Source: Pacificibacter maritimus (GTDB lineage Bacteria; Pseudomonadota; Alphaproteobacteria; Rhodobacterales; Rhodobacteraceae). Taken from it: DNA of 64,000 nucleotides. The DNA is taken from positions 946,031 through 1,010,030 of the forward strand of contig NZ_RKQK01000001.1 of NCBI RefSeq assembly GCF_003814915.1, in the 5' to 3' direction. Both the position numbers and the translations under genes were made by a program. Shown here one piece after another: positions 1 to 64,000 of the stretch. Every line of letters starts with the position of its first letter. Within the stretch, counting starts at the first letter, position 1. A model generated the notes under the pieces. It saw only the letters and a program-made list of their open reading frames with translations, searched no databases and was not told where the DNA came from.

Positions 1-396
1 CGTAAAATCATTCAGCGCGCGCAAAAAACTGTAGACGACCGAGGCGGATTGGGTGTGTTCTTTTCGACTTGGCTGGTTGCTCCGCTGGGCCCCTATGTGA
101 ATGTAGTTGCAGGGGCTGCGGGCCTGAAATGGTACCGCTTTACCATCGCCGATGTCTTGGGCGAGGCTATGTGGGTGAATATATATGTTTGGCTGGGCTT
201 CGCATTTGCGGGCAGTTTGGCGCTTGTGGCTGAACTTGTGGGCGATGTTATGGGTTTGATTGCAGCGCTGGTCACGGCTGCGATAGCAGGACTTTGGATC
301 ACGCTTGTTCTGCGTCACCACCGTGCAGCCGATAAAGCGAAAACTGAAAGTGCCTCCAGTGAGACCTTTGGATCTCCACCTGAACGTACTATATAA
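1..396 (+). CDS. DedA/SNARE-associated family membrane protein, C-terminal part
   Basis: The reading frame is open from the first base, so the 5' end lies outside the window and about 131 codons are visible. The visible part starts with a basic stretch, then the hydrophobic run VFFSTWLVAPLGPYVNVVAG, a segment reading WYRF..ADVLGEAMWVNIYVWLGFAFAG, and a last hydrophobic helix before a charged tail. The pattern of a re-entrant helix with Pro-Gly residues followed by G-E-x-x-W fits the DedA (SNARE-associated) family of inner-membrane proteins, linked in other bacteria to lipid carrier flipping and membrane homeostasis. An internal TTG at 49 could be misread as the start. Family assignment is by recognition of the visible half only. 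Confidence 0.65.
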   Translation, partial: RKIIQRAQKTVDDRGGLGVFFSTWLVAPLGPYVNVVAGAAGLKWYRFTIADVLGEAMWVNIYVWLGFAFAGSLALVAELVGDVMGLIAALVTAAIAGLWITLVLRHHRAADKAKTESASSETFGSPPERTI

Positions 397-401
397 AATC
401 T

Positions 402-1091
402 ATGTTGAAATTTCTCCCCATCCTAATGGCTTTGGTTTACGGCTATGTCATGTACCGCATGTCGGCGGGGCGTTCTGCGCGCGAATTGGCGGCGAAGTCT
501 GCAGAACTGGCCGATGCTACCTTACGCGAAGAATTCATGCGGCTGGCCCATGCGCTGGATCTGCCACGTGTTCAGGTGTTTTTATACGATATTGAGCCTG
601 TGAATGGATTGGCCGCCCCTGACGGTAAGGTCTATATCACCCGCGGGTTTTACCAAAAGTTTCGATCTGGCGAAGTGACCGCCGCAGAAATGGCCTCTGT
701 TGTGGCGCATGAACTCGGGCATGTCGCTTTGGGCCATTCCAAACGGCGGATGATTGACTTTTCTGGACAAAACGCGCTGCGCACAGCTTTAGCTATGGGG
801 TTGCGTTTTGTACCGCTGATCGGCCCTTTTGCAATTTACATTGCTTCGGCCATGACCAGCCTTTTGGCCGCGAAATTATCGCGTCGCGATGAATTTGAAG
901 CAGATGCCTATGCTTCCGCTTTGTTGCACAAATCGGGAATTGGAACTGAGGCGCAAAAGTCATTGTTTATGAAACTCAATGACTTAACGGGCGCACATGG
1001 CGCAGCCACCCCTGCTTGGTTCATGAGTCACCCAAAAGTCGATGAACGCATCAAAGCGATTGAGGTGAATGAGGCGAAATGGCAGGTTTAA
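402..1091 (+). CDS. M48-family zinc metalloprotease
   Basis: The 229-residue protein starts with one membrane-anchor helix (about residues 3-18). It carries the zinc-binding HELGH at residues 103-107 inside VVAHELGHVALGH, and the downstream RRDEFEADAYA that supplies the third zinc ligand in M48 peptidases. A second hydrophobic region (about 130-155) lies between them, as in HtpX-like and Oma1-like membrane proteases. It probably degrades or processes misfolded membrane or periplasmic proteins, but the substrate cannot be told. It starts 5 bases after the DedA gene stops, so the two may be co-transcribed. The PIN gene converges on it with a 3-base gap, with no obvious terminator between. Confidence 0.88.
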   Translation: MLKFLPILMALVYGYVMYRMSAGRSARELAAKSAELADATLREEFMRLAHALDLPRVQVFLYDIEPVNGLAAPDGKVYITRGFYQKFRSGEVTAAEMASVVAHELGHVALGHSKRRMIDFSGQNALRTALAMGLRFVPLIGPFAIYIASAMTSLLAAKLSRRDEFEADAYASALLHKSGIGTEAQKSLFMKLNDLTGAHGAATPAWFMSHPKVDERIKAIEVNEAKWQV

Positions 1092-1094
1092 GCC

Positions 1095-1637
1095 TTAGGA
1101 CAGGGCTTTTCCCAAACGCGGCAAGCGCGCTTTTTTCATAAGTTTGCGCATATCCCATGGTTGGCCAGATAGGCGTTCTGCGGTTAGTCGCACATCTTCG
1201 CAGGCGGCAAAGACCAAATCGGGGTGGTGCGAGGCGAGTTCCCACAAGAAGCCATCGGGGTCACGGCGCTCGATGCCTTCTTCGCGCAGAGTGTTTTGCG
1301 GAAAATCTGAAGCATTCATCGTGACAAGCTCATCGGCATGGCCAGCAATTGCTGCCGCCAAAACATGGATGTCATTTTCGTCAGGTAAATACAGCCGCGA
1401 TTCTAACCCTGCATGGGGTTTGATGCTGGCTTTTGGCCAATTGGCTTTGACAAGTGCCACTTCTGCGCGGGCTTGTTCTTCGCCTGTTGGGCCGATTTTA
1501 CGAGCAGCCCGCGCCCATTCTTCTAAAATGCGCTCAGACCAAAGCGGGGTAAAGAGCCCCTTGGCGGCCACGTTTAGCAATACTTCCCGCATCACGGTCG
1601 GGTAAAGAACGCAGGCATCAAGGAGCACTTTTTTCAT
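1095..1637 (-). CDS. PIN-domain protein (RSP_2648-type)
   Basis: The 180-residue protein begins KKVLLDACVLYP, with the first PIN-domain acidic residue in LDACVL. It continues with LPDENDIHVLAAAIAGHADELVTMN, holding the conserved D and the T-x-N near the metal site. This is the fold of Mg-dependent ribonucleases (VapC-like). The C-terminal third, W-E-L-A-S-H-H-P-D and the following helix, goes beyond a minimal VapC. I believe it matches a Rhodobacterales family named after RSP_2648. No antitoxin-sized gene lies beside it, so a toxin role is not supported here and RNA processing is as likely. The rRNA methyltransferase gene is 13 bases upstream, suggesting one transcript. Confidence 0.8.
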   Translation of the reverse strand: MKKVLLDACVLYPTVMREVLLNVAAKGLFTPLWSERILEEWARAARKIGPTGEEQARAEVALVKANWPKASIKPHAGLESRLYLPDENDIHVLAAAIAGHADELVTMNASDFPQNTLREEGIERRDPDGFLWELASHHPDLVFAACEDVRLTAERLSGQPWDMRKLMKKARLPRLGKALS

Positions 1638-1650
1638 ATACTTGAGACCC

Positions 1651-2856
1651 TTACGGCATCATGCGGTAGAATAGACCTTTGAGGTAACCGCTTTCGGCCA
1701 ATTGTGGCATCAGCGGGTGATCGGCCCCTGCAAAACCCGTATGAATGAGCTGTGCAGATTTTTGCGCGCGCCCGATACCCCGATTACAAGAGTTGCGGAA
1801 TTTTTCCAGATCTGCTGCATGTGAACACGAACATAGACCCAAATATCCACCATCAACGACCAAAGCCGCGGCCATTTTCGCCACACGCTCGTAAGCGCGC
1901 AGGCCTTTTTCAAGCGCAGGTTTGCTTGGGGCAAAAGCAGGTGGATCACAGATCACAACATCGAATTTTTCGCCCTCGGCCAACAATGCAGCCATGGTGT
2001 CAAAAGCATCGCCTTTGCGTGTGGTGAACTTATCGGCAACGCCCATGGCTGTTGCACCTTGTTCGGCCAACTCCAAAGCGGCAGCAGAGCTATCAACACA
2101 AGTGACAGAAGTCGCATCTGCCGCCAAAGCCGCCAAACCAAAGCCGCCGACATGTGAAAACACATCCAAAACGCGTTTGCCTTTCACCAGCGATTGCGCA
2201 TAGGCGTGATTGTCACGTTGATCAAAAAACAGACCTGTTTTTTGCCCGCCCATCAGGTCAGCCATATAGGTCGCGCCATTCATAGACACGGGAACCACGC
2301 CATCTACAGCGCCTTCCATAATGTCCATTTTTTCGGCCAGACCTTCCAAACCACGCGCGCGGCCTGTGCCGTTCATTACAATTGTGGTAGCACCAGTGAC
2401 AGATTTCAAAGCACTGACAAGTGGCGCGATCAAAGTATCGGCCCATGCAGCATTCGGCTGAATAACCAATGTATCGCCAAAACGATCCACAATCACGCCA
2501 GGCAACCCATCGGATTCGGCGTGAATCAGGCGATAAAATGGCTCGGAATAAAGAGTTTCACGGTGGGCAAGCGCATGTTGAACACGCGCGGCAAACCATG
2601 CCTCATCAAAGGCCGTGTCAGGATCACGATCCAAGACGCGCGCAAAAATGCGACTGTTTGGATTGACACCAACGAGGGCCAAAAAGTTACGCTCCGCATC
2701 CTCAAGCCGCGCAATTGCGCCGGGTGTGAGGGTTTTCGTGCGGCGGTCGACAACCAGCTCATTGTCAAAAACCCAAGGGCTGCCGTGGCGAATAGCGCGG
2801 GCATTGGCTTTGGGTTTCAAACGAATGGTGGGCAATGATTCAGAAGGGTGCGTCAT
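1651..2856 (-). CDS. Class I SAM-dependent rRNA methyltransferase, RlmI-like
   Basis: At 401 residues it has the layout of the RlmI family, which makes m5C in 23S rRNA. An N-terminal PUA-like domain (about 10-85, with AIRHGSPWVFDNEL) is followed by a Rossmann methyltransferase domain with the SAM loop VLDVFSHVGGFGLAALA, acidic VTCVDSS, and the catalytic ICDPPAFAPSK and LCSCSH motifs. The cysteine in CSCSH is the expected nucleophile. The closing NHPLMPQL/GYLKG-like ending is also family-typical. The exact target base cannot be read from sequence. It lies upstream of, and close to, the PIN gene on the same strand. Confidence 0.88.
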   Translation of the reverse strand: MTHPSESLPTIRLKPKANARAIRHGSPWVFDNELVVDRRTKTLTPGAIARLEDAERNFLALVGVNPNSRIFARVLDRDPDTAFDEAWFAARVQHALAHRETLYSEPFYRLIHAESDGLPGVIVDRFGDTLVIQPNAAWADTLIAPLVSALKSVTGATTIVMNGTGRARGLEGLAEKMDIMEGAVDGVVPVSMNGATYMADLMGGQKTGLFFDQRDNHAYAQSLVKGKRVLDVFSHVGGFGLAALAADATSVTCVDSSAAALELAEQGATAMGVADKFTTRKGDAFDTMAALLAEGEKFDVVICDPPAFAPSKPALEKGLRAYERVAKMAAALVVDGGYLGLCSCSHAADLEKFRNSCNRGIGRAQKSAQLIHTGFAGADHPLMPQLAESGYLKGLFYRMMP

Positions 2857-2895
2857 GCACCCCTCTTACTTATGTTTTTCCTTCCTTGGAAGGGG

Positions 2896-3510
2896 TCACA
2901 TCGCGTATGGTTTTTGTAACTCTAGTGAAATGACCTCTGCAAGGCGTTCAATGATGCGCACTTTCTGCGTCACGCCAGCTTTTTCCGCATTCACAGCCGC
3001 AATTCCGCCAAGCCCGTCAAATGTGGCATCAATCTTACGTGTCGGCACCACCGTAGCGCCTGTTTTGGCATCGCGCACAGTCAGCGCAAAAACGATTTCG
3101 TGCTTTCCACCAAAAGTGTAGCGCACTTTTTCAGTCTGGGCGTGGAATTCAACAAGCTCGACATCCAAAATGACATCTTGTTCACCCGAAAGCTTTTCAG
3201 CTCCGATTTGCAGGCCTGTTTCCATCACGGCTTTGACTTGCTCAAAGCGATTCCCATAAGCGTCGCCACGCCAAACGATATCAGCACGCGGTTTATAAGA
3301 ATTTGCTTCAGACACAGTTAAGGTTTCAGGAACGGTGACATTGATATCAGCGACTTTAAAGTCAGGCTTGATATAAATAGCTTTCGTATCAAGCACCCCC
3401 GCGAGGGGTGCATTAATTGGCGTCGCGCGTGATGCGGTTTCTACCGTGGTGCAGGCTGTTGTGCCTGCGACAACCCCAATTAGGGCTATGAGTTTGACGA
3501 TTTTATTCAT
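2896..3510 (-). CDS. Conserved Rhodobacterales lipoprotein (DUF6778-like)
   Basis: The 204-residue protein has a signal peptide KIVKLIALIGVVAGTTAC whose cysteine (residue 20) fits a lipobox, so it is probably attached to a membrane facing the periplasm. The mature part is mainly beta-strand-like, with VILDVELVEFHAQTEKVRYTFGGKHEIVFALTVRDAKTGATV. This resembles small outer-membrane-associated lipoproteins that combine strand repeats with an ending on paired hydrophobic helices. I recall a Rhodobacterales family with this look (DUF6778) but cannot confirm it. No enzyme motif is visible. The gene stands alone, with a strong hairpin about 70 bases upstream separating it from the small gene beyond. 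Confidence 0.65.
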   Translation of the reverse strand: MNKIVKLIALIGVVAGTTACTTVETASRATPINAPLAGVLDTKAIYIKPDFKVADINVTVPETLTVSEANSYKPRADIVWRGDAYGNRFEQVKAVMETGLQIGAEKLSGEQDVILDVELVEFHAQTEKVRYTFGGKHEIVFALTVRDAKTGATVVPTRKIDATFDGLGGIAAVNAEKAGVTQKVRIIERLAEVISLELQKPYAM

Positions 3511-3581
3511 TGCTCTGCCTCTGGGGTCTATCCCCTCTTGATCCTGTGTTAACCATGAAGGCCAAATGAGGCAAAAATGAG

Positions 3582-3610
3582 AAAATCCCGCAGCATTCTG
3601 CGGGATTTTT
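3582..3610. terminator. Bidirectional Rho-independent terminator
   Basis: A 12-bp perfect stem (AAAATCCCGCAG paired with CTGCGGGATTTT) has a 4-base loop CATT and is followed by T on the plus strand and by the A-run, read as T, on the minus strand. It lies just downstream of the minus-strand 53-residue gene at 3670-3831 and so most likely ends that short transcript. It also separates that gene from the lipoprotein gene. Confidence 0.85.
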
Positions 3611-3669
3611 CTGGGCTTGCTGATTTCATTTAAAACCAGCAGATATTTTTATCCTTTGATCGTAAAGGA

Positions 3670-3831
3670 TTATGCTGCGTTATGTGCTGCAGAAGTTGTA
3701 CCGAAAGACAATTTGCGAGCAACCCAAGCTTTGGCAGCTACGAACATTTCACGTGATGCTTGTGCGCGCAATGCACGTGCTTGTGCTTCGATTTCGTAAA
3801 CGTCTAATGTTTCAAATTTAGTGTTAGTCAT
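3670..3831 (-). CDS. Small conserved protein (RSP_7527-like), 53 aa
   Basis: A short frame on the minus strand encodes 53 residues beginning MTNTKFETLDVYEIEAQA and ending in TTSAAHNAA. It is helical, with alternating Ala/Arg/Glu (EAQARALRAQASREMFVAAKAWVARKL), and basic in the second half. An SD-like AGAGG lies 8 bases before the ATG, and the terminator at 3582-3610 follows the stop, making a neat one-gene unit. I recall a Rhodobacterales small-protein family named RSP_7527 with this FETLDV..IE-A opening, which also resembles the start of DUF1127-type small RNA-binding proteins. Function is unknown. The position between a strong terminator and its own ribosome site supports a real gene. Confidence 0.72.
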   Translation of the reverse strand: MTNTKFETLDVYEIEAQARALRAQASREMFVAAKAWVARKLSFGTTSAAHNAA

Positions 3832-4098
3832 GTGAGTTACCTCTTTTATATATCTGGCTTGTGGCGCCTGCGCGGTGTGATTGGATCATCTGAGTGTGTG
3901 ATCATCGCTACCAAAGCGTCACCATGTGAACTTGATTTATGTTTACGCGATGAATTAGGTCATCACCACTACCCATTCGGAAGCCCCGCTATGCGCATAC
4001 TGCAATGCAGCAAAATTTTCCGCAGTTGCGCTGCAGCAGCACAAAAGAGTTTGCTCTACGCGCAAGATGGCTGGACAGTTGCGTGTAAACACTGTAAG

Positions 4099-4142
4099 TT
4101 AGCGCTAACAGAATGTGGTTTAGCGCTAACGATCTGCGCTAA
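4099..4142. promoter_or_regulatory. Two TTAGCGCTAA operators (plus a half-site) before edd
   Basis: Perfect 10-bp palindromes TTAGCGCTAA lie at 4099-4108 and 4120-4129, centred 21 bp apart (two helical turns). A degenerate third copy, intact only in the right half (GCTAA), is at 4138-4142. The central CG step is typical of LacI-family operators. The same palindrome occurs before eda at 7398-7407. I infer one LacI-type regulator for both Entner-Doudoroff genes. The remaining part of the 3832-4174 interval shows nothing else I can name. Confidence 0.8.
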
Positions 4143-4198
4143 ACTGCGGTAAAGATGAACGCCGAATCCGTAGCATGATGAGCCAAAGGCCTGCCAAT

Positions 4199-6004
4199 AT
4201 GTCCCTGAATTCACAGATCAAATCTGTAACCGACCGTATAATTGAACGCTCACGTCCAACGCGTGACGCCTATTTGGAGCGCATGAATGCCGCAGCTGAA
4301 GCTGGCCCTGTGCGCGCGCATTTAACATGTGGAAACCAAGCGCATGCTTATGCAGCGATGGGGTCTGATAAAGATGCACTGGTCGCAGAGCGCGCAGCAA
4401 ACTTGGGCATTATTACCGCTTACAATGATATGCTGTCAGCGCATAAGCCATACGAACACTACCCCGATATGATCCGCGATACAGCGCGTGCTGCGGGGGC
4501 AACAGCGCAGGTTGCAGGCGGTGTGCCTGCCATGTGTGATGGTGTGACCCAAGGCCAACCAGGGATGGAATTGTCATTGTTCTCACGTGATGTGATTGCG
4601 ATGTCTGCCTCTGTCGGCCTATCACATAACTGCTTTGATGCGGCCGTGTTCTTTGGCATCTGCGATAAGATCGTACCAGGTTTGGTGATGGCGGCTGCAA
4701 CCTATGGTCATATCCCATCTGTCTTTATTCCTGCGGGCCCGATGACTTCAGGCATTCCAAACGATGAAAAAGCCTTGGTCCGTCAAAAGTTTGCGACAGG
4801 CGAAATCGGCCGCGAGGAATTGATGAAAGCCGAAATGGCGTCTTACCACGGCTCTGGCACCTGTACGTTTTACGGCACAGCCAACACCAACCAGATGCTG
4901 ATGGAAGTCATGGGGCTGCACTTGCCCGGCGCATCTTTTGTCAATCCGGGCACCGAATTGCGCGATGCTTTGACCACGGCCGCCACCAAACGCGCCCTAG
5001 AAATCACGCATCTGGGCAATGATTACCGCCCTGCCGCGCAGATTTTGGATGAAAAAGCCTTTGTAAACGGACTGGTTGGCTTGATGGCGACGGGCGGATC
5101 GACCAACCTTGTTTTGCACTTGCCTGCCATGGCACGGGCTGCGGGGATCATTTTGGATCTGCAGGATTTCTCAGACATTTCCGAAGTCGTGCCTTTGATG
5201 GCAAAAGTCTATCCAAACGGATTGGCCGATGTGAACCACTTCCATGCCGCTGGTGGCCTTGGCTATATGATTGGCCAGCTGTTGGAAAACGGTTTGCTGC
5301 ATGAAGATGTGAAAACCATCGCAGGTGACGGCCTATCGCTTTACACAAAAGATCCCAAAATCAAGGACGGCGTGCTGGTCTTTGAAGACGGGTCGAAAGA
5401 CACATTGAATGATAAAATCTTGCGCCCTGTGTCTGACGCCTTCCAAAAAACAGGCGGCTTGAAAGAGCTGAAAGGCAATCTGGGACGTGGTGTGATGAAA
5501 GTGTCCGCCGTGGCAGAAGAGCGCCGTATCGTTGAAGCCAAAGTGCGTATTTTCCACGATCAACGTGATGTAAAGCCAGCCTTTAACAATGGTGAATTCA
5601 CAGAAGACACTGTTATTGTTGTGCGTTTCCAAGGTCCGCGCGCAAACGGGATGCCTGAATTGCACTCACTCACACCAACACTATCAATTCTACAAGATCG
5701 TGGATTAAAAGTGGCTTTGGTCACTGACGGGCGGATGTCAGGGGCCTCTGGTAAAGTTCCTGCCTGCATCCATGTTTCGCCCGAAGCTGCCAATGGTGGC
5801 CCGATCGCAAAGTTACGTGACGGAGATTTGGTGCGCGTTGATGCGGTTGCAGGCACTTTGGAAGTGCTCGAAGAAGATTTTGATACACGTCACCCCGTGG
5901 TTGCTGATCTTTCGGAAAGTTCTGTGGGTATGGGACGCGAGTTGTTTGAAGTCTTCCGCCAAAATGCAGGCAATGCAACCGAAGGTGCTTGTTCGCTGTT
6001 TTAA
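4199..6004 (+). CDS. edd: Phosphogluconate dehydratase (Entner-Doudoroff)
   Basis: This enzyme dehydrates 6-phosphogluconate to 2-keto-3-deoxy-6-phosphogluconate in the cytoplasm. The protein matches the IlvD/Edd family along its whole length, with the Fe-S and substrate region [54 protein letters not shown] and the late [12 protein letters not shown] chose the ATG at 4199, giving 601 residues, the usual Edd length, with AAAGG about 10 bases ahead. ATGs at 4175 and 4178 are in frame but lack a ribosome site. A 7-codon open frame starts at 4155. The product feeds eda, 1.5 kb downstream, under the same operator. Confidence 0.96.
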
Positions 6005-6053
6005 CACGCAAAACACCGTTTCGCGGCAGTGACGCGCGCTTAAGATACAAAGG

Positions 6054-6091
6054 AAAAGCCCCCAAGCACGATACCGTGTCTGGGGGCTTTT
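6054..6091. terminator. Bidirectional terminator between edd and the flavin oxidoreductase
   Basis: An 11-bp perfect stem AAAAGCCCCCA/TGGGGGCTTTT with a 16-base loop has T-runs on both strands. It sits about 50 bases after edd and 29 bases beyond the end of the convergent gene, so it can serve both transcripts. Confidence 0.88.
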
Positions 6092-6119
6092 CTTTGCGTA
6101 ATCAAAGTCTTTGAACCGA

Positions 6120-7229
6120 TTATACCAATTCAGCCAAGGCAGATGCGTCAAAGCCCTTCAGCTCAGAAAACGCCCCGCGTTTCACCTTTGCCGCCCATGC
6201 TGGATCACTCAACAAAGCGCGGCCCACAGCAATCAGATCAAATTCGCCCGCTTCCATACGCGTCACCAATTTATCCAACGCCGAAGCCTCTGCCCCTTGG
6301 CCTGCGAATGCGGTTGTGAAGTCGGAAGACAAACCAACAGACCCCACTGAAATCGTCGGCACGCCTGTGATTTTTTTGGCCCAACCCGCAAAGTTCAAAC
6401 CATTTTCACCGTCAATTTCAGGAAATTCTGGTTCCCAGAAACGACGCTGGGAACAGTGTAGAATGTCGACACCAGCCTCAACCAATGGCATCAACCAGCG
6501 TTCCATTTCTTCGGGCGTTGCAGCAAGTTTTGCTGTGAAATCCGCTTCCTTCCATTGGCTCAAGCGCAAGATGATCGGAAAATCGGGCCCAACAGCCGCT
6601 CGCACGGCTTTGACAACCTCAACAGCGAAACGTGAGCGCGCTTCAATCGTGTCCCCACCCCATTCATCGGTGCGTTTGTTGGTTTCTGCCCAGAAAAATT
6701 CGTCGATCAAATAGCCATGCGCCCCATGAAGTTCAGCCACGTCAAAGCCGCGATCTTTTGCGTCTTTTGCGGCCTGTGCAAAGGCAGCGATCGTCGCGTG
6801 AATATCCGCTTCGCTCATCTCGGCGCCGCGCGGCATATCGGGGCCACGCAGGCCAGATGGGCTTTCGACGGGCACGTCAGGTTCCCATTCCCCTGCCTGT
6901 GTCGCACCTGTGTGCCAAATTTGTGGCCCCATTTTGCCACCTGCGGCATGAACTTTGTCGATGACTTTTGTCCAAGCCTCCAAAGCCTCACCATGAAAGA
7001 ATGGAATTGTCGGCATATTGCGCGAAGCTGGGCGATCGATCACAGTGCCTTCGGAGAGGATCAGGCCAACTTCGCCTTCAGCACGGCGTTCATAATACCC
7101 CGCGACATCATCGGTTGGGATCCCATCAGGCGACATGCCGCGTGTCATCGGCGCCATTACAATACGGTTTTTAAGGCTCAAGCCTTTGTGGTCAAACGGG
7201 CGAAAAAGGATGTCGGTCTTCAAGGTCAT
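6120..7229 (-). CDS. NADH:flavin oxidoreductase, Old Yellow Enzyme family
   Basis: The 369-residue TIM-barrel flavoprotein has the hallmarks of the Old Yellow Enzyme family: NRIVMAPMTRG near the N-terminus, GKMGPQIWHTGA, the catalytic pair region GFDVAELHGAHGYLIDEFFWAETNKRTDEWGG, and the FMN phosphate-binding ending IAVGRALLSDPAWAAKV. Such enzymes reduce activated C=C bonds or nitro groups with NAD(P)H. The natural substrate is not readable. It lies between edd and eda in the opposite direction and shares the 7230-7475 region with eda, so the LacI-type operator there could affect it too. That link is inference. Confidence 0.9.
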   Translation of the reverse strand: MTLKTDILFRPFDHKGLSLKNRIVMAPMTRGMSPDGIPTDDVAGYYERRAEGEVGLILSEGTVIDRPASRNMPTIPFFHGEALEAWTKVIDKVHAAGGKMGPQIWHTGATQAGEWEPDVPVESPSGLRGPDMPRGAEMSEADIHATIAAFAQAAKDAKDRGFDVAELHGAHGYLIDEFFWAETNKRTDEWGGDTIEARSRFAVEVVKAVRAAVGPDFPIILRLSQWKEADFTAKLAATPEEMERWLMPLVEAGVDILHCSQRRFWEPEFPEIDGENGLNFAGWAKKITGVPTISVGSVGLSSDFTTAFAGQGAEASALDKLVTRMEAGEFDLIAVGRALLSDPAWAAKVKRGAFSELKGFDASALAELV

Positions 7230-7397
7230 TGCATGCTCCAGCAGTCAAATTTTATTCTCTCTAACAGAGCACTTAACCTGCTTACCTCCGCAAACAAGGC
7301 ACGCAAGGAGCTTTTAAGACCCACATAAACGCACAGCAGAGCCCTTAAAAAAACACGTAGCCCTTGTGAGAAATATTTTGATTTAACTCCGGCCGCT

Positions 7398-7407
7398 TTA
7401 GCGCTAA
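7398..7407. promoter_or_regulatory. TTAGCGCTAA operator before eda
   Basis: A perfect copy of the palindrome found twice before edd sits 68 bp before the eda start, embedded in CTTTAGCGCTAACAT. It lies in the region shared with the divergent flavin oxidoreductase gene. Repeated use of one palindrome at the two pathway genes is the main evidence that it is an operator. Confidence 0.78.
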
Positions 7408-7475
7408 CATATATTAAATTCGGGCCATATATGACCCGCACCGAAACGAATTCACCTGATGAAAAGGATCAAAAT

Positions 7476-8117
7476 ATGACCCCTCAAGAGGCCAGCATCC
7501 GCTGTGCAGAGGTTTGCGCCCTTGCCCCCGTTGTTCCCGTTCTTGTTGTAAATGACGTGGCCCACGCACGCCCACTGGCCGAAGCTTTGGTTGCTGGCGG
7601 CTTGCCTGCTTTGGAAGTCACCTTGCGCACCTCTTGCGCGCTCGAAGTGATTGCAGAAATGGCAAAAGTCGAAGGCGGCACTGTCGGTGCAGGCACACTT
7701 TTGACGCCAGAAGATGTGAAAGCGGCGAAGGCGGCAGGTGCGAAATTTGGTGTATCTCCAGGTGCGACAGATAGACTGTTGGACGCTTGCGAAGCGCAAG
7801 ATATTCCATTGCTTGCGGGCACATCAACAGCATCAGATGTGATGCGCTTGTTGGAACGCGGCTACACAGTCGCGAAATTCTTTCCAGCCGAAGCAAATGG
7901 CGGTGCCCCTGCTCTAAAAGCCATCGGCGCGCCTTTGCCACAGATGAAATTCTGCCCAACGGGCGGTATTTCGTTGAAAAACGCGGACCAATACCTGTCT
8001 TTGTCCAATACACTTTGCGTTGGCGGATCATGGGTTGCCCCCAATGATTTGGTCGTAAAAGGCGACTGGAAAGCCATCGAAGAATTGGCCCGCGAAGCCG
8101 CTGCTTTGCCACGTTAA
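7476..8117 (+). CDS. eda: 2-dehydro-3-deoxy-phosphogluconate aldolase (KDPG aldolase)
   Basis: This enzyme splits KDPG into pyruvate and glyceraldehyde 3-phosphate, completing the Entner-Doudoroff route started by edd. The class I aldolase barrel is recognisable from VPVLVVNDVAHARPLAEALVAGG, LEVTLRT, VGAGTLLT and GVSPGAT. The Schiff-base lysine is in VAKFFPAE and the phosphate site in FCPTGGIS and VGGSW. I prefer the ATG at 7476 (213 aa) because AAAAGGATC precedes it and the family is about 210 residues. The frame extends back to 7431. Its operator matches the pair at edd, so the two genes are probably co-regulated although not in one operon. Confidence 0.95.
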   Translation: MTPQEASIRCAEVCALAPVVPVLVVNDVAHARPLAEALVAGGLPALEVTLRTSCALEVIAEMAKVEGGTVGAGTLLTPEDVKAAKAAGAKFGVSPGATDRLLDACEAQDIPLLAGTSTASDVMRLLERGYTVAKFFPAEANGGAPALKAIGAPLPQMKFCPTGGISLKNADQYLSLSNTLCVGGSWVAPNDLVVKGDWKAIEELAREAAALPR

Positions 8118-8197
8118 ACGGTAGATTGGATGACCCCGCCGACAGGCAGGGCCCCTGATTTAGACACAAGACATAAGGCCTATAGATTGGTCGCAGA

Positions 8198-8698
8198 TCA
8201 TAACGATTTGCGGCCATTTGCTTTTGCCATCATAGGTGGCGCCGCGGTGGTCTGACGGGAATTAAAGCCCACGGCATAGGCGGTTGCAGCCGCATGCGAC
8301 ACGCCTAGGGCGCCAGCTGTAACAGCAGAAAGTCGCCGCTCGGGACCATCTTTGCGCCCGCCACTAACAGATGCGTCATAACGGTTCCACAAAACCGCAG
8401 GGCGCGCCCCAGATCGGCAGTAGGCCACAATAGGTTTCGGGTATTCTGTGATGGTCTGGTCAAACTTATTTTGATCCGCTTTGCTGCTGCCGACCAGTGA
8501 AATAGGGACATATACAGGAGTCAGCCCGAATTGTTTGGCGACCTGTGCAAGAGTGTCAAAAGGCGTATGATCGCCCGCTTCTTGATCAGGGCGATTGCAG
8601 ATCAGCGTTTTATATCCAGCTTCTGCGATGGATTTAATGTCTTGAATTTCAACCTGACTCGCAACTGAAAACATACCGTTAATTCGTTTGATGCGCAT
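8198..8698 (-). CDS. DUF442/TIGR01244-type phosphatase-like protein
   Basis: The 166-residue protein opens with the typical MRIKRINGMFSVASQV..QDIKSIAEAGYKTLICNRPD.E of the DUF442 (beta-lactamase hydrolase-like, TIGR01244) family. It has the cysteine loop AYCRSGARPAVLW at about residues 92-104. These proteins are distant relatives of protein tyrosine phosphatases. In other bacteria the domain is fused to persulfide dioxygenase or linked to sulfide handling. The C-terminal 50 residues are less conserved and hold a short Ala-rich helix. It stands alone here, with no sulfide-oxidation gene next to it, so the physiological role is open. Confidence 0.82.
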   Translation of the reverse strand: MRIKRINGMFSVASQVEIQDIKSIAEAGYKTLICNRPDQEAGDHTPFDTLAQVAKQFGLTPVYVPISLVGSSKADQNKFDQTITEYPKPIVAYCRSGARPAVLWNRYDASVSGGRKDGPERRLSAVTAGALGVSHAAATAYAVGFNSRQTTAAPPMMAKANGRKSL

Positions 8699-8914
8699 GG
8701 CATGCTACTCCAAATGTGAAAATCCGACCAGCGCGGTCTTGGTTCAAATGATCAATAATGCGCTTTCGTATGACGACAGCGCGACCAGTCAAACCTGCTG
8801 GTGTTCGTAATATTCTGGAGTTTTGCCGACAATGTTTACCCAAAGGTTACTTTACGGCAGGACAGCACCTAGAATGGACACATAATTAGCGGCAAATTGA
8901 AACAGTATTGTGCT

Positions 8915-9208
8915 TTACGACCCGCGTCGGGCACGCGATCCGCCACGACGACCTTCGGGGCCAAGTAAGCTGCCCAAACCTTCTCGCAGTACTAAAGTCA
9001 TCGGGTGCTGATCATCTGGGCCTTGTTCATACAGTCCAAGCAGACGCCGGATGGCAATATCGGCGCGCATCTCAGGACCAATCTTGATCGCCCAATCCAA
9101 AAAGATCGAGCGCGCTTCAGGAATCTGAATATTTTCAATGCGGTACGATTCGCGGATCAATCCACCAGGATCAAGCGCCTCATCATAATCAAGTGTTTCG
9201 CGGGGCAT
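8915..9208 (-). CDS. Uncharacterised protein, 97 aa
   Basis: I do not recognise a named family. The protein is acidic in the first half (MPRETLDYDEALDPGG, ending in IPEARSIFLDWAIKIGPEM), then has the helix RADIAIRRLLGLYEQGPDDQHPMTLVLREGL. It ends in a Gly/Arg tail (GPEGRRGGSRARRGS) that could contact nucleic acid or membrane. It lies 65 bases downstream of glnE on the same strand and may be read through from it. The good codon pattern over the whole length and the co-directional position support a real gene. Confidence 0.6.
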   Translation of the reverse strand: MPRETLDYDEALDPGGLIRESYRIENIQIPEARSIFLDWAIKIGPEMRADIAIRRLLGLYEQGPDDQHPMTLVLREGLGSLLGPEGRRGGSRARRGS

Positions 9209-9273
9209 GTCTTCAGCCTTTTTCGGTCAGTTCGCATCACGTCTTATCGGCAGACATCCCCCGATACAACAGA

Positions 9274-12096
9274 TCATGCGCGCTTGGGCACAGGGCGCGC
9301 CAAAACAGCATCTAAGAGTGTCGCGGCCTCTTCACAGGCCAATTTGATGTCGGACTCCAACAGATCGATACGCTCAGATTCGGTTGAGCGCAGCAAGAAA
9401 GCGCGACCATCAAACCCGATGGCAGCAGGGTCCAAACGGTCCCCCGACAAAAGCCGTGCCGCCGACTGCAAGCGCCATGTCAAACGATAGGTTTCGCATA
9501 ACACATCGTGTTCCTCGGGCGTGATCCAGCCAATATCCACGCCAGACTGCAATTGCGCGTAGATATCTTGGCTAAGAGATGTGCTGATCAAAGCTGCGGC
9601 TTCGGCCAACAGTTCGATATCCATCATCCGCCCTGCCCCCGACTTTGGATCCCAAGTCGATCCTGGTTTGGCTTCAGCCAAACGCTTGCGCATATCGCTG
9701 GTTTCTTGTCGGATCACGGCCTCATCCCTGCGCGATTGGAACAGATCAAGCCGGAAAGCTTCGACCAATTTTGCCAATCGTGCATCGCCCGCGACCACAC
9801 AGGCGCGGGTCAAAGCCAAATGTTCCCACACCCAAGCTTCTGAGCGCTGATAAGTTTTAAAACTCGCCAAAGACGTGGCAACTGGACCTTGCCTGCCAGA
9901 CGGGCGAAGGCGCATATCCACTTCGTACAAGCGCCCTTCAGCGGTTTGGGCCGTGACAGCTGTGATCAATGCTTGGGTCAGGCGCGAATAATAGGCACGC
10001 GCGGCAAGTGGGCGTTTGCCTGTTGAGGCCTCAACCCCAGCGGCGTCATAAATAACGATCATATCCAGATCAGATGCCGCAGTCAGGCGCCCTGCCCCCA
10101 ATGATCCCATCCCCAAAACCAAAGCACCATTTCCAGGCGGAGTACCATGTTTGGCCGCGAAATTTTCGACCACCACATCATAAAGGGCAGCGATTGAAGC
10201 GCGGGCCAAATCGCAATATTGCTGACCCGCTTCATCGGCTGAAATCAAACCGCGCAATTGATGAACACCCACACGGAAGTGCCATTCTTTGGCCCATCGA
10301 CGCGATGTATCAAGCGCCACTTCATAGTCGCCCGCCTTTGCCAAAGCCTTTGACAGCTCGTCTTTCAGGCTATCAACGCTTGGCCAAGGTTCAAAGAACG
10401 ACCCGCCAATAACGCCGTCCAAAACGCTCGCATTGCGCGATAGATACTGCGCCAAATGCGGGGCTGTTGACACAATATCAAGGATCAAATCGATCAGTTG
10501 TGGATTGGCTTCAAACAACGCAAATAGCTGCACACCCGCGGGCAAACCGCGCAAAAAGCCATCCAGATGCCCCGCCACATCCAAGGGACGATCTTGGGCC
10601 TGAATACGTGTTAAGATTTGCTGTTCTAAGCGCCCAAAAATGTCTTGAGCCCGTTCGGATCTTAGGGCGGGGTATGTCGTCCAACGCTCTGTAATTGCTT
10701 GCAACTCAGGGGATAGCTCTACCTGTTTGCGGTCATCGTCTGCGGGGGCAAAAAAGCTTTCCGTTACCTCATGCACGCGCAGACACCGCGCATGTACGTC
10801 GCGGCGCAATTCCTCCACCGATTGTCCCATAAGGCAGGCCAAGCGGTCGAATTCATCATCGGATTTCGGCAAACTATGAGTTTGTTGATCGCGCAGCATT
10901 TGCAGGCGGTGCTCAAGCTCGCGGTGTGATGTATAGTCTTGGGTCAAAATATCGCGCGTCTCGGCATCAACCCAGCCTTTTTCAGTCAAGACCTGCAAGG
11001 CCGCACAGGTGCCCCTGACGCGCAGATCAGGATCACGTCCCCCAGCGATCAATTGGCGGGTTTGTGCAAAAAATTCGATTTCACGTATACCGCCTGATCC
11101 AAGTTTTACATTGTGGCCTTCTAGGCATAAAGCGCCGCCTAAACCTTTGTGTTTGCGTATTTTTAGACGCATGTCATGGGTTTCTTGGATGGCTGCAAAA
11201 TCAAGATGCTTGCGCCAAACAAAGGGTGTCAGGGTCGCTAAAAACTCTGCGCCTGCTGTCAAGTCGCCTGCTGCGGCGCGCGCTTTGATAAAGGCTGCGC
11301 GTTCCCATGTGCGCCCCACGCTTTCGTAATAGCGCTCGGCCGCATCCATCGCAAAACACACAGGCGTCACCGATGGATCAGGTCGTAATCGCAGATCAGT
11401 GCGAAACACGTAACCTTCGCCTGTCAACTCGGATAAGGATGCCATGGCTTTTCGTGTGGCGCGGATAAAAGCAGATCGCGCCTCCATTCGACTGTCAGGA
11501 TCAAAACGGGTTTCATCGAACAGACAGATCAGATCAATGTCAGAAGAATAATTGAGTTCTCCTGCTCCGTGTTTTCCCATCGCAAGGGCCACCATGCCTG
11601 CGCAGGAGTCTATGTCATCTTGGGTTTGCCCCGGCAATTTGCCACGATTGATTTCAGTCCCGACATGGCTTCGCAGCGCAGCATGGGTCGCGTGATCGGC
11701 CAAATCAGACAGCGCCCCAGTGACCGCATGCAAATCCCAAACGCCAGCCAGATCACACAGGCCCGCCAGTAATGCAATGCGGCGCTTGGCTGTGCGCAAA
11801 CCGACATCCAATTGGTCAGGCACCAAGGCATCAATGCGACGCAATTCTTCGGATAAAGCTGTCTCGGGTGTCTCTATATTGGCGCTAATCCAATCGGCCT
11901 CGCGCAGGATTAATCCATGCAAATAGGGCGCTGATCCTGCTGCCCCTGCCATCACATCGCGCACAGGTTTTGCCACATCAAATACAGCGTCCAACGCGTC
12001 TTGGGCGCGCTCAGGTTCATAGGCGCGCGGCAAACGCGTAATACGATTTGAAAAGAGATCAGACACGAGAAGATTCCTTGAGTAAAGCCCAGCCAT
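9274..12096 (-). CDS. glnE: Glutamine synthetase adenylyltransferase/adenylyl-removing enzyme
   Basis: GlnE attaches AMP to, and removes it from, glutamine synthetase in response to PII protein state, setting nitrogen assimilation. At 940 residues it is full length. Two nucleotidyltransferase domains are visible: the N-terminal adenylyl-removase with ELNYSSDIDLICLFDE (around residues 180-195) and the C-terminal adenylyltransferase with GAGRLTAASDLDMIVIYD (around 685). Each has the paired aspartates, followed by DLRLRPDPS and DMRLRPSGRQGP. A central helical regulatory linker joins them. No glnA or glnB lies in the window. Confidence 0.95.
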   Translation of the reverse strand: MAGLYSRNLLVSDLFSNRITRLPRAYEPERAQDALDAVFDVAKPVRDVMAGAAGSAPYLHGLILREADWISANIETPETALSEELRRIDALVPDQLDVGLRTAKRRIALLAGLCDLAGVWDLHAVTGALSDLADHATHAALRSHVGTEINRGKLPGQTQDDIDSCAGMVALAMGKHGAGELNYSSDIDLICLFDETRFDPDSRMEARSAFIRATRKAMASLSELTGEGYVFRTDLRLRPDPSVTPVCFAMDAAERYYESVGRTWERAAFIKARAAAGDLTAGAEFLATLTPFVWRKHLDFAAIQETHDMRLKIRKHKGLGGALCLEGHNVKLGSGGIREIEFFAQTRQLIAGGRDPDLRVRGTCAALQVLTEKGWVDAETRDILTQDYTSHRELEHRLQMLRDQQTHSLPKSDDEFDRLACLMGQSVEELRRDVHARCLRVHEVTESFFAPADDDRKQVELSPELQAITERWTTYPALRSERAQDIFGRLEQQILTRIQAQDRPLDVAGHLDGFLRGLPAGVQLFALFEANPQLIDLILDIVSTAPHLAQYLSRNASVLDGVIGGSFFEPWPSVDSLKDELSKALAKAGDYEVALDTSRRWAKEWHFRVGVHQLRGLISADEAGQQYCDLARASIAALYDVVVENFAAKHGTPPGNGALVLGMGSLGAGRLTAASDLDMIVIYDAAGVEASTGKRPLAARAYYSRLTQALITAVTAQTAEGRLYEVDMRLRPSGRQGPVATSLASFKTYQRSEAWVWEHLALTRACVVAGDARLAKLVEAFRLDLFQSRRDEAVIRQETSDMRKRLAEAKPGSTWDPKSGAGRMMDIELLAEAAALISTSLSQDIYAQLQSGVDIGWITPEEHDVLCETYRLTWRLQSAARLLSGDRLDPAAIGFDGRAFLLRSTESERIDLLESDIKLACEEAATLLDAVLARPVPKRA

Positions 12097-12260
12097 TGGA
12101 CCTAGTCACGCTCCCTTGTGCAAGGCCAATCTCGCCTGCCCTTTCGTTTAGGAATAGCACGCGGCAGATTAAAAATCGTCGCGGTAAATCAAAGCCCTTG
12201 GCCTCTGTCATACATTTACGACAGGCCAGACATACAACCACACCGCAAAGCCTGCGCACT

Positions 12261-12539
12261 TTATGGATCTTCGATCGGTATATGAAACTTATCACGTTTC
12301 AGGATTTTCCGCTCGATGTGGGTTAGGTTCTGCTTGGCCGCTTCGGCATTGCCGTTATTGGCCTGTAAAGACTTTTGCCATGACTTAAGCACCGATCGCG
12401 GGGACCACGGCAAGGCTGCGTGCATCAACCATGACCGCAACTCTGCTGGCAGTTGGTCGTAGTCCACCATGGAATCGCCTTTGCGCACACGCCGCTTTAA
12501 ACTTGTGCGTGCGTTTTTCTTTTGCCGATACCCGCGCAT
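12261..12539 (-). CDS. DUF6525-like small basic protein
   Basis: The 92-residue protein begins with a strongly basic stretch (RGYRQKKNARTSLKRRVRKGD), followed by the block DYDQLPAELRSWLMHAALPWSPRSVLKSW, which I associate with a Rhodobacterales family called DUF6525. The remainder is charged helix. No catalytic motif is seen, and the basic N-terminus suggests contact with RNA, DNA or lipid, which is inference. It is 164 bases upstream of glnE and in the same direction, but whether they are co-transcribed is unclear. Confidence 0.65.
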   Translation of the reverse strand: MRGYRQKKNARTSLKRRVRKGDSMVDYDQLPAELRSWLMHAALPWSPRSVLKSWQKSLQANNGNAEAAKQNLTHIERKILKRDKFHIPIEDP

Positions 12540-12700
12540 TACTCAGACCATTGCGCTAAACGCCCAAAACGCTGTGTATATTTTGCGCTGGTCAGTTTGT
12601 TTTTTGGTTTTGCGATGCAGGGCATCTGGGCACTCCGTTTTTCTGTTGAACAGGCCTTTGCTTTAGGAAGGGATGAAACCTGCGCAAGCAATAATTCGAT

Positions 12701-12935
12701 ATGTAATAACATTACATTTGAGATGCAAACTATCTGTATTTTTCGCAGTGACTGTAGTGAGACAGCGTGATCAACGATATAAACACCCTGCAGCTGGATC
12801 AAGCTCACTCTGAAATAACGCCACGCAAGTCACTGAAATATAATACATTTAAAAGTTAATGTAAAAAACATTCACATTTAGGCTTGCAATTTACCGCACC
12901 AACCCCAATCTTGGTAATGTAAAAGACATTTACAT
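12701..12935. promoter_or_regulatory. Three related ATGTAA...TTACAT palindromes before the DUF2852 gene
   Basis: Site A (12701-12717) reads ATGTAATAACATTACAT, site B (12859-12877) ATGTAAAAAACATTCACAT and site C (12917-12935) ATGTAAAAGACATTTACAT. Arms are 7 bp, perfect in A and C and with one mismatch in B. The spacing of the arms differs in A (3 bases) from B and C (5 bases). B and C are 58 bp apart and C lies 33 bp before the DUF2852 start, as expected for a repressor or activator array. I cannot name the regulator. The rest of the 12540-12968 interval shows no gene. Confidence 0.6.
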
Positions 12936-12968
12936 AACCACAAACAGAGAGATTAGGAAAAACACCCA

Positions 12969-13409
12969 ATGACACATGCCGCCGATTTTGAAACTGCCCC
13001 TGCCCGCCCACAAAGCTGGTTCGCCCGCGCAGAGACTTGGCTGGATGATAAAGGAAAAGGCGCTTGGATCGCCGCGATGGTCCTTGGCTTTATCTTTGTT
13101 TGGCCTGTCGGCCTTGCCATCTTATTTTACATGATCTGGAGCAAACGTATGTTTAACAAATCTTCATGCCGCAGTAACCGCAGTCACCGCAATCACGCAG
13201 CGTTTAACTCTTCGGGAAATTCGGCCTTTGACGCCTATAAAGCCGAAACTCTGCGCCGCTTGGAAGACGAACAAGGCAGCTTTGAAGCCTTTTTGGAACG
13301 CCTGCGTGCCGCAAAAGACAAAGCTGAATTTGACCAGTTCATGGATGATCGCAGCAAAGCGCCCGCAGAGATGACACAAACTGATATGGACGAGAAAACA
13401 GACGCGTAA
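12969..13409 (+). CDS. DUF2852 membrane-anchored protein
   Basis: The 146-residue protein has a cytoplasmic N-terminus ending in LDDKGKGAWIAAMVLGFIFVWPVGLAILFYMIWSKRM, one long membrane segment typical of DUF2852. A Ser/Asn/His/Arg-rich linker (NKSSCRSNRSHRNH) and a charged coiled helix (AFDAYKAETLRRLEDEQGSFEAFLERLRAAKDKAEFDQFMDD) follow. The layout recalls small envelope-stress or pilot proteins that anchor a helix to the inner membrane. Function is not known. It has its own regulatory region with three palindromes upstream and a hairpin after the stop, so it is probably a single-gene unit under specific control. Confidence 0.82.
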   Translation: MTHAADFETAPARPQSWFARAETWLDDKGKGAWIAAMVLGFIFVWPVGLAILFYMIWSKRMFNKSSCRSNRSHRNHAAFNSSGNSAFDAYKAETLRRLEDEQGSFEAFLERLRAAKDKAEFDQFMDDRSKAPAEMTQTDMDEKTDA

Positions 13410-13429
13410 GTCATTATGCGCGAACCATC

Positions 13430-13459
13430 AAACGTGCCTTTTACAACAAAGGCACGTTT
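13430..13459 (+). terminator. Hairpin after the DUF2852 gene
   Basis: A 12-bp perfect stem AAACGTGCCTTT/AAAGGCACGTTT with loop TACAAC starts 21 bases after the stop. The T-run is short (the stem itself ends in TTT), so termination may be partial. Its presence argues against starting the RDD gene at 13460. Confidence 0.65.
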
Positions 13460-13543
13460 ATGCCCAAAGGCCACTCACCTCTGCCTGCAACCCTTTTTTC
13501 GTGTTACAAAGCCATGCCCACTTATTTGAATGAGAGCCAAAGA

Positions 13544-14002
13544 ATGATCCACAATGATGATGCCCTATGGGGGCTGCCTGACCCAGAAACCCAAAGTGGG
13601 TTCTACGCCTCTGTGCCAGCCAAGCGCTTATGGGCTTTCGTGATCGACCTTGTTGTCGTCTCTATATTGACCGCATTGATTTTGCCCCTCACCGCATTCA
13701 CGGGCATCTTTTTCTTTCCGTTTTTGTTTGCTGTCGTAAGCTTTGCTTACCGTGTGGTGACCTTATCAGGGGCCTCAGCGACGCTGGGCATGCGGGTTTT
13801 GGGCATCGAGTTTCGCACATCAAAAGGCGAACGCTTTGATCTGGGCATGGCGTTTTTACACACCGCATTGTTCACGGTCTGGGCGTCAATGGGGTTGCCT
13901 CAGGTGGTCTCGGTGGTGTTGATGCTCTTGACAGCGCGCAAACAAGGCCTCTCAGATGTCATCTTGGGCACGGCTGCGATCAATCGACCGTCGCAGTTTT
14001 GA
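13544..14002 (+). CDS. RDD-family membrane protein
   Basis: The 152-residue protein starts from the ATG at 13544; an in-frame ATG at 13460 abuts the hairpin and adds an unlikely N-terminus. It has the RDD signature AKRLWAFVIDLVVVSIL (Arg plus Asp in the first helix) and further membrane helices ALILPLTAFTGIFFFPFLFAVVSFAYRVV and FLHTALFTVWASMGLPQVVSVVLMLLTA. The central GASATLGMRVLGIEFRTSKGERFDLGMAFLH is the usual second part of the family. RDD proteins are linked in some bacteria to sodium or proton tolerance; the role here is not known. The gene is about 160 bases before bpt on the same strand. Confidence 0.85.
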   Translation: MIHNDDALWGLPDPETQSGFYASVPAKRLWAFVIDLVVVSILTALILPLTAFTGIFFFPFLFAVVSFAYRVVTLSGASATLGMRVLGIEFRTSKGERFDLGMAFLHTALFTVWASMGLPQVVSVVLMLLTARKQGLSDVILGTAAINRPSQF

Positions 14003-14166
14003 TGCCTCGGTCGGATTAGCGTATTGCATTGTGAAATTAACCAAGGGCATAGGAATATAGCGTATTGTCGTGACTTAAGCGATAATTCCCACCCGAGGCC
14101 CCTTGGCCTGTGGCACAGGCTTTGCTACTTTAATGGGGTTCCTCATAAACGGCTTGTTGTTTTCTT

Positions 14167-15003
14167 ATGCGTCATACGCTTCCCCATGCTCCTCAATTCT
14201 ATGTGACAACGCCGCAGGTCTGTCCTTATTTAGAGGGGAAGATGGAACGCAAATTGTTTACAGCACTTCAGGGGGCAGAGGCATTAAAGTTAAATGACAG
14301 CCTGTCAAAACAGGGGTTCCGTCGGTCGCAAAATGTGCTCTATCGCCCAACCTGCGCCGATTGTAATGCCTGTATGTCCGCGCGCATTCGTGTCGCTGAT
14401 TTTGCCCCAACTAAAAGTCAAAAACGCGCGATTAAAAAGAACAGCTATCTCAAGCGATCAGCCAAATCTCCTTGGGCGACAGAGGCCCAATACGACTTGT
14501 TTCGCACCTATCTAGACAGCCGCCACAAAGATGGCGGCATGGCAGATATGGATGTGTTTGAATTTGCCGCCATGATAGAAGAAACTCCGATCCGCACCCG
14601 CATGATCGAATATCATACGCCCGAAACAGCGGATCTGGATGAGACCCTGTCAGCAACCTGTTTGACCGATATTTTGGATGATGGGCTTTCGATGGTCTAT
14701 TCGTTTTACCATCCTGATTTGGCCAAAGACAGTTTGGGAACCTATATCATTCTTGACCACATCGAAATCGCGCGTGAAGCGGGTTTACCCTATGTTTACT
14801 TGGGATATTGGGTGCCTGGTTCGCGCAAGATGGGATATAAAGCCCGCTTTTCTGCGCTTGAAGTTTACACAGATGGCGACTGGATCAAAATCGACGATCC
14901 CGACAGTTTCACCGCACCCAACCCCGCGCAAACAGCAGAACCTATTGCAACTCAGGTGGCCAATATCGACTTGCCACTTGAGACGGATGACTCCGCGCTC
15001 TAA
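14167..15003 (+). CDS. bpt: Aspartate/glutamate leucyltransferase (N-degron pathway)
   Basis: Bpt moves leucine from Leu-tRNA to proteins that begin with Asp or Glu, marking them for ClpS-ClpAP degradation. The 278-residue protein has the ATE1-type cysteine motifs CPYLEG (about residue 19) and [15 protein letters not shown] (about 60-74). The GNAT-like transferase region follows, with [54 protein letters not shown] near the C-terminus. The length and motif order are family-typical. The acidic tail is variable in the family. It could also be named arginyltransferase by homology, but bacterial members with this layout are leucyl-type. Start 14167 leaves the cysteine motif near the N-terminus as expected. 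Confidence 0.9.
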
Positions 15004-15064
15004 GCCACTGGATGCGACAGGATTGGGGGCCGTTCGCCCCAATAGGTGCCCTGAAATATTCAGA

Positions 15065-15526
15065 TTAGTGGTAGTGGTGCGCCGATTGCTGCGCGACGGG
15101 CATCGGCATCACATTTCCCATCATTAAGCCAAGCTGCTGCGCCAGATTAACAGCTGAGGGAACCACATCAGGGCGCAGGATCAGCATCGCTTGCAGCATC
15201 GCGTCTTCTGCATCGCCATGTGTTGCAGTGCAAATAAACAAAGCGAAATTAGCTTCATCCGCGCCGATACAATTGCAATTTCCATCATGGGTCATCAAGG
15301 GACGCCGCGCATAGCGGGTAAAGATCTGCATCAAGTCATCGAAATATGCCCGCGCAGTATCGCCACGCTGTGGGCCGATATAGGATGAAATATTCTCCCA
15401 AAACAGGTGTTCGTCGGATTGACCGAACTTTCGCAGAGCGGTGATCAATAACAAGCTTTGCTGATCTATAGTGTCAACGCGTGAGACGGGTGCAGCGCCT
15501 GAGAGACGCGGATCAAACTGTTTCAT
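15065..15526 (-). CDS. Uncharacterised protein, 153 aa
   Basis: I do not recognise the family. The sequence is mostly helical (LLLITALRKFGQSDEHLFWENISSYIGPQRGDTARAYFDDLMQIFTRYARRPL), with a central GNCNCIGADEANFALFICTATHGDAEDAMLQAMLILRPD and a His-rich end (HHYH). The paired cysteines C-N-C in NCNCIG and the HHYH tail could bind metal, but this is inference. Codon pattern and length support a real gene. It is convergent with bpt, about 60 bases apart, and its upstream side borders the terminator of the TRAP operon. Confidence 0.6.
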   Translation of the reverse strand: MKQFDPRLSGAAPVSRVDTIDQQSLLLITALRKFGQSDEHLFWENISSYIGPQRGDTARAYFDDLMQIFTRYARRPLMTHDGNCNCIGADEANFALFICTATHGDAEDAMLQAMLILRPDVVPSAVNLAQQLGLMMGNVMPMPVAQQSAHHYH

Positions 15527-15628
15527 ACTGCTATCTCACCACTTTATTACCTGATTGTTTTGGTAGGATACACGCTCGCATCTAATTTGCAATACCTGAG
15601 TTAAAAACTAAGGCTAAAAATTGCGCAT

Positions 15629-15659
15629 AAAAAAGGCCCCACGAAATCGCAGGGCCTTT
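15629..15659 (-). terminator. Terminator of the TRAP transporter operon
   Basis: On the minus strand an 8-bp stem (AAAGGCCC/GGGCCTTT) with an inner CGA/TCG pairing is followed by a run of T. It begins about 16 bases after the dctM-like stop, so it very likely ends the TRAP transcript. Confidence 0.85.
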
Positions 15660-15675
15660 GAACTCTATTCTGGCC

Positions 15676-18030
15676 CTAACGCGCCAAAAGATTTGGAATG
15701 ATCGTCACCACATCAGGGAACATCCAGAGCGCCATCAAGCCCAACACTTGGATCAAAACGAAAGGAATGATCCCGCGGTAAATATGGGCTGTCGTCACAG
15801 AGGGCGGCGCAACCCCGCGCAGATAGAACAGGGCAAATCCGAAGGGCGGCGTCAGGAATGAGGTCTGTAAATTAACCGCAATCATGATCGTCACCCATTT
15901 GGGATCCATCGTACCGCCATAGATCACAGGACCAACAATCGGCACGACGATGTAAATGATCTCAAGGAAATCAAGCACAAAGCCCAAGATAAACAAGACA
16001 GCCATGACCAGCAAGAACACGGTAAATTCATTGTCGAATGACCGCAGGAATTGCTGGATGTAATGTTCGCCACCAAATGAAATCACCACCAAGTTCAGCA
16101 ATTGAGAGCCGATCAAAATGGTAAAGACCATCGAGGTCACCTTGGCCGTTTCTCGCACAACAGCTTTCAGCGTGCCATCTTGAAGCAAAGTATAGCAGGC
16201 GTACAAGATGCCGAAGAATGCAAAATAGTAACACCCAAGGGCAGCAAGATAGGCCACCCAATCTTCGAAAGGCACATCCTCACGGGTCACGCGCAGATCA
16301 AAATTTGCGCCGATCAAAATCATTACGATCACAGCAAAAGCCGCACCGATCAGAATTTTTGATACTTTTTGTTCATCACGCAACTTGCGGTAGGCGGCCA
16401 AAAGCAGTGCCCCCCCTGCCCCAAGCCCCGCAGCGGGCGTCGGATTGGTCACACCGCCCAAAATTGATCCCAGCACAGCCACGATCAAAACAAGCGGCGG
16501 GAACACCACGCGGAACAATTCGTTGCGCGCCAAGTGCATCACAGCGAATTTCAACCCGAAAGCAATCATCGCAAAGGGCACAAGGTAGATCATAAAGGCC
16601 GTGCCCGAACTCGTGAGCGGCCCGACATAGAGCATGTCCAAAGCCAAAACAGCGATGATGCCCAAAGCCCCTAAAATGAGCGGACGCCCATCGGCTGACA
16701 AAGACACACCGCGCGCAAATCCAAACACGATAGCAAAGAGCACCATGACAACCATGATACCTGTGCCAATCAAAGGCGCATTCGCGACAGCTTCAGCCGT
16801 AAGATCTTCGATTTCGCCTTCGGTACGGCGCACGCTTTCTTGGGATCCACCTGCGTCACTGATGGCAGCTTGTTCCGCCACAGCAATATCCCAAGCATCT
16901 TGACCATGCAGCGAAATCATAGCGGACTGACAGCTTTCGCTCACATTGGTGCGCAGGCTTGCACGCGCGCCTGTGTCTGAGAACTGTTTGACCAAGACAG
17001 ATTGCGACCCAGTCACACCGAATTGGCCAGACAGAACAGCCATGCCGATAACGAAAACAGGCAAGGCTACGAACCACAACAGACCTTCGCGGCGCGTGAC
17101 CGGATCGGCTGTTTCGCTGGTAAAATGCACAGGCGGCGCTTTGCTCGGGTTAAACAGCGCATAGCCAAAAGCGTAGAGCGCATAGAACCCTGCCAGCATA
17201 ACACCTGGCAAAATTGCGGCTTGGAACAAGGTGCCCACAGAGACAACCGCGGGTTTGCCCAGATAGGTCAAAGCATCGGTACAGCCAAAGGATTGTGCGC
17301 GCGCTTCTTGGGCTGCGGAATAAAGATCACCAGCCAAGGTGCCTAGCAAAACGATCACAATGGATGGCGGAATAATCTGCCCCAAAGTGCCTGATGCCGC
17401 GATCACACCTGTCGCGAGCTCTGGTGAATAATTGTTGCGCAGCATGGTTGGCAAAGACAAAAGCCCCATGGTCACAACGGTGGCGCCAACGATGCCTGTA
17501 GAGGCGGCCAAAAATGCGCCCACAATCACAACGGAGACAGCCAAACCGCCAGGAAGTGGCCCAAAAACGCGCGCCATTGTGGTTAAAAGATCATTGGCAA
17601 TCTTGGAACGTTCCAAAATGATACCCATCATCACGAACATCAAAACCGCCAAAAGCGTTTCGATGGACGCCCCCGCGAAGACACGTTCGTTCATCCGATT
17701 GATGATAAAGGACAGGTTGCGATCCATCGCCCGTTCCCAGCCGCCTTCAAATAAGGGCTGCACATAGGTGGGCAAATCGGGATACCTGAAATGCGAAATA
17801 TTGACGGGGTTCACGCCTGAGGCAGTGAGGTCGCGGTAGGCCTGCGACCCTGTATCGATGGCTTCGTGCACCAAAATGCCCGCGCTGTCCAAAGCAGCGA
17901 TAATGCCAAAGGACACCAGCCCCGCACCACCGATTGCGAAAGCAACGGGAAAGCCCGTTAAGATACCACCGAATAGGCTAAGAAAGACGATTATAAGGCC
18001 AATCTCTACGCCATCTAGTCCGAAAATCAT
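15676..18030 (-). CDS. TRAP transporter large permease, unusually long (DctM type)
   Basis: The large membrane subunit of a sodium-coupled TRAP uptake system. The DctM core is split. The first part (residues about 1-300) has GGILTGFPVAFAIGGAG, ASTGIVGATVVTMGLLSLPTML and SGTLGQIIPPSIVIVLLGTLAGDL. The last part (about 610-784) has TSMVFTILIGSQLLNLV and NLQTSFLTPPFGFALFYLRGVAPP. Between them about 300 extra residues include a polar loop (about 345-425) and roughly six further helices. DctM proteins are commonly about 430 residues. The long form is known for transporters with TakP-like binding proteins. It is the last gene of dctP-dctQ-dctM, 61 bases after dctQ. Confidence 0.92.
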   Translation of the reverse strand: MIFGLDGVEIGLIIVFLSLFGGILTGFPVAFAIGGAGLVSFGIIAALDSAGILVHEAIDTGSQAYRDLTASGVNPVNISHFRYPDLPTYVQPLFEGGWERAMDRNLSFIINRMNERVFAGASIETLLAVLMFVMMGIILERSKIANDLLTTMARVFGPLPGGLAVSVVIVGAFLAASTGIVGATVVTMGLLSLPTMLRNNYSPELATGVIAASGTLGQIIPPSIVIVLLGTLAGDLYSAAQEARAQSFGCTDALTYLGKPAVVSVGTLFQAAILPGVMLAGFYALYAFGYALFNPSKAPPVHFTSETADPVTRREGLLWFVALPVFVIGMAVLSGQFGVTGSQSVLVKQFSDTGARASLRTNVSESCQSAMISLHGQDAWDIAVAEQAAISDAGGSQESVRRTEGEIEDLTAEAVANAPLIGTGIMVVMVLFAIVFGFARGVSLSADGRPLILGALGIIAVLALDMLYVGPLTSSGTAFMIYLVPFAMIAFGLKFAVMHLARNELFRVVFPPLVLIVAVLGSILGGVTNPTPAAGLGAGGALLLAAYRKLRDEQKVSKILIGAAFAVIVMILIGANFDLRVTREDVPFEDWVAYLAALGCYYFAFFGILYACYTLLQDGTLKAVVRETAKVTSMVFTILIGSQLLNLVVISFGGEHYIQQFLRSFDNEFTVFLLVMAVLFILGFVLDFLEIIYIVVPIVGPVIYGGTMDPKWVTIMIAVNLQTSFLTPPFGFALFYLRGVAPPSVTTAHIYRGIIPFVLIQVLGLMALWMFPDVVTIIPNLLAR

Positions 18031-18091
18031 GAGCCTTGCCCTTGCGTCTTATGGGAAATTGTGGGGATGAAATTCAATATATGCGCCTGCA

Positions 18092-19021
18092 TCAATGCGT
18101 CCCCTCATAGAGTTCTTCGCCTTCACCAAGACTGTCTTTGTCTAGGTATTTTCCAGCACTTTCCTCGCCTTCGATATATTCCAGCAAAGACCTGTAAAAA
18201 AACGAAATCGCTTGAATAAATACAAGAACAAGGAAGGCCAACATCAAGATTTTAAACATAAAGTAAGCGTTGAACCCATCCCCAGTGAAGGAGACTGTTT
18301 CCACATTCCATTTTACGATACGCGCCTTTTTCAGCATCAATTCAAGTTTGTCAGAGGCCGATACTTTGGGCGTGATCAAATGGCGCCACAAGAAATACCA
18401 CGCATACATCCACGTCATCGCGGCAACAGGCAACATAAAGACCAAAGCTCCGAACATATCGATCATACGTTTTGCGCGGTGCGATACATTGGCATAGACC
18501 AAATCCACCCGCACGTGGCTGCCTTGCACAAAGGCGTAAGACACACAAAGAGCCACAACTATGGCATTTTCAAACTTGATGCTTTCAGACCACCACGTCA
18601 CGGATTGCGTGACGCCAAGGCCAAAGGGGGCAATCGAAATTTCGCCCACGCGAAAGATGGATTGCAAAAACACAATCATGATCTGTTGCAGCACCATCAA
18701 AAGACCGGCCCATGCGGCCAAGCGGCCAACCCCATTGGCGATGCCTTCAAAGACCCGCACAACGCCCCACATGAATGGGCGATAGAAAAGTCCCACAGCT
18801 GTCAGCAGTAAAAACAGGTCGATAAACACAAACAGCGCCTCGATCGAGCCACCGTAATAGACAAATCGTAGCAGGCTTTCGGTATTGGACCAATCCAGCC
18901 AAAGACTGGGGTGCGTCACGGCATAAACCATGTGGTAAAACCCCATACCCATATGACTGACCAGCCACCAAAGCCCTTCAAATATCGCGAAAAAGCCCGA
19001 TGTTTCGGAGTGCTCTTCCAT
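18092..19021 (-). CDS. TRAP transporter small permease, extended (DctQ type)
   Basis: The small membrane subunit, 309 residues from ATG 19021, which has AAAGGG about 8 bases ahead; a GTG at 19057 would add 12 residues. The usual DctQ is about 170 residues. Here the four helices are preceded by an extra membrane region (LLRFVYYGGSIEALFVFIDLFLLLTAVGLFY), and a long loop (SDKLELMLKKARIVKWNVETVSFTGDGFNAYFMFK) precedes the last helix. Typical DctQ signs are SESIKFENAIVVALCVSYAFVQGSHVRVDLVY. Both permeases being enlarged suggests they enlarged together. The gene is 133 bases after dctP, with hairpins between. Confidence 0.88.
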   Translation of the reverse strand: MEEHSETSGFFAIFEGLWWLVSHMGMGFYHMVYAVTHPSLWLDWSNTESLLRFVYYGGSIEALFVFIDLFLLLTAVGLFYRPFMWGVVRVFEGIANGVGRLAAWAGLLMVLQQIMIVFLQSIFRVGEISIAPFGLGVTQSVTWWSESIKFENAIVVALCVSYAFVQGSHVRVDLVYANVSHRAKRMIDMFGALVFMLPVAAMTWMYAWYFLWRHLITPKVSASDKLELMLKKARIVKWNVETVSFTGDGFNAYFMFKILMLAFLVLVFIQAISFFYRSLLEYIEGEESAGKYLDKDSLGEGEELYEGTH

Positions 19022-19094
19022 GCTGCTTGCCCTTTCGACCAAAGACACTTTTGGCACTGACCCAGTTTAGGGGCGCAGTGCAAAAAGCGTCAAA

Positions 19095-19124
19095 ATTCCA
19101 AAATGGAATGCGCGCAAAAGCGCA
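19095..19124 (-). terminator. Paired hairpins between dctP and dctQ
   Basis: Two small stems lie in the gap: TGCGC/GCGCA around GCAAAA (19109-19124), and ATTCCA/TGGAAT around AAA (19095-19109), the latter followed on the minus strand by TTTT. They may partly stop transcription or protect the dctP end of the message, which would give more binding protein than permease. That role is inferred. Confidence 0.5.
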
Positions 19125-19154
19125 CATCCCAATGGTTTCAATGTGTTAGATTGT

Positions 19155-20249
19155 TTATTTAAGATTTGCCAAAACGCGGTCACGTTGCGCAGTGTAGACA
19201 CCGTCAGAACGTCCAGCCCAACCAGATGTGGCTGTCATTGCCGCTTCTGCTGAGTTGCGGATATCGGCAAACATAGTGTCATCCATGTAACCATCCAGAA
19301 CCTCTTTTGATCCTGCACCAAAGGCATCCCAAACATCGTCAGGGAATGTCATGATTTGTGAACCGCCAGAAATCAGGCGCTCAAGTGCTGGACCGTTATT
19401 GGCCATAAACAAGGAATAGTTGTGCTGATGCGCATCGCCTGCGGCCACTTCGATGGCTTTTTGCTGGCCTGGCGTCAACTCATTGAACAACTCAAGATTG
19501 GTCGCAACAGACAAAGCCGCACCTGGCTCGTGGAAACCAGCTGGGTAGTAGAAATCACAGACTTCTTGCAGGCCAAGTTTTTCATCAGACCAAGGGCCGA
19601 TCCATTCAGTGCCATCCAATGCGCCAGTAGACAGCGCTTGGTAGATCTCGCCACCCGCCATCGTCACAACAGAGGCGCCAAGTTTGCCCAAAGCTTCGCC
19701 GCCAAGGCCTGGCATACGGAATTTAAGACCTTGGAAATCGGCCGCAGATTTCATTTCTTTACGGAACCAGCCGCCACCTTGGCCGCCTGTTTGACCTGCG
19801 ATGAAAGATTTCAGGCCAAAGATTTCGCCCAACTCGTGATGCATCTGCATCCCGCCCATACCGTAGTACCAAGTCATCATTTCTGGCGCAGTCATGCCGA
19901 ATGGAACTGTGGTGAAATAGGCCCAAGCTGGGTGCTGACCTGTAAAGTAGTAATCAGCGCCGTGATACATATCGGCCTGACCCGATGTCACAGCGTCGAA
20001 TACTTCCAAACCGCCAACCAATTCGCCAGCAGCTTTTGGTTCGATTGTCAGTTGGCCATCTGTCATTTCAGTGACGGATGTTGCAAAACGCTCAACTGAA
20101 TCCCAAACGCCAGCCAAGCCGCGAGGCCAAGTTGTGACCATGGTCAATGTACGCTTACCCTGTGCATAAGCTGGGGCTGCCAATGTTGCAGCGGCCGCAG
20201 CAGATGTTCCACCAAGAGCAGTTGTTTTCAAAAAAGAACGACGATCCAT
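19155..20249 (-). CDS. TRAP transporter periplasmic binding protein, TakP-like
   Basis: The protein is 364 residues from ATG 20249, preceded by GGGAGG; an in-frame start at 20321 is disfavoured. The N-terminus MDRRSFLKTTALGGTSAAAA is a twin-arginine (Tat) signal ending near AYAQ. Then VTTWPRGLAGVWDSVERFATSVTEMTDGQLTIEP, GGWFRKEMKSAADFQGLKFRMPGLGGEALGKLG and GALDGTEWIGPWSDEKLG match DctP-type binding proteins. They look most like TakP from Rhodobacter, which binds 2-oxo acids. Substrate is therefore probably an alpha-keto acid, with sodium-dependent uptake. It is transcribed divergently from a two-component system 318 bases away. Confidence 0.92.
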   Translation of the reverse strand: MDRRSFLKTTALGGTSAAAAATLAAPAYAQGKRTLTMVTTWPRGLAGVWDSVERFATSVTEMTDGQLTIEPKAAGELVGGLEVFDAVTSGQADMYHGADYYFTGQHPAWAYFTTVPFGMTAPEMMTWYYGMGGMQMHHELGEIFGLKSFIAGQTGGQGGGWFRKEMKSAADFQGLKFRMPGLGGEALGKLGASVVTMAGGEIYQALSTGALDGTEWIGPWSDEKLGLQEVCDFYYPAGFHEPGAALSVATNLELFNELTPGQQKAIEVAAGDAHQHNYSLFMANNGPALERLISGGSQIMTFPDDVWDAFGAGSKEVLDGYMDDTMFADIRNSAEAAMTATSGWAGRSDGVYTAQRDRVLANLK

Positions 20250-20566
20250 AGAATGATTTCCTCCCGTAAATCTATGATAGATGCGCAGCAACGTCCCGAG
20301 ATGCTGCAAAATTTCCCGCAAAGTTTCCTTAGCGTGATACTTCTGTGATCCAAAGAACCACAGTCATCCTTCAAAAGGATAGCTGGCTGCGCGGCGGGAA
20401 TAAATACCCAAGTCTACGTAGTTTGATATCTTTTCAGACCAAAGAAGGCTGTATTTTGCCTTTTGCTCCGAATGCCACGGCACCAATCGCGATAGCACAA
20501 ACTGTCGCTGATTGACCTGAACGCAAGCTGGCCTATGCTGTGGGTCTGATCTTTTGGGCCATAGAC

Positions 20567-22045
20567 ATGCAAAACTTTTTTCGCGCCATGCGCGCGCCAA
20601 GCTATCCGCAAAAACTGTTTTTACTGGCCACCCTGCCCTTGCTTTTGGCTGTGGGGGCGATTTCGGTGTTAGTCGCCTATCAATCTCACCAAATGGCCGA
20701 ACGCGAGATCGCCGAATTGGAAAGCCAACTTTTGGCCGCAAAACAAGACGAGCTAAAGAATTATTTGCAACTGGCACGCGCATCGATTTCAGCCGAATAC
20801 AATCCCGCTGGTCCAAATGATGCCAAAGCCATGGCAAAGGTCACGCAAATTCTGTCGGCCATGACCTATGGGCGCGACGGCTACTTTTTTGTATACGATT
20901 ATGACGGCACAAATTTGGTGGCTCCGCGCCAAACCAATTTGATCACCCAGAATTGGTCTGACCTTACAGATAAAGAAGGCACTCCGATTGTATCAAACTT
21001 GATTGCAGCGGCAAAAAATGGCGGCGGGTATCATTCATACCTGTTTCCCAAACCCTCAACAGGGGAACCTGCACGCATGATGGCCTATGTGATCGGTCTA
21101 CAAGATTGGCGTTGGGCGATTGGCACTGGCGTTTTCTTGGACGATGTTTTGCAATCAGGCCAGATTGCGCGCGCGCAGGTCGAACAACGCGTGCAGCGCA
21201 CATTCTTATATATCGGAGCGATCGCATTGGCCGCGGTGCTATTGGTGTTTTTGTCAGGGATTTTCATAACAGTGCGCGAACGCCGCATGTCCGACACCAA
21301 ACTAAAAGCCCTGACCCAAAGGATTTTTGACACGCAAGAAGAAGAAAGATCCCGCGTGGCCCGCGAATTGCACGACGGGATTTCGCAAATCCTGATCGGG
21401 GTGCGCTTTGCCTTGGATTTGGCTTGCAGGCGGTTGGATAAAGACGACCCGCGCGCCAAAGACAGTTTGGAAAAAAGTGTTTCTATGCTGGGCAGCGCGA
21501 TCAATGAAGTCCGGCGCATCTCGCGTGATTTACGGCCAGGTGTTTTGGATGACTTGGGCCTTGGTCCCGCTTTGAAATCCATGACAGAAGATTTCGAAGC
21601 GCGCACGGGGATCAAGATGTCAGTCGAAACAGTGGTCTTTCGCAACCGTTTGGACGAAGAGGCCAAAACCGCGCTGTTTCGCATTGCGCAAGAAGCACTG
21701 ACAAATATCGAACGTCATTCTGGGGCAACCAGCGGATATATGAGCCTGCGCGGTCATCGCAACGGTGCCACATTGCTGGTGCGCGATAACGGTCACGGCA
21801 TTGCCTTTTCAGATGCAGAAGGTCGGGGCCTTGGATTGCGCAATATGCAAGAACGCATGGATCAACTCGACGGCACGCTGACAATTTCACAACTTTCCCA
21901 AGGCACACAGATTGACGCCACAGTACCACTCAAGCATATCCTATCGCCTGACAATCCATCGCCAACACGCAGGCGCCGCAGCCCGTTGGACGCCAAAGGC
22001 ACCCCCGATGCCCCCGCAGCAAAAGACGTAAAGGACATCCCATGA
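20567..22045 (+). CDS. Cache-domain sensor histidine kinase
   Basis: A 492-residue membrane kinase. It has one helix (about 16-38), a periplasmic single-Cache sensor domain (about 45-205, with YGRDGYFFVYDYDGTNLV and WRWAIGTGVFLDDV) and a second helix (about 212-236). A HisKA_3 dimerisation domain with RVARELHDGISQILIGV (phosphorylated H269) and a HATPase domain (LFRIAQEALTNIERHSGA, VRDNGHGI, GLGLRNMQER) follow. The frame could start at 20540, but ATG 20567 is the likely one. It overlaps the response regulator by four bases (ATGA). Its position opposite the TRAP genes suggests it senses the same organic acid and controls their expression. Confidence 0.93.
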   Translation: MQNFFRAMRAPSYPQKLFLLATLPLLLAVGAISVLVAYQSHQMAEREIAELESQLLAAKQDELKNYLQLARASISAEYNPAGPNDAKAMAKVTQILSAMTYGRDGYFFVYDYDGTNLVAPRQTNLITQNWSDLTDKEGTPIVSNLIAAAKNGGGYHSYLFPKPSTGEPARMMAYVIGLQDWRWAIGTGVFLDDVLQSGQIARAQVEQRVQRTFLYIGAIALAAVLLVFLSGIFITVRERRMSDTKLKALTQRIFDTQEEERSRVARELHDGISQILIGVRFALDLACRRLDKDDPRAKDSLEKSVSMLGSAINEVRRISRDLRPGVLDDLGLGPALKSMTEDFEARTGIKMSVETVVFRNRLDEEAKTALFRIAQEALTNIERHSGATSGYMSLRGHRNGATLLVRDNGHGIAFSDAEGRGLGLRNMQERMDQLDGTLTISQLSQGTQIDATVPLKHILSPDNPSPTRRRRSPLDAKGTPDAPAAKDVKDIP

Positions 22046-22689
22046 CGCAAAGCACCCCAACACGGGTTTTGATTGTTGATGACCACCCGATGGTGGCCGA
22101 AGGTATTTGCGCTTTGCTAGAAAGCTTTGAGGATATCGAAATCGTCGGCACGCTGACCAATGGAGAAGATGCTGTTGATCAGGCCAAAGGGTTGAACCCT
22201 GATGTTATTTTGTTGGATTTGAATATGCCCAAAATGGGCGGTCTGACAGCGACTGAAATCTTGCTGGAACAAAGCCCAAAGATGCGCATTTTGATCCTGA
22301 CGATGCATGACAGTCCTGAATATATTTCAGCCGCATTAAGCCATGGGGCAATGGGATATGTCTTGAAAGATGTCCCGACCGAGCAATTAAAAGATGCTAT
22401 TGATGCGGTGATGCGCGGTGAAACCTACCTGTGCGAAGGGGCGCGCCAAGCCATCGGCACCAAGACCCAAGACGGGCGTGTTCCTTTGACCGAACGCGAA
22501 CAAACGGTGCTTTTGGAGGTTGTTCAAGGCAAGTCCAACAAAGTGGTGGCGCAAAATCTTGATATCTCTGTGCGCACGGTCGAAACCCACCGCAAAAACA
22601 TCAAACGCAAGCTGGGCATTTCATCAACCGCAGGGCTGACCCGCTATGCGATTGAACATGGCGTTTTGCAAGACACGGCGCGGTTCTAA
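22042..22689 (+). CDS. NarL/LuxR-type response regulator
   Basis: A 215-residue regulator with a receiver domain (acidic pair in IVDDHPMV, phospho-acceptor D59 in VILLDLNMPKMGG, conserved LKD) and a C-terminal LuxR helix-turn-helix (LTEREQTVLLEVVQGKSNKVVAQNLDISVRTVETHRKNIKRKLG). It is translationally coupled to the Cache kinase by ATGA overlap, so the pair forms one two-component system. By location, the likely target is the divergent TRAP operon. No operator repeat stands out in the 20250-20566 gap, so I cannot name a site. Confidence 0.93.
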   Translation: MTQSTPTRVLIVDDHPMVAEGICALLESFEDIEIVGTLTNGEDAVDQAKGLNPDVILLDLNMPKMGGLTATEILLEQSPKMRILILTMHDSPEYISAALSHGAMGYVLKDVPTEQLKDAIDAVMRGETYLCEGARQAIGTKTQDGRVPLTEREQTVLLEVVQGKSNKVVAQNLDISVRTVETHRKNIKRKLGISSTAGLTRYAIEHGVLQDTARF

Positions 22690-22855
22690 GCTCTCGTCTC
22701 TTGATCTGTGCAAAAGCGCACGAATGACCGCAAATGTTGAACACAAATAACTTTGCCAAACCTTTTGTGCTGTGGCAAACATTTTTCAGCATCACAGCAA
22801 AAATACGAACATTAACGCACATCAGGTCACAGCAACGTGACATTAGGAGACACTC

Positions 22856-23212
22856 ATGAAACTTATCGCCAATACACCTATCTGGGTTTGGGCCGTATCA
22901 ATCCTGACCGCCATCGCTTTTATCGGCGCGGGCTCTGCCAAGCTTGCAGGCGTTGAAATGGTTCACCTGTCCTTTGCCAACATGGGTCTTCCTCCCATCA
23001 CTGGCTATATCGTGGGCGCGCTTGAAATCGCTGGCGCCGTCGGCATTTTTGTAAAATCTGTTCGCTTTTTGGCCGCACTTGGCTTGGCTGCGACCAGCTT
23101 GGGCGCATTTTTGTACCACCTAGCCTATACGCCAGTTTCAGAAGGCATCCCTGCCCTTGTTTTGTTGGTCTTCACTGTACTTTTGGCGCGCTACTTCAAA
23201 AAAGCAGCCTAA
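22856..23212 (+). CDS. DoxX-family small membrane protein
   Basis: A 118-residue protein with four membrane helices: WAVSILTAIAFIGAGSAKLAG, TGYIVGALEIAGAVGIFV, RFLAALGLAATSLGAFLYHLAY and ALVLLVFTVLLARYF. The GAGSAKLAG after the first helix is typical for DoxX-like proteins. In other organisms members are quinone- or redox-linked subunits or stress proteins, and nothing local says which applies here. A strong terminator follows. The gene is 166 bases after the response regulator and may have its own promoter. Confidence 0.85.
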   Translation: MKLIANTPIWVWAVSILTAIAFIGAGSAKLAGVEMVHLSFANMGLPPITGYIVGALEIAGAVGIFVKSVRFLAALGLAATSLGAFLYHLAYTPVSEGIPALVLLVFTVLLARYFKKAA

Positions 23213-23238
23213 ATCAGACCCATACATCACCGCATGAC

Positions 23239-23272
23239 AAAAGCCGCCCGTTATATAACGTGGCGGCTTTTT
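23239..23272 (+). terminator. Terminator after the DoxX gene
   Basis: AAAAGCCGCC pairs with GGCGGCTTTT around a nested palindrome CGTTATATAACG, leaving a single unpaired T. The stem is followed by T and lies about 27 bases after the stop. Confidence 0.88.
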
Positions 23273-23274
23273 CG

Positions 23275-23316
23275 TGGTCGGTTTTTCTTGGTCGGTTTTG
23301 CTTGGTCGGTTTTTCT
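23275..23316. repeat. Three tandem 14-bp repeats
   Basis: Three head-to-tail copies of TGGTCGGTTTTTCT (23275-23288 and 23303-23316 identical, 23289-23302 with one change, T to G) stand directly after the DoxX terminator and before the phoX terminator. They contain no reading frame. They look like a small slippage-type expansion. I do not assign a function. Confidence 0.8.
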
Positions 23317-23334
23317 GGGCTATACTTTGGTCAG

Positions 23335-23360
23335 AAAAAAGGTGCGGCCGAAGCCGCACC
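23335..23360 (-). terminator. Terminator of phoX
   Basis: On the minus strand GGTGCGGC pairs with GCCGCACC around the very stable TTCG loop and is followed by six T. It lies 38 bases after the phoX stop. Confidence 0.92.
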
Positions 23361-23398
23361 TGTTGTGATCAAAAAGTTACCGTTAAAAGGTCTTGAGC

Positions 23399-25288
23399 TT
23401 AACCGAATGTCGCGCCATCTGTGCGCCAAACAGCCACAACGGATGAGCGTGGCTTGTTGCCCTCGCCCATGTCAGGCCATGTACCGCCTGGGTGTTGAAC
23501 CCCAACAAAGGCCGTCTTTTTGTCCAATGACCAGCAAAGACCAGTGACTTCCGCACCGTATGGCACAGTCATAAAGCGGGCGATTTCGCCAGTTTCAGGA
23601 TTGCCAACCAACATTTGGTTGTTGCCCATGCCTTCGAATTCACCTTCGTTGCTGTAATCGCCATCTGTCTGGATCCACAACATTCCGTCAGATGAGAAAG
23701 CCATACCATCGGGTGAGTTGAACATATTGCCAGCGTTTACATTGTCAGACCCAGCATATTCATTGTCGTACACGTCGGGATTGCCCGCCATCACATACAA
23801 ATCCCAAGCAAAGTTGTCAGCCGCGTGGTTTTCATCAGCTGGCGTCCAGCGTACGATTTGACCGTAGTTGTTGGTCTCGCGTGGGTTCACGGCATCAACA
23901 GGTGTCTCATCGCCACCAGCGTTTGGTTTTACGCCGCGGTTTTTGTTGTTGGTCAGCGCACAGTATGCTTCGACTTTCAGCGGGTTAGAAGCAACCCATT
24001 CAGGGCGATCCATGGTTGTCGCGCCCGCAGCTGAAGCCGCCATACGCGTGAAACACAAGATTTCTTCGCCAGACATGCCCGTTGTTTCAGGTGTCAAAGC
24101 CAACCATTCACCTGTCAGATCATCGTTGAATTTGGCGGCATAAAGTGTGCCATCATCCAAGATGCCTTCGGGCGATTGACCTTCGGCCCAAGTGTTTGTG
24201 GACACGTATTTGTACAAAAACTCACCGCGCTCATCGTCGCCCATGTAGACCACAACACGACCGTCTTTTGCGTGAACCATTTCCGCATTTTCGTGCTTAA
24301 AGCGCCCCAAAGCAGTACGTTTTACAGGTGTAGAGTTTGGATCAGCTGGATTGATCTCGGTGACAAAACCGTGGCGATTAGGCTCGTTTGGCTCTTGTGT
24401 CAGATCGTAACGTGGGTCGAATTTTTCGTAAGCGTAGCGACCTTCACCACCGATACCATAACGCACTTCGCCTGGAGTGGCTTCATGTTCGCCTGTCGCA
24501 CCGAAGTAACCGTTGAAGTTTTCTTCACAGGTCAAATAGGTGTTCCAAAGCGTGCGGCCAGACCCACAATTGTTCATGGTGCCTTTGACTGTTGTACCCA
24601 TCGGGTCTGCATTGGTTTTCACCAAATCAGAGCCTGCCAATGGACCAGCAATCATCATTTCTGTTTCATGCGTGATGCGGCGGTTCAAAGGCGAGTCGAC
24701 AACAACCTTGAAGCCTTTGTCGGCTGCTTCAACTTCCATGACAGTCACGCCCTGAAGGTTCTTCAACAACTGAACTTCCTCAGCTGTGCGTGGCATGCCT
24801 TCTGCCTCTTCTGGCAAGTTTACTTTCGGGTTCACATATTCAGAGTTCACCGCAATCACTTGTTTGCCGTCGACGTCGAACAATTCCATGCCGTCTGTGT
24901 TTTCGCCAAACACCTTGTCAGACATGTCTACAGACACACCGTTTTCATGCGAAAACGCGCCTTGTGCATCAGACCAAAGCGCATCGCCCCAGCGCACAAG
25001 TACATTTGACTCGTAACCTTCAGGCACGTGGATCAAATCGTCAGTCGCGATATCGATCGGTTTAAACGCGAATGTCGCGTTTTCCGCAGCACGCGCTGCT
25101 GTCGTGGATGAAAACAGGCCCGTGCCCATGACTGCTGCGCCGGACCCAAATGCCAATGCGCCCCCCAAGAAACCGCGACGTGACACTGCGCGTTCGACAA
25201 CAGCATCAAAGCCGTTGTTATCTGCGCGCGGATCGCGCATTTCATCAAAATCATCCCAAGACAGGTCTACGATATCGGTCTTTTTCAT
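23399..25288 (-). CDS. phoX: PhoX-family alkaline phosphatase
   Basis: A 629-residue secreted phosphatase that releases phosphate from organic esters. PhoX enzymes use calcium and iron. It has the Tat signal AVSRRGFLGGALAFGSGAAVM preceded by an N-terminal tail typical of marine PhoX. Family blocks are visible: NNCGSGRTLWNTYLTCEENFNGYF, GRYAYEKFDPRYDL, GFVTEINPADPNS, GRFKHENAEM (metal ligand region), YMGDDERGEFLYKYV, ENNYGQIVRW-like NNYGQIVRWTPA, and SPDGMAFSSDGMLWIQTDGD. A triple Pho box lies 76 bases upstream and a strong terminator follows, so it should be a single-gene unit induced by phosphate starvation through PhoB. Confidence 0.93.
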   Translation of the reverse strand: MKKTDIVDLSWDDFDEMRDPRADNNGFDAVVERAVSRRGFLGGALAFGSGAAVMGTGLFSSTTAARAAENATFAFKPIDIATDDLIHVPEGYESNVLVRWGDALWSDAQGAFSHENGVSVDMSDKVFGENTDGMELFDVDGKQVIAVNSEYVNPKVNLPEEAEGMPRTAEEVQLLKNLQGVTVMEVEAADKGFKVVVDSPLNRRITHETEMMIAGPLAGSDLVKTNADPMGTTVKGTMNNCGSGRTLWNTYLTCEENFNGYFGATGEHEATPGEVRYGIGGEGRYAYEKFDPRYDLTQEPNEPNRHGFVTEINPADPNSTPVKRTALGRFKHENAEMVHAKDGRVVVYMGDDERGEFLYKYVSTNTWAEGQSPEGILDDGTLYAAKFNDDLTGEWLALTPETTGMSGEEILCFTRMAASAAGATTMDRPEWVASNPLKVEAYCALTNNKNRGVKPNAGGDETPVDAVNPRETNNYGQIVRWTPADENHAADNFAWDLYVMAGNPDVYDNEYAGSDNVNAGNMFNSPDGMAFSSDGMLWIQTDGDYSNEGEFEGMGNNQMLVGNPETGEIARFMTVPYGAEVTGLCWSLDKKTAFVGVQHPGGTWPDMGEGNKPRSSVVAVWRTDGATFG

Positions 25289-25363
25289 GGCTAAGCTTTC
25301 TCTTTGCTTTGAATCACATACCGCTCCGTTAGCGGCTGTTGCGCGCAGATTTGCCCCAATTGT

Positions 25364-25392
25364 GTGACAGGAAATTAACGGACATATGACAG
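25364..25392 (-). promoter_or_regulatory. Pho box (three 7-bp units at 11-bp spacing) before phoX
   Basis: Read on the minus strand, CTGTCAT, four bases, CCGTTAA, four bases, CTGTCAC: three direct units each 11 bp apart, the known arrangement of PhoB sites. The outer units match the CTGTCAT consensus at 7 and 6 positions and the middle one is weaker. The block is 76 bp before the phoX start codon. Confidence 0.88.
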
Positions 25393-25676
25393 AATTATAA
25401 AAGCGCTGAATGACCTAAATGAACGCCCAAATATCAACTGGACCGTTCTCACTTAAACTGCGCCATCAAACGCTCCGTTTGCAGATCACCCGATGCGACA
25501 AATTGGTTTTCACACTCTAAAGCCCAAAAAATTTGCATTTAGAACGCAATGCATGGATTATTCGCAATAATATTACAAAAAAATCCAAAATAAATCACAT
25601 TTAATGCGCAATTCGCGGTTGACGCCCCCAATCAGGCCTCCTAATGTCGCTGCAAGTAAATTTGGAGTGAGTTCAA

Positions 25677-25724
25677 GTGAATACCCTTTTAGTCGTCGTG
25701 AAATATGTGCGCATGGGCCGGTAA
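25677..25724 (+). CDS. ilv operon leader peptide, 15 aa (Leu/Val rich)
   Basis: A short frame starting with GTG encodes MNTLLVVVKYVRMGR. Five branched-chain codons in a row (Leu-Leu-Val-Val-Val) lie at 25686-25700. GGAG lies 9 bases before the start codon. The stop at 25722 is followed by an inverted repeat and then a terminator just before ilvI, the arrangement of amino-acid attenuators. The peptide should act by ribosome pausing on scarce Leu or Val tRNA, not as a stable protein. It is too short for normal gene callers. Confidence 0.8.
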   Translation: MNTLLVVVKYVRMGR

Positions 25725-25774
25725 CGGTAGACCATATTGGTTCCCATGCGCCCCCGAAATTCGGGGGCTTTTTT
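25709..25774 (+). promoter_or_regulatory. Transcription attenuator of the ilv operon
   Basis: GCGCATGGG (25709-25717, inside the leader frame) can pair with CCCATGCGC (25743-25751). This partner overlaps by two bases the terminator stem GCCCCCG/CGGGGGC (25750-25768, loop AAATT), which is followed by six T (25769-25774). A ribosome paused at the Leu/Val codons would leave 25709-25717 partly free, while one reaching the stop would cover it and allow termination. The exact competing fold needs a folding calculation. The ilvI start is 95 bases downstream. Confidence 0.75.
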
Positions 25775-25869
25775 ATGAGCTGGGGCTGAGAAAACACGGC
25801 AAAATAGTGTAAAAACTGATCTCACTGCTAAGACAGACATGTAGAATACGCGAAAGACGGAGAGAAAAG

Positions 25870-27618
25870 ATGACACGTCAAATGACCGGAGCAGATATGG
25901 TCGTTCAAGCCCTGAAAGATCAGGGTGTGGACACAATCTTTGGCTATCCGGGGGGCGCTGTCCTTCCGGTTTATGATGCGATTTTTCAACAAAACGACAT
26001 CAAACACATTCTTGTGCGCCACGAACAAGCCGCGATCCACGCCGCCGAAGCCTATGCGCGCTCCACTGGCAAAGTGGGTGTCGCTTTGGTGACATCAGGC
26101 CCTGGCGCGACCAATGCAGTGACCGGACTGACAGATGCTTTGCTCGATTCTATTCCGATTGTTGTTTTCTCAGGTCAGGTTCCGACATTCATGATCGGCA
26201 CAGACGGGTTTCAAGAAGCTGATACAATCGGCATCACCCGCCCATGTACAAAGCACAACTGGTTGGTAAAAGACACAAACGCTTTGGCAGAAACCATCCA
26301 CCAAGCCTTTCACGTGGCCACATCGGGCCGCCCTGGCCCTGTGTTGATCGACCTGCCAAAAGACGTGCAATTTGCCGATGGCACCTATGTCGGACCTCAA
26401 AAGGCACGCAAATCGCATTACCAACCAAAGCTCAAAGCGGATATCGAACAGATCAACGATCTGGCCGCATTGATCGAAAAAGCCGAGCGCCCTGTGTTTT
26501 ACACTGGCGGTGGTGTGATCAACTCTGGTCCTGCCGCATCGCAATTGCTGCGCGAATTGGTTGAGGCAACTGGATTTCCGATCACATCAACCTTGATGGG
26601 CCTTGGCGCCTACCCTGCGTCTGGTGACAAATGGCTGGGTATGTTGGGCATGCACGGGCTTTATGAAGCCAATATGGCGATGCACGGCTGTGACCTGATG
26701 ATCAACATCGGCGCGCGTTTTGATGACCGCATTACAGGCCGTCTTGATGCCTTTTCACCTGGCTCTATCAAAGCGCATATCGATATCGATCCATCTTCTT
26801 TGAACAAAGTCATCCAAGTCGATCTGCCGATTGTCGGCGATATTGCGCATGTTTTGGAAGACTTGCTGAAAGTGTGGAAATCGCGCGGCCGCAAAACCAA
26901 AGACATTAGCGCTTGGACCAAACAGATTGCAGATTGGCGCGCAGTACGCTGTCTGGATTACAAAAACTCAGAAACCGTAATCAAGCCACAATATGCTTTG
27001 CAACGCTTTGAAGAGCTGACCAAGGGCATGGATCGCTACATCACAACAGAAGTGGGCCAGCACCAAATGTGGGCGGCGCAATTCTTGGGCTTCGAAGATC
27101 CGAACCGCTGGATGACATCGGGTGGTTTGGGCACAATGGGCTATGGTTTCCCCGCCTCTATCGGTGTGCAAGTGGCCCATCCTGACAGTCTTGTTGTCAA
27201 TGTCGCAGGCGAAGCTTCATGGTTGATGAACATGCAAGAAATGGGCACCGCAATCCAATATAACCTGCCCGTGAAGCAATTCATCTTGAATAACGAACGC
27301 TTGGGCATGGTGCGCCAATGGCAACAATTGCTGCATGGTGAGCGCTATTCCAACTCTTGGTCCGATGCATTGCCAGATTTCGTGAAATTGGCCGAAGCCT
27401 TTGGCGCGAAAGGCATTCAATGTTCTGATCCCAAAGACCTTGATGATGCGATCATGGAAATGATCAATTACGATGGTCCTGTGATCTTTGATTGCTTGGT
27501 GGAAAAACATGAAAACTGTTTCCCGATGATCCCATCAGGCAAGCCACATAACGAAATGCTGCTGGGCGATGCCTCGACCGAAGATGCGATTAAATCTGAC
27601 GGCGCGGTTCTGGTCTAA
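25870..27618 (+). CDS. ilvI: Acetolactate synthase large subunit
   Basis: The ThDP- and FAD-dependent enzyme for the first common step of valine, leucine and isoleucine synthesis. The 582-residue protein has TIFGYPGGAVLPVYDAI, the catalytic glutamate in RHEQAAIHAAEAYAR, GPGATNAVTGL, GRPGPVLIDLPKDVQF, and the ThDP part starting at VAGEASWLMNMQEMGTAIQYNLPVKQFILNNERLGMVRQWQQ. The usual Gly-Asp-Gly of the metal motif reads Gly-Glu-Ala here (E448); I believe that variant is common in this order. Its promoter region holds a leader peptide and attenuator. The next gene starts on the stop codon, and the small subunit ilvN follows. Confidence 0.95.
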   Translation: MTRQMTGADMVVQALKDQGVDTIFGYPGGAVLPVYDAIFQQNDIKHILVRHEQAAIHAAEAYARSTGKVGVALVTSGPGATNAVTGLTDALLDSIPIVVFSGQVPTFMIGTDGFQEADTIGITRPCTKHNWLVKDTNALAETIHQAFHVATSGRPGPVLIDLPKDVQFADGTYVGPQKARKSHYQPKLKADIEQINDLAALIEKAERPVFYTGGGVINSGPAASQLLRELVEATGFPITSTLMGLGAYPASGDKWLGMLGMHGLYEANMAMHGCDLMINIGARFDDRITGRLDAFSPGSIKAHIDIDPSSLNKVIQVDLPIVGDIAHVLEDLLKVWKSRGRKTKDISAWTKQIADWRAVRCLDYKNSETVIKPQYALQRFEELTKGMDRYITTEVGQHQMWAAQFLGFEDPNRWMTSGGLGTMGYGFPASIGVQVAHPDSLVVNVAGEASWLMNMQEMGTAIQYNLPVKQFILNNERLGMVRQWQQLLHGERYSNSWSDALPDFVKLAEAFGAKGIQCSDPKDLDDAIMEMINYDGPVIFDCLVEKHENCFPMIPSGKPHNEMLLGDASTEDAIKSDGAVLV

Positions 27619-27914
27619 TGGGGCGGGTTTCACAACTTTTGCGCCACTCGGGACTTGGTCTGTCGGCCTTGGGTTTGGTCGCCTGCATGAACGGCGATGC
27701 AGTGCAAACCAGCGCTAAGGGTTTCACCTTTCAAGTGACAGTTGATGGCGACACGGCTGTCGCGCGCAACTATCACACAGGGGCGCTTAATTTTGCCAAG
27801 CTCGAAGAAGCTGCACGCGGCTCGATTGAAGCGGCTTCTGGCTGTTCGGTTCAAACACTCGTCAAACGTGACGAGATCAACACATTCGATGCCACACTCA
27901 TCTGTGCTGGCTAA
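27618..27914 (+). CDS. Lipoprotein-like protein between ilvI and ilvN, 98 aa
   Basis: I do not recognise a family. The start ATG overlaps the last base of the ilvI stop (TAATG) and the stop is 12 bases before ilvN, so it sits inside the operon. The N-terminus RVSQLLRHSGLGLSALGLVAC is a possible lipoprotein signal with C23 as lipidation site. The mature part is small (about 75 residues), with two more cysteines (in ASGCSVQTL and TLICAG) that could form a disulfide. Strand-like segments VTVDGDTAVARNY and FDATLICAG suggest a compact fold. Why a periplasm-directed protein sits in a biosynthetic operon is unexplained. Confidence 0.7.
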   Translation: MGRVSQLLRHSGLGLSALGLVACMNGDAVQTSAKGFTFQVTVDGDTAVARNYHTGALNFAKLEEAARGSIEAASGCSVQTLVKRDEINTFDATLICAG

Positions 27915-27926
27915 GGGAGACACATC

Positions 27927-28490
27927 ATGTCTGCACTTCACATTAAAAAAGGCTCTACCAGCCATTCCGCTTATGAACTTCGTGATCCAAACGGTGAAAT
28001 CATTGAAAAACATACACTTGCTGTCTTGGTTGAAAACGAACCAGGCGTTTTAGCGCGTGTGATCGGACTGTTTTCTGGGCGTGGGTATAACATCGAAAGC
28101 CTGACCGTGGCCGAAGTGGACCACCTAGGTCACCGGTCACGCATCACCATTGTGACAACAGGCACGCCCAATGTGATCGAACAAATCAAAGCGCAATTGG
28201 GTCGTATCGTGCCCGTGCATGAGGTTCACGATTTGACGGTTGAAGGTCAATCCGTTGAACGCGAATTGGCGATGTTCAAAGTCGCAGGCACAGGCGATAA
28301 ACGTATCGAAGCCCTGCGCTTGGCTGAAATTTTCCGCGCCAATGTGGTCGATAGCACGTTGGAAAGCTTTGTGTTTGAAATGACTGGCACGTCGGAAAAA
28401 ATTGATGCCTTTGCTGAATTGATGCGGCCTTTGGGGCTTATCGAACAAGCCCGCACTGGTGTTGCGGCGCTCTCGCGCGGACCAAAATAG
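27927..28490 (+). CDS. ilvN: Acetolactate synthase regulatory small subunit
   Basis: The 187-residue partner of ilvI. It has an N-terminal ACT domain (about 27-105) with TLAVLVENEPGVLARVIGLFSGRGYNIESLTVAEVDH, and binds valine for feedback inhibition in the known family. The C-terminal half with ELAMFKVAGTGDKRIEALRLAEIFRANVVDSTLESFVFEMTG is typical for the small subunit. It is in one operon with ilvI, separated by the lipoprotein-like gene. A terminator hairpin lies 30 bases after the stop. The symbol ilvH is used for the same protein in some genomes. Confidence 0.94.
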   Translation: MSALHIKKGSTSHSAYELRDPNGEIIEKHTLAVLVENEPGVLARVIGLFSGRGYNIESLTVAEVDHLGHRSRITIVTTGTPNVIEQIKAQLGRIVPVHEVHDLTVEGQSVERELAMFKVAGTGDKRIEALRLAEIFRANVVDSTLESFVFEMTGTSEKIDAFAELMRPLGLIEQARTGVAALSRGPK

Positions 28491-28520
28491 TCGCAGTATA
28501 AAAATACGTTACAGACACTC

Positions 28521-28553
28521 AAAAGGGCGCGGTTGAAATAACTGGGCCCTTTT
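28521..28553. terminator. Terminator between ilvN and the XRE-type gene
   Basis: AAAAGGGC pairs with GCCCTTTT around a 17-base loop. It is 30 bases after ilvN and 20 bases beyond the convergent gene, and T-runs are present on both strands. Confidence 0.8.
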
Positions 28554-28573
28554 GCATTGAGGGTCTTAGCGGT

Positions 28574-29425
28574 TCATTCGCGAAAGAGAACCTTGCCACG
28601 TTTTTTCACCGCACTTAAGAAAAACGACTGCACGATAGGTGGCATCTGTGTAAAAGGCTGCGACCCAAGTCTACGACGTGCCGCCAACATCGCTTGATAT
28701 CCAGACTCTAAGCGTTCGATCATTATCGGATCAGATAGGTCGCCCGCTTCGCCAAAGCGTTGCGTTGTTAAGGTTTCGCCAGTGTAAAAATTAGGATTAC
28801 CGCGATAGCTAAACTCGACAAAGCCAAAATGGCGCAATGTTGCGCCTGATCCCAGCAAAGTAAATGAGCACCCAGTGCCATGCAGTGTTACAAATGACGA
28901 CATTCGACGATCTACAAGGCGTGTGGACAGGCCGATAAATTTTGCAAAGCCCTGAGATAACACAGTCGTAAAAATAGCATTGCTGTCGGTGGTGTATTTC
29001 ACCGTACACATATTTATAGCCACCTCACCCTGCCGAATGCGTGACGGGCGGTACAGCAAATATGCGCCAGCAGGCAGTCGATGTCTGTCCACCGTTGAGC
29101 TAAATGGGTTCCCCGCAAGCGTTCGGCGATGCTGATCAAATGCGTTTTTCTGACGCAAATCAGACAGGGGCTCTAGCAAAATACGCGCATCGACATCAAA
29201 AAATTCGCAGATAATGCTCAAGACATCGGGGCGCGGAAATGCCTCGCCAGACAAATATCTATTGAATTGAGTGCGATTGATTTGGAGGTCGCGACACAAT
29301 TGTGCAACCGACTGTGCCTGACCACTGAGTTCACGCAGGTTCTTACCAAAAACCATACGCAAGCGTGCAGGGTCTTTACGTCGACGAGATTCACCATTGG
29401 GATCAGTTCTATACGCGATGATCAA
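28574..29425 (-). CDS. Helix-turn-helix (XRE-like) transcriptional regulator
   Basis: The 283-residue protein has an N-terminal Arg-rich lead, then a helix-turn-helix at about residues 25-75: FGKNLRELSGQAQSVAQLCRDLQINRTQFNRYLSGEAFPRPDVLSIICEFFDVDARILLEPL, as in Cro/CI-like proteins. The C-terminal 200 residues (FVTLHGTGCSFTLLGSGATLRHFGFVEFSYRGNPNFYTGE) look like a sensor or effector domain that I cannot name. Its upstream region has a long palindrome at 29555-29576 that may be its own operator. Target genes are unknown. The divergent neighbour is a small OB-like protein. Confidence 0.8.
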   Translation of the reverse strand: MIIAYRTDPNGESRRRKDPARLRMVFGKNLRELSGQAQSVAQLCRDLQINRTQFNRYLSGEAFPRPDVLSIICEFFDVDARILLEPLSDLRQKNAFDQHRRTLAGNPFSSTVDRHRLPAGAYLLYRPSRIRQGEVAINMCTVKYTTDSNAIFTTVLSQGFAKFIGLSTRLVDRRMSSFVTLHGTGCSFTLLGSGATLRHFGFVEFSYRGNPNFYTGETLTTQRFGEAGDLSDPIMIERLESGYQAMLAARRRLGSQPFTQMPPIVQSFFLSAVKKRGKVLFRE

Positions 29426-29554
29426 TTTCCCCCTTCAATGCCCATCTGCTCTTCGGAATATCTAAGAAAATGCCCCTGCAATAAGTTTCAATTTACGGAA
29501 CCAGAGTATGTGGATCTCAGCAAAAATCAAGAATTGACGCGGGTTAACGCCACA

Positions 29555-29576
29555 TGTGACGCTATTAAGCGTCACA
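29555..29576. promoter_or_regulatory. Long palindrome between the XRE-type regulator and the OB-like gene
   Basis: TGTGACGCT and AGCGTCACA form perfect 9-bp arms around ATTA. It lies 130 bp upstream of the minus-strand regulator and 104 bp upstream of the plus-strand gene, so it could be an operator for either or both. No T-run follows it, which disfavours a terminator. The rest of the 29426-29679 interval has no gene. Confidence 0.55.
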
Positions 29577-29679
29577 CTCCGTTGCGGCAAGATACATTTT
29601 AATCCATTTAACCACCCGACATGACATGCGATAAAGGGGGATAGGGTTAGAGATTTTAAAGAGTGATGGATGTTTTGAG

Positions 29680-29955
29680 ATGCAAGGATTGGTTCTTTGG
29701 TATGATCGCACCAGAAACAAAGCGATCGTTTGGTGCGATGACTGTGACAAGTTGGCCTACGCCAGTGCCACCGACATACTCATTGAAGAGCACCAAAGCC
29801 TGAAAGTCGGCGACTTGGTTTGCTTTGATCTGATCACATTCGGCGATTTTCGTGGCTGCACAAATTTGCGCTTGGTTGAAGAACAAAGAGCGCCGCACAT
29901 TTCCCATGATCTCATAAACGCGGCCCCAAGGTATCAAGCCGTGGCAAACTCGTAA
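29680..29955 (+). CDS. Small protein with cold-shock-like (OB) pattern, 91 aa
   Basis: No named family is recognised. The pattern GLVLWYDRTRNKAIVWCDDCDKLAYASATDIL, then LKVGDLVCFDLITFGDFRGCTNLRLVEE runs in the same order as the five strands of a cold-shock domain (G-x-V-x-W near the start, a V-G-D-x-V-x-F strand, and a final hydrophobic strand). The RNA-binding RNP motifs are absent or changed. It may be a diverged OB-fold, which is inference. Four cysteines, two in CDDC, could bind a metal. It faces away from the XRE-type regulator and has no close neighbours downstream. Confidence 0.55.
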   Translation: MQGLVLWYDRTRNKAIVWCDDCDKLAYASATDILIEEHQSLKVGDLVCFDLITFGDFRGCTNLRLVEEQRAPHISHDLINAAPRYQAVANS

Positions 29956-30028
29956 GACCGCCCCTCATTCCTTTTGAAGGCAGCAATTATTTCAACAGGT
30001 GGCCAATCTGGATCACCGCTTAGGTGTT

Positions 30029-30057
30029 AAAAAAATGGGGGACCCAAAAGGCCCCCC
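30029..30057 (-). terminator. Terminator downstream of nrdJ and the 85-aa gene
   Basis: On the minus strand GGGGG/CCCCC with inner CC/GG is followed by A and seven T. It lies 170 bases after the stop of the 85-aa gene, leaving an unusually long 3' stretch (see the feature at 30062-30227). Confidence 0.85.
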
Positions 30058-30061
30058 TAAG

Positions 30062-30227
30062 GTTCGCTGATCAGGCTCGTGATTAGTTACTGCCCGAAGT
30101 TTTTTTGCCTGTGGCCTGATCTGCGCCGGGAACGAACGCATCCGCTCCGGTTACTGGTTAACATCATGCCCCTTAAAACGCAGGGGTGTCATTCTGGTTG
30201 CGCCCAATTGAGCACATTCTGTTCCTT
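30062..30227 (-). other. Gene-free, hairpin-rich 3' region; possible structured RNA
   Basis: No convincing gene lies between the 85-aa gene and its terminator. Perfect 8-bp arms GATCAGGC/GCCTGATC (30069-30076 and 30114-30121) are separated by 37 bases. Two tiny frames with weak ribosome sites (14 codons at 30173-30217, 26 codons at 30087-30167) and one short stretch with protein-like codon use but no start codon (ending in AAC TAA near 30097) are present. The stretch may be a 3' UTR-derived small RNA or a decayed gene. I cannot choose between them from sequence alone. Confidence 0.4.
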
Positions 30228-30485
30228 TTAATGCAAAACGCGCCCTGCACTGCTGTTGACTGAAAACACAGCTGTGCAGCCAGCCTCACCGCTTGATGCG
30301 TAATCTTGCACCGAATAGGTCACGGGCGCTGGAATGCCCATGATAGACACAGATTTTGCGCCTGAAAACGCGCTGGCCAAACTGGCCTCAGCGCCCGCAG
30401 GAAAAGCTGCTTGGATTGTGTTGCCACGCATTTCAACGTGATCCGCAACACAGCGCTTGCCTGCAATATCAAATACCAAATTCAT
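30228..30485 (-). CDS. Uncharacterised protein, 85 aa, next to nrdJ
   Basis: The protein starts 14 bases after the nrdJ stop on the same strand, so it is very likely translated from the same message. It is mostly strand-like (NLVFDIAGKRCVADHVEMRGNTIQAAFPAG, then ASLASAFSGAKSVSIMGIPAPVTYSVQDYASSGEAGCTAVFSV) with two cysteines. I know of no enzyme with this look. The conserved position behind a B12-dependent ribonucleotide reductase is the only functional clue. Confidence 0.65.
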   Translation of the reverse strand: MNLVFDIAGKRCVADHVEMRGNTIQAAFPAGAEASLASAFSGAKSVSIMGIPAPVTYSVQDYASSGEAGCTAVFSVNSSAGRVLH

Positions 30486-30499
30486 CAGTCTTACTTTCC

Positions 30500-33400
30500 T
30501 TAGCTACAGCCCGAAGTGCCGCCGCAAGTGTTACATTTCATGCAGGTGCCGTTGCGCACCAATGTGTAGTTGCCGCATTCGCCACAAGGATCGCCCTCAT
30601 AGCCTTGCATTTTTGCCTTTGAACGCTGATCAAGCGATGTGGCGCTGCCTGCGACTGTGCCCGAGGACACGGCTGTGGTTGGGGCTGTTGCCTTAGCAAT
30701 TTCAGGCACCAAAGCTTTCAAAGCTTCAGCGGGATCCATGGAGCTGTCCAAAGCCACAGCCCCAGCGCCCCCCTGCAAAACCACCAATTCTTGTGGCATA
30801 CGTTTGCGCAGATATCCTGTGGATGAGATCTGTTTGAGCACTTCGATAGACTTTGCTGAGGCACTTTCAGAGGGGCTGCGTACATTCGACACCCCTTCTT
30901 CTTCGCCGCGACCCAGATCGTCAAAGGCTGCGCCTTCGGGTTTGACATGGGCCAAATCGGTACGATCCAAATAGGACACCGCCAATTCGCGGAAGATATA
31001 ATCCAAAATCGACGTCGCATTTTTGATGCTATCATTGCCTTGCACCATGCCTGCGGGTTCAAATTTGGTGAAGGTAAATGCGTCAACGAATTCTTCCAAA
31101 GGCACGCCGTATTGCAAGCCGACAGAGACCGCGATGGCGAAGTTGTTCATCATCGCGCGGAACCCTGCGCCCTCTTTATGCATATCGATAAAGATTTCGC
31201 CCAAATTGCCGTCTTGGTATTCGCCTGTGCGCAGGTAGACTTTATGCCCACCAACCACAGCCTTTTGCGTGTAGCCTTTGCGACGCTCTGGCAGTTTTTC
31301 ACGACCACGCGCCACTTCTTTGACGATCACCTTTTCGATGATTTTTTCTGCCAAGACTTGGGCTTTTTCTTGCGTGGAACCTGATGCCAGAATTTCTTCG
31401 GCTTCTTCATCGTCTTCGATCAAAGCAGCGGCCAAAGGCTGCGACAGTTTTGATCCATCACGGTAAAGCGCGTTGGCTTTTATGCCCAAAGACCAAGACA
31501 ATTCATAGGCTGCAAGGCAGTCTTCGATCGTGCCGTCATTCGCCATATTGATGGTCTTGGAAATCGCGCCAGAGATAAAGGATTGCGCTGCAGCCATCAT
31601 CGTGATGTGGCTTTCAACTGACAGATAACGCTTACCTTTTTTGCCGCAAGCATTGGCACAATCGAAGATGCTGTAATGCTCTTCTTTCAGATGTGGCGCG
31701 CCTTCTAGGGTCATCGTGCCACAAACGTGATCGTTGGCCGCATCAATTTCAGCTTTGCTAAAGCCCAAAGAGCGCAGCAAATCAAAGGACGGATCGTTGA
31801 GCTTTTCCGCTGGAATGCCCAAAGTGCCTGTGCAGAAATCTTCGCCCAAAGTCCATTGATTGAACACGAAACGAATATCAAATGCAGACGGCAGTGCCGC
31901 TTCGATCTTGTTGATCTGTTCTTTGCCAAATCCGTGACCGATCAAAGCAGTGTGGTTGATCCCAGGCGCATTGCCGATGGTTCCATGCCCAACCGCGTGG
32001 GATACGATTTCTTCGATCTCAGCAGGTTTGTAGCCCTGTTTTTCCAAAGCCGCAGGCACCGAGCGGTTGATGATTTTAAAGTACCCACCACCTGCAAGTT
32101 TCTTGAATTTCACCAAAGCGAAATCTGGCTCGATCCCTGTTGTATCGCAATCCATGACCAAGCCAATGGTGCCAGTCGGAGCAATGACAGAGACTTGTGC
32201 GTTGCGGAAACCGTGTTTTTCACCCAGTTCAAGCGCCTCATCCCATGCGGTTTTGGACAATTCAATCAAGGACGCATCAGGGCAGCTGTTGTGGTCAAGC
32301 GGCACTGGTTTGATATCCAGACCTTCATACCCTGTGGTTTTGCCATAAGCCGCAGTACGGTGATTGCGGATAACGCGAAGCATGTGTTCACGGTTTTTGT
32401 CAAATTTAGCAAAAGCGCCAAGTTCGCCCGCAATTTCCGCAGAGGTCGCATAAGACACGCCCGTCATGATCGCGGTTAAAGCCCCCGTCAAAGCGCGGCC
32501 CTCATCAGAATCGTAGCCAAAGCCCATGTTCATCAGCAAGCCGCCGATATTGGCATAGCCCAGACCCAAGGTGCGGAAATCATAAGACCGCTGGGCGATT
32601 TCTTTTGACGGGAATTGCGCCATCATCACTGAGATTTCCAGCGTCAAAGTCCACAGACGCGTGGCATGCATGTAGCTTTCGGCATCAAATGTGCCATTTT
32701 TCAAGAATGTCAGCAGGTTCATAGACGCCAAGTTACAGGCCGTGTCGTCCAAGAACATATATTCAGAACAAGGGTTTGACCCGCGGATCGCGCCATCTTC
32801 TGGGCAGGTGTGCCAAGCGTTCACTGTGTCGTGGAACTGGATGCCAGGATCGGCACAGGCCCATGCTGCGTGACCGACATCTTGCCACAAATCGCGTGCA
32901 CGCACCGTTTTCGCAACAGTGCCATCAGTGCGGCGGATAAGTTCCCAATCGCTGTCATCTTTGACGGCTTTCAAGAATGCATCAGTTACGCGCACAGAGT
33001 TGTTGGAGTTTTGGCCAGACACAGAGGCGTAAGCTTCAGAATCCCAATCTGTATCATATGTTGGGAATTCGATTTTTGCGTAGCCTTGTTTGGCATAATC
33101 CAAAACGCGTTTGACGTAAGTTTCTGGAATGCAAACTTTCTTGGCGTCTTTGATCGCCGCTTTTAGGGCTGGATTTTTCGCTGGGGTAAAGGCGTCATTT
33201 TCAGCGCCGTCCCAAGTGCCAATCGCTTCAAAAATCGCGTTCAACTGGCGCTCGTGCATTTTTGAGCCAGCAACAATCGAAGCCACTTTTTGTTCTTCGA
33301 TCACCTTCCAGTTGATGAATTCTTCCACATCGGGGTGATCCATATCACAGATCACCATCTTAGCCGCACGGCGTGTTGTGCCGCCCGATTTAATCGCGCC

Positions 33401-34195
33401 AGCCGCACGGTCACCGATTTTCAAAAAGCCCATCAAGCCTGATGACTTACCACCGCCCGACAAAGCTTCATCAGCGCCGCGCAGGGATGAAAAGTTGGTG
33501 CCAGTGCCAGAACCGTATTTGAACAAACGCGCTTCACGCACCCAAAGGTCCATGATGCCGCCATCGCCAACCAAATCATCGGCCACCGATTGAATGAAAC
33601 AGGCATGGGGTTGCGGGTGTTCATAAGCAGAGGTCGAGCGCGTCAACTCACCTGTCGCGTGGTCCACATAGTGGTGCCCTTGACCTGGCCCATCAATGCC
33701 ATAAGCCCAGTGCAGCCCTGTGTTGAACCACTGGGGCGAATTGGGCGCCGCCATCTGCGAGGCCAGCATATAGCGCATTTCGTCAAAGTAAGATTTCGCA
33801 TCAGCTTCAGACGTGAAATAGCCGCCCTTCCAGCCCCAGTAACACCAAGCGCCCGCCAAACGGTCGAACACTTGCTTGGCGGATGTCTCTCCGCCGAATT
33901 GTTTGTCTTTGGGCAATTTGGCAAGGGCGTCTTCATCGGGAACTGATTTCCACAAAAACGAAGGCACGTTCTTTTCTTTGACCTTTTTCAGCGCCGCAGG
34001 CACGCCCGCTTTGCGAAAGTATTTTTGCGCAATCACATCTGACGCCACTTGGCTCCACTCAGCAGGGATTTCGCATTGGTCCAGTTTGAACACCACAGTG
34101 CCGTCTGGGTTGCGAATTTCTGATGATGTTTCTTTAAACGCCAATGCTGCGTAGGCATCGGTACCTGCTGTCGTGAATTTACGTTCAATCTTCAT
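30500..34195 (-). CDS. nrdJ: B12-dependent class II ribonucleotide reductase
   Basis: The enzyme makes deoxyribonucleotides with adenosylcobalamin, with or without oxygen. The start is taken at 34195 ([18 protein letters not shown]), giving 1231 residues, the usual alphaproteobacterial length; 34237 would add 14 residues with no good ribosome site. Visible blocks are the N-terminal ATP-region [42 protein letters not shown], the active-site loop [26 protein letters not shown] and [23 protein letters not shown]. The C-terminal Cys-rich tail is [28 protein letters not shown]. The next minus-strand gene, an 85-aa protein, is 14 bases away. A NrdR-type palindrome lies about 690 bases upstream. Confidence 0.96.
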
Positions 34196-34805
34196 GTCTG
34201 CGCGCGCCCCGTATCTTTTCTGCTTTTGGTCCCGCACGCCCTGCCCCTGTTTTGCCTGATAATACAGACCATTTCAGGGGATACTCCCAAGGTGTAGGGG
34301 CCGATGCCCAAATGTATGCCCAAGCCCGTGTCCTACGGGATTGCGTCAGCTAAAATCCAAATGCGACTGGGCAGGCAGGGGAAACATGTGAACAGCTACA
34401 AGGATATCGGTGTGAAAAAGCGCATTCGCAAATTCACAGGCAAGCCTTGGCCGCGTGGTTCAATTTCGAGTGGGGCAACATCGGAACTGATCTTTATCGC
34501 TATCCATTCGTCAGCGTGCAAAATCTGCACAATCTGTAACTTGGATTATTTATTAAAAGATCAACCTCTGCGCCTCTTGTCCCTGACTGCCTTGAAGCAA
34601 CTAAATGTAGTAGCTCTTTGGCTGACCAGCACAATGTGCAGCGTTTTCGGCTCTTGGGTCAACGGATAAATTAGGACTTTGGTAAGCTCTTTTTTATTGA
34701 CGGAATTCACCCACAGGCCCGTTCGATTCGCCCTATGGCGCGTTAATACAAATCCCTTTTATTTCTAGGGGTTTGACGCCATGCCTTAACCAGTTGAGTG
34801 AGAAC

Positions 34806-34815
34806 TTGTGGATAA
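34806..34815. promoter_or_regulatory. DnaA-box-like site upstream of nrdJ
   Basis: TTGTGGATAA is the reverse of TTATCCACAA, a perfect match to the strong DnaA box. A single copy without neighbours is not an origin, but DnaA boxes are known in ribonucleotide reductase promoters. It is about 64 bp from the NrdR-type site. Confidence 0.5.
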
Positions 34816-34878
34816 GTGGGTGGGATAAAAAAAGGATGACTTTTGTCCAATTTCTCCTATGTGCTCAAAAACTTAGCA

Positions 34879-34894
34879 CCACTATATCTTGTGG
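34879..34894. promoter_or_regulatory. NrdR-type palindrome in the 1-kb gap upstream of nrdJ
   Basis: CCACTATATCTTGTGG agrees with the published NrdR pattern (CACWATATNTWGTG) at almost all positions. Only one copy is clear; NrdR promoters usually have two, about 31 bp apart. It is about 690 bases from the nrdJ start, which would mean a long leader. The gap 34238-35216 holds otherwise no gene: a 121-codon plus-strand frame (34304-34669) lacks protein-like composition. No cobalamin riboswitch box was found in this gap. Confidence 0.55.
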
Positions 34895-35216
34895 CAGCAT
34901 CACGAAAAAATCGTCTAACTCTCAGCAAAATATGGTTAAATCCACGTTAAATAGGCACTTTTAGGGGGGGAATACTAAATTAGAATACACGCTAGGGGTG
35001 TGCGTAAAAATCACAGCCATAGAGAGACAGCGGCAAAATTTCACGAATCATCCTGACTTTTACGCAGTCCGTCAGCGTCATGATTCTACCGACACAGACG
35101 ACTCACCGACCGCGCCCCCCAAGATCTAGAGGCACAAGAGCGTCAAACACAACAAGCGCCCAGACCCCATAGTGCAAATGCAAGGGTGGACGCTGTGGTA
35201 TATCTCATTTGGAAAA

Positions 35217-35293
35217 TGGTCGGGACGGCAAGATTCGAACTTGCGACCTACGGTACCCAAAACCGTCGCGCTACCAGGCTGCGCTACGCCCCG
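35217..35293 (-). tRNA. tRNA-Pro (UGG)
   Basis: The minus strand folds as a tRNA. The acceptor stem CGGGGCG pairs with CGTCCCG, the D-arm is AGCGCAGCCTGGTAGCGC, and the anticodon stem ACGGT/ACCGT encloses loop TTTGGGT, giving anticodon TGG. The T-arm has the TTCGAAT loop, and the discriminator A plus CCA are encoded. It is 77 nt long including CCA. Gene callers put a false frame over this region. Confidence 0.97.
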
Positions 35294-35334
35294 ACTGAGG
35301 CTTCTATACGGTGCCTGTTCGGGGATGAAAACCC

Positions 35335-35844
35335 CTATTTCGCACCACAAGGCAAAGAAGTGTAAAAATCGTAGGCAGGATGCAAAAGCACATCGCCAAT
35401 TTTAATGTTTTTAGCCTCAGAAACCCCAGCATTTAGTTCCAAAACCGAAAAAATGGCGTTCCCACCAAAAATTGGTGTTTCATCATGAGGAATCGCATTT
35501 TTATGAATCGAAACAATCACACCGCGCGTGTCGGTGAAAATCATATCTAATGGAATCAGTGTGTTCTTCATCCAAAAGCTGACGGGCCCTGCTTTTTCAT
35601 AGACGAACAGCATGCCCATATCCTCTGGCATAGAGGCCACATACATCAATCCACGGGATCGTTCTGCCGCAGTTTGCGCCAATGCGATTGAAAAGGGCAC
35701 AGGGCCGTCTTGGGTGACGATCTGAACGGTATTGGGATCGCATAAAGGGGCATTGGACGCGCTCGCAGCGCCCTGCCCCTCGCCCTGATGTCGCCCTTGG
35801 CCAAATGACGCCTGCGCCCCTAGCGCAATGGACAAAGTGATCAT
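35335..35844 (-). CDS. DUF192 protein, secreted
   Basis: DUF192 proteins are small, often exported proteins of unknown function. The domain is clear: [75 protein letters not shown], ending in [20 protein letters not shown]. From the ATG at 35844 it has 169 residues, starting with a weak signal peptide ([16 protein letters not shown]). A longer frame from 35952 would run through the terminator of the cold-shock gene and is not supported. Upstream, AGGTGGG lies about 11 bases before the ATG. The tRNA-Pro gene follows directly. Confidence 0.82.
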
Positions 35845-35897
35845 GAAAATTGGCGCCCACCTGCCGTGATCGCGCAGATATCCCTTCAGGGGATTAC

Positions 35898-35924
35898 AAA
35901 AAAGGGCCGCAAAAGATGCGACCC
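35898..35924 (-). terminator. Terminator of the double cold-shock gene
   Basis: On the minus strand GGGTCGCA pairs with TGCGGCCC (one U-G pair that works only in this orientation), followed by six T. It begins 15 bases after the cold-shock stop and shows that the DUF192 gene starts downstream of it. Confidence 0.85.
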
Positions 35925-35938
35925 TGATTGATTTGCGT

Positions 35939-36508
35939 TTAAGCATCTTCATCTATGTGTTCCGCTTGAACATGTTCAAATTCTGGGGTGTCGCGCGCTG
36001 CAGCATCCCATGGAACGACCTGCGCGGCCATACGTCCACGACGCCCATCAATGACCCGCAGTGCGATTGCTTCGCCTGGCATCAAATCCGCCAAACCAGA
36101 TCGACGCAGCACCTCGACATGGACAAATATGTCTTCGCCATCGCCAAAGATATTTGCAAATCCGAAGCCCTTGCTTTTATCGAACCATTTGACCCGTGAT
36201 GGCACCAAAGGCACATCCAGATCGGTCACTTTCAAATGTTCCAAATCTTCCAAAGAAGGGCCTGAGGAGGTTTCGGGCGGCTCAATCGCCAAAACATTAA
36301 TTGCTTGAATGCCTCGGTCGGTATCTTGCACGGTCAAAGTAATGCGTGCTGCGTCAGCAACTGTGCTTTGCCCAAAGACGCGTAAGACATTTGCATGTAG
36401 CAAAATATCAGCGCCACCTTCATCTGATACGACGAACCCGAAACCACGTGCAGGGTCGAACCACTTCACATGTCCCGACACTGATCTTTCTGTTGTACTG
36501 TCGCTCAT
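35939..36508 (-). CDS. Double cold-shock-domain protein
   Basis: Two cold-shock domains in tandem. The first (about 10-75) has VSGHVKWFDPARGFGFVVSDEGGADILLHANVLR with the RNP1-like KWFDPARGFGFV. The second (about 105-170) has PSRVKWFDKSKGFGFANIFGDGEDIFVHVEVLRRSG. Such proteins bind single-stranded RNA or DNA and may unfold mRNA in the cold or in stress. The start at 36508 (MSDSTTERS) is favoured over 36595, which adds an unlikely basic lead. Between the domains is an acidic linker (SLEDLEHLKVTDLD). The C-terminal tail is acidic too. It is a single-gene unit with its own terminator. Confidence 0.9.
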   Translation of the reverse strand: MSDSTTERSVSGHVKWFDPARGFGFVVSDEGGADILLHANVLRVFGQSTVADAARITLTVQDTDRGIQAINVLAIEPPETSSGPSLEDLEHLKVTDLDVPLVPSRVKWFDKSKGFGFANIFGDGEDIFVHVEVLRRSGLADLMPGEAIALRVIDGRRGRMAAQVVPWDAAARDTPEFEHVQAEHIDEDA

Positions 36509-36664
36509 AAATCCCATCTCTTTTGGAGCGCCGAATGCATGGCGCTTCAAACTTATGAGGCTACCGCCTCTCATCCCACGCCCAAACTGGGCCAATACTC
36601 ATAGAGTAGCAAGACCTATAGACCTGTCTTTTTGTCCAATAGGCATTGTTAACTTAACGTCATT

Positions 36665-37273
36665 CTAAGGGTTTAAGCGCTCGATTTCCCATGGGGCGTG
36701 TAGATCTATGCGCCGCCAACGGAACCGATCATGCAGGCGAAATTCGCCCGCGGCCCAGAACTCAATTTCCAACGGTAAAACTCGATACCCGCCCCAAAAC
36801 GGAGGGCGCTTTGGCGAAACGCCGTGCTTTACGCCCGCCTTGGCCACTGCTTCCATCAATGCAGCTTTAGAGGCCAAAGGGCGTGATTGTTGTGACGCCC
36901 AAGCGCCGATACGGCTGCCTAAAGCCCGTGAATTGTAATAAGCGTCAGAAGCCTCATCGGTTTCGCGCACGATCAATCCACGTACACGCACTTGGCGTTG
37001 CAGGCTTTTCCAATGCATCACAAATGCCGCCTTTCCTGCGCCATCCAGTTCGCACGCTTTGGCACTTTCGTAATTGGTAAAAAACACAAAAGCATCGTCT
37101 TCGATCGCTTTCAGTAACACCATACGCGCATTTGGCAATCCATCTGCATCGACGGTCGATAAAGCGATCGCGTTTGGATCATTCAGCTCAGTCGTTTCAG
37201 CCTCAGCCAACCAAAGCCGAGCGATTTCAAATGGATCATCTCCTTTGAAAATGCCTGCGCGCTTGACGGCCAT
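36665..37273 (-). CDS. pdxH: Pyridoxamine 5'-phosphate oxidase
   Basis: The FMN enzyme makes pyridoxal 5'-phosphate, the active form of vitamin B6. The 202-residue protein shows the family pattern: [45 protein letters not shown] (FMN and substrate site), [80 protein letters not shown], and the ending PWEIERLNP. An AAAGGAGATC ribosome site precedes the start. The gene is transcribed away from fabI. Confidence 0.95.
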
Positions 37274-37363
37274 GTTCTGATCTCCTTTAGCGTTTTGCGA
37301 AATGGATAGAGCCTATTTGCCGCAACAGCAAGTCCATGAGCCGATCAAAACGCTCACAGATCT

Positions 37364-37405
37364 GTGCATTCTTGTTTTCCCTACGTGCATTCCTGTTTTG
37401 CCTCA
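37364..37405. promoter_or_regulatory. Two 21-bp direct repeats before fabI
   Basis: GTGCATTCTTGTTTTCCCTAC (37364-37384) is followed without a gap by GTGCATTCCTGTTTTGCCTCA (37385-37405), identical at 17 of 21 positions. Spacing of 21 bp is two helical turns. They are 79 bp before the fabI start, between fabI and pdxH. They may be a regulator site or a recent duplication. Confidence 0.5.
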
Positions 37406-37483
37406 CTATCCCAGACTTGATAGCGCGCCGCAAACCGCATAAAGCCTATGGTAATGTAGTATTTATCGGTGGGAGAACCGACC

Positions 37484-38287
37484 ATGACAAAACTTATGGA
37501 CGGAAAACGTGGCCTGATCATGGGGCTCGCGAATGACAAATCAATCGCTTGGGGCATCGCGAAAGCTTTGGCTGAGCACGGTGCAGAGCTGTGCTTTTCA
37601 TACCAAGGCGAGCAGTTGAAAAAGCGTGTTGATCCCTTGGCGGAACGTCTTGGGTCTGATTTTGTTGTCGAATGTGATGTCTCTGATGGGGCTTCAGTTG
37701 ACGCTCTTTTTGCGCAAATCGAAGAAAAATGGGGCAAGATTGATTTCGTCGTTCACGCGATCGGCTTCTCGGACAAAGGCGAATTGCGTGGCCGCTATGT
37801 CGACACGACCCGCGACAACTTTAACTTAACCATGGATATTTCTGTCTATTCCTTCACAGCTGTCGCGCAACGCGCGGCCAAGCTTATGACCGATGGCGGC
37901 TCTATGTTGACGATGACGTACTATGGTGCAGAGCGCGTTATGCCGCATTATAATGTCATGGGTGTGGCAAAAGCCGCTTTGGAAGCCTCTGTACGCTACT
38001 TGGCCGAGGATCTCGGCAAAGATGGTATTCGCGTCAACTCTATCTCAGCAGGCCCAATCAAAACATTGGCCGCCTCTGGCATTGGGGATTTCCGCTACAT
38101 TATGAAGTGGAACGAATACAATTCACCGCTGCGCCGCAATGTGACCATTGATGATGTGGGCGGATCGGCTTTGTATCTATTGTCTGATTTGGGTGCTGGC
38201 GTGACGGGTGAAACCCATCACGTTGACGCAGGATATCACGTTGTCGGCATGAAAGCCGTCGACGCGCCTGACATCACCAAAGGCTAA
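37484..38287 (+). CDS. fabI: Enoyl-[acyl-carrier-protein] reductase (NADH)
   Basis: The last step of fatty-acid elongation, reducing trans-2-enoyl-ACP. A short-chain dehydrogenase of 267 residues, with the FabI-type nucleotide motif [34 protein letters not shown] and the catalytic Tyr-x6-Lys in [23 protein letters not shown] (the second tyrosine and the lysine). The ending [18 protein letters not shown] is usual. ATG 37484 is chosen because GGGAG precedes it; 37469 is possible. The LysE gene starts 5 bases after the stop. Confidence 0.95.
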
Positions 38288-38292
38288 CCCTT

Positions 38293-38910
38293 GTGACGCT
38301 CACTGCGCTTGTTGCGTTTTACTTTATTCATCTGGCCGCGGCGGTAGCGCCGGGGCCAGCTGTTTTAATGGCCGCGCGCACTGCCCTGCGCGACGGGATG
38401 TTGTCTGGTGCTTGCATTGCGGTTGGATTGGGGCTTGGGGCTTGCCTTTGGGCTCTCGCTGCCCTGTTTGGCTTGGCGCTTTTGTTCCAAGTGGCACCTT
38501 TTTTGTTGATCGTGTTGAAAGTCGTCGGCGGGCTATATTTGGGCTATTTGGCCTATAAAATATGGAAACACGCCCCCGAGCCTATGGAGACAGAAGATAT
38601 CAAAGGCCACAAAGGCTTAACACCACCAAAGGCGGTCTGGCTTGGCATCAAAACACAATTGGCCAGTCCTAAACCTGCATTATTCTTTGGCACAATCTTT
38701 TTGGGACTGATACCAGAGCATCCCCCCGTTTGGGTTTACCTTGCTGTACTCGGTATTATCTTTTTTAACGATTGTGTGTGGAATATCATTGTATCACGAA
38801 TCTTTTCACTTGAGCGCACCCGCCGCGCCTATCTTAACCTAAAAACGTCGATCGACCGTATTTTTGGCGTTTTACTTGCCGCTCTCAGCGCAAAACTTGT
38901 GCTCAGCTAA
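38293..38910 (+). CDS. LysE/RhtB-family amino-acid exporter
   Basis: A 205-residue inner-membrane protein with six helices. The LysE signature lies in FYFIHLAAAVAPGPAVLMAARTALRDGMLSGACIAVGLGLGACLWALAALFGLALLF, continuing ILKVVGGLYLGYLAYKIWKHA and LASPKPALFFGTIFLGLIP. These proteins pump basic or other amino acids out of the cell; the substrate is not readable. The start is GTG, 5 bases after fabI, so the two are likely one transcript, with gpt 10 bases further on. Confidence 0.88.
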   Translation: MTLTALVAFYFIHLAAAVAPGPAVLMAARTALRDGMLSGACIAVGLGLGACLWALAALFGLALLFQVAPFLLIVLKVVGGLYLGYLAYKIWKHAPEPMETEDIKGHKGLTPPKAVWLGIKTQLASPKPALFFGTIFLGLIPEHPPVWVYLAVLGIIFFNDCVWNIIVSRIFSLERTRRAYLNLKTSIDRIFGVLLAALSAKLVLS

Positions 38911-38920
38911 GGACTAAATC

Positions 38921-39424
38921 ATGACTGACCGCCTGCCTCACGAAAAAGGTTTTCACATTTCTTGGGACCAACTTCATCGCGATAGCCGCGCCTTGGCTTG
39001 GCGTTTAGATGGCAAGGGCCCCGATGGCGGCGCATGGCGTGCAGTCGTTGCGATCACCCGTGGCGGCATGGCCCCCGCAATGATTATCGCACGCGAATTG
39101 GACATTCGCACAGTTGATACAATTTCGGTGAAATCTTATGACCACCAAGATCAAGGGTCTGCGCAGGTCTTGAAATCCCCTGATGCGGATATGATCGGCG
39201 ATGGCACTGGTATTTTGATCATCGACGACTTGGTCGATAGCGGCAAAACACTTGAATTGGTGCGTGAATTATACCCGAACGCGCATTTCGCGACTGTTTA
39301 CGCAAAACCCCAAGGCCGCCCGCAGGTCGACACATTCGTCACAGAGGTTTCGCAAGACACTTGGATCTTTTTCCCATGGGATATGGCCTTGCAATATGTG
39401 CAGCCCTATCGCGGAAAAGACTGA
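38921..39424 (+). CDS. gpt: Xanthine(-guanine) phosphoribosyltransferase
   Basis: A purine salvage enzyme that joins xanthine or guanine to PRPP. The 167-residue protein has the PRPP-binding motif [21 protein letters not shown] (type I phosphoribosyltransferase signature), [36 protein letters not shown], and the tail [25 protein letters not shown], which matches Gpt. It follows lysE by 10 bases, and a strong terminator ends the unit, so fabI-lysE-gpt may form one operon. Confidence 0.94.
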
Positions 39425-39436
39425 TAATACGCATTT

Positions 39437-39461
39437 ACGCGCCCTTACGGGGCGCGTTTTT
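39437..39461 (+). terminator. Terminator after gpt
   Basis: An 8-bp perfect stem ACGCGCCC/GGGCGCGT with loop TTACG is followed by five T and lies 13 bases after the stop. Confidence 0.92.
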
Positions 39462-39464
39462 GGT

Positions 39465-39752
39465 TTAGGCTGCCGTTAAATCGTGACTGCCAAGGTCTCC
39501 AAAGGCGCGCACGCGCGCAATTGCATCTGCGGCAGAACGATAGGCGGATTGAGGTTCAGCTGCCTTGGCCACATGTTCGACCGCAGAACAGGCGCTGCGA
39601 ATGAAAAAGGCCTTTTGCAGCGGTAAAACACCGTAAGACATCTCACGAATATCATCGAGCATTTGTGACAGCACGTCCCAGTCACTATTATTGCGCAAAG
39701 TCGCATAGTCCAACGCCGCGTCTAAATCGAAAAGCACCTGATCTCTCTGCAT
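39465..39752 (-). CDS. Uncharacterised protein, 95 aa
   Basis: No family recognised. The sequence is helical and acidic (LFDLDAALDYATLRNNSDWDVLSQMLDDIREMSYGVLPLQKAFFIRSACSAVEHVAKAAE...AADAIARVRAFGD), without signal or membrane segment. It may be a small helical-bundle cytoplasmic protein. It converges on gpt. The gap upstream (39753-40106) before ppiD shows no gene. It has two nearby copies of TTCGCTCTCT (around 39870-39895) that I cannot interpret. Confidence 0.55.
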   Translation of the reverse strand: MQRDQVLFDLDAALDYATLRNNSDWDVLSQMLDDIREMSYGVLPLQKAFFIRSACSAVEHVAKAAEPQSAYRSAADAIARVRAFGDLGSHDLTAA

Positions 39753-40106
39753 AGTAACCTCTTAAACTTACATTATTTTCTACATTGAGTCGTGCGCGTT
39801 TCTTTCGCACCACTCCCTTGAGTATTTCTAAGAATGTTGCGCAAAAGGTTACCAAAACGATATTGCGACTCTTTCGCTCTCTAAAATTCGCTCTCTTGAT
39901 CAATTCTAAGTCGCAAACGCCCTGAACTGAGCAGTTTTCTGGCACCTGAAAAACACCCTGAGTGCCATCACAAGACGCAAATCAACTAAAACTCTCGGCT
40001 TTTTGAGCCTCAAACCCAGAATGATCGTGGTTTCGGGCGTGAACTGTCTTGCGAGTATCCGCCGAACCCCCTAGGTATTTCGCAGTTTGATGGGAGACGA
40101 TACACA

Positions 40107-41957
40107 ATGGCGCGCAGCACTGGCACAGGCAAAAAAATGGTGGTCTGGGGCATTCTCGGTCTTTTGATCGTGGGTCTTGGTGGATTTGGCACGGCCAATT
40201 TCGGGGGCACAGTTAACAGTGTTGGCAAAGTCGGTGACCGTGATATCGATGCCAATGCCTATGCAAATGCACTGACATCGGAAATTAGCCGTTTTGAACA
40301 GCAAATTGGCCAGCCTATGTCCATCGCGCAAGCCGAACAGATTGGCATTCCCGAGCGCGTGTTGGGTCAGCTTTTCAATCAAGCCGCCCTCGACAATGAA
40401 ACGGCCCGCTTGAGCCTCTCTGTGGGCGATGCTGCGGTGCGCGAACAACTCTTGTCGATTCCTAGTTTTCAGGGGCTCGACGGCACCTTTGATTCTGCAT
40501 CCTATCGCGCCACGCTGAGCCGTGTAGGAGAAAACCCAACAAGCTTTGAAGCGGGTTTGCGCGAAGACCTATCGCGCACCTTATTGCAGGGCGCATTGAC
40601 AACAGGCATCACCATGCCCGAAGCCTACGGCGATGTTGTGGTCGAATGGATCGGCGAACGCCGCACGATTTCTGTGGCGATTTTGGATCAAAACGCTCTG
40701 TTGCTGGGCACCCCAGTTCCAACCGAAGTCAACATCAAAGAGCAATACGACGCCACACCTGAGGCCTATACAACGCCAGAGACCCGCGATGTAAGCTATG
40801 TCTGGCTGACGCCTGCGATGCTGGCCGATGAGGTCGATTTGGATGAAGACAGCCTACGCCAGATTTACGACGAAAACATCGAACAGTTTATCCAAGCTGA
40901 ACGCCGTCTTGTCGAACGTTTGGTCTTTGGCACAGCTGAAGAAGCCGCAGCCGCATCTGAGCGTTTGGCCGCAGGTGAAAGCACCTTCGAAGACGAGATT
41001 GCAGCGCGCGGCCTACAGGTAATTGATACCGATATGGGCGATGTGTCACGTGCCGATCTGGGCAGGGCTGCGAACGATGTGTTTTCACTCGACGTGGATG
41101 GTGTATCTGACGTGATCGAAACGGATTTGGGCCCTGCCCTGTTCCGCGTGAATGGTCTATTAGAAGCGACAGAAGTGAGTTTCGAAGAGGCGCGTGACGA
41201 TCTATCAATCGAGATGGCTGCCGATGCTGCACGCCGTGAAATTTCGGACATGCTTGAAGATATCGATGACCTCTTGGCATCTGGCGCGACTTTGGAAGAA
41301 GTGGCACAAGAAACCCGCATGGAACTTGGCACGATGGGTTGGACCCCTGCGTCAGAGGAACCGATTGCGCTTTACACCGATTTTGATGCAGCTGTGCAAG
41401 CCGCCTCAACAGATGATTTCCCAGAAGTGATCCAGCTATCAGATGGCGGCATCTTTGCCCTGCGTTTGAATGAAATCGTGCCTGCCACTTTGAAACCTTT
41501 GGACGAGGTGCGCGACCAAGTTATCGCGGATTGGCAAGTCAAAGAATCTGCACGTCAGATGCTGGTGAGAGCGCAAGAACTGGAAAGCCAAGTGGCCGCA
41601 GGCACGCCGTTGGCCGATCTTGAATTGCCGATGGAAACATTTGACGCGATCACCCGCCAAGACTTCATTTCTACCATGCCAGAAGGCTTTATAGATGCGG
41701 TCTTTGCCCCAGAGCTCAAGGCAGGCACCACAACACTTGTTCAAGGTGCGGGTCAGGTTGTCATCGCCTCTATCGATGCGGTCATGCCCCCTGAGGACAC
41801 CGAAGAAAACGCTGCAATTGCTGACAGTTACATTACATCAGCCGCGCAAGGCGCAGCCCAAGATGTGATTGCAGCATTCTCGAACGCACTGCGTGCACGA
41901 GATGGTGTTTCAATCAATGACACGGCGATTTCTGCCATCCACGCTCAACTGCCGTAA
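40107..41957 (+). CDS. ppiD: Periplasmic chaperone PpiD
   Basis: PpiD is an inner-membrane-anchored chaperone with a SurA-like N-terminal part and a parvulin-like domain, helping outer-membrane proteins fold. Of 616 residues, the anchor is GKKMVVWGILGLLIVGLGGF (about 8-30), then the SurA_N region with VNSVGKVGDRDIDANAYANALTSEISRFEQQIGQPM and IPERVLGQLFNQAALDNETARLSLSV. A central, acidic, Ala/Glu-rich part (about 200-400) corresponds to the parvulin domain and looks degraded, as in many PpiD. A GGGAG ribosome site precedes the start. trpE follows 31 bases after the stop. Confidence 0.9.
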   Translation: MARSTGTGKKMVVWGILGLLIVGLGGFGTANFGGTVNSVGKVGDRDIDANAYANALTSEISRFEQQIGQPMSIAQAEQIGIPERVLGQLFNQAALDNETARLSLSVGDAAVREQLLSIPSFQGLDGTFDSASYRATLSRVGENPTSFEAGLREDLSRTLLQGALTTGITMPEAYGDVVVEWIGERRTISVAILDQNALLLGTPVPTEVNIKEQYDATPEAYTTPETRDVSYVWLTPAMLADEVDLDEDSLRQIYDENIEQFIQAERRLVERLVFGTAEEAAAASERLAAGESTFEDEIAARGLQVIDTDMGDVSRADLGRAANDVFSLDVDGVSDVIETDLGPALFRVNGLLEATEVSFEEARDDLSIEMAADAARREISDMLEDIDDLLASGATLEEVAQETRMELGTMGWTPASEEPIALYTDFDAAVQAASTDDFPEVIQLSDGGIFALRLNEIVPATLKPLDEVRDQVIADWQVKESARQMLVRAQELESQVAAGTPLADLELPMETFDAITRQDFISTMPEGFIDAVFAPELKAGTTTLVQGAGQVVIASIDAVMPPEDTEENAAIADSYITSAAQGAAQDVIAAFSNALRARDGVSINDTAISAIHAQLP

Positions 41958-41988
41958 CAACGACAGACGTATAAAAAGGTCATACACA

Positions 41989-43503
41989 ATGGCAAAGATC
42001 ATCCCCTCGTTTGAAGCCTTCGAAGCCGCTTATACGGCAGGTGAAAACCAAGTGGTCTTTGCCAAAGTCGCGGCTGATTTGGACACGCCTGTGTCCATTA
42101 TGCTGAAACTGTCAGGCGCACGTACCGACAGTTTTATTTTGGAATCCGTCACAGGCGGCGAAGTGCGTGGGCGGCATTCGATCATCGGGATGAAGCCTGA
42201 TCTGGTGTGGAAATGCGATGGCACGACAGCGCAGATAAACCGCGATGCGCGTTTCGATTCCAAAGCCTTCACTGTCGAAACCACCGACCCTTTGACCTCA
42301 CTGCGCGCCCTGATTCACGAAAGCAAAATCGACCTGCCGAGTGATTTGCCCTCTCCCTCTGCTGGGCTGTTTGGCTATCTTGGCTATGATATGATCCGCC
42401 TTGTTGAACATTTGCCCAATGTGAATCCAGATCCAATTGGCACGCCAGATGCGATTTTGATGCGCCCCACAGTGATCGCAGTTTTGGATGGCGTAAAAGG
42501 CGATGTCACCATTGTATCACCTGCTTGGGTCAAATCTGGTCAATCCGCACGCGCCGCTTATGCGCAAGCCGCAGAGCGGGTGATGGATGCGCTGCGTGAT
42601 TTAGAACGCGCGCCTGAAGGCACATCTCATGATCTGGGTGAAAGTGTTGATGTGCCAGAGGCCGTGTCAAACTTTACCCAAGAGGGCTACAAACAAGCGG
42701 TAAATAAAGCGAAAGAATACATCGAGGCGGGCGATATTTTTCAAGTGGTCCCTGCGCAACGCTGGACCCAAGATTTCTCCTTGCCGCCTTTCGCGCTATA
42801 CAGGTCTTTGCGCCGCACAAACCCGTCACCCTATATGTTCTTTTTCAACTTTGGCGCCTTTCAAGTTATCGGGGCCAGCCCTGAAATTTTGGTGCAAGTC
42901 AAAAACAAACAGGTCACCATTCGCCCCATCGCAGGCACCCGTAAACGCGGTGCAACGCCTGAGCAAGACAAGGCGCTTGAGCTGGATTTGCTGGCCGACA
43001 AAAAGGAACTGGCAGAGCATTTGATGCTGCTGGATTTAGGGCGCAACGATACGGGCAAGGTGTCAAAAATCGGCACTGTGCATCCAACAGAAGAATTCAC
43101 CATCGAACGCTACAGCCATGTGATGCACATCGTGTCCAATGTGGTGGGCGAATTGGCCGATGACCAAGACGCGCTGTCTGCTTTGCTTTCAGGCATGCCC
43201 GCGGGCACTGTTTCAGGCGCACCAAAAGTGCGTGCGATGGAAATCATTGATGAGTTAGAACCCGAAAAGCGCGGCATCTATGGCGGCGGTGTTGGCTATT
43301 TCTCATCTGGCGGCGATATGGATATTTGCATCGCGCTGCGCACCAGCATTTTGAAAGACAAAAAGCTGTATATCCAAGCCGGTGGCGGGGTTGTTTATGA
43401 CAGCGATCCACAGCTTGAATTTGAGGAAACCGTCAACAAGTCGAATGCTCTGCGTGCAGCCGCGCGAGAGGCTGGACTGTTCACACGCTCTGGAAATTCC
43501 TAA
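41989..43503 (+). CDS. trpE: Anthranilate synthase component I
   Basis: The chorismate-using subunit for tryptophan synthesis, 504 residues from ATG 41989 (AAAAGGT about 9 bases ahead). An upstream in-frame ATG at 41869 lies inside ppiD and is not used. Typical blocks are LLKL-like MLKLSGARTDSFILESVTGGEVRGRHSIIG (Trp feedback site region), ENFTQEGY-like SNFTQEGYKQAVNKAKEYIEAGDIFQVVPAQRW, SPYMFFFNFGAFQVIGASPEILVQV, IRPIAGTRKRG, DLGRNDTGKVSKIGTV and MPAGTVSGAPKVRAMEIIDELE. No trpG lies downstream; the next gene on the other strand is a regulator. A leader peptide was not seen. Confidence 0.95.
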   Translation: MAKIIPSFEAFEAAYTAGENQVVFAKVAADLDTPVSIMLKLSGARTDSFILESVTGGEVRGRHSIIGMKPDLVWKCDGTTAQINRDARFDSKAFTVETTDPLTSLRALIHESKIDLPSDLPSPSAGLFGYLGYDMIRLVEHLPNVNPDPIGTPDAILMRPTVIAVLDGVKGDVTIVSPAWVKSGQSARAAYAQAAERVMDALRDLERAPEGTSHDLGESVDVPEAVSNFTQEGYKQAVNKAKEYIEAGDIFQVVPAQRWTQDFSLPPFALYRSLRRTNPSPYMFFFNFGAFQVIGASPEILVQVKNKQVTIRPIAGTRKRGATPEQDKALELDLLADKKELAEHLMLLDLGRNDTGKVSKIGTVHPTEEFTIERYSHVMHIVSNVVGELADDQDALSALLSGMPAGTVSGAPKVRAMEIIDELEPEKRGIYGGGVGYFSSGGDMDICIALRTSILKDKKLYIQAGGGVVYDSDPQLEFEETVNKSNALRAAAREAGLFTRSGNS

Positions 43504-43515
43504 GTACGACAGGTT

Positions 43516-43977
43516 TTAAAGCGGCAATTCTGTGGTTGATTTGATTTCTTCCATCGAAAGCAATGCGGTGACGTTGTAGATGTTTACCTCTTGAATCAGC
43601 GCTTGATAAAAGGCGTCATACGCCTTTGCATTGGTCACGCGCACTTTCAAAATATAGTCGATTTCGCCTGCCAAACGGTGCGCTTCCAGCACTTCGGGGC
43701 GCCGTTTGAGCACTTGCAAAAACTTTTCCTGCCAGCCCGCCTCATGCGCATTGGTTTTGACCAAAACAAAGAAACACGCCTCAAGTCCAAGAGCGTCTGG
43801 ATCAAGAATAACGGTTTGTTGCCCGATCACGCCATTTTCGCGCATTTTACGGATGCGATTCCACACAGGTGTCTTAGAAGACCCTACTTTCTTGGCAATT
43901 TCGTCCAAAGATTGGCTTGCATCCACTTGCAATTCACCCAAAATTTTCCGATCCATTGCATCCAATAGGACTGCCAT
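43516..43977 (-). CDS. Lrp/AsnC-family transcriptional regulator
   Basis: The 153-residue protein from ATG 43977 (a longer frame from 44064 is less likely) has an N-terminal AsnC helix-turn-helix (LDAMDRKILGELQVDASQSLDEIAKKVGSSKTPVWNRIRKMRENGVI). The RAM ligand-binding domain (CFFVLVKTNAHEAGWQEKFLQVLKRRPEVLEAHRLAGEIDYILKVRVTNAKAYDAFYQALI) follows. It is divergent from the sulfur-assimilation operon, with a palindromic site between, so it probably controls that operon and itself. The effector may be cysteine or another amino acid, which is inference. Confidence 0.9.
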   Translation of the reverse strand: MAVLLDAMDRKILGELQVDASQSLDEIAKKVGSSKTPVWNRIRKMRENGVIGQQTVILDPDALGLEACFFVLVKTNAHEAGWQEKFLQVLKRRPEVLEAHRLAGEIDYILKVRVTNAKAYDAFYQALIQEVNIYNVTALLSMEEIKSTTELPL

Positions 43978-44064
43978 TTCGGTTTTCTCCCAAATCAAAG
44001 AAACTATGCCCACACAGGGCCTCACGATGGAACAAATATCCTTATTCCCTGCAACCCATAGCAT

Positions 44065-44086
44065 ATTAGCAGGACAATGTTCTAAT
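44065..44086. promoter_or_regulatory. Candidate operator between the AsnC-type gene and the cys operon
   Basis: ATTAG (44065-44069) and CTAAT (44082-44086) form arms around the near-palindrome AGGACAATGTTCT. The site lies in the shared control region of the regulator and DUF2849, 33 bp before the latter. AsnC-family sites are AT-rich palindromes, so this fits, but no second copy was seen. Confidence 0.5.
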
Positions 44087-44119
44087 ACAGAGTAGAAATT
44101 TCACAAGACTGGATCGCAC

Positions 44120-44416
44120 ATGGCCCGCCCTTTTACGCCCAAGATTGTCACTGCCAACGCCTTGCTTGAAGGCGATGTCATTTATTTATCAGCCCAAAAC
44201 ACATGGGTGCGCGATCTAAGCGATGCGGCTTTGTTTGACCAACAAGACGAAGCAGAGGCACGTTTGGCCTTTGCCGCAAAAGATGGCATGATCGTCGGCG
44301 CCTATCTTGTGGATGCGGTCCAAGGTGAAAACGGCCCAGAGCCTGTGCATTTTCGCGAAGATTTTCGCCGCACAGGTCCATCCAACCACAATCACGGCAA
44401 ACAGGCGGAGCTTTAA
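44120..44416 (+). CDS. DUF2849 protein at the head of the cys operon
   Basis: A 98-residue protein starting ARPFTPKIVTANALLEGDVIYLSAQNTWVRDLSDAALFDQQDEAEARLAFAAKDGMIVGAYLVDAV, the usual DUF2849 pattern. The family occurs next to sulfite reductase genes in Rhodobacterales and is thought to be part of sulfite reduction, though its function is not established. It is 2 bases before cysI, consistent with translational coupling, and ends in QGENGPEPVHFREDFRRTGPSNHNHGK. It is the first gene of the operon after the divergent AsnC-type regulator. Confidence 0.9.
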   Translation: MARPFTPKIVTANALLEGDVIYLSAQNTWVRDLSDAALFDQQDEAEARLAFAAKDGMIVGAYLVDAVQGENGPEPVHFREDFRRTGPSNHNHGKQAEL

Positions 44417-44418
44417 AC

Positions 44419-46089
44419 ATGTATTCCTACAATGATTTTGACGAAGCTTTCGTACGCGAACGTGTGGCGCAATTTACAGGCCAAGTAGAACGTCGCATCG
44501 ACGGGTCTTTGACCGAAGAAGAATTCCGCCCCCTGCGTTTGATGAATGGTCTGTACCTGCAATTGCACGCTTACATGCTGCGCGTGGCCATCCCATATGG
44601 CACCTTGAACCCCGATCAAATGGATCAACTGGCAATGCTGGCTGAAAAATATGACAAGGGCTATGGCCACTTCACCACACGCCAAAACATTCAGTACAAC
44701 TGGCCCAAACTGCCAGACGTCCCCGCTATGCTGGAAGCTTTGGCAGATGTGGGCATGCATGCGATTCAAACATCAGGCAACACAATTCGCAACGTAACGG
44801 CAGATCATTTTGCAGGTGCTGCGGCGGACGAAGAATTTGATCCACGCCCAGTGGCTGAATTGATCCGTCAATGGTCAACCGATCACCCCGAATTCCAGTT
44901 CTTGCCACGTAAATTTAAAGTTGCGGTCACAGGCGCGCCGAACGACCGTGCAGTCGTGCGCGCCCATGATATTGGCTTGGTTTTGAAAGAACAAAATGGC
45001 GTCAAAGGCGCTGAAGTCATCGTGGGCGGAGGCCTTGGCCGCACACCTATGGTTGGCAAAACGCTTAATGACTTTGTGCCCTTTGCAGATTTGTTGCCCT
45101 ATATCGAGGCAACTGTATCTGTGTGGAACCTTTTGGGCCGCCGCGACAACAAATACAAAGCGCGCATCAAGATCACCGTTCACGAACATGGTATCGAAGA
45201 TATTCGCGCCCGTGTCGACGCGCGTTTCGCACAAATCAAACCGACTTTTGGCGGCATTGATATGGAAATGCTGGCACAGATCGAACAACATTTCATGCCA
45301 CCTTTGTTCATCGACAAGCCTGTCGATGCCTATGAGCGTGCCTATGAAAATGATCCTGTATTCCGCGCTTGGGCTGACACAAATCTGGCGGCGCACAAGA
45401 ATGACGCCTATGCCATTGTTACGATTTCTTTGAAGAAACCTGGCGCCACACCTGGGGATGCATCTGCAGATCAAATGCGGTCCATGGCACAACTGGCGCG
45501 TGATTATGCCCATGACGAATTGCGCATTTCTCATGAGCAAAACGTGATCTTGCCACATGTTCACAAATCAAACCTGCCTGCCCTGCACGCGATTTTGAAG
45601 AGCAACGATCTGGCGACAGCAAACGCGGGCCTTGTGTCTGATATTATCGCCTGCCCTGGTATGGATTACTGTGCTTTGGCGACTGCGCGGTCTATTCCTG
45701 TGGCCCAAGGCATTGCTTCGCGGTTTGATGAGTTAAAACTGGAACATGAAATCGGCCAGCTTAAGATCAAGATTTCAGGCTGCATCAACGCCTGTGGTCA
45801 CCACCACGTGGGCCATATCGGCATCTTGGGCTTGGATCGTGCGGGTGTTGAAAACTATCAGATCACTTTGGGTGGCGACGGCACTGAAACCACTGTAATT
45901 GGCGATCGCACGGGGCCAGGATTTGCATATGATGAAATCATTCCAGCGATCGAACGCTTGATCTACGCCTATTTGGAAGTCCGCTTGGACTCAGATGAAA
46001 CATTCCTAGAAACCTACCGCCGCCTTGGCATGGGCCCATTCAAAACGGCGCTTTATCCACCGAAAGAGGACAAAGCTAATGCCGCATGA
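44419..46089 (+). CDS. cysI: Nitrite/sulfite reductase (siroheme, 4Fe-4S)
   Basis: The enzyme reduces sulfite to sulfide by six electrons for cysteine synthesis. The 556-residue protein has two sulfite-reductase repeats. The ferredoxin-like part shows RPLRLMNGLYLQLHAYMLRVAIPYGTLNPDQM and NIQYNWPKLPDVPAMLEALADVGMHAIQTSGNTIRNVT. The cysteine cluster for 4Fe-4S and siroheme lies in IIACPGMDYCALATARS (about 410-427) and KISGCINACGHHHVGHIGILG (about 450-470). Gene context (cysH, DUF934, fpr) points to sulfite. The four-base clusters C-x5-C and C-x3-C are complete. cysH starts inside its last codons. Confidence 0.93.
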   Translation: MYSYNDFDEAFVRERVAQFTGQVERRIDGSLTEEEFRPLRLMNGLYLQLHAYMLRVAIPYGTLNPDQMDQLAMLAEKYDKGYGHFTTRQNIQYNWPKLPDVPAMLEALADVGMHAIQTSGNTIRNVTADHFAGAAADEEFDPRPVAELIRQWSTDHPEFQFLPRKFKVAVTGAPNDRAVVRAHDIGLVLKEQNGVKGAEVIVGGGLGRTPMVGKTLNDFVPFADLLPYIEATVSVWNLLGRRDNKYKARIKITVHEHGIEDIRARVDARFAQIKPTFGGIDMEMLAQIEQHFMPPLFIDKPVDAYERAYENDPVFRAWADTNLAAHKNDAYAIVTISLKKPGATPGDASADQMRSMAQLARDYAHDELRISHEQNVILPHVHKSNLPALHAILKSNDLATANAGLVSDIIACPGMDYCALATARSIPVAQGIASRFDELKLEHEIGQLKIKISGCINACGHHHVGHIGILGLDRAGVENYQITLGGDGTETTVIGDRTGPGFAYDEIIPAIERLIYAYLEVRLDSDETFLETYRRLGMGPFKTALYPPKEDKANAA

Positions 46090-46876
46090 GGCCGCACTTT
46101 TAGCGCAAGAATTTGGCACAGTGGATGAACGTGTGGCGCGCTTGAATGCGCGCTACGTGAACCACTCTGCCACCTCGGTGCTGGAACTGGCTTTGCGTGA
46201 TGCAGAGCTGGGTCGCATTGCCTTGGTGTCTAGTTTCGGCGCTGAATCTGTTGTGTTGTTGCACATGATTTCAGTGATGAAACCCGACACGCCTGTGATC
46301 TTTATCGACACGCAAATGCTGTTTCAGGAAACCATCGACTATCAGCTTGAGTTGATCGACAAACTGGATCTGCGCGATGTGCGCCGTATTCAACCAAAGC
46401 CCGCGAATGTGGCTAAGATTGACCCTGATGGCACGTTGAACCAGCGCGATACTGATGCGTGTTGTGATCTGCGTAAAACTGTTCCGTTGCAAGACGCGAT
46501 GGAAGGATTTGACGCATGGATTACAGGGCGCAAACGCTTTCAAGCGGGATCTCGTTCAACCTTGGATTTCTTTGAAAACGAATTGGACACGCGGATCAAA
46601 ATCAATCCTTTGGCCCATTGGGCGCCTGAGGATGTCAAAGATTACATGATAAACAACCGCCTGCCCCGCCATCCGCTGGTGGCAAAAGGATACCCGTCTA
46701 TCGGCTGTGCGCCTTGCACATCCCCTGTTAAAGAAGGCGAAGATCCCCGCGCTGGACGCTGGCGTGGTCAGGAAAAAATCGAATGTGGCATTCACTTTGT
46801 GGATGGCAAAATGGTGCGCGGCCCCCTGCCAGTGGCAGAGACATCCGACAGCAGCACAAAAGGAGACGCAGCATGA
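46079..46876 (+). CDS. cysH: Adenylyl-sulfate (APS) reductase-type CysH
   Basis: The enzyme reduces APS (or PAPS) to sulfite. The 265-residue protein from ATG 46079 overlaps cysI by 11 bases. The nucleotide-binding part is RIALVSSFGAESVVLLHMI, followed by the cysteine pairs C128-C129 (TDACCDLRK) and C210-x2-C213 (GCAPCTSP) that hold a 4Fe-4S cluster in APS reductases. The catalytic ECGIHF has C236. Enzymes that use PAPS in E. coli lack the four cluster cysteines, so APS is the more likely substrate here. The ATGA overlap leads on to DUF934. Confidence 0.94.
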   Translation: MPHEAALLAQEFGTVDERVARLNARYVNHSATSVLELALRDAELGRIALVSSFGAESVVLLHMISVMKPDTPVIFIDTQMLFQETIDYQLELIDKLDLRDVRRIQPKPANVAKIDPDGTLNQRDTDACCDLRKTVPLQDAMEGFDAWITGRKRFQAGSRSTLDFFENELDTRIKINPLAHWAPEDVKDYMINNRLPRHPLVAKGYPSIGCAPCTSPVKEGEDPRAGRWRGQEKIECGIHFVDGKMVRGPLPVAETSDSSTKGDAA

Positions 46877-47253
46877 GCGTGATTGTACAAGACAGCGGCT
46901 TTGTGGCTGAAGATTTCACAGGCGAATGGCTTGATCTGGCGTCAGATACTGATCCATCGACATTGGCACAATTCGCAGGTGCAGCGGCGATCCGCATTGA
47001 TTTCCCCAGCTTCGCAGACGGGCGCGGCTTCACCTTGGCCAAGATGTTGCGTCTTGCTGGCTTCAAAGGCCGCTTGCGCGCAAATGGCCATGTGATTGCG
47101 GATCAATATGCCATGGCACGCCGCTCTGGCTTTGATGAAGTGTCCATCGACGATGATTTGGCCGCCCGTCAACCGCAAGATCAGTGGCTCGCCCGCGCCA
47201 ATTGGCAAGCCCATGATTATCAAGCCCGCGTGCGCCGCGCAGCGACCGTATAA
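46873..47253 (+). CDS. DUF934 protein (sulfur assimilation)
   Basis: A 126-residue protein whose start overlaps the cysH stop (ATGA). DUF934 proteins are always near sulfite or nitrite reductases, and here the blocks FAGAAAIRIDFPSFADGRGFTLAKMLRLAGFKGRLRANGHVIADQYAMARRSGFDEVSIDDDLA are recognisable. They are sometimes called CysX and are thought to help cysI activity or electron transfer, but this is not firmly known. The gene is followed by a 100-base gap before fpr, with a short partial hairpin. Confidence 0.9.
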   Translation: MSVIVQDSGFVAEDFTGEWLDLASDTDPSTLAQFAGAAAIRIDFPSFADGRGFTLAKMLRLAGFKGRLRANGHVIADQYAMARRSGFDEVSIDDDLAARQPQDQWLARANWQAHDYQARVRRAATV

Positions 47254-47354
47254 GACGACCACAGATCACGGGTTTGGCGCCTGCGCCAGCATGATCTACA
47301 TCAAAGCGATCTGGGATCATCCCAAGCAAAAAGGGCCCTTAGCTAGACAGGGCA

Positions 47355-48197
47355 ATGAGTGATATGACAGAACAAACAGCCGTGACAGAAAAACCCAAAG
47401 CAGTTCCCGCTTTGCCAAATGCAGCAAAAGTGACAGAAGTCACCCATTGGACCGATCGTTTGTTTTCGTTCAAGGTTGAGCGCCCACAAACGCTGCGCTT
47501 TCGCTCTGGCGAATTCGTGATGATCGGCCTCATGGGCGATGCGCACCCTGAAACGGGCGTGCAAAAACCACTGATGCGCGCTTATTCCATTGCTTCGCCG
47601 TCTTGGGATGAAGAATTGGAATTCTACTCGATCAAGGTGCAAGACGGTCCTTTGACGTCCAAGTTACAGCACATCAAAGTTGGCGATGAAATCATCTTGC
47701 GCCCCAAACCTGTTGGGACTTTGGTGACAGATGCGATTTTGCCGGGCAAGCGTTTGTGGATGTTTGCCACAGGCACAGGTATCGCCCCCTTCGCGTCATT
47801 GATGCGTGAGCCTGAAGTCTACGAGAAATACGACGAAGTCATTCTGATGCACACCTGCCGCGAAGTGGGTGAATTGGAATATGGCCGCAAGCTGGTTGAG
47901 CACATCAAATCCGATGAAATGCTTTCAGAAATCGAAGTTGGCAAACTGCGGTATTACCCAACCACCACGCGTGAAGAATTTCACCAAATGGGCCGTGTAA
48001 CTGACAACCTGATATCTGGCAAAGTCTTTGAAGATCTCGGCATTGATCCTATCAACCCTGAAACAGATCGCGGTATGGTCTGTGGCAACTTGGCATTCAA
48101 CAAAGACATCATGGAAATTTTGGATGGCTTTGGTCTGCGTGAGGGCGCGAACTCTGAGCCAAAAGAATATGTGGTCGAAAAGGCTTTTGTCGACTGA
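47355..48197 (+). CDS. fpr: Ferredoxin-NADP reductase
   Basis: The flavin enzyme passes electrons between NADPH and ferredoxin. The 280-residue protein has an FAD-binding barrel (TDRLFSFKVERPQTLRFRSGEFVMIGL, PLMRAYSIASPSWDEELEFYSIKVQDGPLTSKLQHIKVGDEIIL) and an NADP-binding half (MFATGTGIAPFASLMREPEVY, VILMHTCREVGELEYGRKLVEHI, and GMVCGNLAFNKDIMEILDGFGLREGANSEPKEYVVEKAFVD). The C-terminal aromatic or acidic end is usual. It may supply electrons to the CysI-type reductase in the same cluster. A strong hairpin follows the stop. Confidence 0.93.
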   Translation: MSDMTEQTAVTEKPKAVPALPNAAKVTEVTHWTDRLFSFKVERPQTLRFRSGEFVMIGLMGDAHPETGVQKPLMRAYSIASPSWDEELEFYSIKVQDGPLTSKLQHIKVGDEIILRPKPVGTLVTDAILPGKRLWMFATGTGIAPFASLMREPEVYEKYDEVILMHTCREVGELEYGRKLVEHIKSDEMLSEIEVGKLRYYPTTTREEFHQMGRVTDNLISGKVFEDLGIDPINPETDRGMVCGNLAFNKDIMEILDGFGLREGANSEPKEYVVEKAFVD

Positions 48198-48225
48198 TCC
48201 ATACTAATTTTGCTGATTGAAATAG

Positions 48226-48254
48226 AAAGCTCGCATGAAAATGCGGGCTTTTTT
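48226..48254 (+). terminator. Terminator after fpr
   Basis: AAAGCTCGCAT pairs with ATGCGGGCTTT around a GAAA tetraloop and is followed by six T within the stem end and tail. It lies 29 bases after the stop. Confidence 0.9.
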
Positions 48255-48280
48255 CTTGGGCCTATTTGGGGTTGCGGCAT

Positions 48281-48314
48281 AAAAAAAGGGCCGCACAGAC
48301 ATGCTGCGCGGCCC
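48281..48314 (-). terminator. Terminator of the hendecad lipoprotein gene
   Basis: On the minus strand a GC-rich stem (GGGCCGC/GCGGCCC with inner CA/TG pairing) is followed by seven T. It is 24 bases after the lipoprotein stop. Confidence 0.88.
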
Positions 48315-48337
48315 CTGTCTAAGCTATGCTTATAATC

Positions 48338-49192
48338 TTAGAGACCCATCAAAGTGCGGGCTTTTTCCAAGATTTTTTCCAAGATAACTGGGTTGTTTTG
48401 AGCTTGCTCAATACCAGAAATCACTGTGACTTTTGCTTGTGCATCCAACATTGGTGCCGCTTCGATCAAGTCTTTTGCTTTGTCGATATCAAAGCCGTCA
48501 ACGGTCAAAACTTCTTTAGCAGCTGCAATTGAAAACTCTGGGGTTGCGTCAGTTGCCATTGCTTCAGCGCCTTCGGCAGCGTCAGTCGCCATTGCTTCAG
48601 CGCCTTCAGCAGCGTCAGTTGCCATTGCTTCAGCACCTTCGACAGCGTCAGTTGCCATTGCATCCGCACCTTCAGCAGCGTCAGTCGCCATTGCTTCAGC
48701 ATCGTCCATTGCGTCGCTCGCCATGTCAGTTGCAGCAGTCGCCGCATCTTTTGCGCCATCAGCCGCTTCAGTTGCCATGTCAGTTGCAGCATCCGCAGCA
48801 TCAGTCGCCATTTCTGTCGCGCCGTCTACCGCAGCGCCAGCCGCATCCGCAGCATCAGACGCCATCTCAGATGTTGCATCAACTGCGTCAGATGCCATTT
48901 CGGTTGCCGCATCTGCTGCATCCGATGCCATTTCTGTCGCGCTGTCTACTGCATCTCCAGCTGCGTCAGCCGCATCTTCGGCCATCTCAGTTGCAGCGTC
49001 CGCCGCGTCTGATACCGCATCTTTTGCAGCGTCAAGCATTGAGCCAGCAGTCTCTCCAGCAGCTTCAGCAGTTGTTTCAGTGGCTTCAACTGTTGCTTCA
49101 GTTGTTTCAGCTACTTTTTCTTCTTCTTTACAAGCGGCAAGGCTTAGCGCTAGGCCAGTTGCAACAGCTGCAGTAACAAAACGATTGGTCAT
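48338..49192 (-). CDS. Lipoprotein with Ala-rich hendecad repeats
   Basis: The protein is 284 residues from ATG 49192 (GAGGATC ribosome site; the frame from 49306 is longer but has none). MTNRFVTAAVATGLALSLAAC is a lipoprotein signal with C21 as the lipid site. Then twelve or so units of eleven residues of type [S/T]DAA[D/E][A/G]A[T/E][E/A]MA, some extended by seven to eighteen, run from about residue 65 to 210. The 11-residue period suits an amphipathic right-handed coil or long helix, as in LEA-like proteins. A compact C-terminal part (ILEAAP-like DLIEAAPMLDAQAKVTVISGIEQAQNNPVILEKILEKARTLMGL) follows. No function is known; it may be an envelope spacer or stress protectant. The DNA repeats make the opposite strand open by chance. 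Confidence 0.85.
   Translation of the reverse strand: MTNRFVTAAVATGLALSLAACKEEEKVAETTEATVEATETTAEAAGETAGSMLDAAKDAVSDAADAATEMAEDAADAAGDAVDSATEMASDAADAATEMASDAVDATSEMASDAADAAGAAVDGATEMATDAADAATDMATEAADGAKDAATAATDMASDAMDDAEAMATDAAEGADAMATDAVEGAEAMATDAAEGAEAMATDAAEGAEAMATDATPEFSIAAAKEVLTVDGFDIDKAKDLIEAAPMLDAQAKVTVISGIEQAQNNPVILEKILEKARTLMGL
48546..48710 (-). repeat. Five 33-bp tandem repeats inside the lipoprotein gene
   Basis: Five consecutive 33-bp units (48546-48578, 48579-48611, 48612-48644, 48645-48677, 48678-48710) share most bases; the first three differ at only a few positions. Each codes for one 11-residue unit, so gain or loss of units keeps the frame and should vary between strains. 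Confidence 0.9.
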
Positions 49193-49389
49193 TTCTTGAT
49201 CCTCACGAGATACAATTTCCTTTATGTCATCCATATCGCATGCTGCACCTGCAATTAAAAGGGTTTCAAAGCGCAGAAAACTCCCCTTTCTTACAAACAA
49301 GCACATTGATGCCGAGTTTGCGGTTGTAAGCCCCCGATAAAACCCCTATTTTTCGCGCATAGAACATGAACAGCTAATAGGAGCTCATC

Positions 49390-49935
49390 ATAGCCCGCAG
49401 ACCTCACAATGCCCCGCCCCAACGTGATACTGGCCCTCGCACGAATGAACGCATTCGCTGCCCAGAGGTGCGCCTTATCGGAGCAGAGGGTGAAAACGTC
49501 GGCGTTGTTACGCCCGCACGTGCAATGGATTTAGCCGCCCAAGCAGGTCTTGACCTTGTCGAGATTTCGCCAAATGCGACCCCACCTGTTTGTAAGATCA
49601 TGGATTTTGGTAAGTTCAAATACGAACAGCAAAAACGTGAATCTGAAGCACGCAAAAAGCAAAAGATTATCGAGATCAAAGAGGTTAAATTCCGTCCTGG
49701 TACGGATGTGCATGACTACCAAGTCAAAATGCGTAACGTCTTAAAATTCTTGGAAAACGGCGATAAAGTTAAAGTAACTTTGCGTTTCCGTGGCCGCGAA
49801 ATGGCCCACCAAGATTTGGGGCGTCAGCTTCTTGAACGCGTCGCAGTTGACGTGAAAGAGATCGGTAAAGTTGAAAGCATGCCAAAAATGGAAGGCCGTC
49901 AAATGATCATGATGGTCGGACCACTGCCGCGTTAA
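49390..49935 (+). CDS. infC: Translation initiation factor IF-3, non-AUG start
   Basis: IF-3 binds the small ribosomal subunit and checks start codons. The frame gives [82 protein letters not shown], a full IF-3 N-domain, and ends in [21 protein letters not shown]. The first ATG or GTG in frame would cut off the conserved N-terminus. The codon at 49390 is ATA, with GGAG at 49380-49383 (6 bases of spacing); ATC at 49387 is the alternative. Rare start codons in infC serve autoregulation, because IF-3 rejects them. I used ATA, giving 181 residues. A terminator follows. Confidence 0.93.
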
Positions 49936-50026
49936 AATAACGCAAAATATCACGGTCGCACGCCCGAAGCAATCGGGCGGCACCATCAGACGCCTGCGAC
50001 ATCGCAGGGCCAAGTCTGGCAGGGTT

Positions 50027-50053
50027 ACCCCCGAAGCGGATCGTTTCGGGGGT
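50027..50053 (+). terminator. Terminator after infC
   Basis: ACCCCCGAA pairs with TTCGGGGGT around GCGGATCGT; the tail is ATTATTTT. It lies 91 bases after the stop. Confidence 0.85.
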
Positions 50054-50150
50054 ATTATTTTGCGCAGTCCATTTTGATCGCTCTCGCCTGAAAATAGACG
50101 AATCGCGCGAAGAAACGCGTATCCAGATTTACAAGGGATGCCTCATTGGC

Positions 50151-50188
50151 AAAAAAAGCGTCGCAGGAAAACGCACTACCTGCGACGC
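50151..50188 (-). terminator. Terminator of the candidate small RNA (or of the FadJ-like gene)
   Basis: A 10-bp perfect stem GCGTCGCAGG/CCTGCGACGC with an 11-base loop is followed on the minus strand by seven T. It is about 180 bases beyond the stop of the FadJ-like gene, far for a normal gene terminator. Confidence 0.88.
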
Positions 50189-50293
50189 CAAGGTCGTTAT
50201 CAGCCCACGCACAACAGGCAAACAACGTTCAGACAAAATAGTCTGAGGAAGGAGGCAACAGGCAAGACCAATATTGCCTCGGTGTTGCGCTCT
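50151..50293 (-). ncRNA. Candidate FNR-controlled small RNA
   Basis: The minus strand between the FadJ-like gene and infC's end has no gene with a start codon, but has the parts of an sRNA. A perfect FNR box lies at 50328-50341, and about 40-50 bases on is a possible start point near 50285-50293. A hairpin TCAGAC/GTCTGA lies at 50229-50246, and just 5' of it (in RNA sense) is the pyrimidine stretch CCTCCTTCCTC (50245-50255) that could pair with ribosome sites. A strong terminator stem GCGTCGCAGG/CCTGCGACGC (50158-50188) is followed by seven T (50151-50157). The 5' end is a guess. Confidence 0.5.
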
Positions 50294-50327
50294 ATGAAAT
50301 GTTTAAACGGTGCTGCGGATCAACACT

Positions 50328-50341
50328 TTGATCTGGATCAA
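50328..50341 (-). promoter_or_regulatory. Perfect FNR box
   Basis: TTGATCTGGATCAA matches the FNR/FnrL consensus TTGAT-N4-ATCAA at all ten defined positions. It is between the end of the FadJ-like gene and the sRNA region, 27 bases beyond the gene's stop, so it cannot be upstream of any annotated coding gene on either strand. It is assigned to the minus strand because a terminator follows there. Confidence 0.75.
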
Positions 50342-50368
50342 GTTGCAAACCAGCTTTGGTGACTTGAC

Positions 50369-52474
50369 TTAAAAATCGTTGAGATTTTCCAACAAATCAC
50401 CGTTTTTGATAAGCTCTGCCCACAATTGCACTGGCTCCCAAATATCTGGGGCTTCGAGTGAAAATTGGCGCAGCTTTTTTTGAACAACCAAGGGCGTCAT
50501 GATATCAGCTGCCATCATCGGCCCACCATGCCAGCGCGGATAGCCTTTCCCCATGAGCATCACGGCATCAATATCAATCGGGCGGGATGCCGCCCCAGTT
50601 TGCAGTGCTTTCGCCCCTGCATTTGCCTGCGCCAAGACAATGCGATCACAAATTTCAGAGTCGCTCATAAACACGCGATCTATACCAGCGCCTTCGCGAA
50701 TGGGATCAAGAATTGCAATGGCTGCGGAATCATCACCGCGAATTGCGTCAGACTGGCTAAGACTATAGGAATAAAATCCGCCTGATCCGCCCCGCCCTAA
50801 GCGCCCTTCTGCGACCAAAACAGTCGGGGCAACGCCGGAAAGATGCGCCAGACCAAGGGCGTCCATTTGCGCACAAGGTCCCGTTGCAAATCCATAGTTC
50901 TCCATCGCCGTGTCGATTTGAGAGGGTGAGACACCAAGCAAAAGCATCACGTCGACAGCATCCCAAATCGCGGCTTGCAAGGTATTGGCGATCAATCCGT
51001 CTTGGGCAGGCACGGTGATCGGCGCTTTGCCAAGTGTGCGCATAGCCGCGTAAGCAGAGGCAAATGCACGCTGGGACAAGTTTTCTGGGCGCACCAATTC
51101 TACAAGTCGCACAGCTTGGACCGGCGCAAAGAAATGCAGTCCCAAGAACCGATCTGAATGGGACAGGTCTTGTGCAATCCGCGTGAAACCATGATCACCA
51201 ATCGTTGCCAAGAGCGCCTCTTTATCGACGAATTCTTCTATACGGCTCAAGATTTGCGCACGCCGTTCGACCGATCCTGTTGAGGCTTCGATCACCAGAT
51301 CGCAAGCAGACAAGCTGCGCAGGCCGTCTGATCCTAGAAAACGCCCCAGACGTTCGTTTTTTTCCGCTTCACTGACTTGGCCCATCTGTGCCGCTTGATC
51401 GTAGGACCGTGTGACTTTGCTTTGCGCCAAAGCGACTTGATTTGCATCAGAACCGAAAAGCACCACAGAAAATCCGCGATCCAAAGCGATCATTGCGAGC
51501 CCAACGGCCATGTTTGACGTGCCTGCGATGCCGATGGATTGAATGGGCTGTGCGGGTTGAGGATCAAAATCAACGGGTCGCACAGCGCGGCGTTCGGCGT
51601 AGTTTGCATAGCGCATGGCTTTGACGTGGGGCGCACCGAGCATTTCGACTCGCGCCGCTTCTTCACGGAATAAGCCCGCTTCAAAGGGCAGCAAAACAGC
51701 AGCTTCTACGCAATCGATAATCAAGCGAGCGGGTGATGCATGATGTCGCGGTACCTTGGCGCGGCGGCGATTGATTTCGGCCATAAAGCCAGCGCCATCG
51801 GCCAGTCCTGTTGTCACATCACAAGACCTTGGTGCAGGTCGATCCGTTTGTTGAATTTTTGCACAAAAAGACGCGACGCCTTTGGGCGTACGCATATCGA
51901 CGACATGATCCACCAAGCCGACTTGCTGCGCTTGTTGGCCAAAAATTGATTTACCAGAAAGCAGCAGTTCCAGCGCCACATTCGGCCCTGTCAGGCGCGG
52001 CAATCTTTGGGTCACGCCACCGCCTGGTATCATGCCAAAGGTCACTTCAGGTGCTGCAAACCGTGCTTTTGGTCCACAAACCCGATAATGCGCAGCCAAA
52101 GCCAGCGCGAGCCCTGCTTCGAAAACCGTGCCGTGCAATGCGGCGACCACGGGTTTGGGGCTGGTCTCGATTGCCGCACAAAGATCGCTCAACGTTGGTG
52201 CAGCCTCAAGTTGACCTTCGGGCAAAGTTGCAAGTTCTTTCACATCGAAGCCCACACTGAACCCTGCGCCTTGACCGCGCAAACAGATCACAGTGACGGA
52301 CGGGTCATCTTGGGCCAATTGAAGGCTGCTTAAAAGCGATCTACGCAGATCCACTGTCAACGCATTTACGGGCGGGTTCGCCAACGTGATGTAGGCAACA
52401 TTTTTAGCGCTGCGTGTTGTCACCAGCGGTTTGACGTCATGCTCTTCAGGCACAGTGGCATCGGATCTGGTCAT
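50369..52474 (-). CDS. FadJ-like protein (enoyl-CoA hydratase / 3-hydroxyacyl-CoA dehydrogenase layout), degenerate motifs
   Basis: The 701-residue protein from ATG 52474 (GGAGAGG ahead) has the two-part FadJ/FadB layout: crotonase fold (about 20-200) and NAD-binding dehydrogenase (about 310-700). Key motifs are changed. In the crotonase part the usual G-G-G-x-E before the helix reads VFEAGLALALA (E missing), while the second glutamate E143 (PEV) is kept. In the Rossmann loop G-x-G-x-x-G reads GIAGTSNMAVG (315-325), and the N-T-S block reads ATIGDHG. The catalytic histidine and glutamate in GLHFFAPVQAVRLVELV remain. It may be inactive in one or both steps, or act on a special substrate. It stands alone. 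Confidence 0.85.
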   Translation of the reverse strand: MTRSDATVPEEHDVKPLVTTRSAKNVAYITLANPPVNALTVDLRRSLLSSLQLAQDDPSVTVICLRGQGAGFSVGFDVKELATLPEGQLEAAPTLSDLCAAIETSPKPVVAALHGTVFEAGLALALAAHYRVCGPKARFAAPEVTFGMIPGGGVTQRLPRLTGPNVALELLLSGKSIFGQQAQQVGLVDHVVDMRTPKGVASFCAKIQQTDRPAPRSCDVTTGLADGAGFMAEINRRRAKVPRHHASPARLIIDCVEAAVLLPFEAGLFREEAARVEMLGAPHVKAMRYANYAERRAVRPVDFDPQPAQPIQSIGIAGTSNMAVGLAMIALDRGFSVVLFGSDANQVALAQSKVTRSYDQAAQMGQVSEAEKNERLGRFLGSDGLRSLSACDLVIEASTGSVERRAQILSRIEEFVDKEALLATIGDHGFTRIAQDLSHSDRFLGLHFFAPVQAVRLVELVRPENLSQRAFASAYAAMRTLGKAPITVPAQDGLIANTLQAAIWDAVDVMLLLGVSPSQIDTAMENYGFATGPCAQMDALGLAHLSGVAPTVLVAEGRLGRGGSGGFYSYSLSQSDAIRGDDSAAIAILDPIREGAGIDRVFMSDSEICDRIVLAQANAGAKALQTGAASRPIDIDAVMLMGKGYPRWHGGPMMAADIMTPLVVQKKLRQFSLEAPDIWEPVQLWAELIKNGDLLENLNDF

Positions 52475-52611
52475 GTCCTCTCCGCGCAAAATTTTCTACA
52501 TCATGCTGAGAAGAAACAGAAAATGCAAGAACCCTTTGAATTGGCTCACAGATCGGTAAAAACCAGTACCGCATGTCGCGCGTCAGATTGTCAGACAGCT
52601 ATGACGACAGG

Positions 52612-53805
52612 CTATCCCAAAGCGGGCAAATCGCCCATGGCAGGGAAATCTCCCGAATCGGGCAACCCGTCATCGCCAGTGAGCGGCGGAAGATCGCCCC
52701 CGAAGCCCCCTCCGAAATCGGACCCTATATCACTTAAAGATGGTACTCCCATGGCCAGATCGGGATCTGGTAGGTCGCCCAGACGACCCATGGAGTTTGG
52801 TGTCTCAAACCCGCCCCCAAAATCCGCGCCTATGTCGGGCAAGTCACCCAAGTCAGGCATTTCGCCATCAGTCCCATTCATGTCCATCATCTCACCGCTC
52901 GAAAAGTCATTTGTCATCGACATGTCAGCATCATTTTCTTGAACTGGATTAAGATTAATGCGCACCGCGCGGTGACCGTTGACCTGCCCTAAACGACCAA
53001 TAGAAATACGCCGCCCATCTGCGACCAGTTCGACACGGTTCAGGGCCTCTTTGGGGACAGGGATTTGCATGCCCACTTGCAGATTGGCCACATCGGACAA
53101 AGACAAGGACACACGATGCAAAACTGACGAAAGCTGCGCTTCGGTTTTTAACACTGAGGCTTGAAAACTGGTTTCCCAAGCAGTTTGCATGCCTGCTTCG
53201 ACTTTAGGTTTGGGTCGGCTGGCGGGGAAAACAAACATAATCTCGCCTTGGCGCACCCCCCGCCCCATATCGACCGACACGCGGTACATACGGTAGCGAA
53301 TATCATCAAAGGCAATCGGAATGGATCGGGTTTCCGACAGCTGCGCAGCCGTGCGATAGTTCGCAATTTCGGGCGGCTGGGAGGCTTCGGCCACAATCGT
53401 TTCGAAATTCGCAAGCATTCTGTCAATCACATCAAAGCACATGACGGAATCGGTGGACGTTGGGTCACGCTTTTCTGGGCTATATTTTTGCACCTTGCCA
53501 GTGGTCAATTGTTCGACAACAGATGTGGTGACCCCCAAACTAAACACAGCCAACCCGTATGCAGAATCGGGGCCTTCGAGTAAGGCCAGCAATGAATGAT
53601 CATCAATGCTATCGGGCAAGCGAGAGACAGATGTTATCTCTTCAATGACCTCCCCAACCTGCAAGACCATACCTGTGCAGTCTTCTGCGGCCTTGGCCAA
53701 GGCCAAACGCAGTGCTTTGGGCGCAGACATGGCCGTAACATCGGGCGGTGGTCGCCCGACACCCGCTTTGCGGCGCATTGCAGATATGAGATCTTCGTCA
53801 GCCAT
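52612..53805 (-). CDS. FliM/FliN-like flagellar C-ring protein with acidic Gly-rich tail
   Basis: The 397-residue protein from ATG 53805 shows the FliM pattern: SAMRRKAGVGR at the start, a middle domain (about 40-190) with CFDVIDRMLANFETIVAEASQPPEIANYR and FVFP, and a SpoA domain (about 225-295) with LSSVLHRVSLSLSDVANLQVGMQIPVPKEALNRVELVADGRRISIGRLGQVNGHRAVRI. The last 90 residues are a low-complexity tail of repeats like DLGDLPDIGADFGGGF, seen twice (also SDIGSDFGGGFGGDLP). No other flagellar gene lies in the window, so it is an orphan here. It could be the switch protein of a motor encoded elsewhere. The symbol fliM is not given because of the odd tail. Confidence 0.8.
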   Translation of the reverse strand: MADEDLISAMRRKAGVGRPPPDVTAMSAPKALRLALAKAAEDCTGMVLQVGEVIEEITSVSRLPDSIDDHSLLALLEGPDSAYGLAVFSLGVTTSVVEQLTTGKVQKYSPEKRDPTSTDSVMCFDVIDRMLANFETIVAEASQPPEIANYRTAAQLSETRSIPIAFDDIRYRMYRVSVDMGRGVRQGEIMFVFPASRPKPKVEAGMQTAWETSFQASVLKTEAQLSSVLHRVSLSLSDVANLQVGMQIPVPKEALNRVELVADGRRISIGRLGQVNGHRAVRINLNPVQENDADMSMTNDFSSGEMMDMNGTDGEMPDLGDLPDIGADFGGGFETPNSMGRLGDLPDPDLAMGVPSLSDIGSDFGGGFGGDLPPLTGDDGLPDSGDFPAMGDLPALG

Positions 53806-54002
53806 AAGAATGCGTTCGTGTTCTTTCACGCCCAGACAAGCGGGCCATTGGCAAAAGACGTCCCTGCGTGACATGCAAACGGGCGCCCTCTGGCAAGAGT
53901 TGGAGGGTGCGTTAAGTTTTGCCCCTTCAAGGTAAACAAATGATTGACCGATGCAGGAAATTCAGCGGCGATAGGTGAATTTTGATGCAGGCGCCTCGCA
54001 AA

Positions 54003-56714
54003 TCAAGGCAGCTGGCGCGTTTGAGGTAAATCGATGCGAAATCCAGCACCGCCTTGGGCGGGTAAATATGAAATTGATCCGCCTAGGTTATGCGCAATTT
54101 CACTGCAAATCGCCAAACCCAGTCCCGCGCCGCCTGCTTTTGCTTCATCGCCCAAACGCGAGAACTTTTCAAAGATGACGGATTGTTTTTGCTCGGGAAT
54201 TCCCTGACCGTTGTCGATAAAGTCAATTTGAATATTCAGGCCTTGGCGGCGGGTTTTAATGTGCAACACAGGTGTTTCGGCTTGGCAATATTTACGGGCA
54301 TTAGAAATCAAATTGATAAAAACCTGCGCCAAACGATCCGCATCCGTATCCAAGATAATATGTTCGCTCGATAGGTCACGTTTGATCTGCAAATCTGCGC
54401 CATCAAGCCCCTGCCCTGTGGCTTCGATCGCGTGTTCAATCACATCGTGCAAATCATGGCGTTCCCATGTCAAAAACACCTGCCCGCTTTCCAAAACCGA
54501 AAGATCCAGCAAAGCATCCAGCAAGCGCGTCAGACGCTGCGCTTCGTCATGGATGACGCCAGAAAACCGCGCCAAGCTGGCTTCATCAAGTTTGGTCCCA
54601 GAGGTGCCCGCATCGCGCAGGATTTCTGAAAACGCACGAATAGAGGTCATAGGCGTGCGCAGCTCATGGGAAATTTGACTGAGAAAGGCGTCTTTTTGGA
54701 TCGAAATTTCCGTCAGTTTTTCATTGGCCTCGCGTAATTTGCGCGCTGTGCGGGCCAATTCATTGGATTGGGCTTCCAGCTGATTTGAATGCTCCAACAT
54801 CTGTGCTGTTTCATTGGCCACGGCCATTAAATCTTCGACAGACACTGCCGCCCCATCGGTGATTTGTCCCAGCATCGCATGCGCCGTGGCGGCCCCCACT
54901 GAGCCCGCGAGTTTGCGTTCAAGCCCATCCATAAATGCCGGTGTAGGATCAGGCAGATAGCCTTTTTTGCCTTGGGCTTTGGCTTCATTTTGAAACAGGG
55001 ATTGCGCCTCGGCACTGCCGATAATGCGCTGCGCCATGACCAGTAGATCTTCGGCCTCAACCCTGCCTAAGGACCATCCGCGTGCGGGGCCAGAATGATC
55101 AAATACATTAACGAATTGTGCGCCCTGCAAGCGTTCAACGGGGCGCGGGAAAGACATCAAAGACCCAAGGATAAACACAGCACTATTGAGCGCAAGGGAC
55201 CAGACCACCGCATGCACCACGGGATCAACCCCAGTGATGCCGAACAAAGCTTGGGGGCGCAGTTGCGTAATGCCCCAAGGCCCGTTGTCTAGAACCTGTG
55301 TGGAAAATCCAGCAGCGGCGCCAAAGGAGGGCAAAAACATGGTATAGGCCCAAACAGTAAAGCCTAAACACAGCCCCATGATGGCCCCTGTGCGTGTTGC
55401 CCCGCGCCAGAATATTCCGCCGAGCATCGCAGGCAAGACCTGCGCCAATCCTGTGAATGAAATCAAACCGATAGCGGCCAAAGCTTCGGATCCACCTGAC
55501 AAGCGAAAATAGAAATATCCCAAGGCCAAAACCACAGCGATAGACACACGACGCGCCAATAAAACCACAGCGCGGATATCGCCAGAATAGGTGGCACTGT
55601 CTTTGCGCGATGACAGCCAAAGTGGCACAACGATGTGATTGGACACCATGGTGGACAGGGCAATAGCAGCCACGATGACCATAGAGGTGGCCGATGAAAA
55701 TCCGCCCAAAAAACTGAGCGTCGCCAAAGCATGTTGATCGTAATTCAAAGGCAGCGTCAGCACGAACATGTCGGGGTTCGACCCCTCAGGCAGCACGTTT
55801 AGCCCGACAACTGCGATGGGGATCACAAACAGCGACATGCCAAACATGTACAAAGGAAAGGCCCAGCCTGCGGTGAACAGATGGTCTTCGTCTGCGTTTT
55901 CGACCACCAGCACTTGGAACATGCGCGGTAAGGTCAAAAACGCAGCCCCTGACAATAGGGTCAATGTGATAAACCGCGTGCCATCCAAATCGACTTGGGA
56001 CACGGGCGAGGCATCAATACGCGCCAGCATATCCGCCATGCCGCCGCCGATCCCCCAGACCACAAACACCCCAACGGCCAAAAGACCGATGAATTTCACA
56101 ATAGCTTCTAAAGCGATGGCCGTTACCACGCCATGATGGCGTTCGTTTGCATCCAGATTGCGGGTGCCAAAGAGAATGGCAAACAAGGAGAGACCTGCGG
56201 CGACCCAAAGCGCTGTCACATTCAGATCAGGCAAGGTCGCAGCCCCTGTCACCCCTTCGTTTCCTGCTTGGGAAAACACGGCAAACGACAGGGCAACAGA
56301 TTGCAGTTGTAACGCGATATAGGGCGTAGTGCCGATCACTGCCAGCACAGTGACCAGAACCCCCAGCACGGTGGATTTACCGTAGCGCGACGAAATGAGA
56401 TCGGCGATAGATGTGATTCTCTGACTGCGCCCGATGTGTACGAGTTTGCGCAAAATCCACCACCAGCCGATCATCACCATGGTTGGCCCCATATAGATGG
56501 TGGCAAATTCCAGCCCTGAGCGTGCCGCATAGCCCACCGCGCCGTAAAAAGTCCATGCGGTGCAATAAATCGACAAAGATAGCGTATAAATCCATGGCGA
56601 TTTTAGCCAACCCAGCCGCCCCCTTTTGGCGCGTTGTTCTGCCCAAAAGGCCACAACAAACAGAAAACTCGCATAGCAAAGGCAGGCCAGAACAAGGACG
56701 TTAAAGGAAAGCAT
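54003..56714 (-). CDS. Sensor histidine kinase with sodium/solute symporter domain (CbrA-like)
   Basis: A 903-residue kinase. The N-terminal half is an SSS-type transporter fold with about 13 helices (AWTFYGAVGYAARSGLEFATIYMGPT, FLGGFSSATSMVIVAAIALSTMVSNHIVVP and LPAMLGGIFWRGATRTGAIMG). Next are a STAC linker (about 545-580, AEDLLVMAQRIIGSAEAQSLF), a coiled coil, a HisKA domain with QISHELRTPMTSIRAFSEIL (H683) and a HATPase (LISNARKYCQAETP, DNGQGIPE, GAGLGLAICSEIAHNLGG). Such kinases couple transport or binding of a solute to signalling (CbrA, CrbS). The gene adjoins the small membrane protein without a gap, and the response regulator is just upstream, so one operon. Confidence 0.92.
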   Translation of the reverse strand: MLSFNVLVLACLCYASFLFVVAFWAEQRAKRGRLGWLKSPWIYTLSLSIYCTAWTFYGAVGYAARSGLEFATIYMGPTMVMIGWWWILRKLVHIGRSQRITSIADLISSRYGKSTVLGVLVTVLAVIGTTPYIALQLQSVALSFAVFSQAGNEGVTGAATLPDLNVTALWVAAGLSLFAILFGTRNLDANERHHGVVTAIALEAIVKFIGLLAVGVFVVWGIGGGMADMLARIDASPVSQVDLDGTRFITLTLLSGAAFLTLPRMFQVLVVENADEDHLFTAGWAFPLYMFGMSLFVIPIAVVGLNVLPEGSNPDMFVLTLPLNYDQHALATLSFLGGFSSATSMVIVAAIALSTMVSNHIVVPLWLSSRKDSATYSGDIRAVVLLARRVSIAVVLALGYFYFRLSGGSEALAAIGLISFTGLAQVLPAMLGGIFWRGATRTGAIMGLCLGFTVWAYTMFLPSFGAAAGFSTQVLDNGPWGITQLRPQALFGITGVDPVVHAVVWSLALNSAVFILGSLMSFPRPVERLQGAQFVNVFDHSGPARGWSLGRVEAEDLLVMAQRIIGSAEAQSLFQNEAKAQGKKGYLPDPTPAFMDGLERKLAGSVGAATAHAMLGQITDGAAVSVEDLMAVANETAQMLEHSNQLEAQSNELARTARKLREANEKLTEISIQKDAFLSQISHELRTPMTSIRAFSEILRDAGTSGTKLDEASLARFSGVIHDEAQRLTRLLDALLDLSVLESGQVFLTWERHDLHDVIEHAIEATGQGLDGADLQIKRDLSSEHIILDTDADRLAQVFINLISNARKYCQAETPVLHIKTRRQGLNIQIDFIDNGQGIPEQKQSVIFEKFSRLGDEAKAGGAGLGLAICSEIAHNLGGSISYLPAQGGAGFRIDLPQTRQLP

Positions 56715-57029
56715 CTATGACCCGTTTTCGAAATCAACTGCAGGCGTTTGATCAATTGTTTGGTCGGTCTCGTGACGTCTATCTTCGCGCCGCAAAGCAC
56801 GTGTGATCAAGCCAGCGATCACGATGGCACCAAACCAAACGGAAAACACATGAACATAGCCGCGCGCCCCGTCACCTACAGGCGTATTGGTCGCCTCGTC
56901 CCCCCAGAGCAACGGTATTAAATACAATAAAAACAGAAATATAGGCAGCAGTCTTTGTGCATCGATCAAACGCCGCCTACGGTAAGAGGCGCGCGCTAAA
57001 TACAAAGGGGTGCGCCTGCGATCATCCAT
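56715..57029 (-). CDS. Small two-helix membrane protein in the kinase operon
   Basis: The 104-residue protein has a basic N-terminus (MDDRRRTPLYLARASYRRRRL), then two helices RLLPIFLFLLYLIPLLWG and VHVFSVWFGAIVIAGLITRAL, and a charged end. Its stop touches the kinase start and its own start overlaps the response-regulator end by 8 bases, so all three are translated together. I cannot name a family, but the cluster layout (response regulator, small membrane protein, symporter-kinase) recalls CrbS/CrbR-type acetate signalling. It may assist the kinase in the membrane. Confidence 0.75.
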   Translation of the reverse strand: MDDRRRTPLYLARASYRRRRLIDAQRLLPIFLFLLYLIPLLWGDEATNTPVGDGARGYVHVFSVWFGAIVIAGLITRALRREDRRHETDQTIDQTPAVDFENGS

Positions 57030-57453
57030 TTTCTATAGACTCAGCGGCAGCCTCATCTGGTGTAACATCTTTCGAAGTCTGATGCGCTTGGGCCACCAAA
57101 CTGCGCACAGTCTCTAGCATATCGGCGTTGGAAAATGGCTTGGTCATAAAGGCGGATACCCCGTAAGACTGCGCCAGATCGCGGTCTTTTTTCTGCCCTC
57201 GCGCAGTCAGCATCAAGATAGGCAAATCTGCATGGGCGGGATCTTGGCGCAAGAGCCGCAAAATTTCAAAACCCGACATGCCAGGCAACATCACATCCAA
57301 AATTACGATATCGGGGTGTTTGGTACGCACCGCATCGATAGCGCGCGCGCCATCAGATTGTATTTCAACGCTCCAACCATCGCGCGACAGAATAAATCTA
57401 ATCGCTTCAATGATATTGGGTTCGTCTTCGATCAGCAGGACGCGTTTGCCCAT
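57022..57453 (-). CDS. Single-domain response regulator
   Basis: A 143-residue receiver domain without a clear output domain. It has LLIEDEPNIIEAIRFIL (acidic pair), the phospho-acceptor D53 in DIVILDVMLPGMSGFE, LMLTARG, and the conserved lysine in MTKPFSNADML. The last 25 residues are charged. The start is ATG 57453 (GAGGAGG ahead), not the TTG at 57474. It is the first gene of the operon with the small membrane protein and symporter-kinase and probably receives phosphate from it, but with no DNA-binding domain it must act by protein contact. scfR lies 68 bases upstream. Confidence 0.9.
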   Translation of the reverse strand: MGKRVLLIEDEPNIIEAIRFILSRDGWSVEIQSDGARAIDAVRTKHPDIVILDVMLPGMSGFEILRLLRQDPAHADLPILMLTARGQKKDRDLAQSYGVSAFMTKPFSNADMLETVRSLVAQAHQTSKDVTPDEAAAESIENG

Positions 57454-57520
57454 AGCCGATTTCCTCCTCCTCAAGATCAGTCACTATTGCGTGATTTGAT
57501 CGTTGAGTCAAAAGTCTTGT

Positions 57521-58888
57521 TCACGCTCGATTTTCGGTCCCCATCAAAGACGGTTCTCGACGGGCAGGACAGGCAGCGCGGGTGCAAACGCGGCAGTTCG
57601 TGCCGACCTTTACCGCCTCGACATCTTGCGGCAAATCCTGAAGCATAGGACCAGTTGCCCTGTCCAGCGCCACAAACAGCATCGTCGCCTCAAGCACCTC
57701 TGGCGCATCAAAGCCCAGATGCGCTTTGGGTTGGCAAATCGCATAGGCCAGATATTTGCGCGCAGGCTGGCCTGTGAGTTCAACCACGCGGCGCACAGGC
57801 GTCATGGGGCGCACCAAAGCCTGATAGAGCGGCCACAACGGACAGCCACCCCCAAAACGCGGCGGCGTAAAGCCTTCTAATGGTTTGCGAAAAGTAATGA
57901 CCCCCGCCCCATCGCAGATCACCATCCCGCAATCCGCACCCGATTGAGTTGGTGGCAAGGTTGCCAGCCTGCGCATAGCGGCGGCAATATCTGCGCCAGT
58001 ACGCTTTGCCAAAGCTGCGGGGTCAGGACCAAACTGTTCGAGCACGTCCAACACCGTAGACAGTGGCATTTGATCGGCATCCTGTTTTGCCCGCGTCATC
58101 CAACCATCAGCCAAGCTCCGCGCCGCTGGAGATGACAATGCAAGCACAGGTTGGCCGCTTTGAGCGCGCTCGTTTTGCTGGGCCTCATTGATGGCCGCAT
58201 CATTTGGATCAGACTGCAAAGCGGGCGCATAATCTTGTTGCTGCAACCACGCTTCAAAGGCGGTTTGCGGCGTATCGGGCGTCTCATTTTCTTTGCCGAT
58301 TGTATCAAGATAGCGCACCAAATCTTGGGTGCCTGTGGCCAATCTCTGACTGTCTTCATACATGTTGCGGTGAAAGCGGGCTTGCCACTCCGCATCGATA
58401 TCATCATCGGCGTTTAAAATACCAGCGGTGGACCGAATGGCTGTGACCGTTGACAGAACCTCATGCAGGGCTTCGGATAAAAATGGATCATGTGCCAACC
58501 TGTCATTGAGCGCCTCGATGCGTCGCTCCAAGGCCTTGATATGTTCATGCTGACGACTGGCCAAAGCGGCCCAGCCTGGAAATCGATTGGCGAAATCTTC
58601 GATACGATCCGTTTCAACGAACACATCCGTCAGCCCGTTTTCCGCCCCTGCATTTTGCAACCCTTCCACCAAAGTTGATTGCACACCTTGAGTGAGACTG
58701 CCGACTTCGACCTGTAAAATACGGGCCAAATCAACCAACAGCTTGCCGCCGATCTTGCGCTTATTATGTTCGATTAAATTCAGATAAGCCGCAGAAATGC
58801 CCACAAGGCGCGCCAAATCGGCCTGTTTGAGGCCCGCAAGCGTGCGTCGCTCGCGAATTCGTGAACCAGTTAAAGTTGAACGCGACAT
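57521..58888 (-). CDS. ScfR-like short-chain acyl-CoA regulator (XRE family, DUF2083)
   Basis: The 455-residue regulator has an N-terminal Cro/CI helix-turn-helix (about 8-65, GSRIRERRTLAGLKQADLARLVGISAAYLNLIEHNKRKIGGKLL), a helical middle with long charged helices, and the C-terminal DUF2083 domain with the cysteine motif GTNCRVCTRAACPARREPS (about 432-450). The family includes regulators of acetate or propionate metabolism that sense acyl-CoA. It is divergent from the Liv-type ABC operon and upstream of the CrbS-like system, so it may link short-chain acid supply to uptake. Its control region has a TTTAC-AAA-GTAAA palindrome. Confidence 0.9.
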   Translation of the reverse strand: MSRSTLTGSRIRERRTLAGLKQADLARLVGISAAYLNLIEHNKRKIGGKLLVDLARILQVEVGSLTQGVQSTLVEGLQNAGAENGLTDVFVETDRIEDFANRFPGWAALASRQHEHIKALERRIEALNDRLAHDPFLSEALHEVLSTVTAIRSTAGILNADDDIDAEWQARFHRNMYEDSQRLATGTQDLVRYLDTIGKENETPDTPQTAFEAWLQQQDYAPALQSDPNDAAINEAQQNERAQSGQPVLALSSPAARSLADGWMTRAKQDADQMPLSTVLDVLEQFGPDPAALAKRTGADIAAAMRRLATLPPTQSGADCGMVICDGAGVITFRKPLEGFTPPRFGGGCPLWPLYQALVRPMTPVRRVVELTGQPARKYLAYAICQPKAHLGFDAPEVLEATMLFVALDRATGPMLQDLPQDVEAVKVGTNCRVCTRAACPARREPSLMGTENRA

Positions 58889-58959
58889 GGTTTCCCCAAG
58901 TTATTTCAATGGCTTTCTGCACTCGCAAAGTGATTTTTCTGCGCGTGCGGGATAATAAA

Positions 58960-58972
58960 TTTACAAAGTAAA
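58960..58972. promoter_or_regulatory. TTTACAAAGTAAA palindrome between scfR and the Liv operon
   Basis: TTTAC and GTAAA are perfect 5-bp arms around AAA; extended ATAAAT/ATTTAT pairing continues outward with a one-base indel. It lies about 72 bp upstream of scfR. PrpR/ScfR-type regulators favour TTTGCAAA-like sites, and this is a related AT-rich form. Confidence 0.5.
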
Positions 58973-59124
58973 ATTTATACCTGTTCAAAAATTAACAAAA
59001 AAATCATTTAAACAAAAGCACTTGTTGAATAATTTTCAGCACATCCTCAGTATACCTACATCTTGTTAACAAGTCGGTGGTCGCAGATACGCGGTAGGCT
59101 GACATCACAACAGGATACGCGAAA

Positions 59125-59146
59125 GCCCGTACGAGGAGGTGCGGGC
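59125..59146 (+). promoter_or_regulatory. 5'-UTR hairpin before the Liv binding-protein gene
   Basis: GCCCGTAC pairs with GTGCGGGC (one G-U pair) around the loop GAGGAG, which mimics a ribosome site. The real GGGAGG lies further on at about 59168-59173, before ATG 59180. The hairpin might stabilise the message or hold ribosomes nearby. Confidence 0.5.
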
Positions 59147-59179
59147 CAAGCGGACCGAAAACCTAAGGGAGGATTTTCT

Positions 59180-60523
59180 ATGTCTAATTCACTACTCACG
59201 CGTCGCGGACTGCTTAAAACCAGTGCAGTGGCAGGCGCGGGTCTGGCGCTGCCAACTATATTCACATCGGGCGCTGCGGCTTTTACCAATGAGCCGATGG
59301 GCGGCACTGTAACGCTGGGCTTCAACGTGCCGCAATCTGGTGCCTATGCTGACGAGGGCGCGGATGAGTTGCGCGCATACGAACTGGCGGTTGAGCATCT
59401 CAACGGCGAAGGCGACGGCGGCATGCTGAACACCTTCAGCTCGAAGGTACTCGAAGGCAACGGCATCTTGGGCAAGAAAGTCCAATACGTCACAGGCGAC
59501 ACGCAAACAAAATCTGATGCGGCGCGCGCATCCGCGAAATCCATGATCGAAAAAGACGGCGCCGTAATGATCACAGGCGGATCTTCTTCTGGCGTTGCGA
59601 TTGCTGTGCAAGGTCTATGCCAAGAGGCTGGCGTGATCTTTATGGCGGGGCTAACCCACTCAAACGACACCACAGGTAAAGACAAAAAAGCCAATGGTTT
59701 CCGTCACTTCTTTAACGCATATATGTCTGCTGCGGCTTTGGCACCTGTGCTTAAAAATCTCTACGGCACAGATCGCACGGCCTATCACCTGACAGCGGAT
59801 TATTCATGGGGCTGGACTCAAGAAGAATCTATCGCAGCCGCCACTGAGGCAATGGGCTGGAAAACAGCTGAGAAAGTGCGCACACCTTTGGGCGCGGGTG
59901 ACTTTTCATCCTATATCGCGCCTGTGTTGAACTCTGGCGCAGATGTTTTGGTCTTGAACCACTACGGCGGGGATATGGTGAACTCCTTGACCAACGCGGT
60001 GCAGTTCGGTCTGCGTGATAAGCAAGTGAACGGCAAGAATTTCGAAATTGTTGTACCGCTTTACTCACGCTTGATGGCGCGCGGTGCGGGCAAAAACGTG
60101 GCAGGCATTCACGGATCAACCAACTGGCACTGGTCTTTGCAAGACGACGCATCAAAAGCATTCGTCAAATCCTTTGGCACAAAATACGGCTTCCCTCCCT
60201 CACAGGCGGCACATACCGTTTACTGTCAAACACTGCTTTACGCAGATGCTGTCGCACGCGGTGGTTCCTTCAACCCATGTGCGGTTGCAGAAGCGCTTGA
60301 AGGCTTTGAATTCGATGGTTTGGGCAATGGTAAAACACTTTACCGTGCTGAAGATCACCAGTGTTTCAAAGACGTTTTGGTTGTGCGCGGTAAAGAAAAT
60401 CCAGAGTCAGAATTTGACCTGTTGGAAGTGGTCGAAGTCACGCCAGCCGCTCAGGTTACCTACGATGCGGATCACCCGATGTTTGCAGGCGGCGCTTTGG
60501 GCGACTGCAACCCCGGCGCATAG
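59180..60523 (+). CDS. Liv-type ABC transporter substrate-binding protein (Tat-exported)
   Basis: The 447-residue periplasmic binding protein from ATG 59180 (GGGAGG ahead) has the Tat signal LTRRGLLKTSAVAGAGLALPTIF, ending near AAAF. The type I binding fold shows VTLGFNVPQSGAYADEGADELRAYELAVEHLNGEG, DTQTKSDAARASAKSMIEKDGAVMITGGSSSGVAIAVQGLCQEAGV and YGTDRTAYHLTADYSWGWTQEESIAAATEAMGW. It is the first gene of a Liv operon (permeases and ATPases follow) and, with ScfR divergent, could carry branched-chain amino acids or another short acid or amide. Export folded by Tat may reflect a cofactor or fast folding. Confidence 0.9.
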   Translation: MSNSLLTRRGLLKTSAVAGAGLALPTIFTSGAAAFTNEPMGGTVTLGFNVPQSGAYADEGADELRAYELAVEHLNGEGDGGMLNTFSSKVLEGNGILGKKVQYVTGDTQTKSDAARASAKSMIEKDGAVMITGGSSSGVAIAVQGLCQEAGVIFMAGLTHSNDTTGKDKKANGFRHFFNAYMSAAALAPVLKNLYGTDRTAYHLTADYSWGWTQEESIAAATEAMGWKTAEKVRTPLGAGDFSSYIAPVLNSGADVLVLNHYGGDMVNSLTNAVQFGLRDKQVNGKNFEIVVPLYSRLMARGAGKNVAGIHGSTNWHWSLQDDASKAFVKSFGTKYGFPPSQAAHTVYCQTLLYADAVARGGSFNPCAVAEALEGFEFDGLGNGKTLYRAEDHQCFKDVLVVRGKENPESEFDLLEVVEVTPAAQVTYDADHPMFAGGALGDCNPGA

Positions 60524-60546
60524 TCTGACAGGCTGCTAACCCGTTG

Positions 60547-60572
60547 ACTGGGCGCATTCAGGTGCGCCCAGT
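60547..60572 (+). terminator. Hairpin between the binding-protein gene and livH
   Basis: A 10-bp perfect stem ACTGGGCGCA/TGCGCCCAGT with loop TTCAGG starts 24 bases after the stop. There is no T-run, so full termination is unlikely. It may protect the binding-protein part of the message. The rest of the 60573-60686 gap holds no gene. Confidence 0.65.
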
Positions 60573-60686
60573 TGACCAACACACAGACACAAACCATTCA
60601 AATTCCACAATAAAACACTTGCGCGACACAGGCACCGCCTTTGGAGCACAAGAAAGCTACGCGGAAAAACGGAACAGGTGGGGACG

Positions 60687-61718
60687 ATGGACGGCATTCT
60701 ACTGCAAATTCTAAACGGGCTTGATAAGGGCTCGGCCTATGCGCTGATCGCGCTGGGGCTTACACTTATTTTTGGCACGCTCGGCGTGGTGAACTTTGCC
60801 CATGGCGCGATCTTTATGATTGGTGCCTTTTGCGCGGTCACCCTGTCGCGCCTTTTGTCGTTGTCTTTTGAAACGGTTGATCCGACCAAGACTGACTTTT
60901 TGGGCAATCCAGCCACGATCAAAACCCCCTACGTCGAAGCGTGGTTTGGCCCCGAATTCGGCGGCGCCTTGATCGATTGGGCCGTGCCTTTAGCAATCTT
61001 GTTTTCGATCCCTGTTATGATCGTCGTGGGCTATGTGATGGAACGCGGATTGATCAAGCATTTCTACAAACGCCCGCATGCAGATCAGATTTTGGTCACC
61101 TTCGGATTGGCCATCGTGCTGCAAGAGGTGATCAAATATTTTTACGGTGCCAACCCCATCTCAACCCCTGCCCCTGAGGTTTTCATCGGCTCGTTCGATT
61201 TCGGCATGATGCTGGGTTTTGATCCCAATGTGATCATCTACCCCTACTGGCGCTTGGTCTATTTCCTGTTTGCGGCAGTGATCATCGGGGCTGTGTTTTC
61301 ATTCTTGCGCTTTACCACCTTTGGCATGGTTGTGCGCGCAGGCATGGCTGACCGCGAAACCGTGGGCTTGCTGGGCATTGATATTGATCGGCGTTTCACC
61401 ATCATGTTTGGCCTTGCGGCTGCGGTGGCAGGCATGGCGGGCGTGATGTACGCGCCAATTCTCAGCCCGAACTATCACATGGGTATGGATTTCTTAGTTC
61501 TGTCTTTTGTGGTCGTGGTTGTTGGCGGCATGGGCAGTTTGCCTGGCGCTGTGGCTGCAGGCTTTTTGCTTGGTATTTTGGAAAGCTTCGCATCGATGAA
61601 CGAAGTGAAATCCATTTTGCCAGGGATCGATCAAATTGTCATTTACCTCGTTGCAATCATCATCCTTTTGACCCGTCCGCGCGGTCTGATGGGCAAACGC
61701 GGCGTGATGGAGGAATAA
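60687..61718 (+). CDS. livH: Liv-type ABC transporter permease (LivH)
   Basis: The first inner-membrane subunit, 343 residues from ATG 60687 (AGGTGGGG just ahead; GTG 60678 is an alternative). It has about eight helices and the LivH pattern LNGLDKGSAYALIALGLTLIFGTLGVVNFAHGAIFMIGAF, RADQILVTFGLAIVLQEVIKYFYG, RFTTFGMVVRAGMADRETVGLLGIDIDRRFTIMFGLAAAVAGMAGVMYAP, and VVVVGGMGSLPGAVAAGFLLG. An extra polar loop (about 55-85, with TVDPTKTDFLGNPATIKTPYVEAWFGPEFG) lies between early helices. livM starts 3 bases after the stop. Confidence 0.93.
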   Translation: MDGILLQILNGLDKGSAYALIALGLTLIFGTLGVVNFAHGAIFMIGAFCAVTLSRLLSLSFETVDPTKTDFLGNPATIKTPYVEAWFGPEFGGALIDWAVPLAILFSIPVMIVVGYVMERGLIKHFYKRPHADQILVTFGLAIVLQEVIKYFYGANPISTPAPEVFIGSFDFGMMLGFDPNVIIYPYWRLVYFLFAAVIIGAVFSFLRFTTFGMVVRAGMADRETVGLLGIDIDRRFTIMFGLAAAVAGMAGVMYAPILSPNYHMGMDFLVLSFVVVVVGGMGSLPGAVAAGFLLGILESFASMNEVKSILPGIDQIVIYLVAIIILLTRPRGLMGKRGVMEE

Positions 61719-61721
61719 ACC

Positions 61722-62945
61722 ATGCTCGGACTAAACAAAAAGGACGCAACATTCTTGTTGATCGTCGTGCTTCTCACGCTCTTTACCCCAATTATCATGC
61801 AACCTTTTGCGGCCAATTCTGGCCTAGACCAGTTCAATGGCGGCTATCCTGATTTGATGCAAAAAGTTGCGATCTTTGGCATCTTTGCTGTTGGGTTTAA
61901 CATTCTCTTTGGCCTCACTGGGTACCTATCCTTTGGCCATGCCGCCTTTCTGGGTGTGGGATCATACGCAGCGGTTTGGATGTTTAAACTGCTGACGATG
62001 AATGTCATTCCCGCCATTCTTTTGGCGATGGTTGTCTCTGGCCTTTTGGCTGTGGTGATCGGCTTTATCTCGCTGCGCCGTTCAGGAATTTACTTTTCAA
62101 TTCTGACACTTGCCTTTGCACAGATGTGTTACAAACTAGCCTATTCTGTGCTGACGCCTATCACAAACGGCGAAACAGGTTTGCAACTGGCGCTAAGCGA
62201 TCCACGCATTTTAGATGGCACGAATGAAAGCGCGTCTTTGCCTGTGACCAATATCTTTGGCTTGGCGATGAACAGTTCCTATAAGGTCGAAGCGCTCAAC
62301 CGCGTGTTTACCTTTAATGTCGGTTTCTACTTTTGCGGCATCGTTGCGATCTTGGCTTTTTACATCGCTATTCGCCTGTTTCGCTCGCCCTTTGGCATGA
62401 TGTTGCGCGCGGTCAAAACAAATCAACAGCGCATGAATTACATGGGTCTGAACACCCGCCCCTACACATTAGCCGCTTTCGTGATTTCAGGCATGTATGC
62501 GGGTCTTGCAGGTGGATTGCTGGCAGCAATGGACCCATTGGCAGGCGCTGACCGTATGCTTTGGACCGCATCAGGCGAGGTTGTTATCATGACGATCCTT
62601 GGCGGCGCGGGCACTTTGATGGGGCCAGTTTTAGGCGCAGGTGTGATCAAATACCTTGAAAACATCTTCTCCAAGATCAACGAAAGCGTGCTGCATTCTT
62701 GGTTCCACTGGTTGCCTGATGGGCTTGAGCACGCTGTCGTTTGGGTATTTGCCCGCTTCACAGGCGAAGGCTGGCACCTGACATTGGGCCTGACCTTTAT
62801 GCTGGTTGTTACATTCTTGCCCGGTGGATTGGTGGAAGGCACGCGCCGTATCAAATCCCTCATGGCGCGCCTGCGCAGGCCAAAAGCTGGCCGCACGGAA
62901 CCCAAAGCGGATGATCAACCATCCCCTTTCAAAAAACCACTTTAA
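61722..62945 (+). CDS. livM: Liv-type ABC transporter permease (LivM)
   Basis: The second inner-membrane subunit, 407 residues, with about ten helices. LivM blocks are [161 protein letters not shown]. The tail is basic ([13 protein letters not shown]). It is followed by livG after 12 bases, with an AAGGAGG ribosome site. Confidence 0.93.
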
Positions 62946-62957
62946 GGAGGCATCATA

Positions 62958-63719
62958 ATGGGAATTCTTGAAGTCAAAAATATCAACAAACGCTTTGGCG
63001 GCTTGCAAGCCTTAGGGGATGTAAATCTGTCCGTAAAAGAAAACTCGGTTCATGCCATTATTGGACCGAACGGCGCTGGAAAATCCACTTTGCTCAATTG
63101 TTTGGTCGGAAAGCTTATGCCCGACACAGGGTCGGTGACATTTGACGGGCAATCGCTTTTGGGGCGCAAGCCGCATGAAATCAACCAACTTGGGATCAGC
63201 CGCGTGTTTCAAACGCCTGAAATATTTGGCGATCTCACTGTGATGGAAAACGTGCTGATCCCTTGTTTTGCCAAACGCGATGGGGCCTTTCGACTTAATG
63301 CTTTGACCAGCATTGCGCAGGAACCTGATGTGCGTGCAAAGGCTGAACAGATGTTGATCGATGTAAATATGATCGACAAACGTCATATGCAGGGATCGTC
63401 CCTGTCGCGCGGTGACAAACGCCGATTGGAAATGGCGATGTGTCTGGCCCAAGATCCACGCCTTTTGTTATTGGATGAACCAACGGCTGGCATGGCGCGC
63501 GCGGACACGAACAACACCATCGATCTGCTCAAGGAAATCCATGAAAAGCGCGACATCACCATGGCGATTATCGAACACGATATGCATGTGGTGTTTTCAC
63601 TGGCGGATCGGATCACGGTCTTAGCCCAAGGCACACCACTCGTCGAAGACACGCCAGACAATATCAAAGGCCACCCCAAGGTCAAAGAAGCCTATCTGGG
63701 CGAAACGCAGCAAGTTTAG
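62958..63719 (+). CDS. livG: Liv-type ABC transporter ATPase (LivG)
   Basis: One of the two ATPases, 253 residues. Walker A is GPNGAGKSTLLNCLVG (about 34-49), the Q-loop region RVFQTPEIFGDLTVMENVLIPC, the signature is SSLSRGDKRRLEMAMCLA (a slight variant of LSGGQ, reading LSRGD), and Walker B LLLLDEPTAGMARADT. The switch histidine is in IEHDMHVVFSLADRITVLAQG, and the C-terminal NIKGHPKVKEAYLG is LivG-typical. It lies between livM and livF, with the livF start 11 bases after its stop. Confidence 0.94.
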   Translation: MGILEVKNINKRFGGLQALGDVNLSVKENSVHAIIGPNGAGKSTLLNCLVGKLMPDTGSVTFDGQSLLGRKPHEINQLGISRVFQTPEIFGDLTVMENVLIPCFAKRDGAFRLNALTSIAQEPDVRAKAEQMLIDVNMIDKRHMQGSSLSRGDKRRLEMAMCLAQDPRLLLLDEPTAGMARADTNNTIDLLKEIHEKRDITMAIIEHDMHVVFSLADRITVLAQGTPLVEDTPDNIKGHPKVKEAYLGETQQV

Positions 63720-63730
63720 GAGCGCGCATC

Positions 63731-64000
63731 ATGGCCGAAAAAGTTCTAGATATACCAAAAAACATCAATGCCAATCATGCCGAAACCGCGCCCGCGTATT
63801 TTTCGGTTTGGGATTTGCATGCCTATTACGGCGAAAGCTATATCGTTCAGGGCATTTCTTTTAACATTCACGAGGGCGAAATCCTTGCCCTTTTGGGGCG
63901 CAACGGTGCGGGCAAAACATCCACCCTGCGCGCGATCGCCCGCTTGGATGATCCGATGGTGACACGCGGTGAAATTTGGCTTGATCACCAACACCTGCAC
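63731..64000 (+). CDS. livF: Liv-type ABC transporter ATPase (LivF), N-terminal part
   Basis: The gene runs off the right edge; 90 codons are seen. A N-terminal extension (MAEKVLDIPKNINANHAETAPAY) precedes the LivF start WDLHAYYGESYIVQGISFNIHEGEILALLGRNGAGKTSTLRAIARLDDP, where GRNGAGKTS is the Walker A. The extension of about 25 residues is longer than usual, and the real start could be further in, but ATG 63731 is the first after livG. It completes the usual order K-H-M-G-F. Confidence 0.9.
   Translation, partial: MAEKVLDIPKNINANHAETAPAYFSVWDLHAYYGESYIVQGISFNIHEGEILALLGRNGAGKTSTLRAIARLDDPMVTRGEIWLDHQHLH

Follow-up and report, generated by a model that had tools for sequence, protein, structure and literature searches.

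A probable small regulatory RNA under a proposed low-oxygen FnrL switch in Celeribacter and Pacificibacter

Small RNAs (sRNAs) that are activated by FNR are best known from gammaproteobacteria. The passages cited here describe FnrS of E. coli as a repressor of more than 30 mRNAs for functions that are dispensable without oxygen (PMC8139620), with sodB among its targets (PMC10993149), and NarS as an FNR-activated sRNA that derives from the narK 3′ end (PMC8139620). In R. sphaeroides, PcrZ is described as an RNA of 136 nt that is induced at low oxygen in dependence on PrrA and FnrL, where the control by FnrL may be indirect (PMC8139620, PMC6238624). FnrL ChIP-seq sites are additionally located in the putative promoters of RSs0019 (Pos19) and RSs2461, for which an influence of FnrL is not established in the cited part of that study (PMC4263372). 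FnrL control of sRNAs in R. sphaeroides is, in the cited passages of these reports, suggested by the ChIP sites and by PcrZ, but not settled (PMC8139620, PMC6238624, PMC4263372).

The locus described here lies in a stretch of 64,000 nucleotides from Pacificibacter maritimus, which was analyzed as a whole and is called the window. On its minus strand, between a fadJ-like gene and infC, lies what is probably the gene of a small regulatory RNA that FnrL would switch on at low oxygen. Two alignments are referred to throughout: A1 comprises 19 of the 21 loci at which the RNA was found, and A3 covers the 3′ half of the RNA from 18 of the 21 (17 distinct rows). The features of the locus are as follows.

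50369–52489, minus strand: fadJ-like enoyl-CoA hydratase/3-hydroxyacyl-CoA dehydrogenase gene (Pfam ECH_1, 3HCDH_N, 3HCDH)
50328–50341, minus strand: FNR box TTGATCCAGATCAA, read directly, at which FnrL is proposed to activate the sRNA
50300–50305, minus strand: putative −10 element TAAACA, its position anchored on the FNR box
50292–50293, minus strand: putative transcription start, A or G of AGAGCGCA, at the conserved GAGYGCA position
50151–50293, minus strand: predicted sRNA of about 143 nt (fold, covariation, model matches)
50252–50292, minus strand: hairpin SL1 at the 5′ end (fold; helices 1 and 2 of the A1 covariation)
50245–50255, minus strand: anti-Shine-Dalgarno stretch, CU-rich, CCTCCTTCCTC / CCUCCUUCCUC, read directly
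50229–50246, minus strand: hairpin SL2 of 6 bp (hairpin listing, fold, helix 3 of the A1 covariation)
50195–50227, minus strand: hairpin SL3 (fold, A1 and A3 covariation)
50207–50215, minus strand: SL3 loop GUUGUGCGU, with UUGUGCGU invariant in 18 of 18 A3 rows
50151–50188, minus strand: intrinsic terminator with a 10-bp stem, loop UAGUGCGUUUU and U7 (read directly, fold, A3 helix 2)
49390–49935, plus strand: convergent infC, encoding IF-3 (TIGR00168, 241.9 bits)

The candidate RNA takes on a fold of four hairpins, the last of which is the intrinsic terminator. With −58 kcal/mol and a z-score of −5.8, the fold of 50293–50151 was not equaled by any of 200 shuffled sequences. The parts that the original prediction had read from the letters are all in place: the pyrimidine stretch (50255–50245) is followed by the 6-bp hairpin (50246–50229), and the 10-bp terminator stem (50188–50158) by seven T that extend to 50151. 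The terminator listing gives only a shorter, overlapping version of this terminator (50174–50158). The CU-rich stretch resembles the anti-Shine-Dalgarno sequence of 16S rRNA, and by plain count CCUCC or CCUUCC is found 5′ of SL3 in 20 of the 21 loci, the sole exception being the copy in Aquimixticola. That the RNA blocks translation, as originally proposed, is inferred only, with the retention of this stretch pointing in that direction. The sequence UUGUGCGUGG, in and adjoining the SL3 loop, is common to all 18 A3 rows. Conservation extends to the terminator loop: L005–L017 and L019 keep UGCGUUUC, in which the UGCGU known from SL3 recurs. One statement of the original prediction, that the patch holds no open frame with a start codon, has to be corrected. 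A 56-aa frame with a TTG start on the strand of the RNA (50225 to 50055) runs through the terminator, and a 74-aa frame with an ATG start on the opposite strand (50138–50362) overlaps the patch. Neither is read as a gene, because the relatives vary by compensating base pairs and by insertions and deletions.

The case for an sRNA is made by comparison with relatives. A query of 219 nt that included the FNR box matched 19 of 148 genomes, the own genome among them, and the matches in the relatives cover the 3′ part only and leave the box uncovered. A covariance model, R1, was built from this 3′ part. Of 20 Celeribacter/Pacificibacter genomes, which form one genus, 19 contain a single strong copy (72–108 bits) and have 22 bits as their next best score; the one genome without a copy is an 85%-complete assembly. 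Outside the genus, strong matches among 394 family genomes are confined to G061 (Aquimixticola) and G165, and among 385 class genomes the own genome alone exceeds 31 bits. Matches that scored below 32 bits in these two sets were regarded as chance and do not enter the counts. When the weak places with loci were checked (nine places of the family search, the seven weakest and two second ones, came without loci), FNR-like boxes were found only at L038, with one mismatch and at other distances, and loop-like words with two mismatches at L024 and L198. The resulting 21 loci (L001–L019, L023 and L102, the window included) are kin to one another, and counts over them are not counts of independent events. 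A separate scan of species genomes for box, spacing, loop and start of the terminator returned 14 stretches, ten from Celeribacter (C. baekdonensis has the RNA), three from Pacificibacter and one from Aquimixticola; since it requires the box, it is no independent test of the box, and records near the window may be missing from it.

The secondary structure is preserved by covariation, as the original prediction had expected of relatives. The 37 consensus pairs of A1 are paired in 97.4% of cells, and 18 of them show changes on both sides; no shuffle out of 500 did as well (2 of 500 when pair types were counted), and no slid control exceeded six such pairs. The A3 alignment yields both-sided changes in 12 of 21 pairs, against 0 of 500 shuffles and at most four pairs in slid controls. 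Sequence and structure are conserved, as are the box and its spacing described below; the sRNA gene is very likely real, because its shape and its FNR switch are kept in related species.

The FNR box is placed 27 bases beyond the stop codon of the fadJ-like gene (50369–50371), exactly where the original prediction had put it. It is the only perfect (zero-mismatch) FNR site of the window, for which 0.13 are expected. Taken by itself it is weak evidence and not decisive, because at least one perfect box occurs in 13 of 100 shuffled versions of the window. The whole genome of 3.08 Mb contains 13 perfect boxes, compared to none in the reversed control. Four of the 13 are intergenic with respect to ORFs of at least 100 aa. 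One of these is the sRNA locus, and the other three lie beside genes that resemble ccoG, ccoN/usp and ctaC/tldD.

The 20 relatives’ loci were picked up through the RNA and not through the box, and a TTGAY-N4-ATCAA box is nevertheless present at all 21 loci, with T at the variable position in 19 and C in two. For 19 of the 21, the distance from the center of the box to the conserved RNA start GAGYGCA is 41.5–42.5 nt; L018 and L023 lack this start motif at the expected place. Class II FNR promoters have this same spacing and do not require a −35 element. The conserved motif places the transcription start presumably at about 50292/50293, in agreement with the original guess of 50285–50293. When the loci are aligned on the box, the mean information content per column is 1.75 bits in the box, 0.39 in the 60 bases before it, 0.57 in the spacer and 0.98 in the −10 zone, and the first two columns of the −10 element (T, A) reach 1.7 and 2.0 bits across the 21 loci. 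A simple sigma-70 scan of 49000–51600 listed no promoter, the putative −10 TAAACA included. A second FNR-like site with two mismatches lies at 50310–50323, between the box and the −10 element.

The surroundings of the RNA are less constant than the RNA itself. The original prediction had held that a loss of box and terminator in relatives with conserved flanking genes would speak against it, and the opposite is observed: RNA, terminator and box co-occur in 21 of 21 loci, the gene on the right varies, being infC in the window, in L003 and in L018 but not at the remaining loci, and at one locus the gene on the left differs too. A terminator-like site follows infC at 50026–50054. The start of infC is seemingly the ATA at 49390, to judge from the GGAG just upstream and the frame that continues into the IF-3 domain, where the ORF listing offers only the GTG at 49468; infC genes commonly use a rare start codon. 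An alanine-rich repetitive ORF of 322 aa (ATEMASDAADAA repeats; 48338–49306, minus strand) adjoins infC, and its only match, to Phasin_2, is sub-threshold. Comparable repetitive frames are also seen at L002, L004 and L018, on the side that infC occupies in the window.

The near-constant presence of fadJ on the other side bears on the first alternative, in which the RNA is mainly the 3′ UTR and terminator of the fadJ mRNA, possibly with a stable processed 3′ fragment, and the box is minor or accessory. At 20 of 21 loci a fadJ-like gene of the same strand precedes the RNA, and its distance varies. No terminator-like site is listed between its stop codon and the FNR box, and therefore read-through from fadJ may contribute to the RNA. 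There is also precedent, as the R. sphaeroides sRNAs PcrX and CcsR1-4 (PMC8307010) and SorX (PMC6238624) are 3′ UTR-derived according to the cited passages, with CcsR1-4 being processed from a transcript that carries ccaF1 upstream (PMC8307010). A processed fragment, however, needs neither the box nor its spacing to the RNA start, both of which are kept, and in L023 (genome G165) RNA and box are present without a fadJ match in the locus. The conserved box speaks for a promoter of its own, where the sigma-70 scan listed none; an RNA that is mainly 3′ UTR is unlikely.

A trans-acting sRNA gene that is activated by FnrL at low oxygen, and whose product pairs with mRNA leaders and lowers their translation, is the reading that we hold to be probable. 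The genome encodes FnrL (NF045989 equivalog, 442 bits with a cut-off of 300), with a cysteine-rich N-terminus and a gene near a ccoN-like gene; together with the conserved box, this supports the original view of an FNR-regulated sRNA. For a second Crp/Fnr-type protein (L068), seven NCBIfam models are listed, and it reaches the cut-off of none of them. According to the cited passage, one box can serve both FnrL and Dnr proteins in Dinoroseobacter shibae (PMC5398030). Because Dnr-type regulators can share such a box, NO could also serve as a signal.

From these conserved features we infer that the RNA is expressed, depends on FnrL and acts on its targets by base pairing. The proposed sequence of events would start with the binding of FnrL, when oxygen falls, to the box centered about 42 nt upstream of the start. 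To judge from the spacing, FnrL would then recruit RNA polymerase in the manner of a class II FNR promoter, and the intrinsic terminator would end transcription to yield the structured RNA of about 143 nt. Subsequently, the CU-rich anti-Shine-Dalgarno stretch and the invariant SL3 loop would pair with mRNA leaders, and the translation of functions that are unwanted at low oxygen would be lowered.

Candidate targets were sought with both elements. An anti-Shine-Dalgarno search word, AGGAAGGAGGCA, found five places with one mismatch allowed, one of them the sRNA itself, versus four in the reversed control. The gene that we take to be ccoI carries ACGCACAA in codons 3–5 in the window’s genome, yet only one of 19 starts across the genus does (19 starts found in 20 genus genomes, one mismatch allowed), and it was rejected. 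Unrestrained RNA-target duplex energies were discarded as meaningless. The complement of the loop, ACGCACAAM at most 25 nt before an ATG, was screened in five genomes and gave 132 places, of which the sRNA itself and nine overlapping places were left out; a screen of the own genome with a shorter pattern and a gap of up to 30 gave 49 places. Both screens together contain 61 start-like cases, 15 of which have a Shine-Dalgarno sequence by the set rule. Four genes are common to more than one genome, and among these only sodB (G004, G018) has a Shine-Dalgarno sequence; the pairs L165/L323 and L136/L290 have none by the set rule. An identical stretch, ACGCACAAATTTTGCCCGAGAAGGAAATCATG, is found in L226 (G006) and L252 (G004), neither of which passed the start-codon filter.

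The leaders of sodB were compared with the RNA in five genomes (G000, which is the window’s species, G004, G006, G008 and G018). The longest Watson-Crick match is 9 bp in G018 (equaled by 10 of 500 shuffled leaders) and in G004 (2 of 500), 8 bp in G006 (51 of 500) and 7 bp in G008 (133 of 500), and the leader of G000 has no match of at least 6 bp. The 9-bp match pairs with the terminator loop and an overlapping 8-bp match with the SL3 loop; in G006 the match to the SL3 loop requires one G-U pair, as seen by eye. Shared ancestry of the leaders could explain this agreement, and sodB is a weak lead for Celeribacter, not for the window’s species. For the latter, a DUF2007 gene (PF09413, 82 bits) with a site in codons 5–8 in G000 and G008 is likewise a weak lead, where coding constraint could explain the site. 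Both are leads and not results, because 132 and 49 places were screened and the leaders are related by descent. A bolder idea, on balance unlikely, is that Celeribacter evolved an equivalent of FnrS from unrelated sequence: the UGCGU loops of an FnrL-switched RNA would pair with AGAAACGCACAA early in the sodB leader, CCUCC would cover the Shine-Dalgarno sequence and no superoxide dismutase would be made without oxygen, the window’s species having lost this target and using the RNA for others.

The behavior of the loops also bears on a second alternative, a sponge RNA whose loops titrate a protein or another sRNA instead of pairing with mRNAs. UGCGU is present in both 3′ loops in most rows (GUGCGU in SL3, UGCGUUU in the terminator, the latter loop being different in L004 and L023), and the loop of SL3 stays invariant where the tested target sites drift. 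The anti-Shine-Dalgarno stretch, in contrast, points to mRNA leaders, which makes a sponge distinctly improbable. That the patch is not transcribed and merely combines a conserved terminator with an unrelated regulatory site could appeal to the frequency of chance boxes and to the empty sigma-70 scan, but is scarcely credible given the constant co-occurrence, the near-constant spacing and the covariation that extends to the helices before the terminator.

The candidate FnrL-switched sRNA can be set beside the known systems. The likeness to FnrS and NarS is FNR-type activation of a short RNA, which is predicted here; they differ in that the RNA has no Rfam match and that its strong matches are confined to a small clade within a single family, and NarS also in its origin from narK. 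Of 4227 Rfam families, none matches the RNA at gathering score (the only match of the window is a tRNA), and six weak matches at E-values up to 5 in five loci do not overlap it. A search of open-licence literature found no title on this RNA. Cuckoo RNAs carry CCUCC-rich motifs in or between hairpins, and the Cuckoo RNAs/CcsR1-4 of Rhodobacterales share the CCUCC motif with the RNA described here. The difference is in the arrangement, which has ccaF1 upstream in the Cuckoo/CcsR case and, here, a single RNA that has an FNR box to itself and is preceded at 20 of 21 loci by a fadJ-like gene.

The family offers a compact RNA from marine bacteria that can be cultured; each of the copies examined has a near-ideal FNR box, and the fixed loop is open to mutation. 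FnrS-like riboregulation in these bacteria becomes a directly testable question, and the family yields a covariance model that Rfam lacks. PcrZ, an alphaproteobacterial sRNA, is of similar length and, compared by description only, differs in that strong R1 matches among the 394 family genomes are limited to the own genus plus G061 and G165; RSs0019 and RSs2461, likewise compared by description only, have FnrL sites at their promoters as proposed here. Judged by Rfam and the open-licence literature, the RNA family appears to be new; the logic of an FNR-switched sRNA is known from FnrS and NarS.
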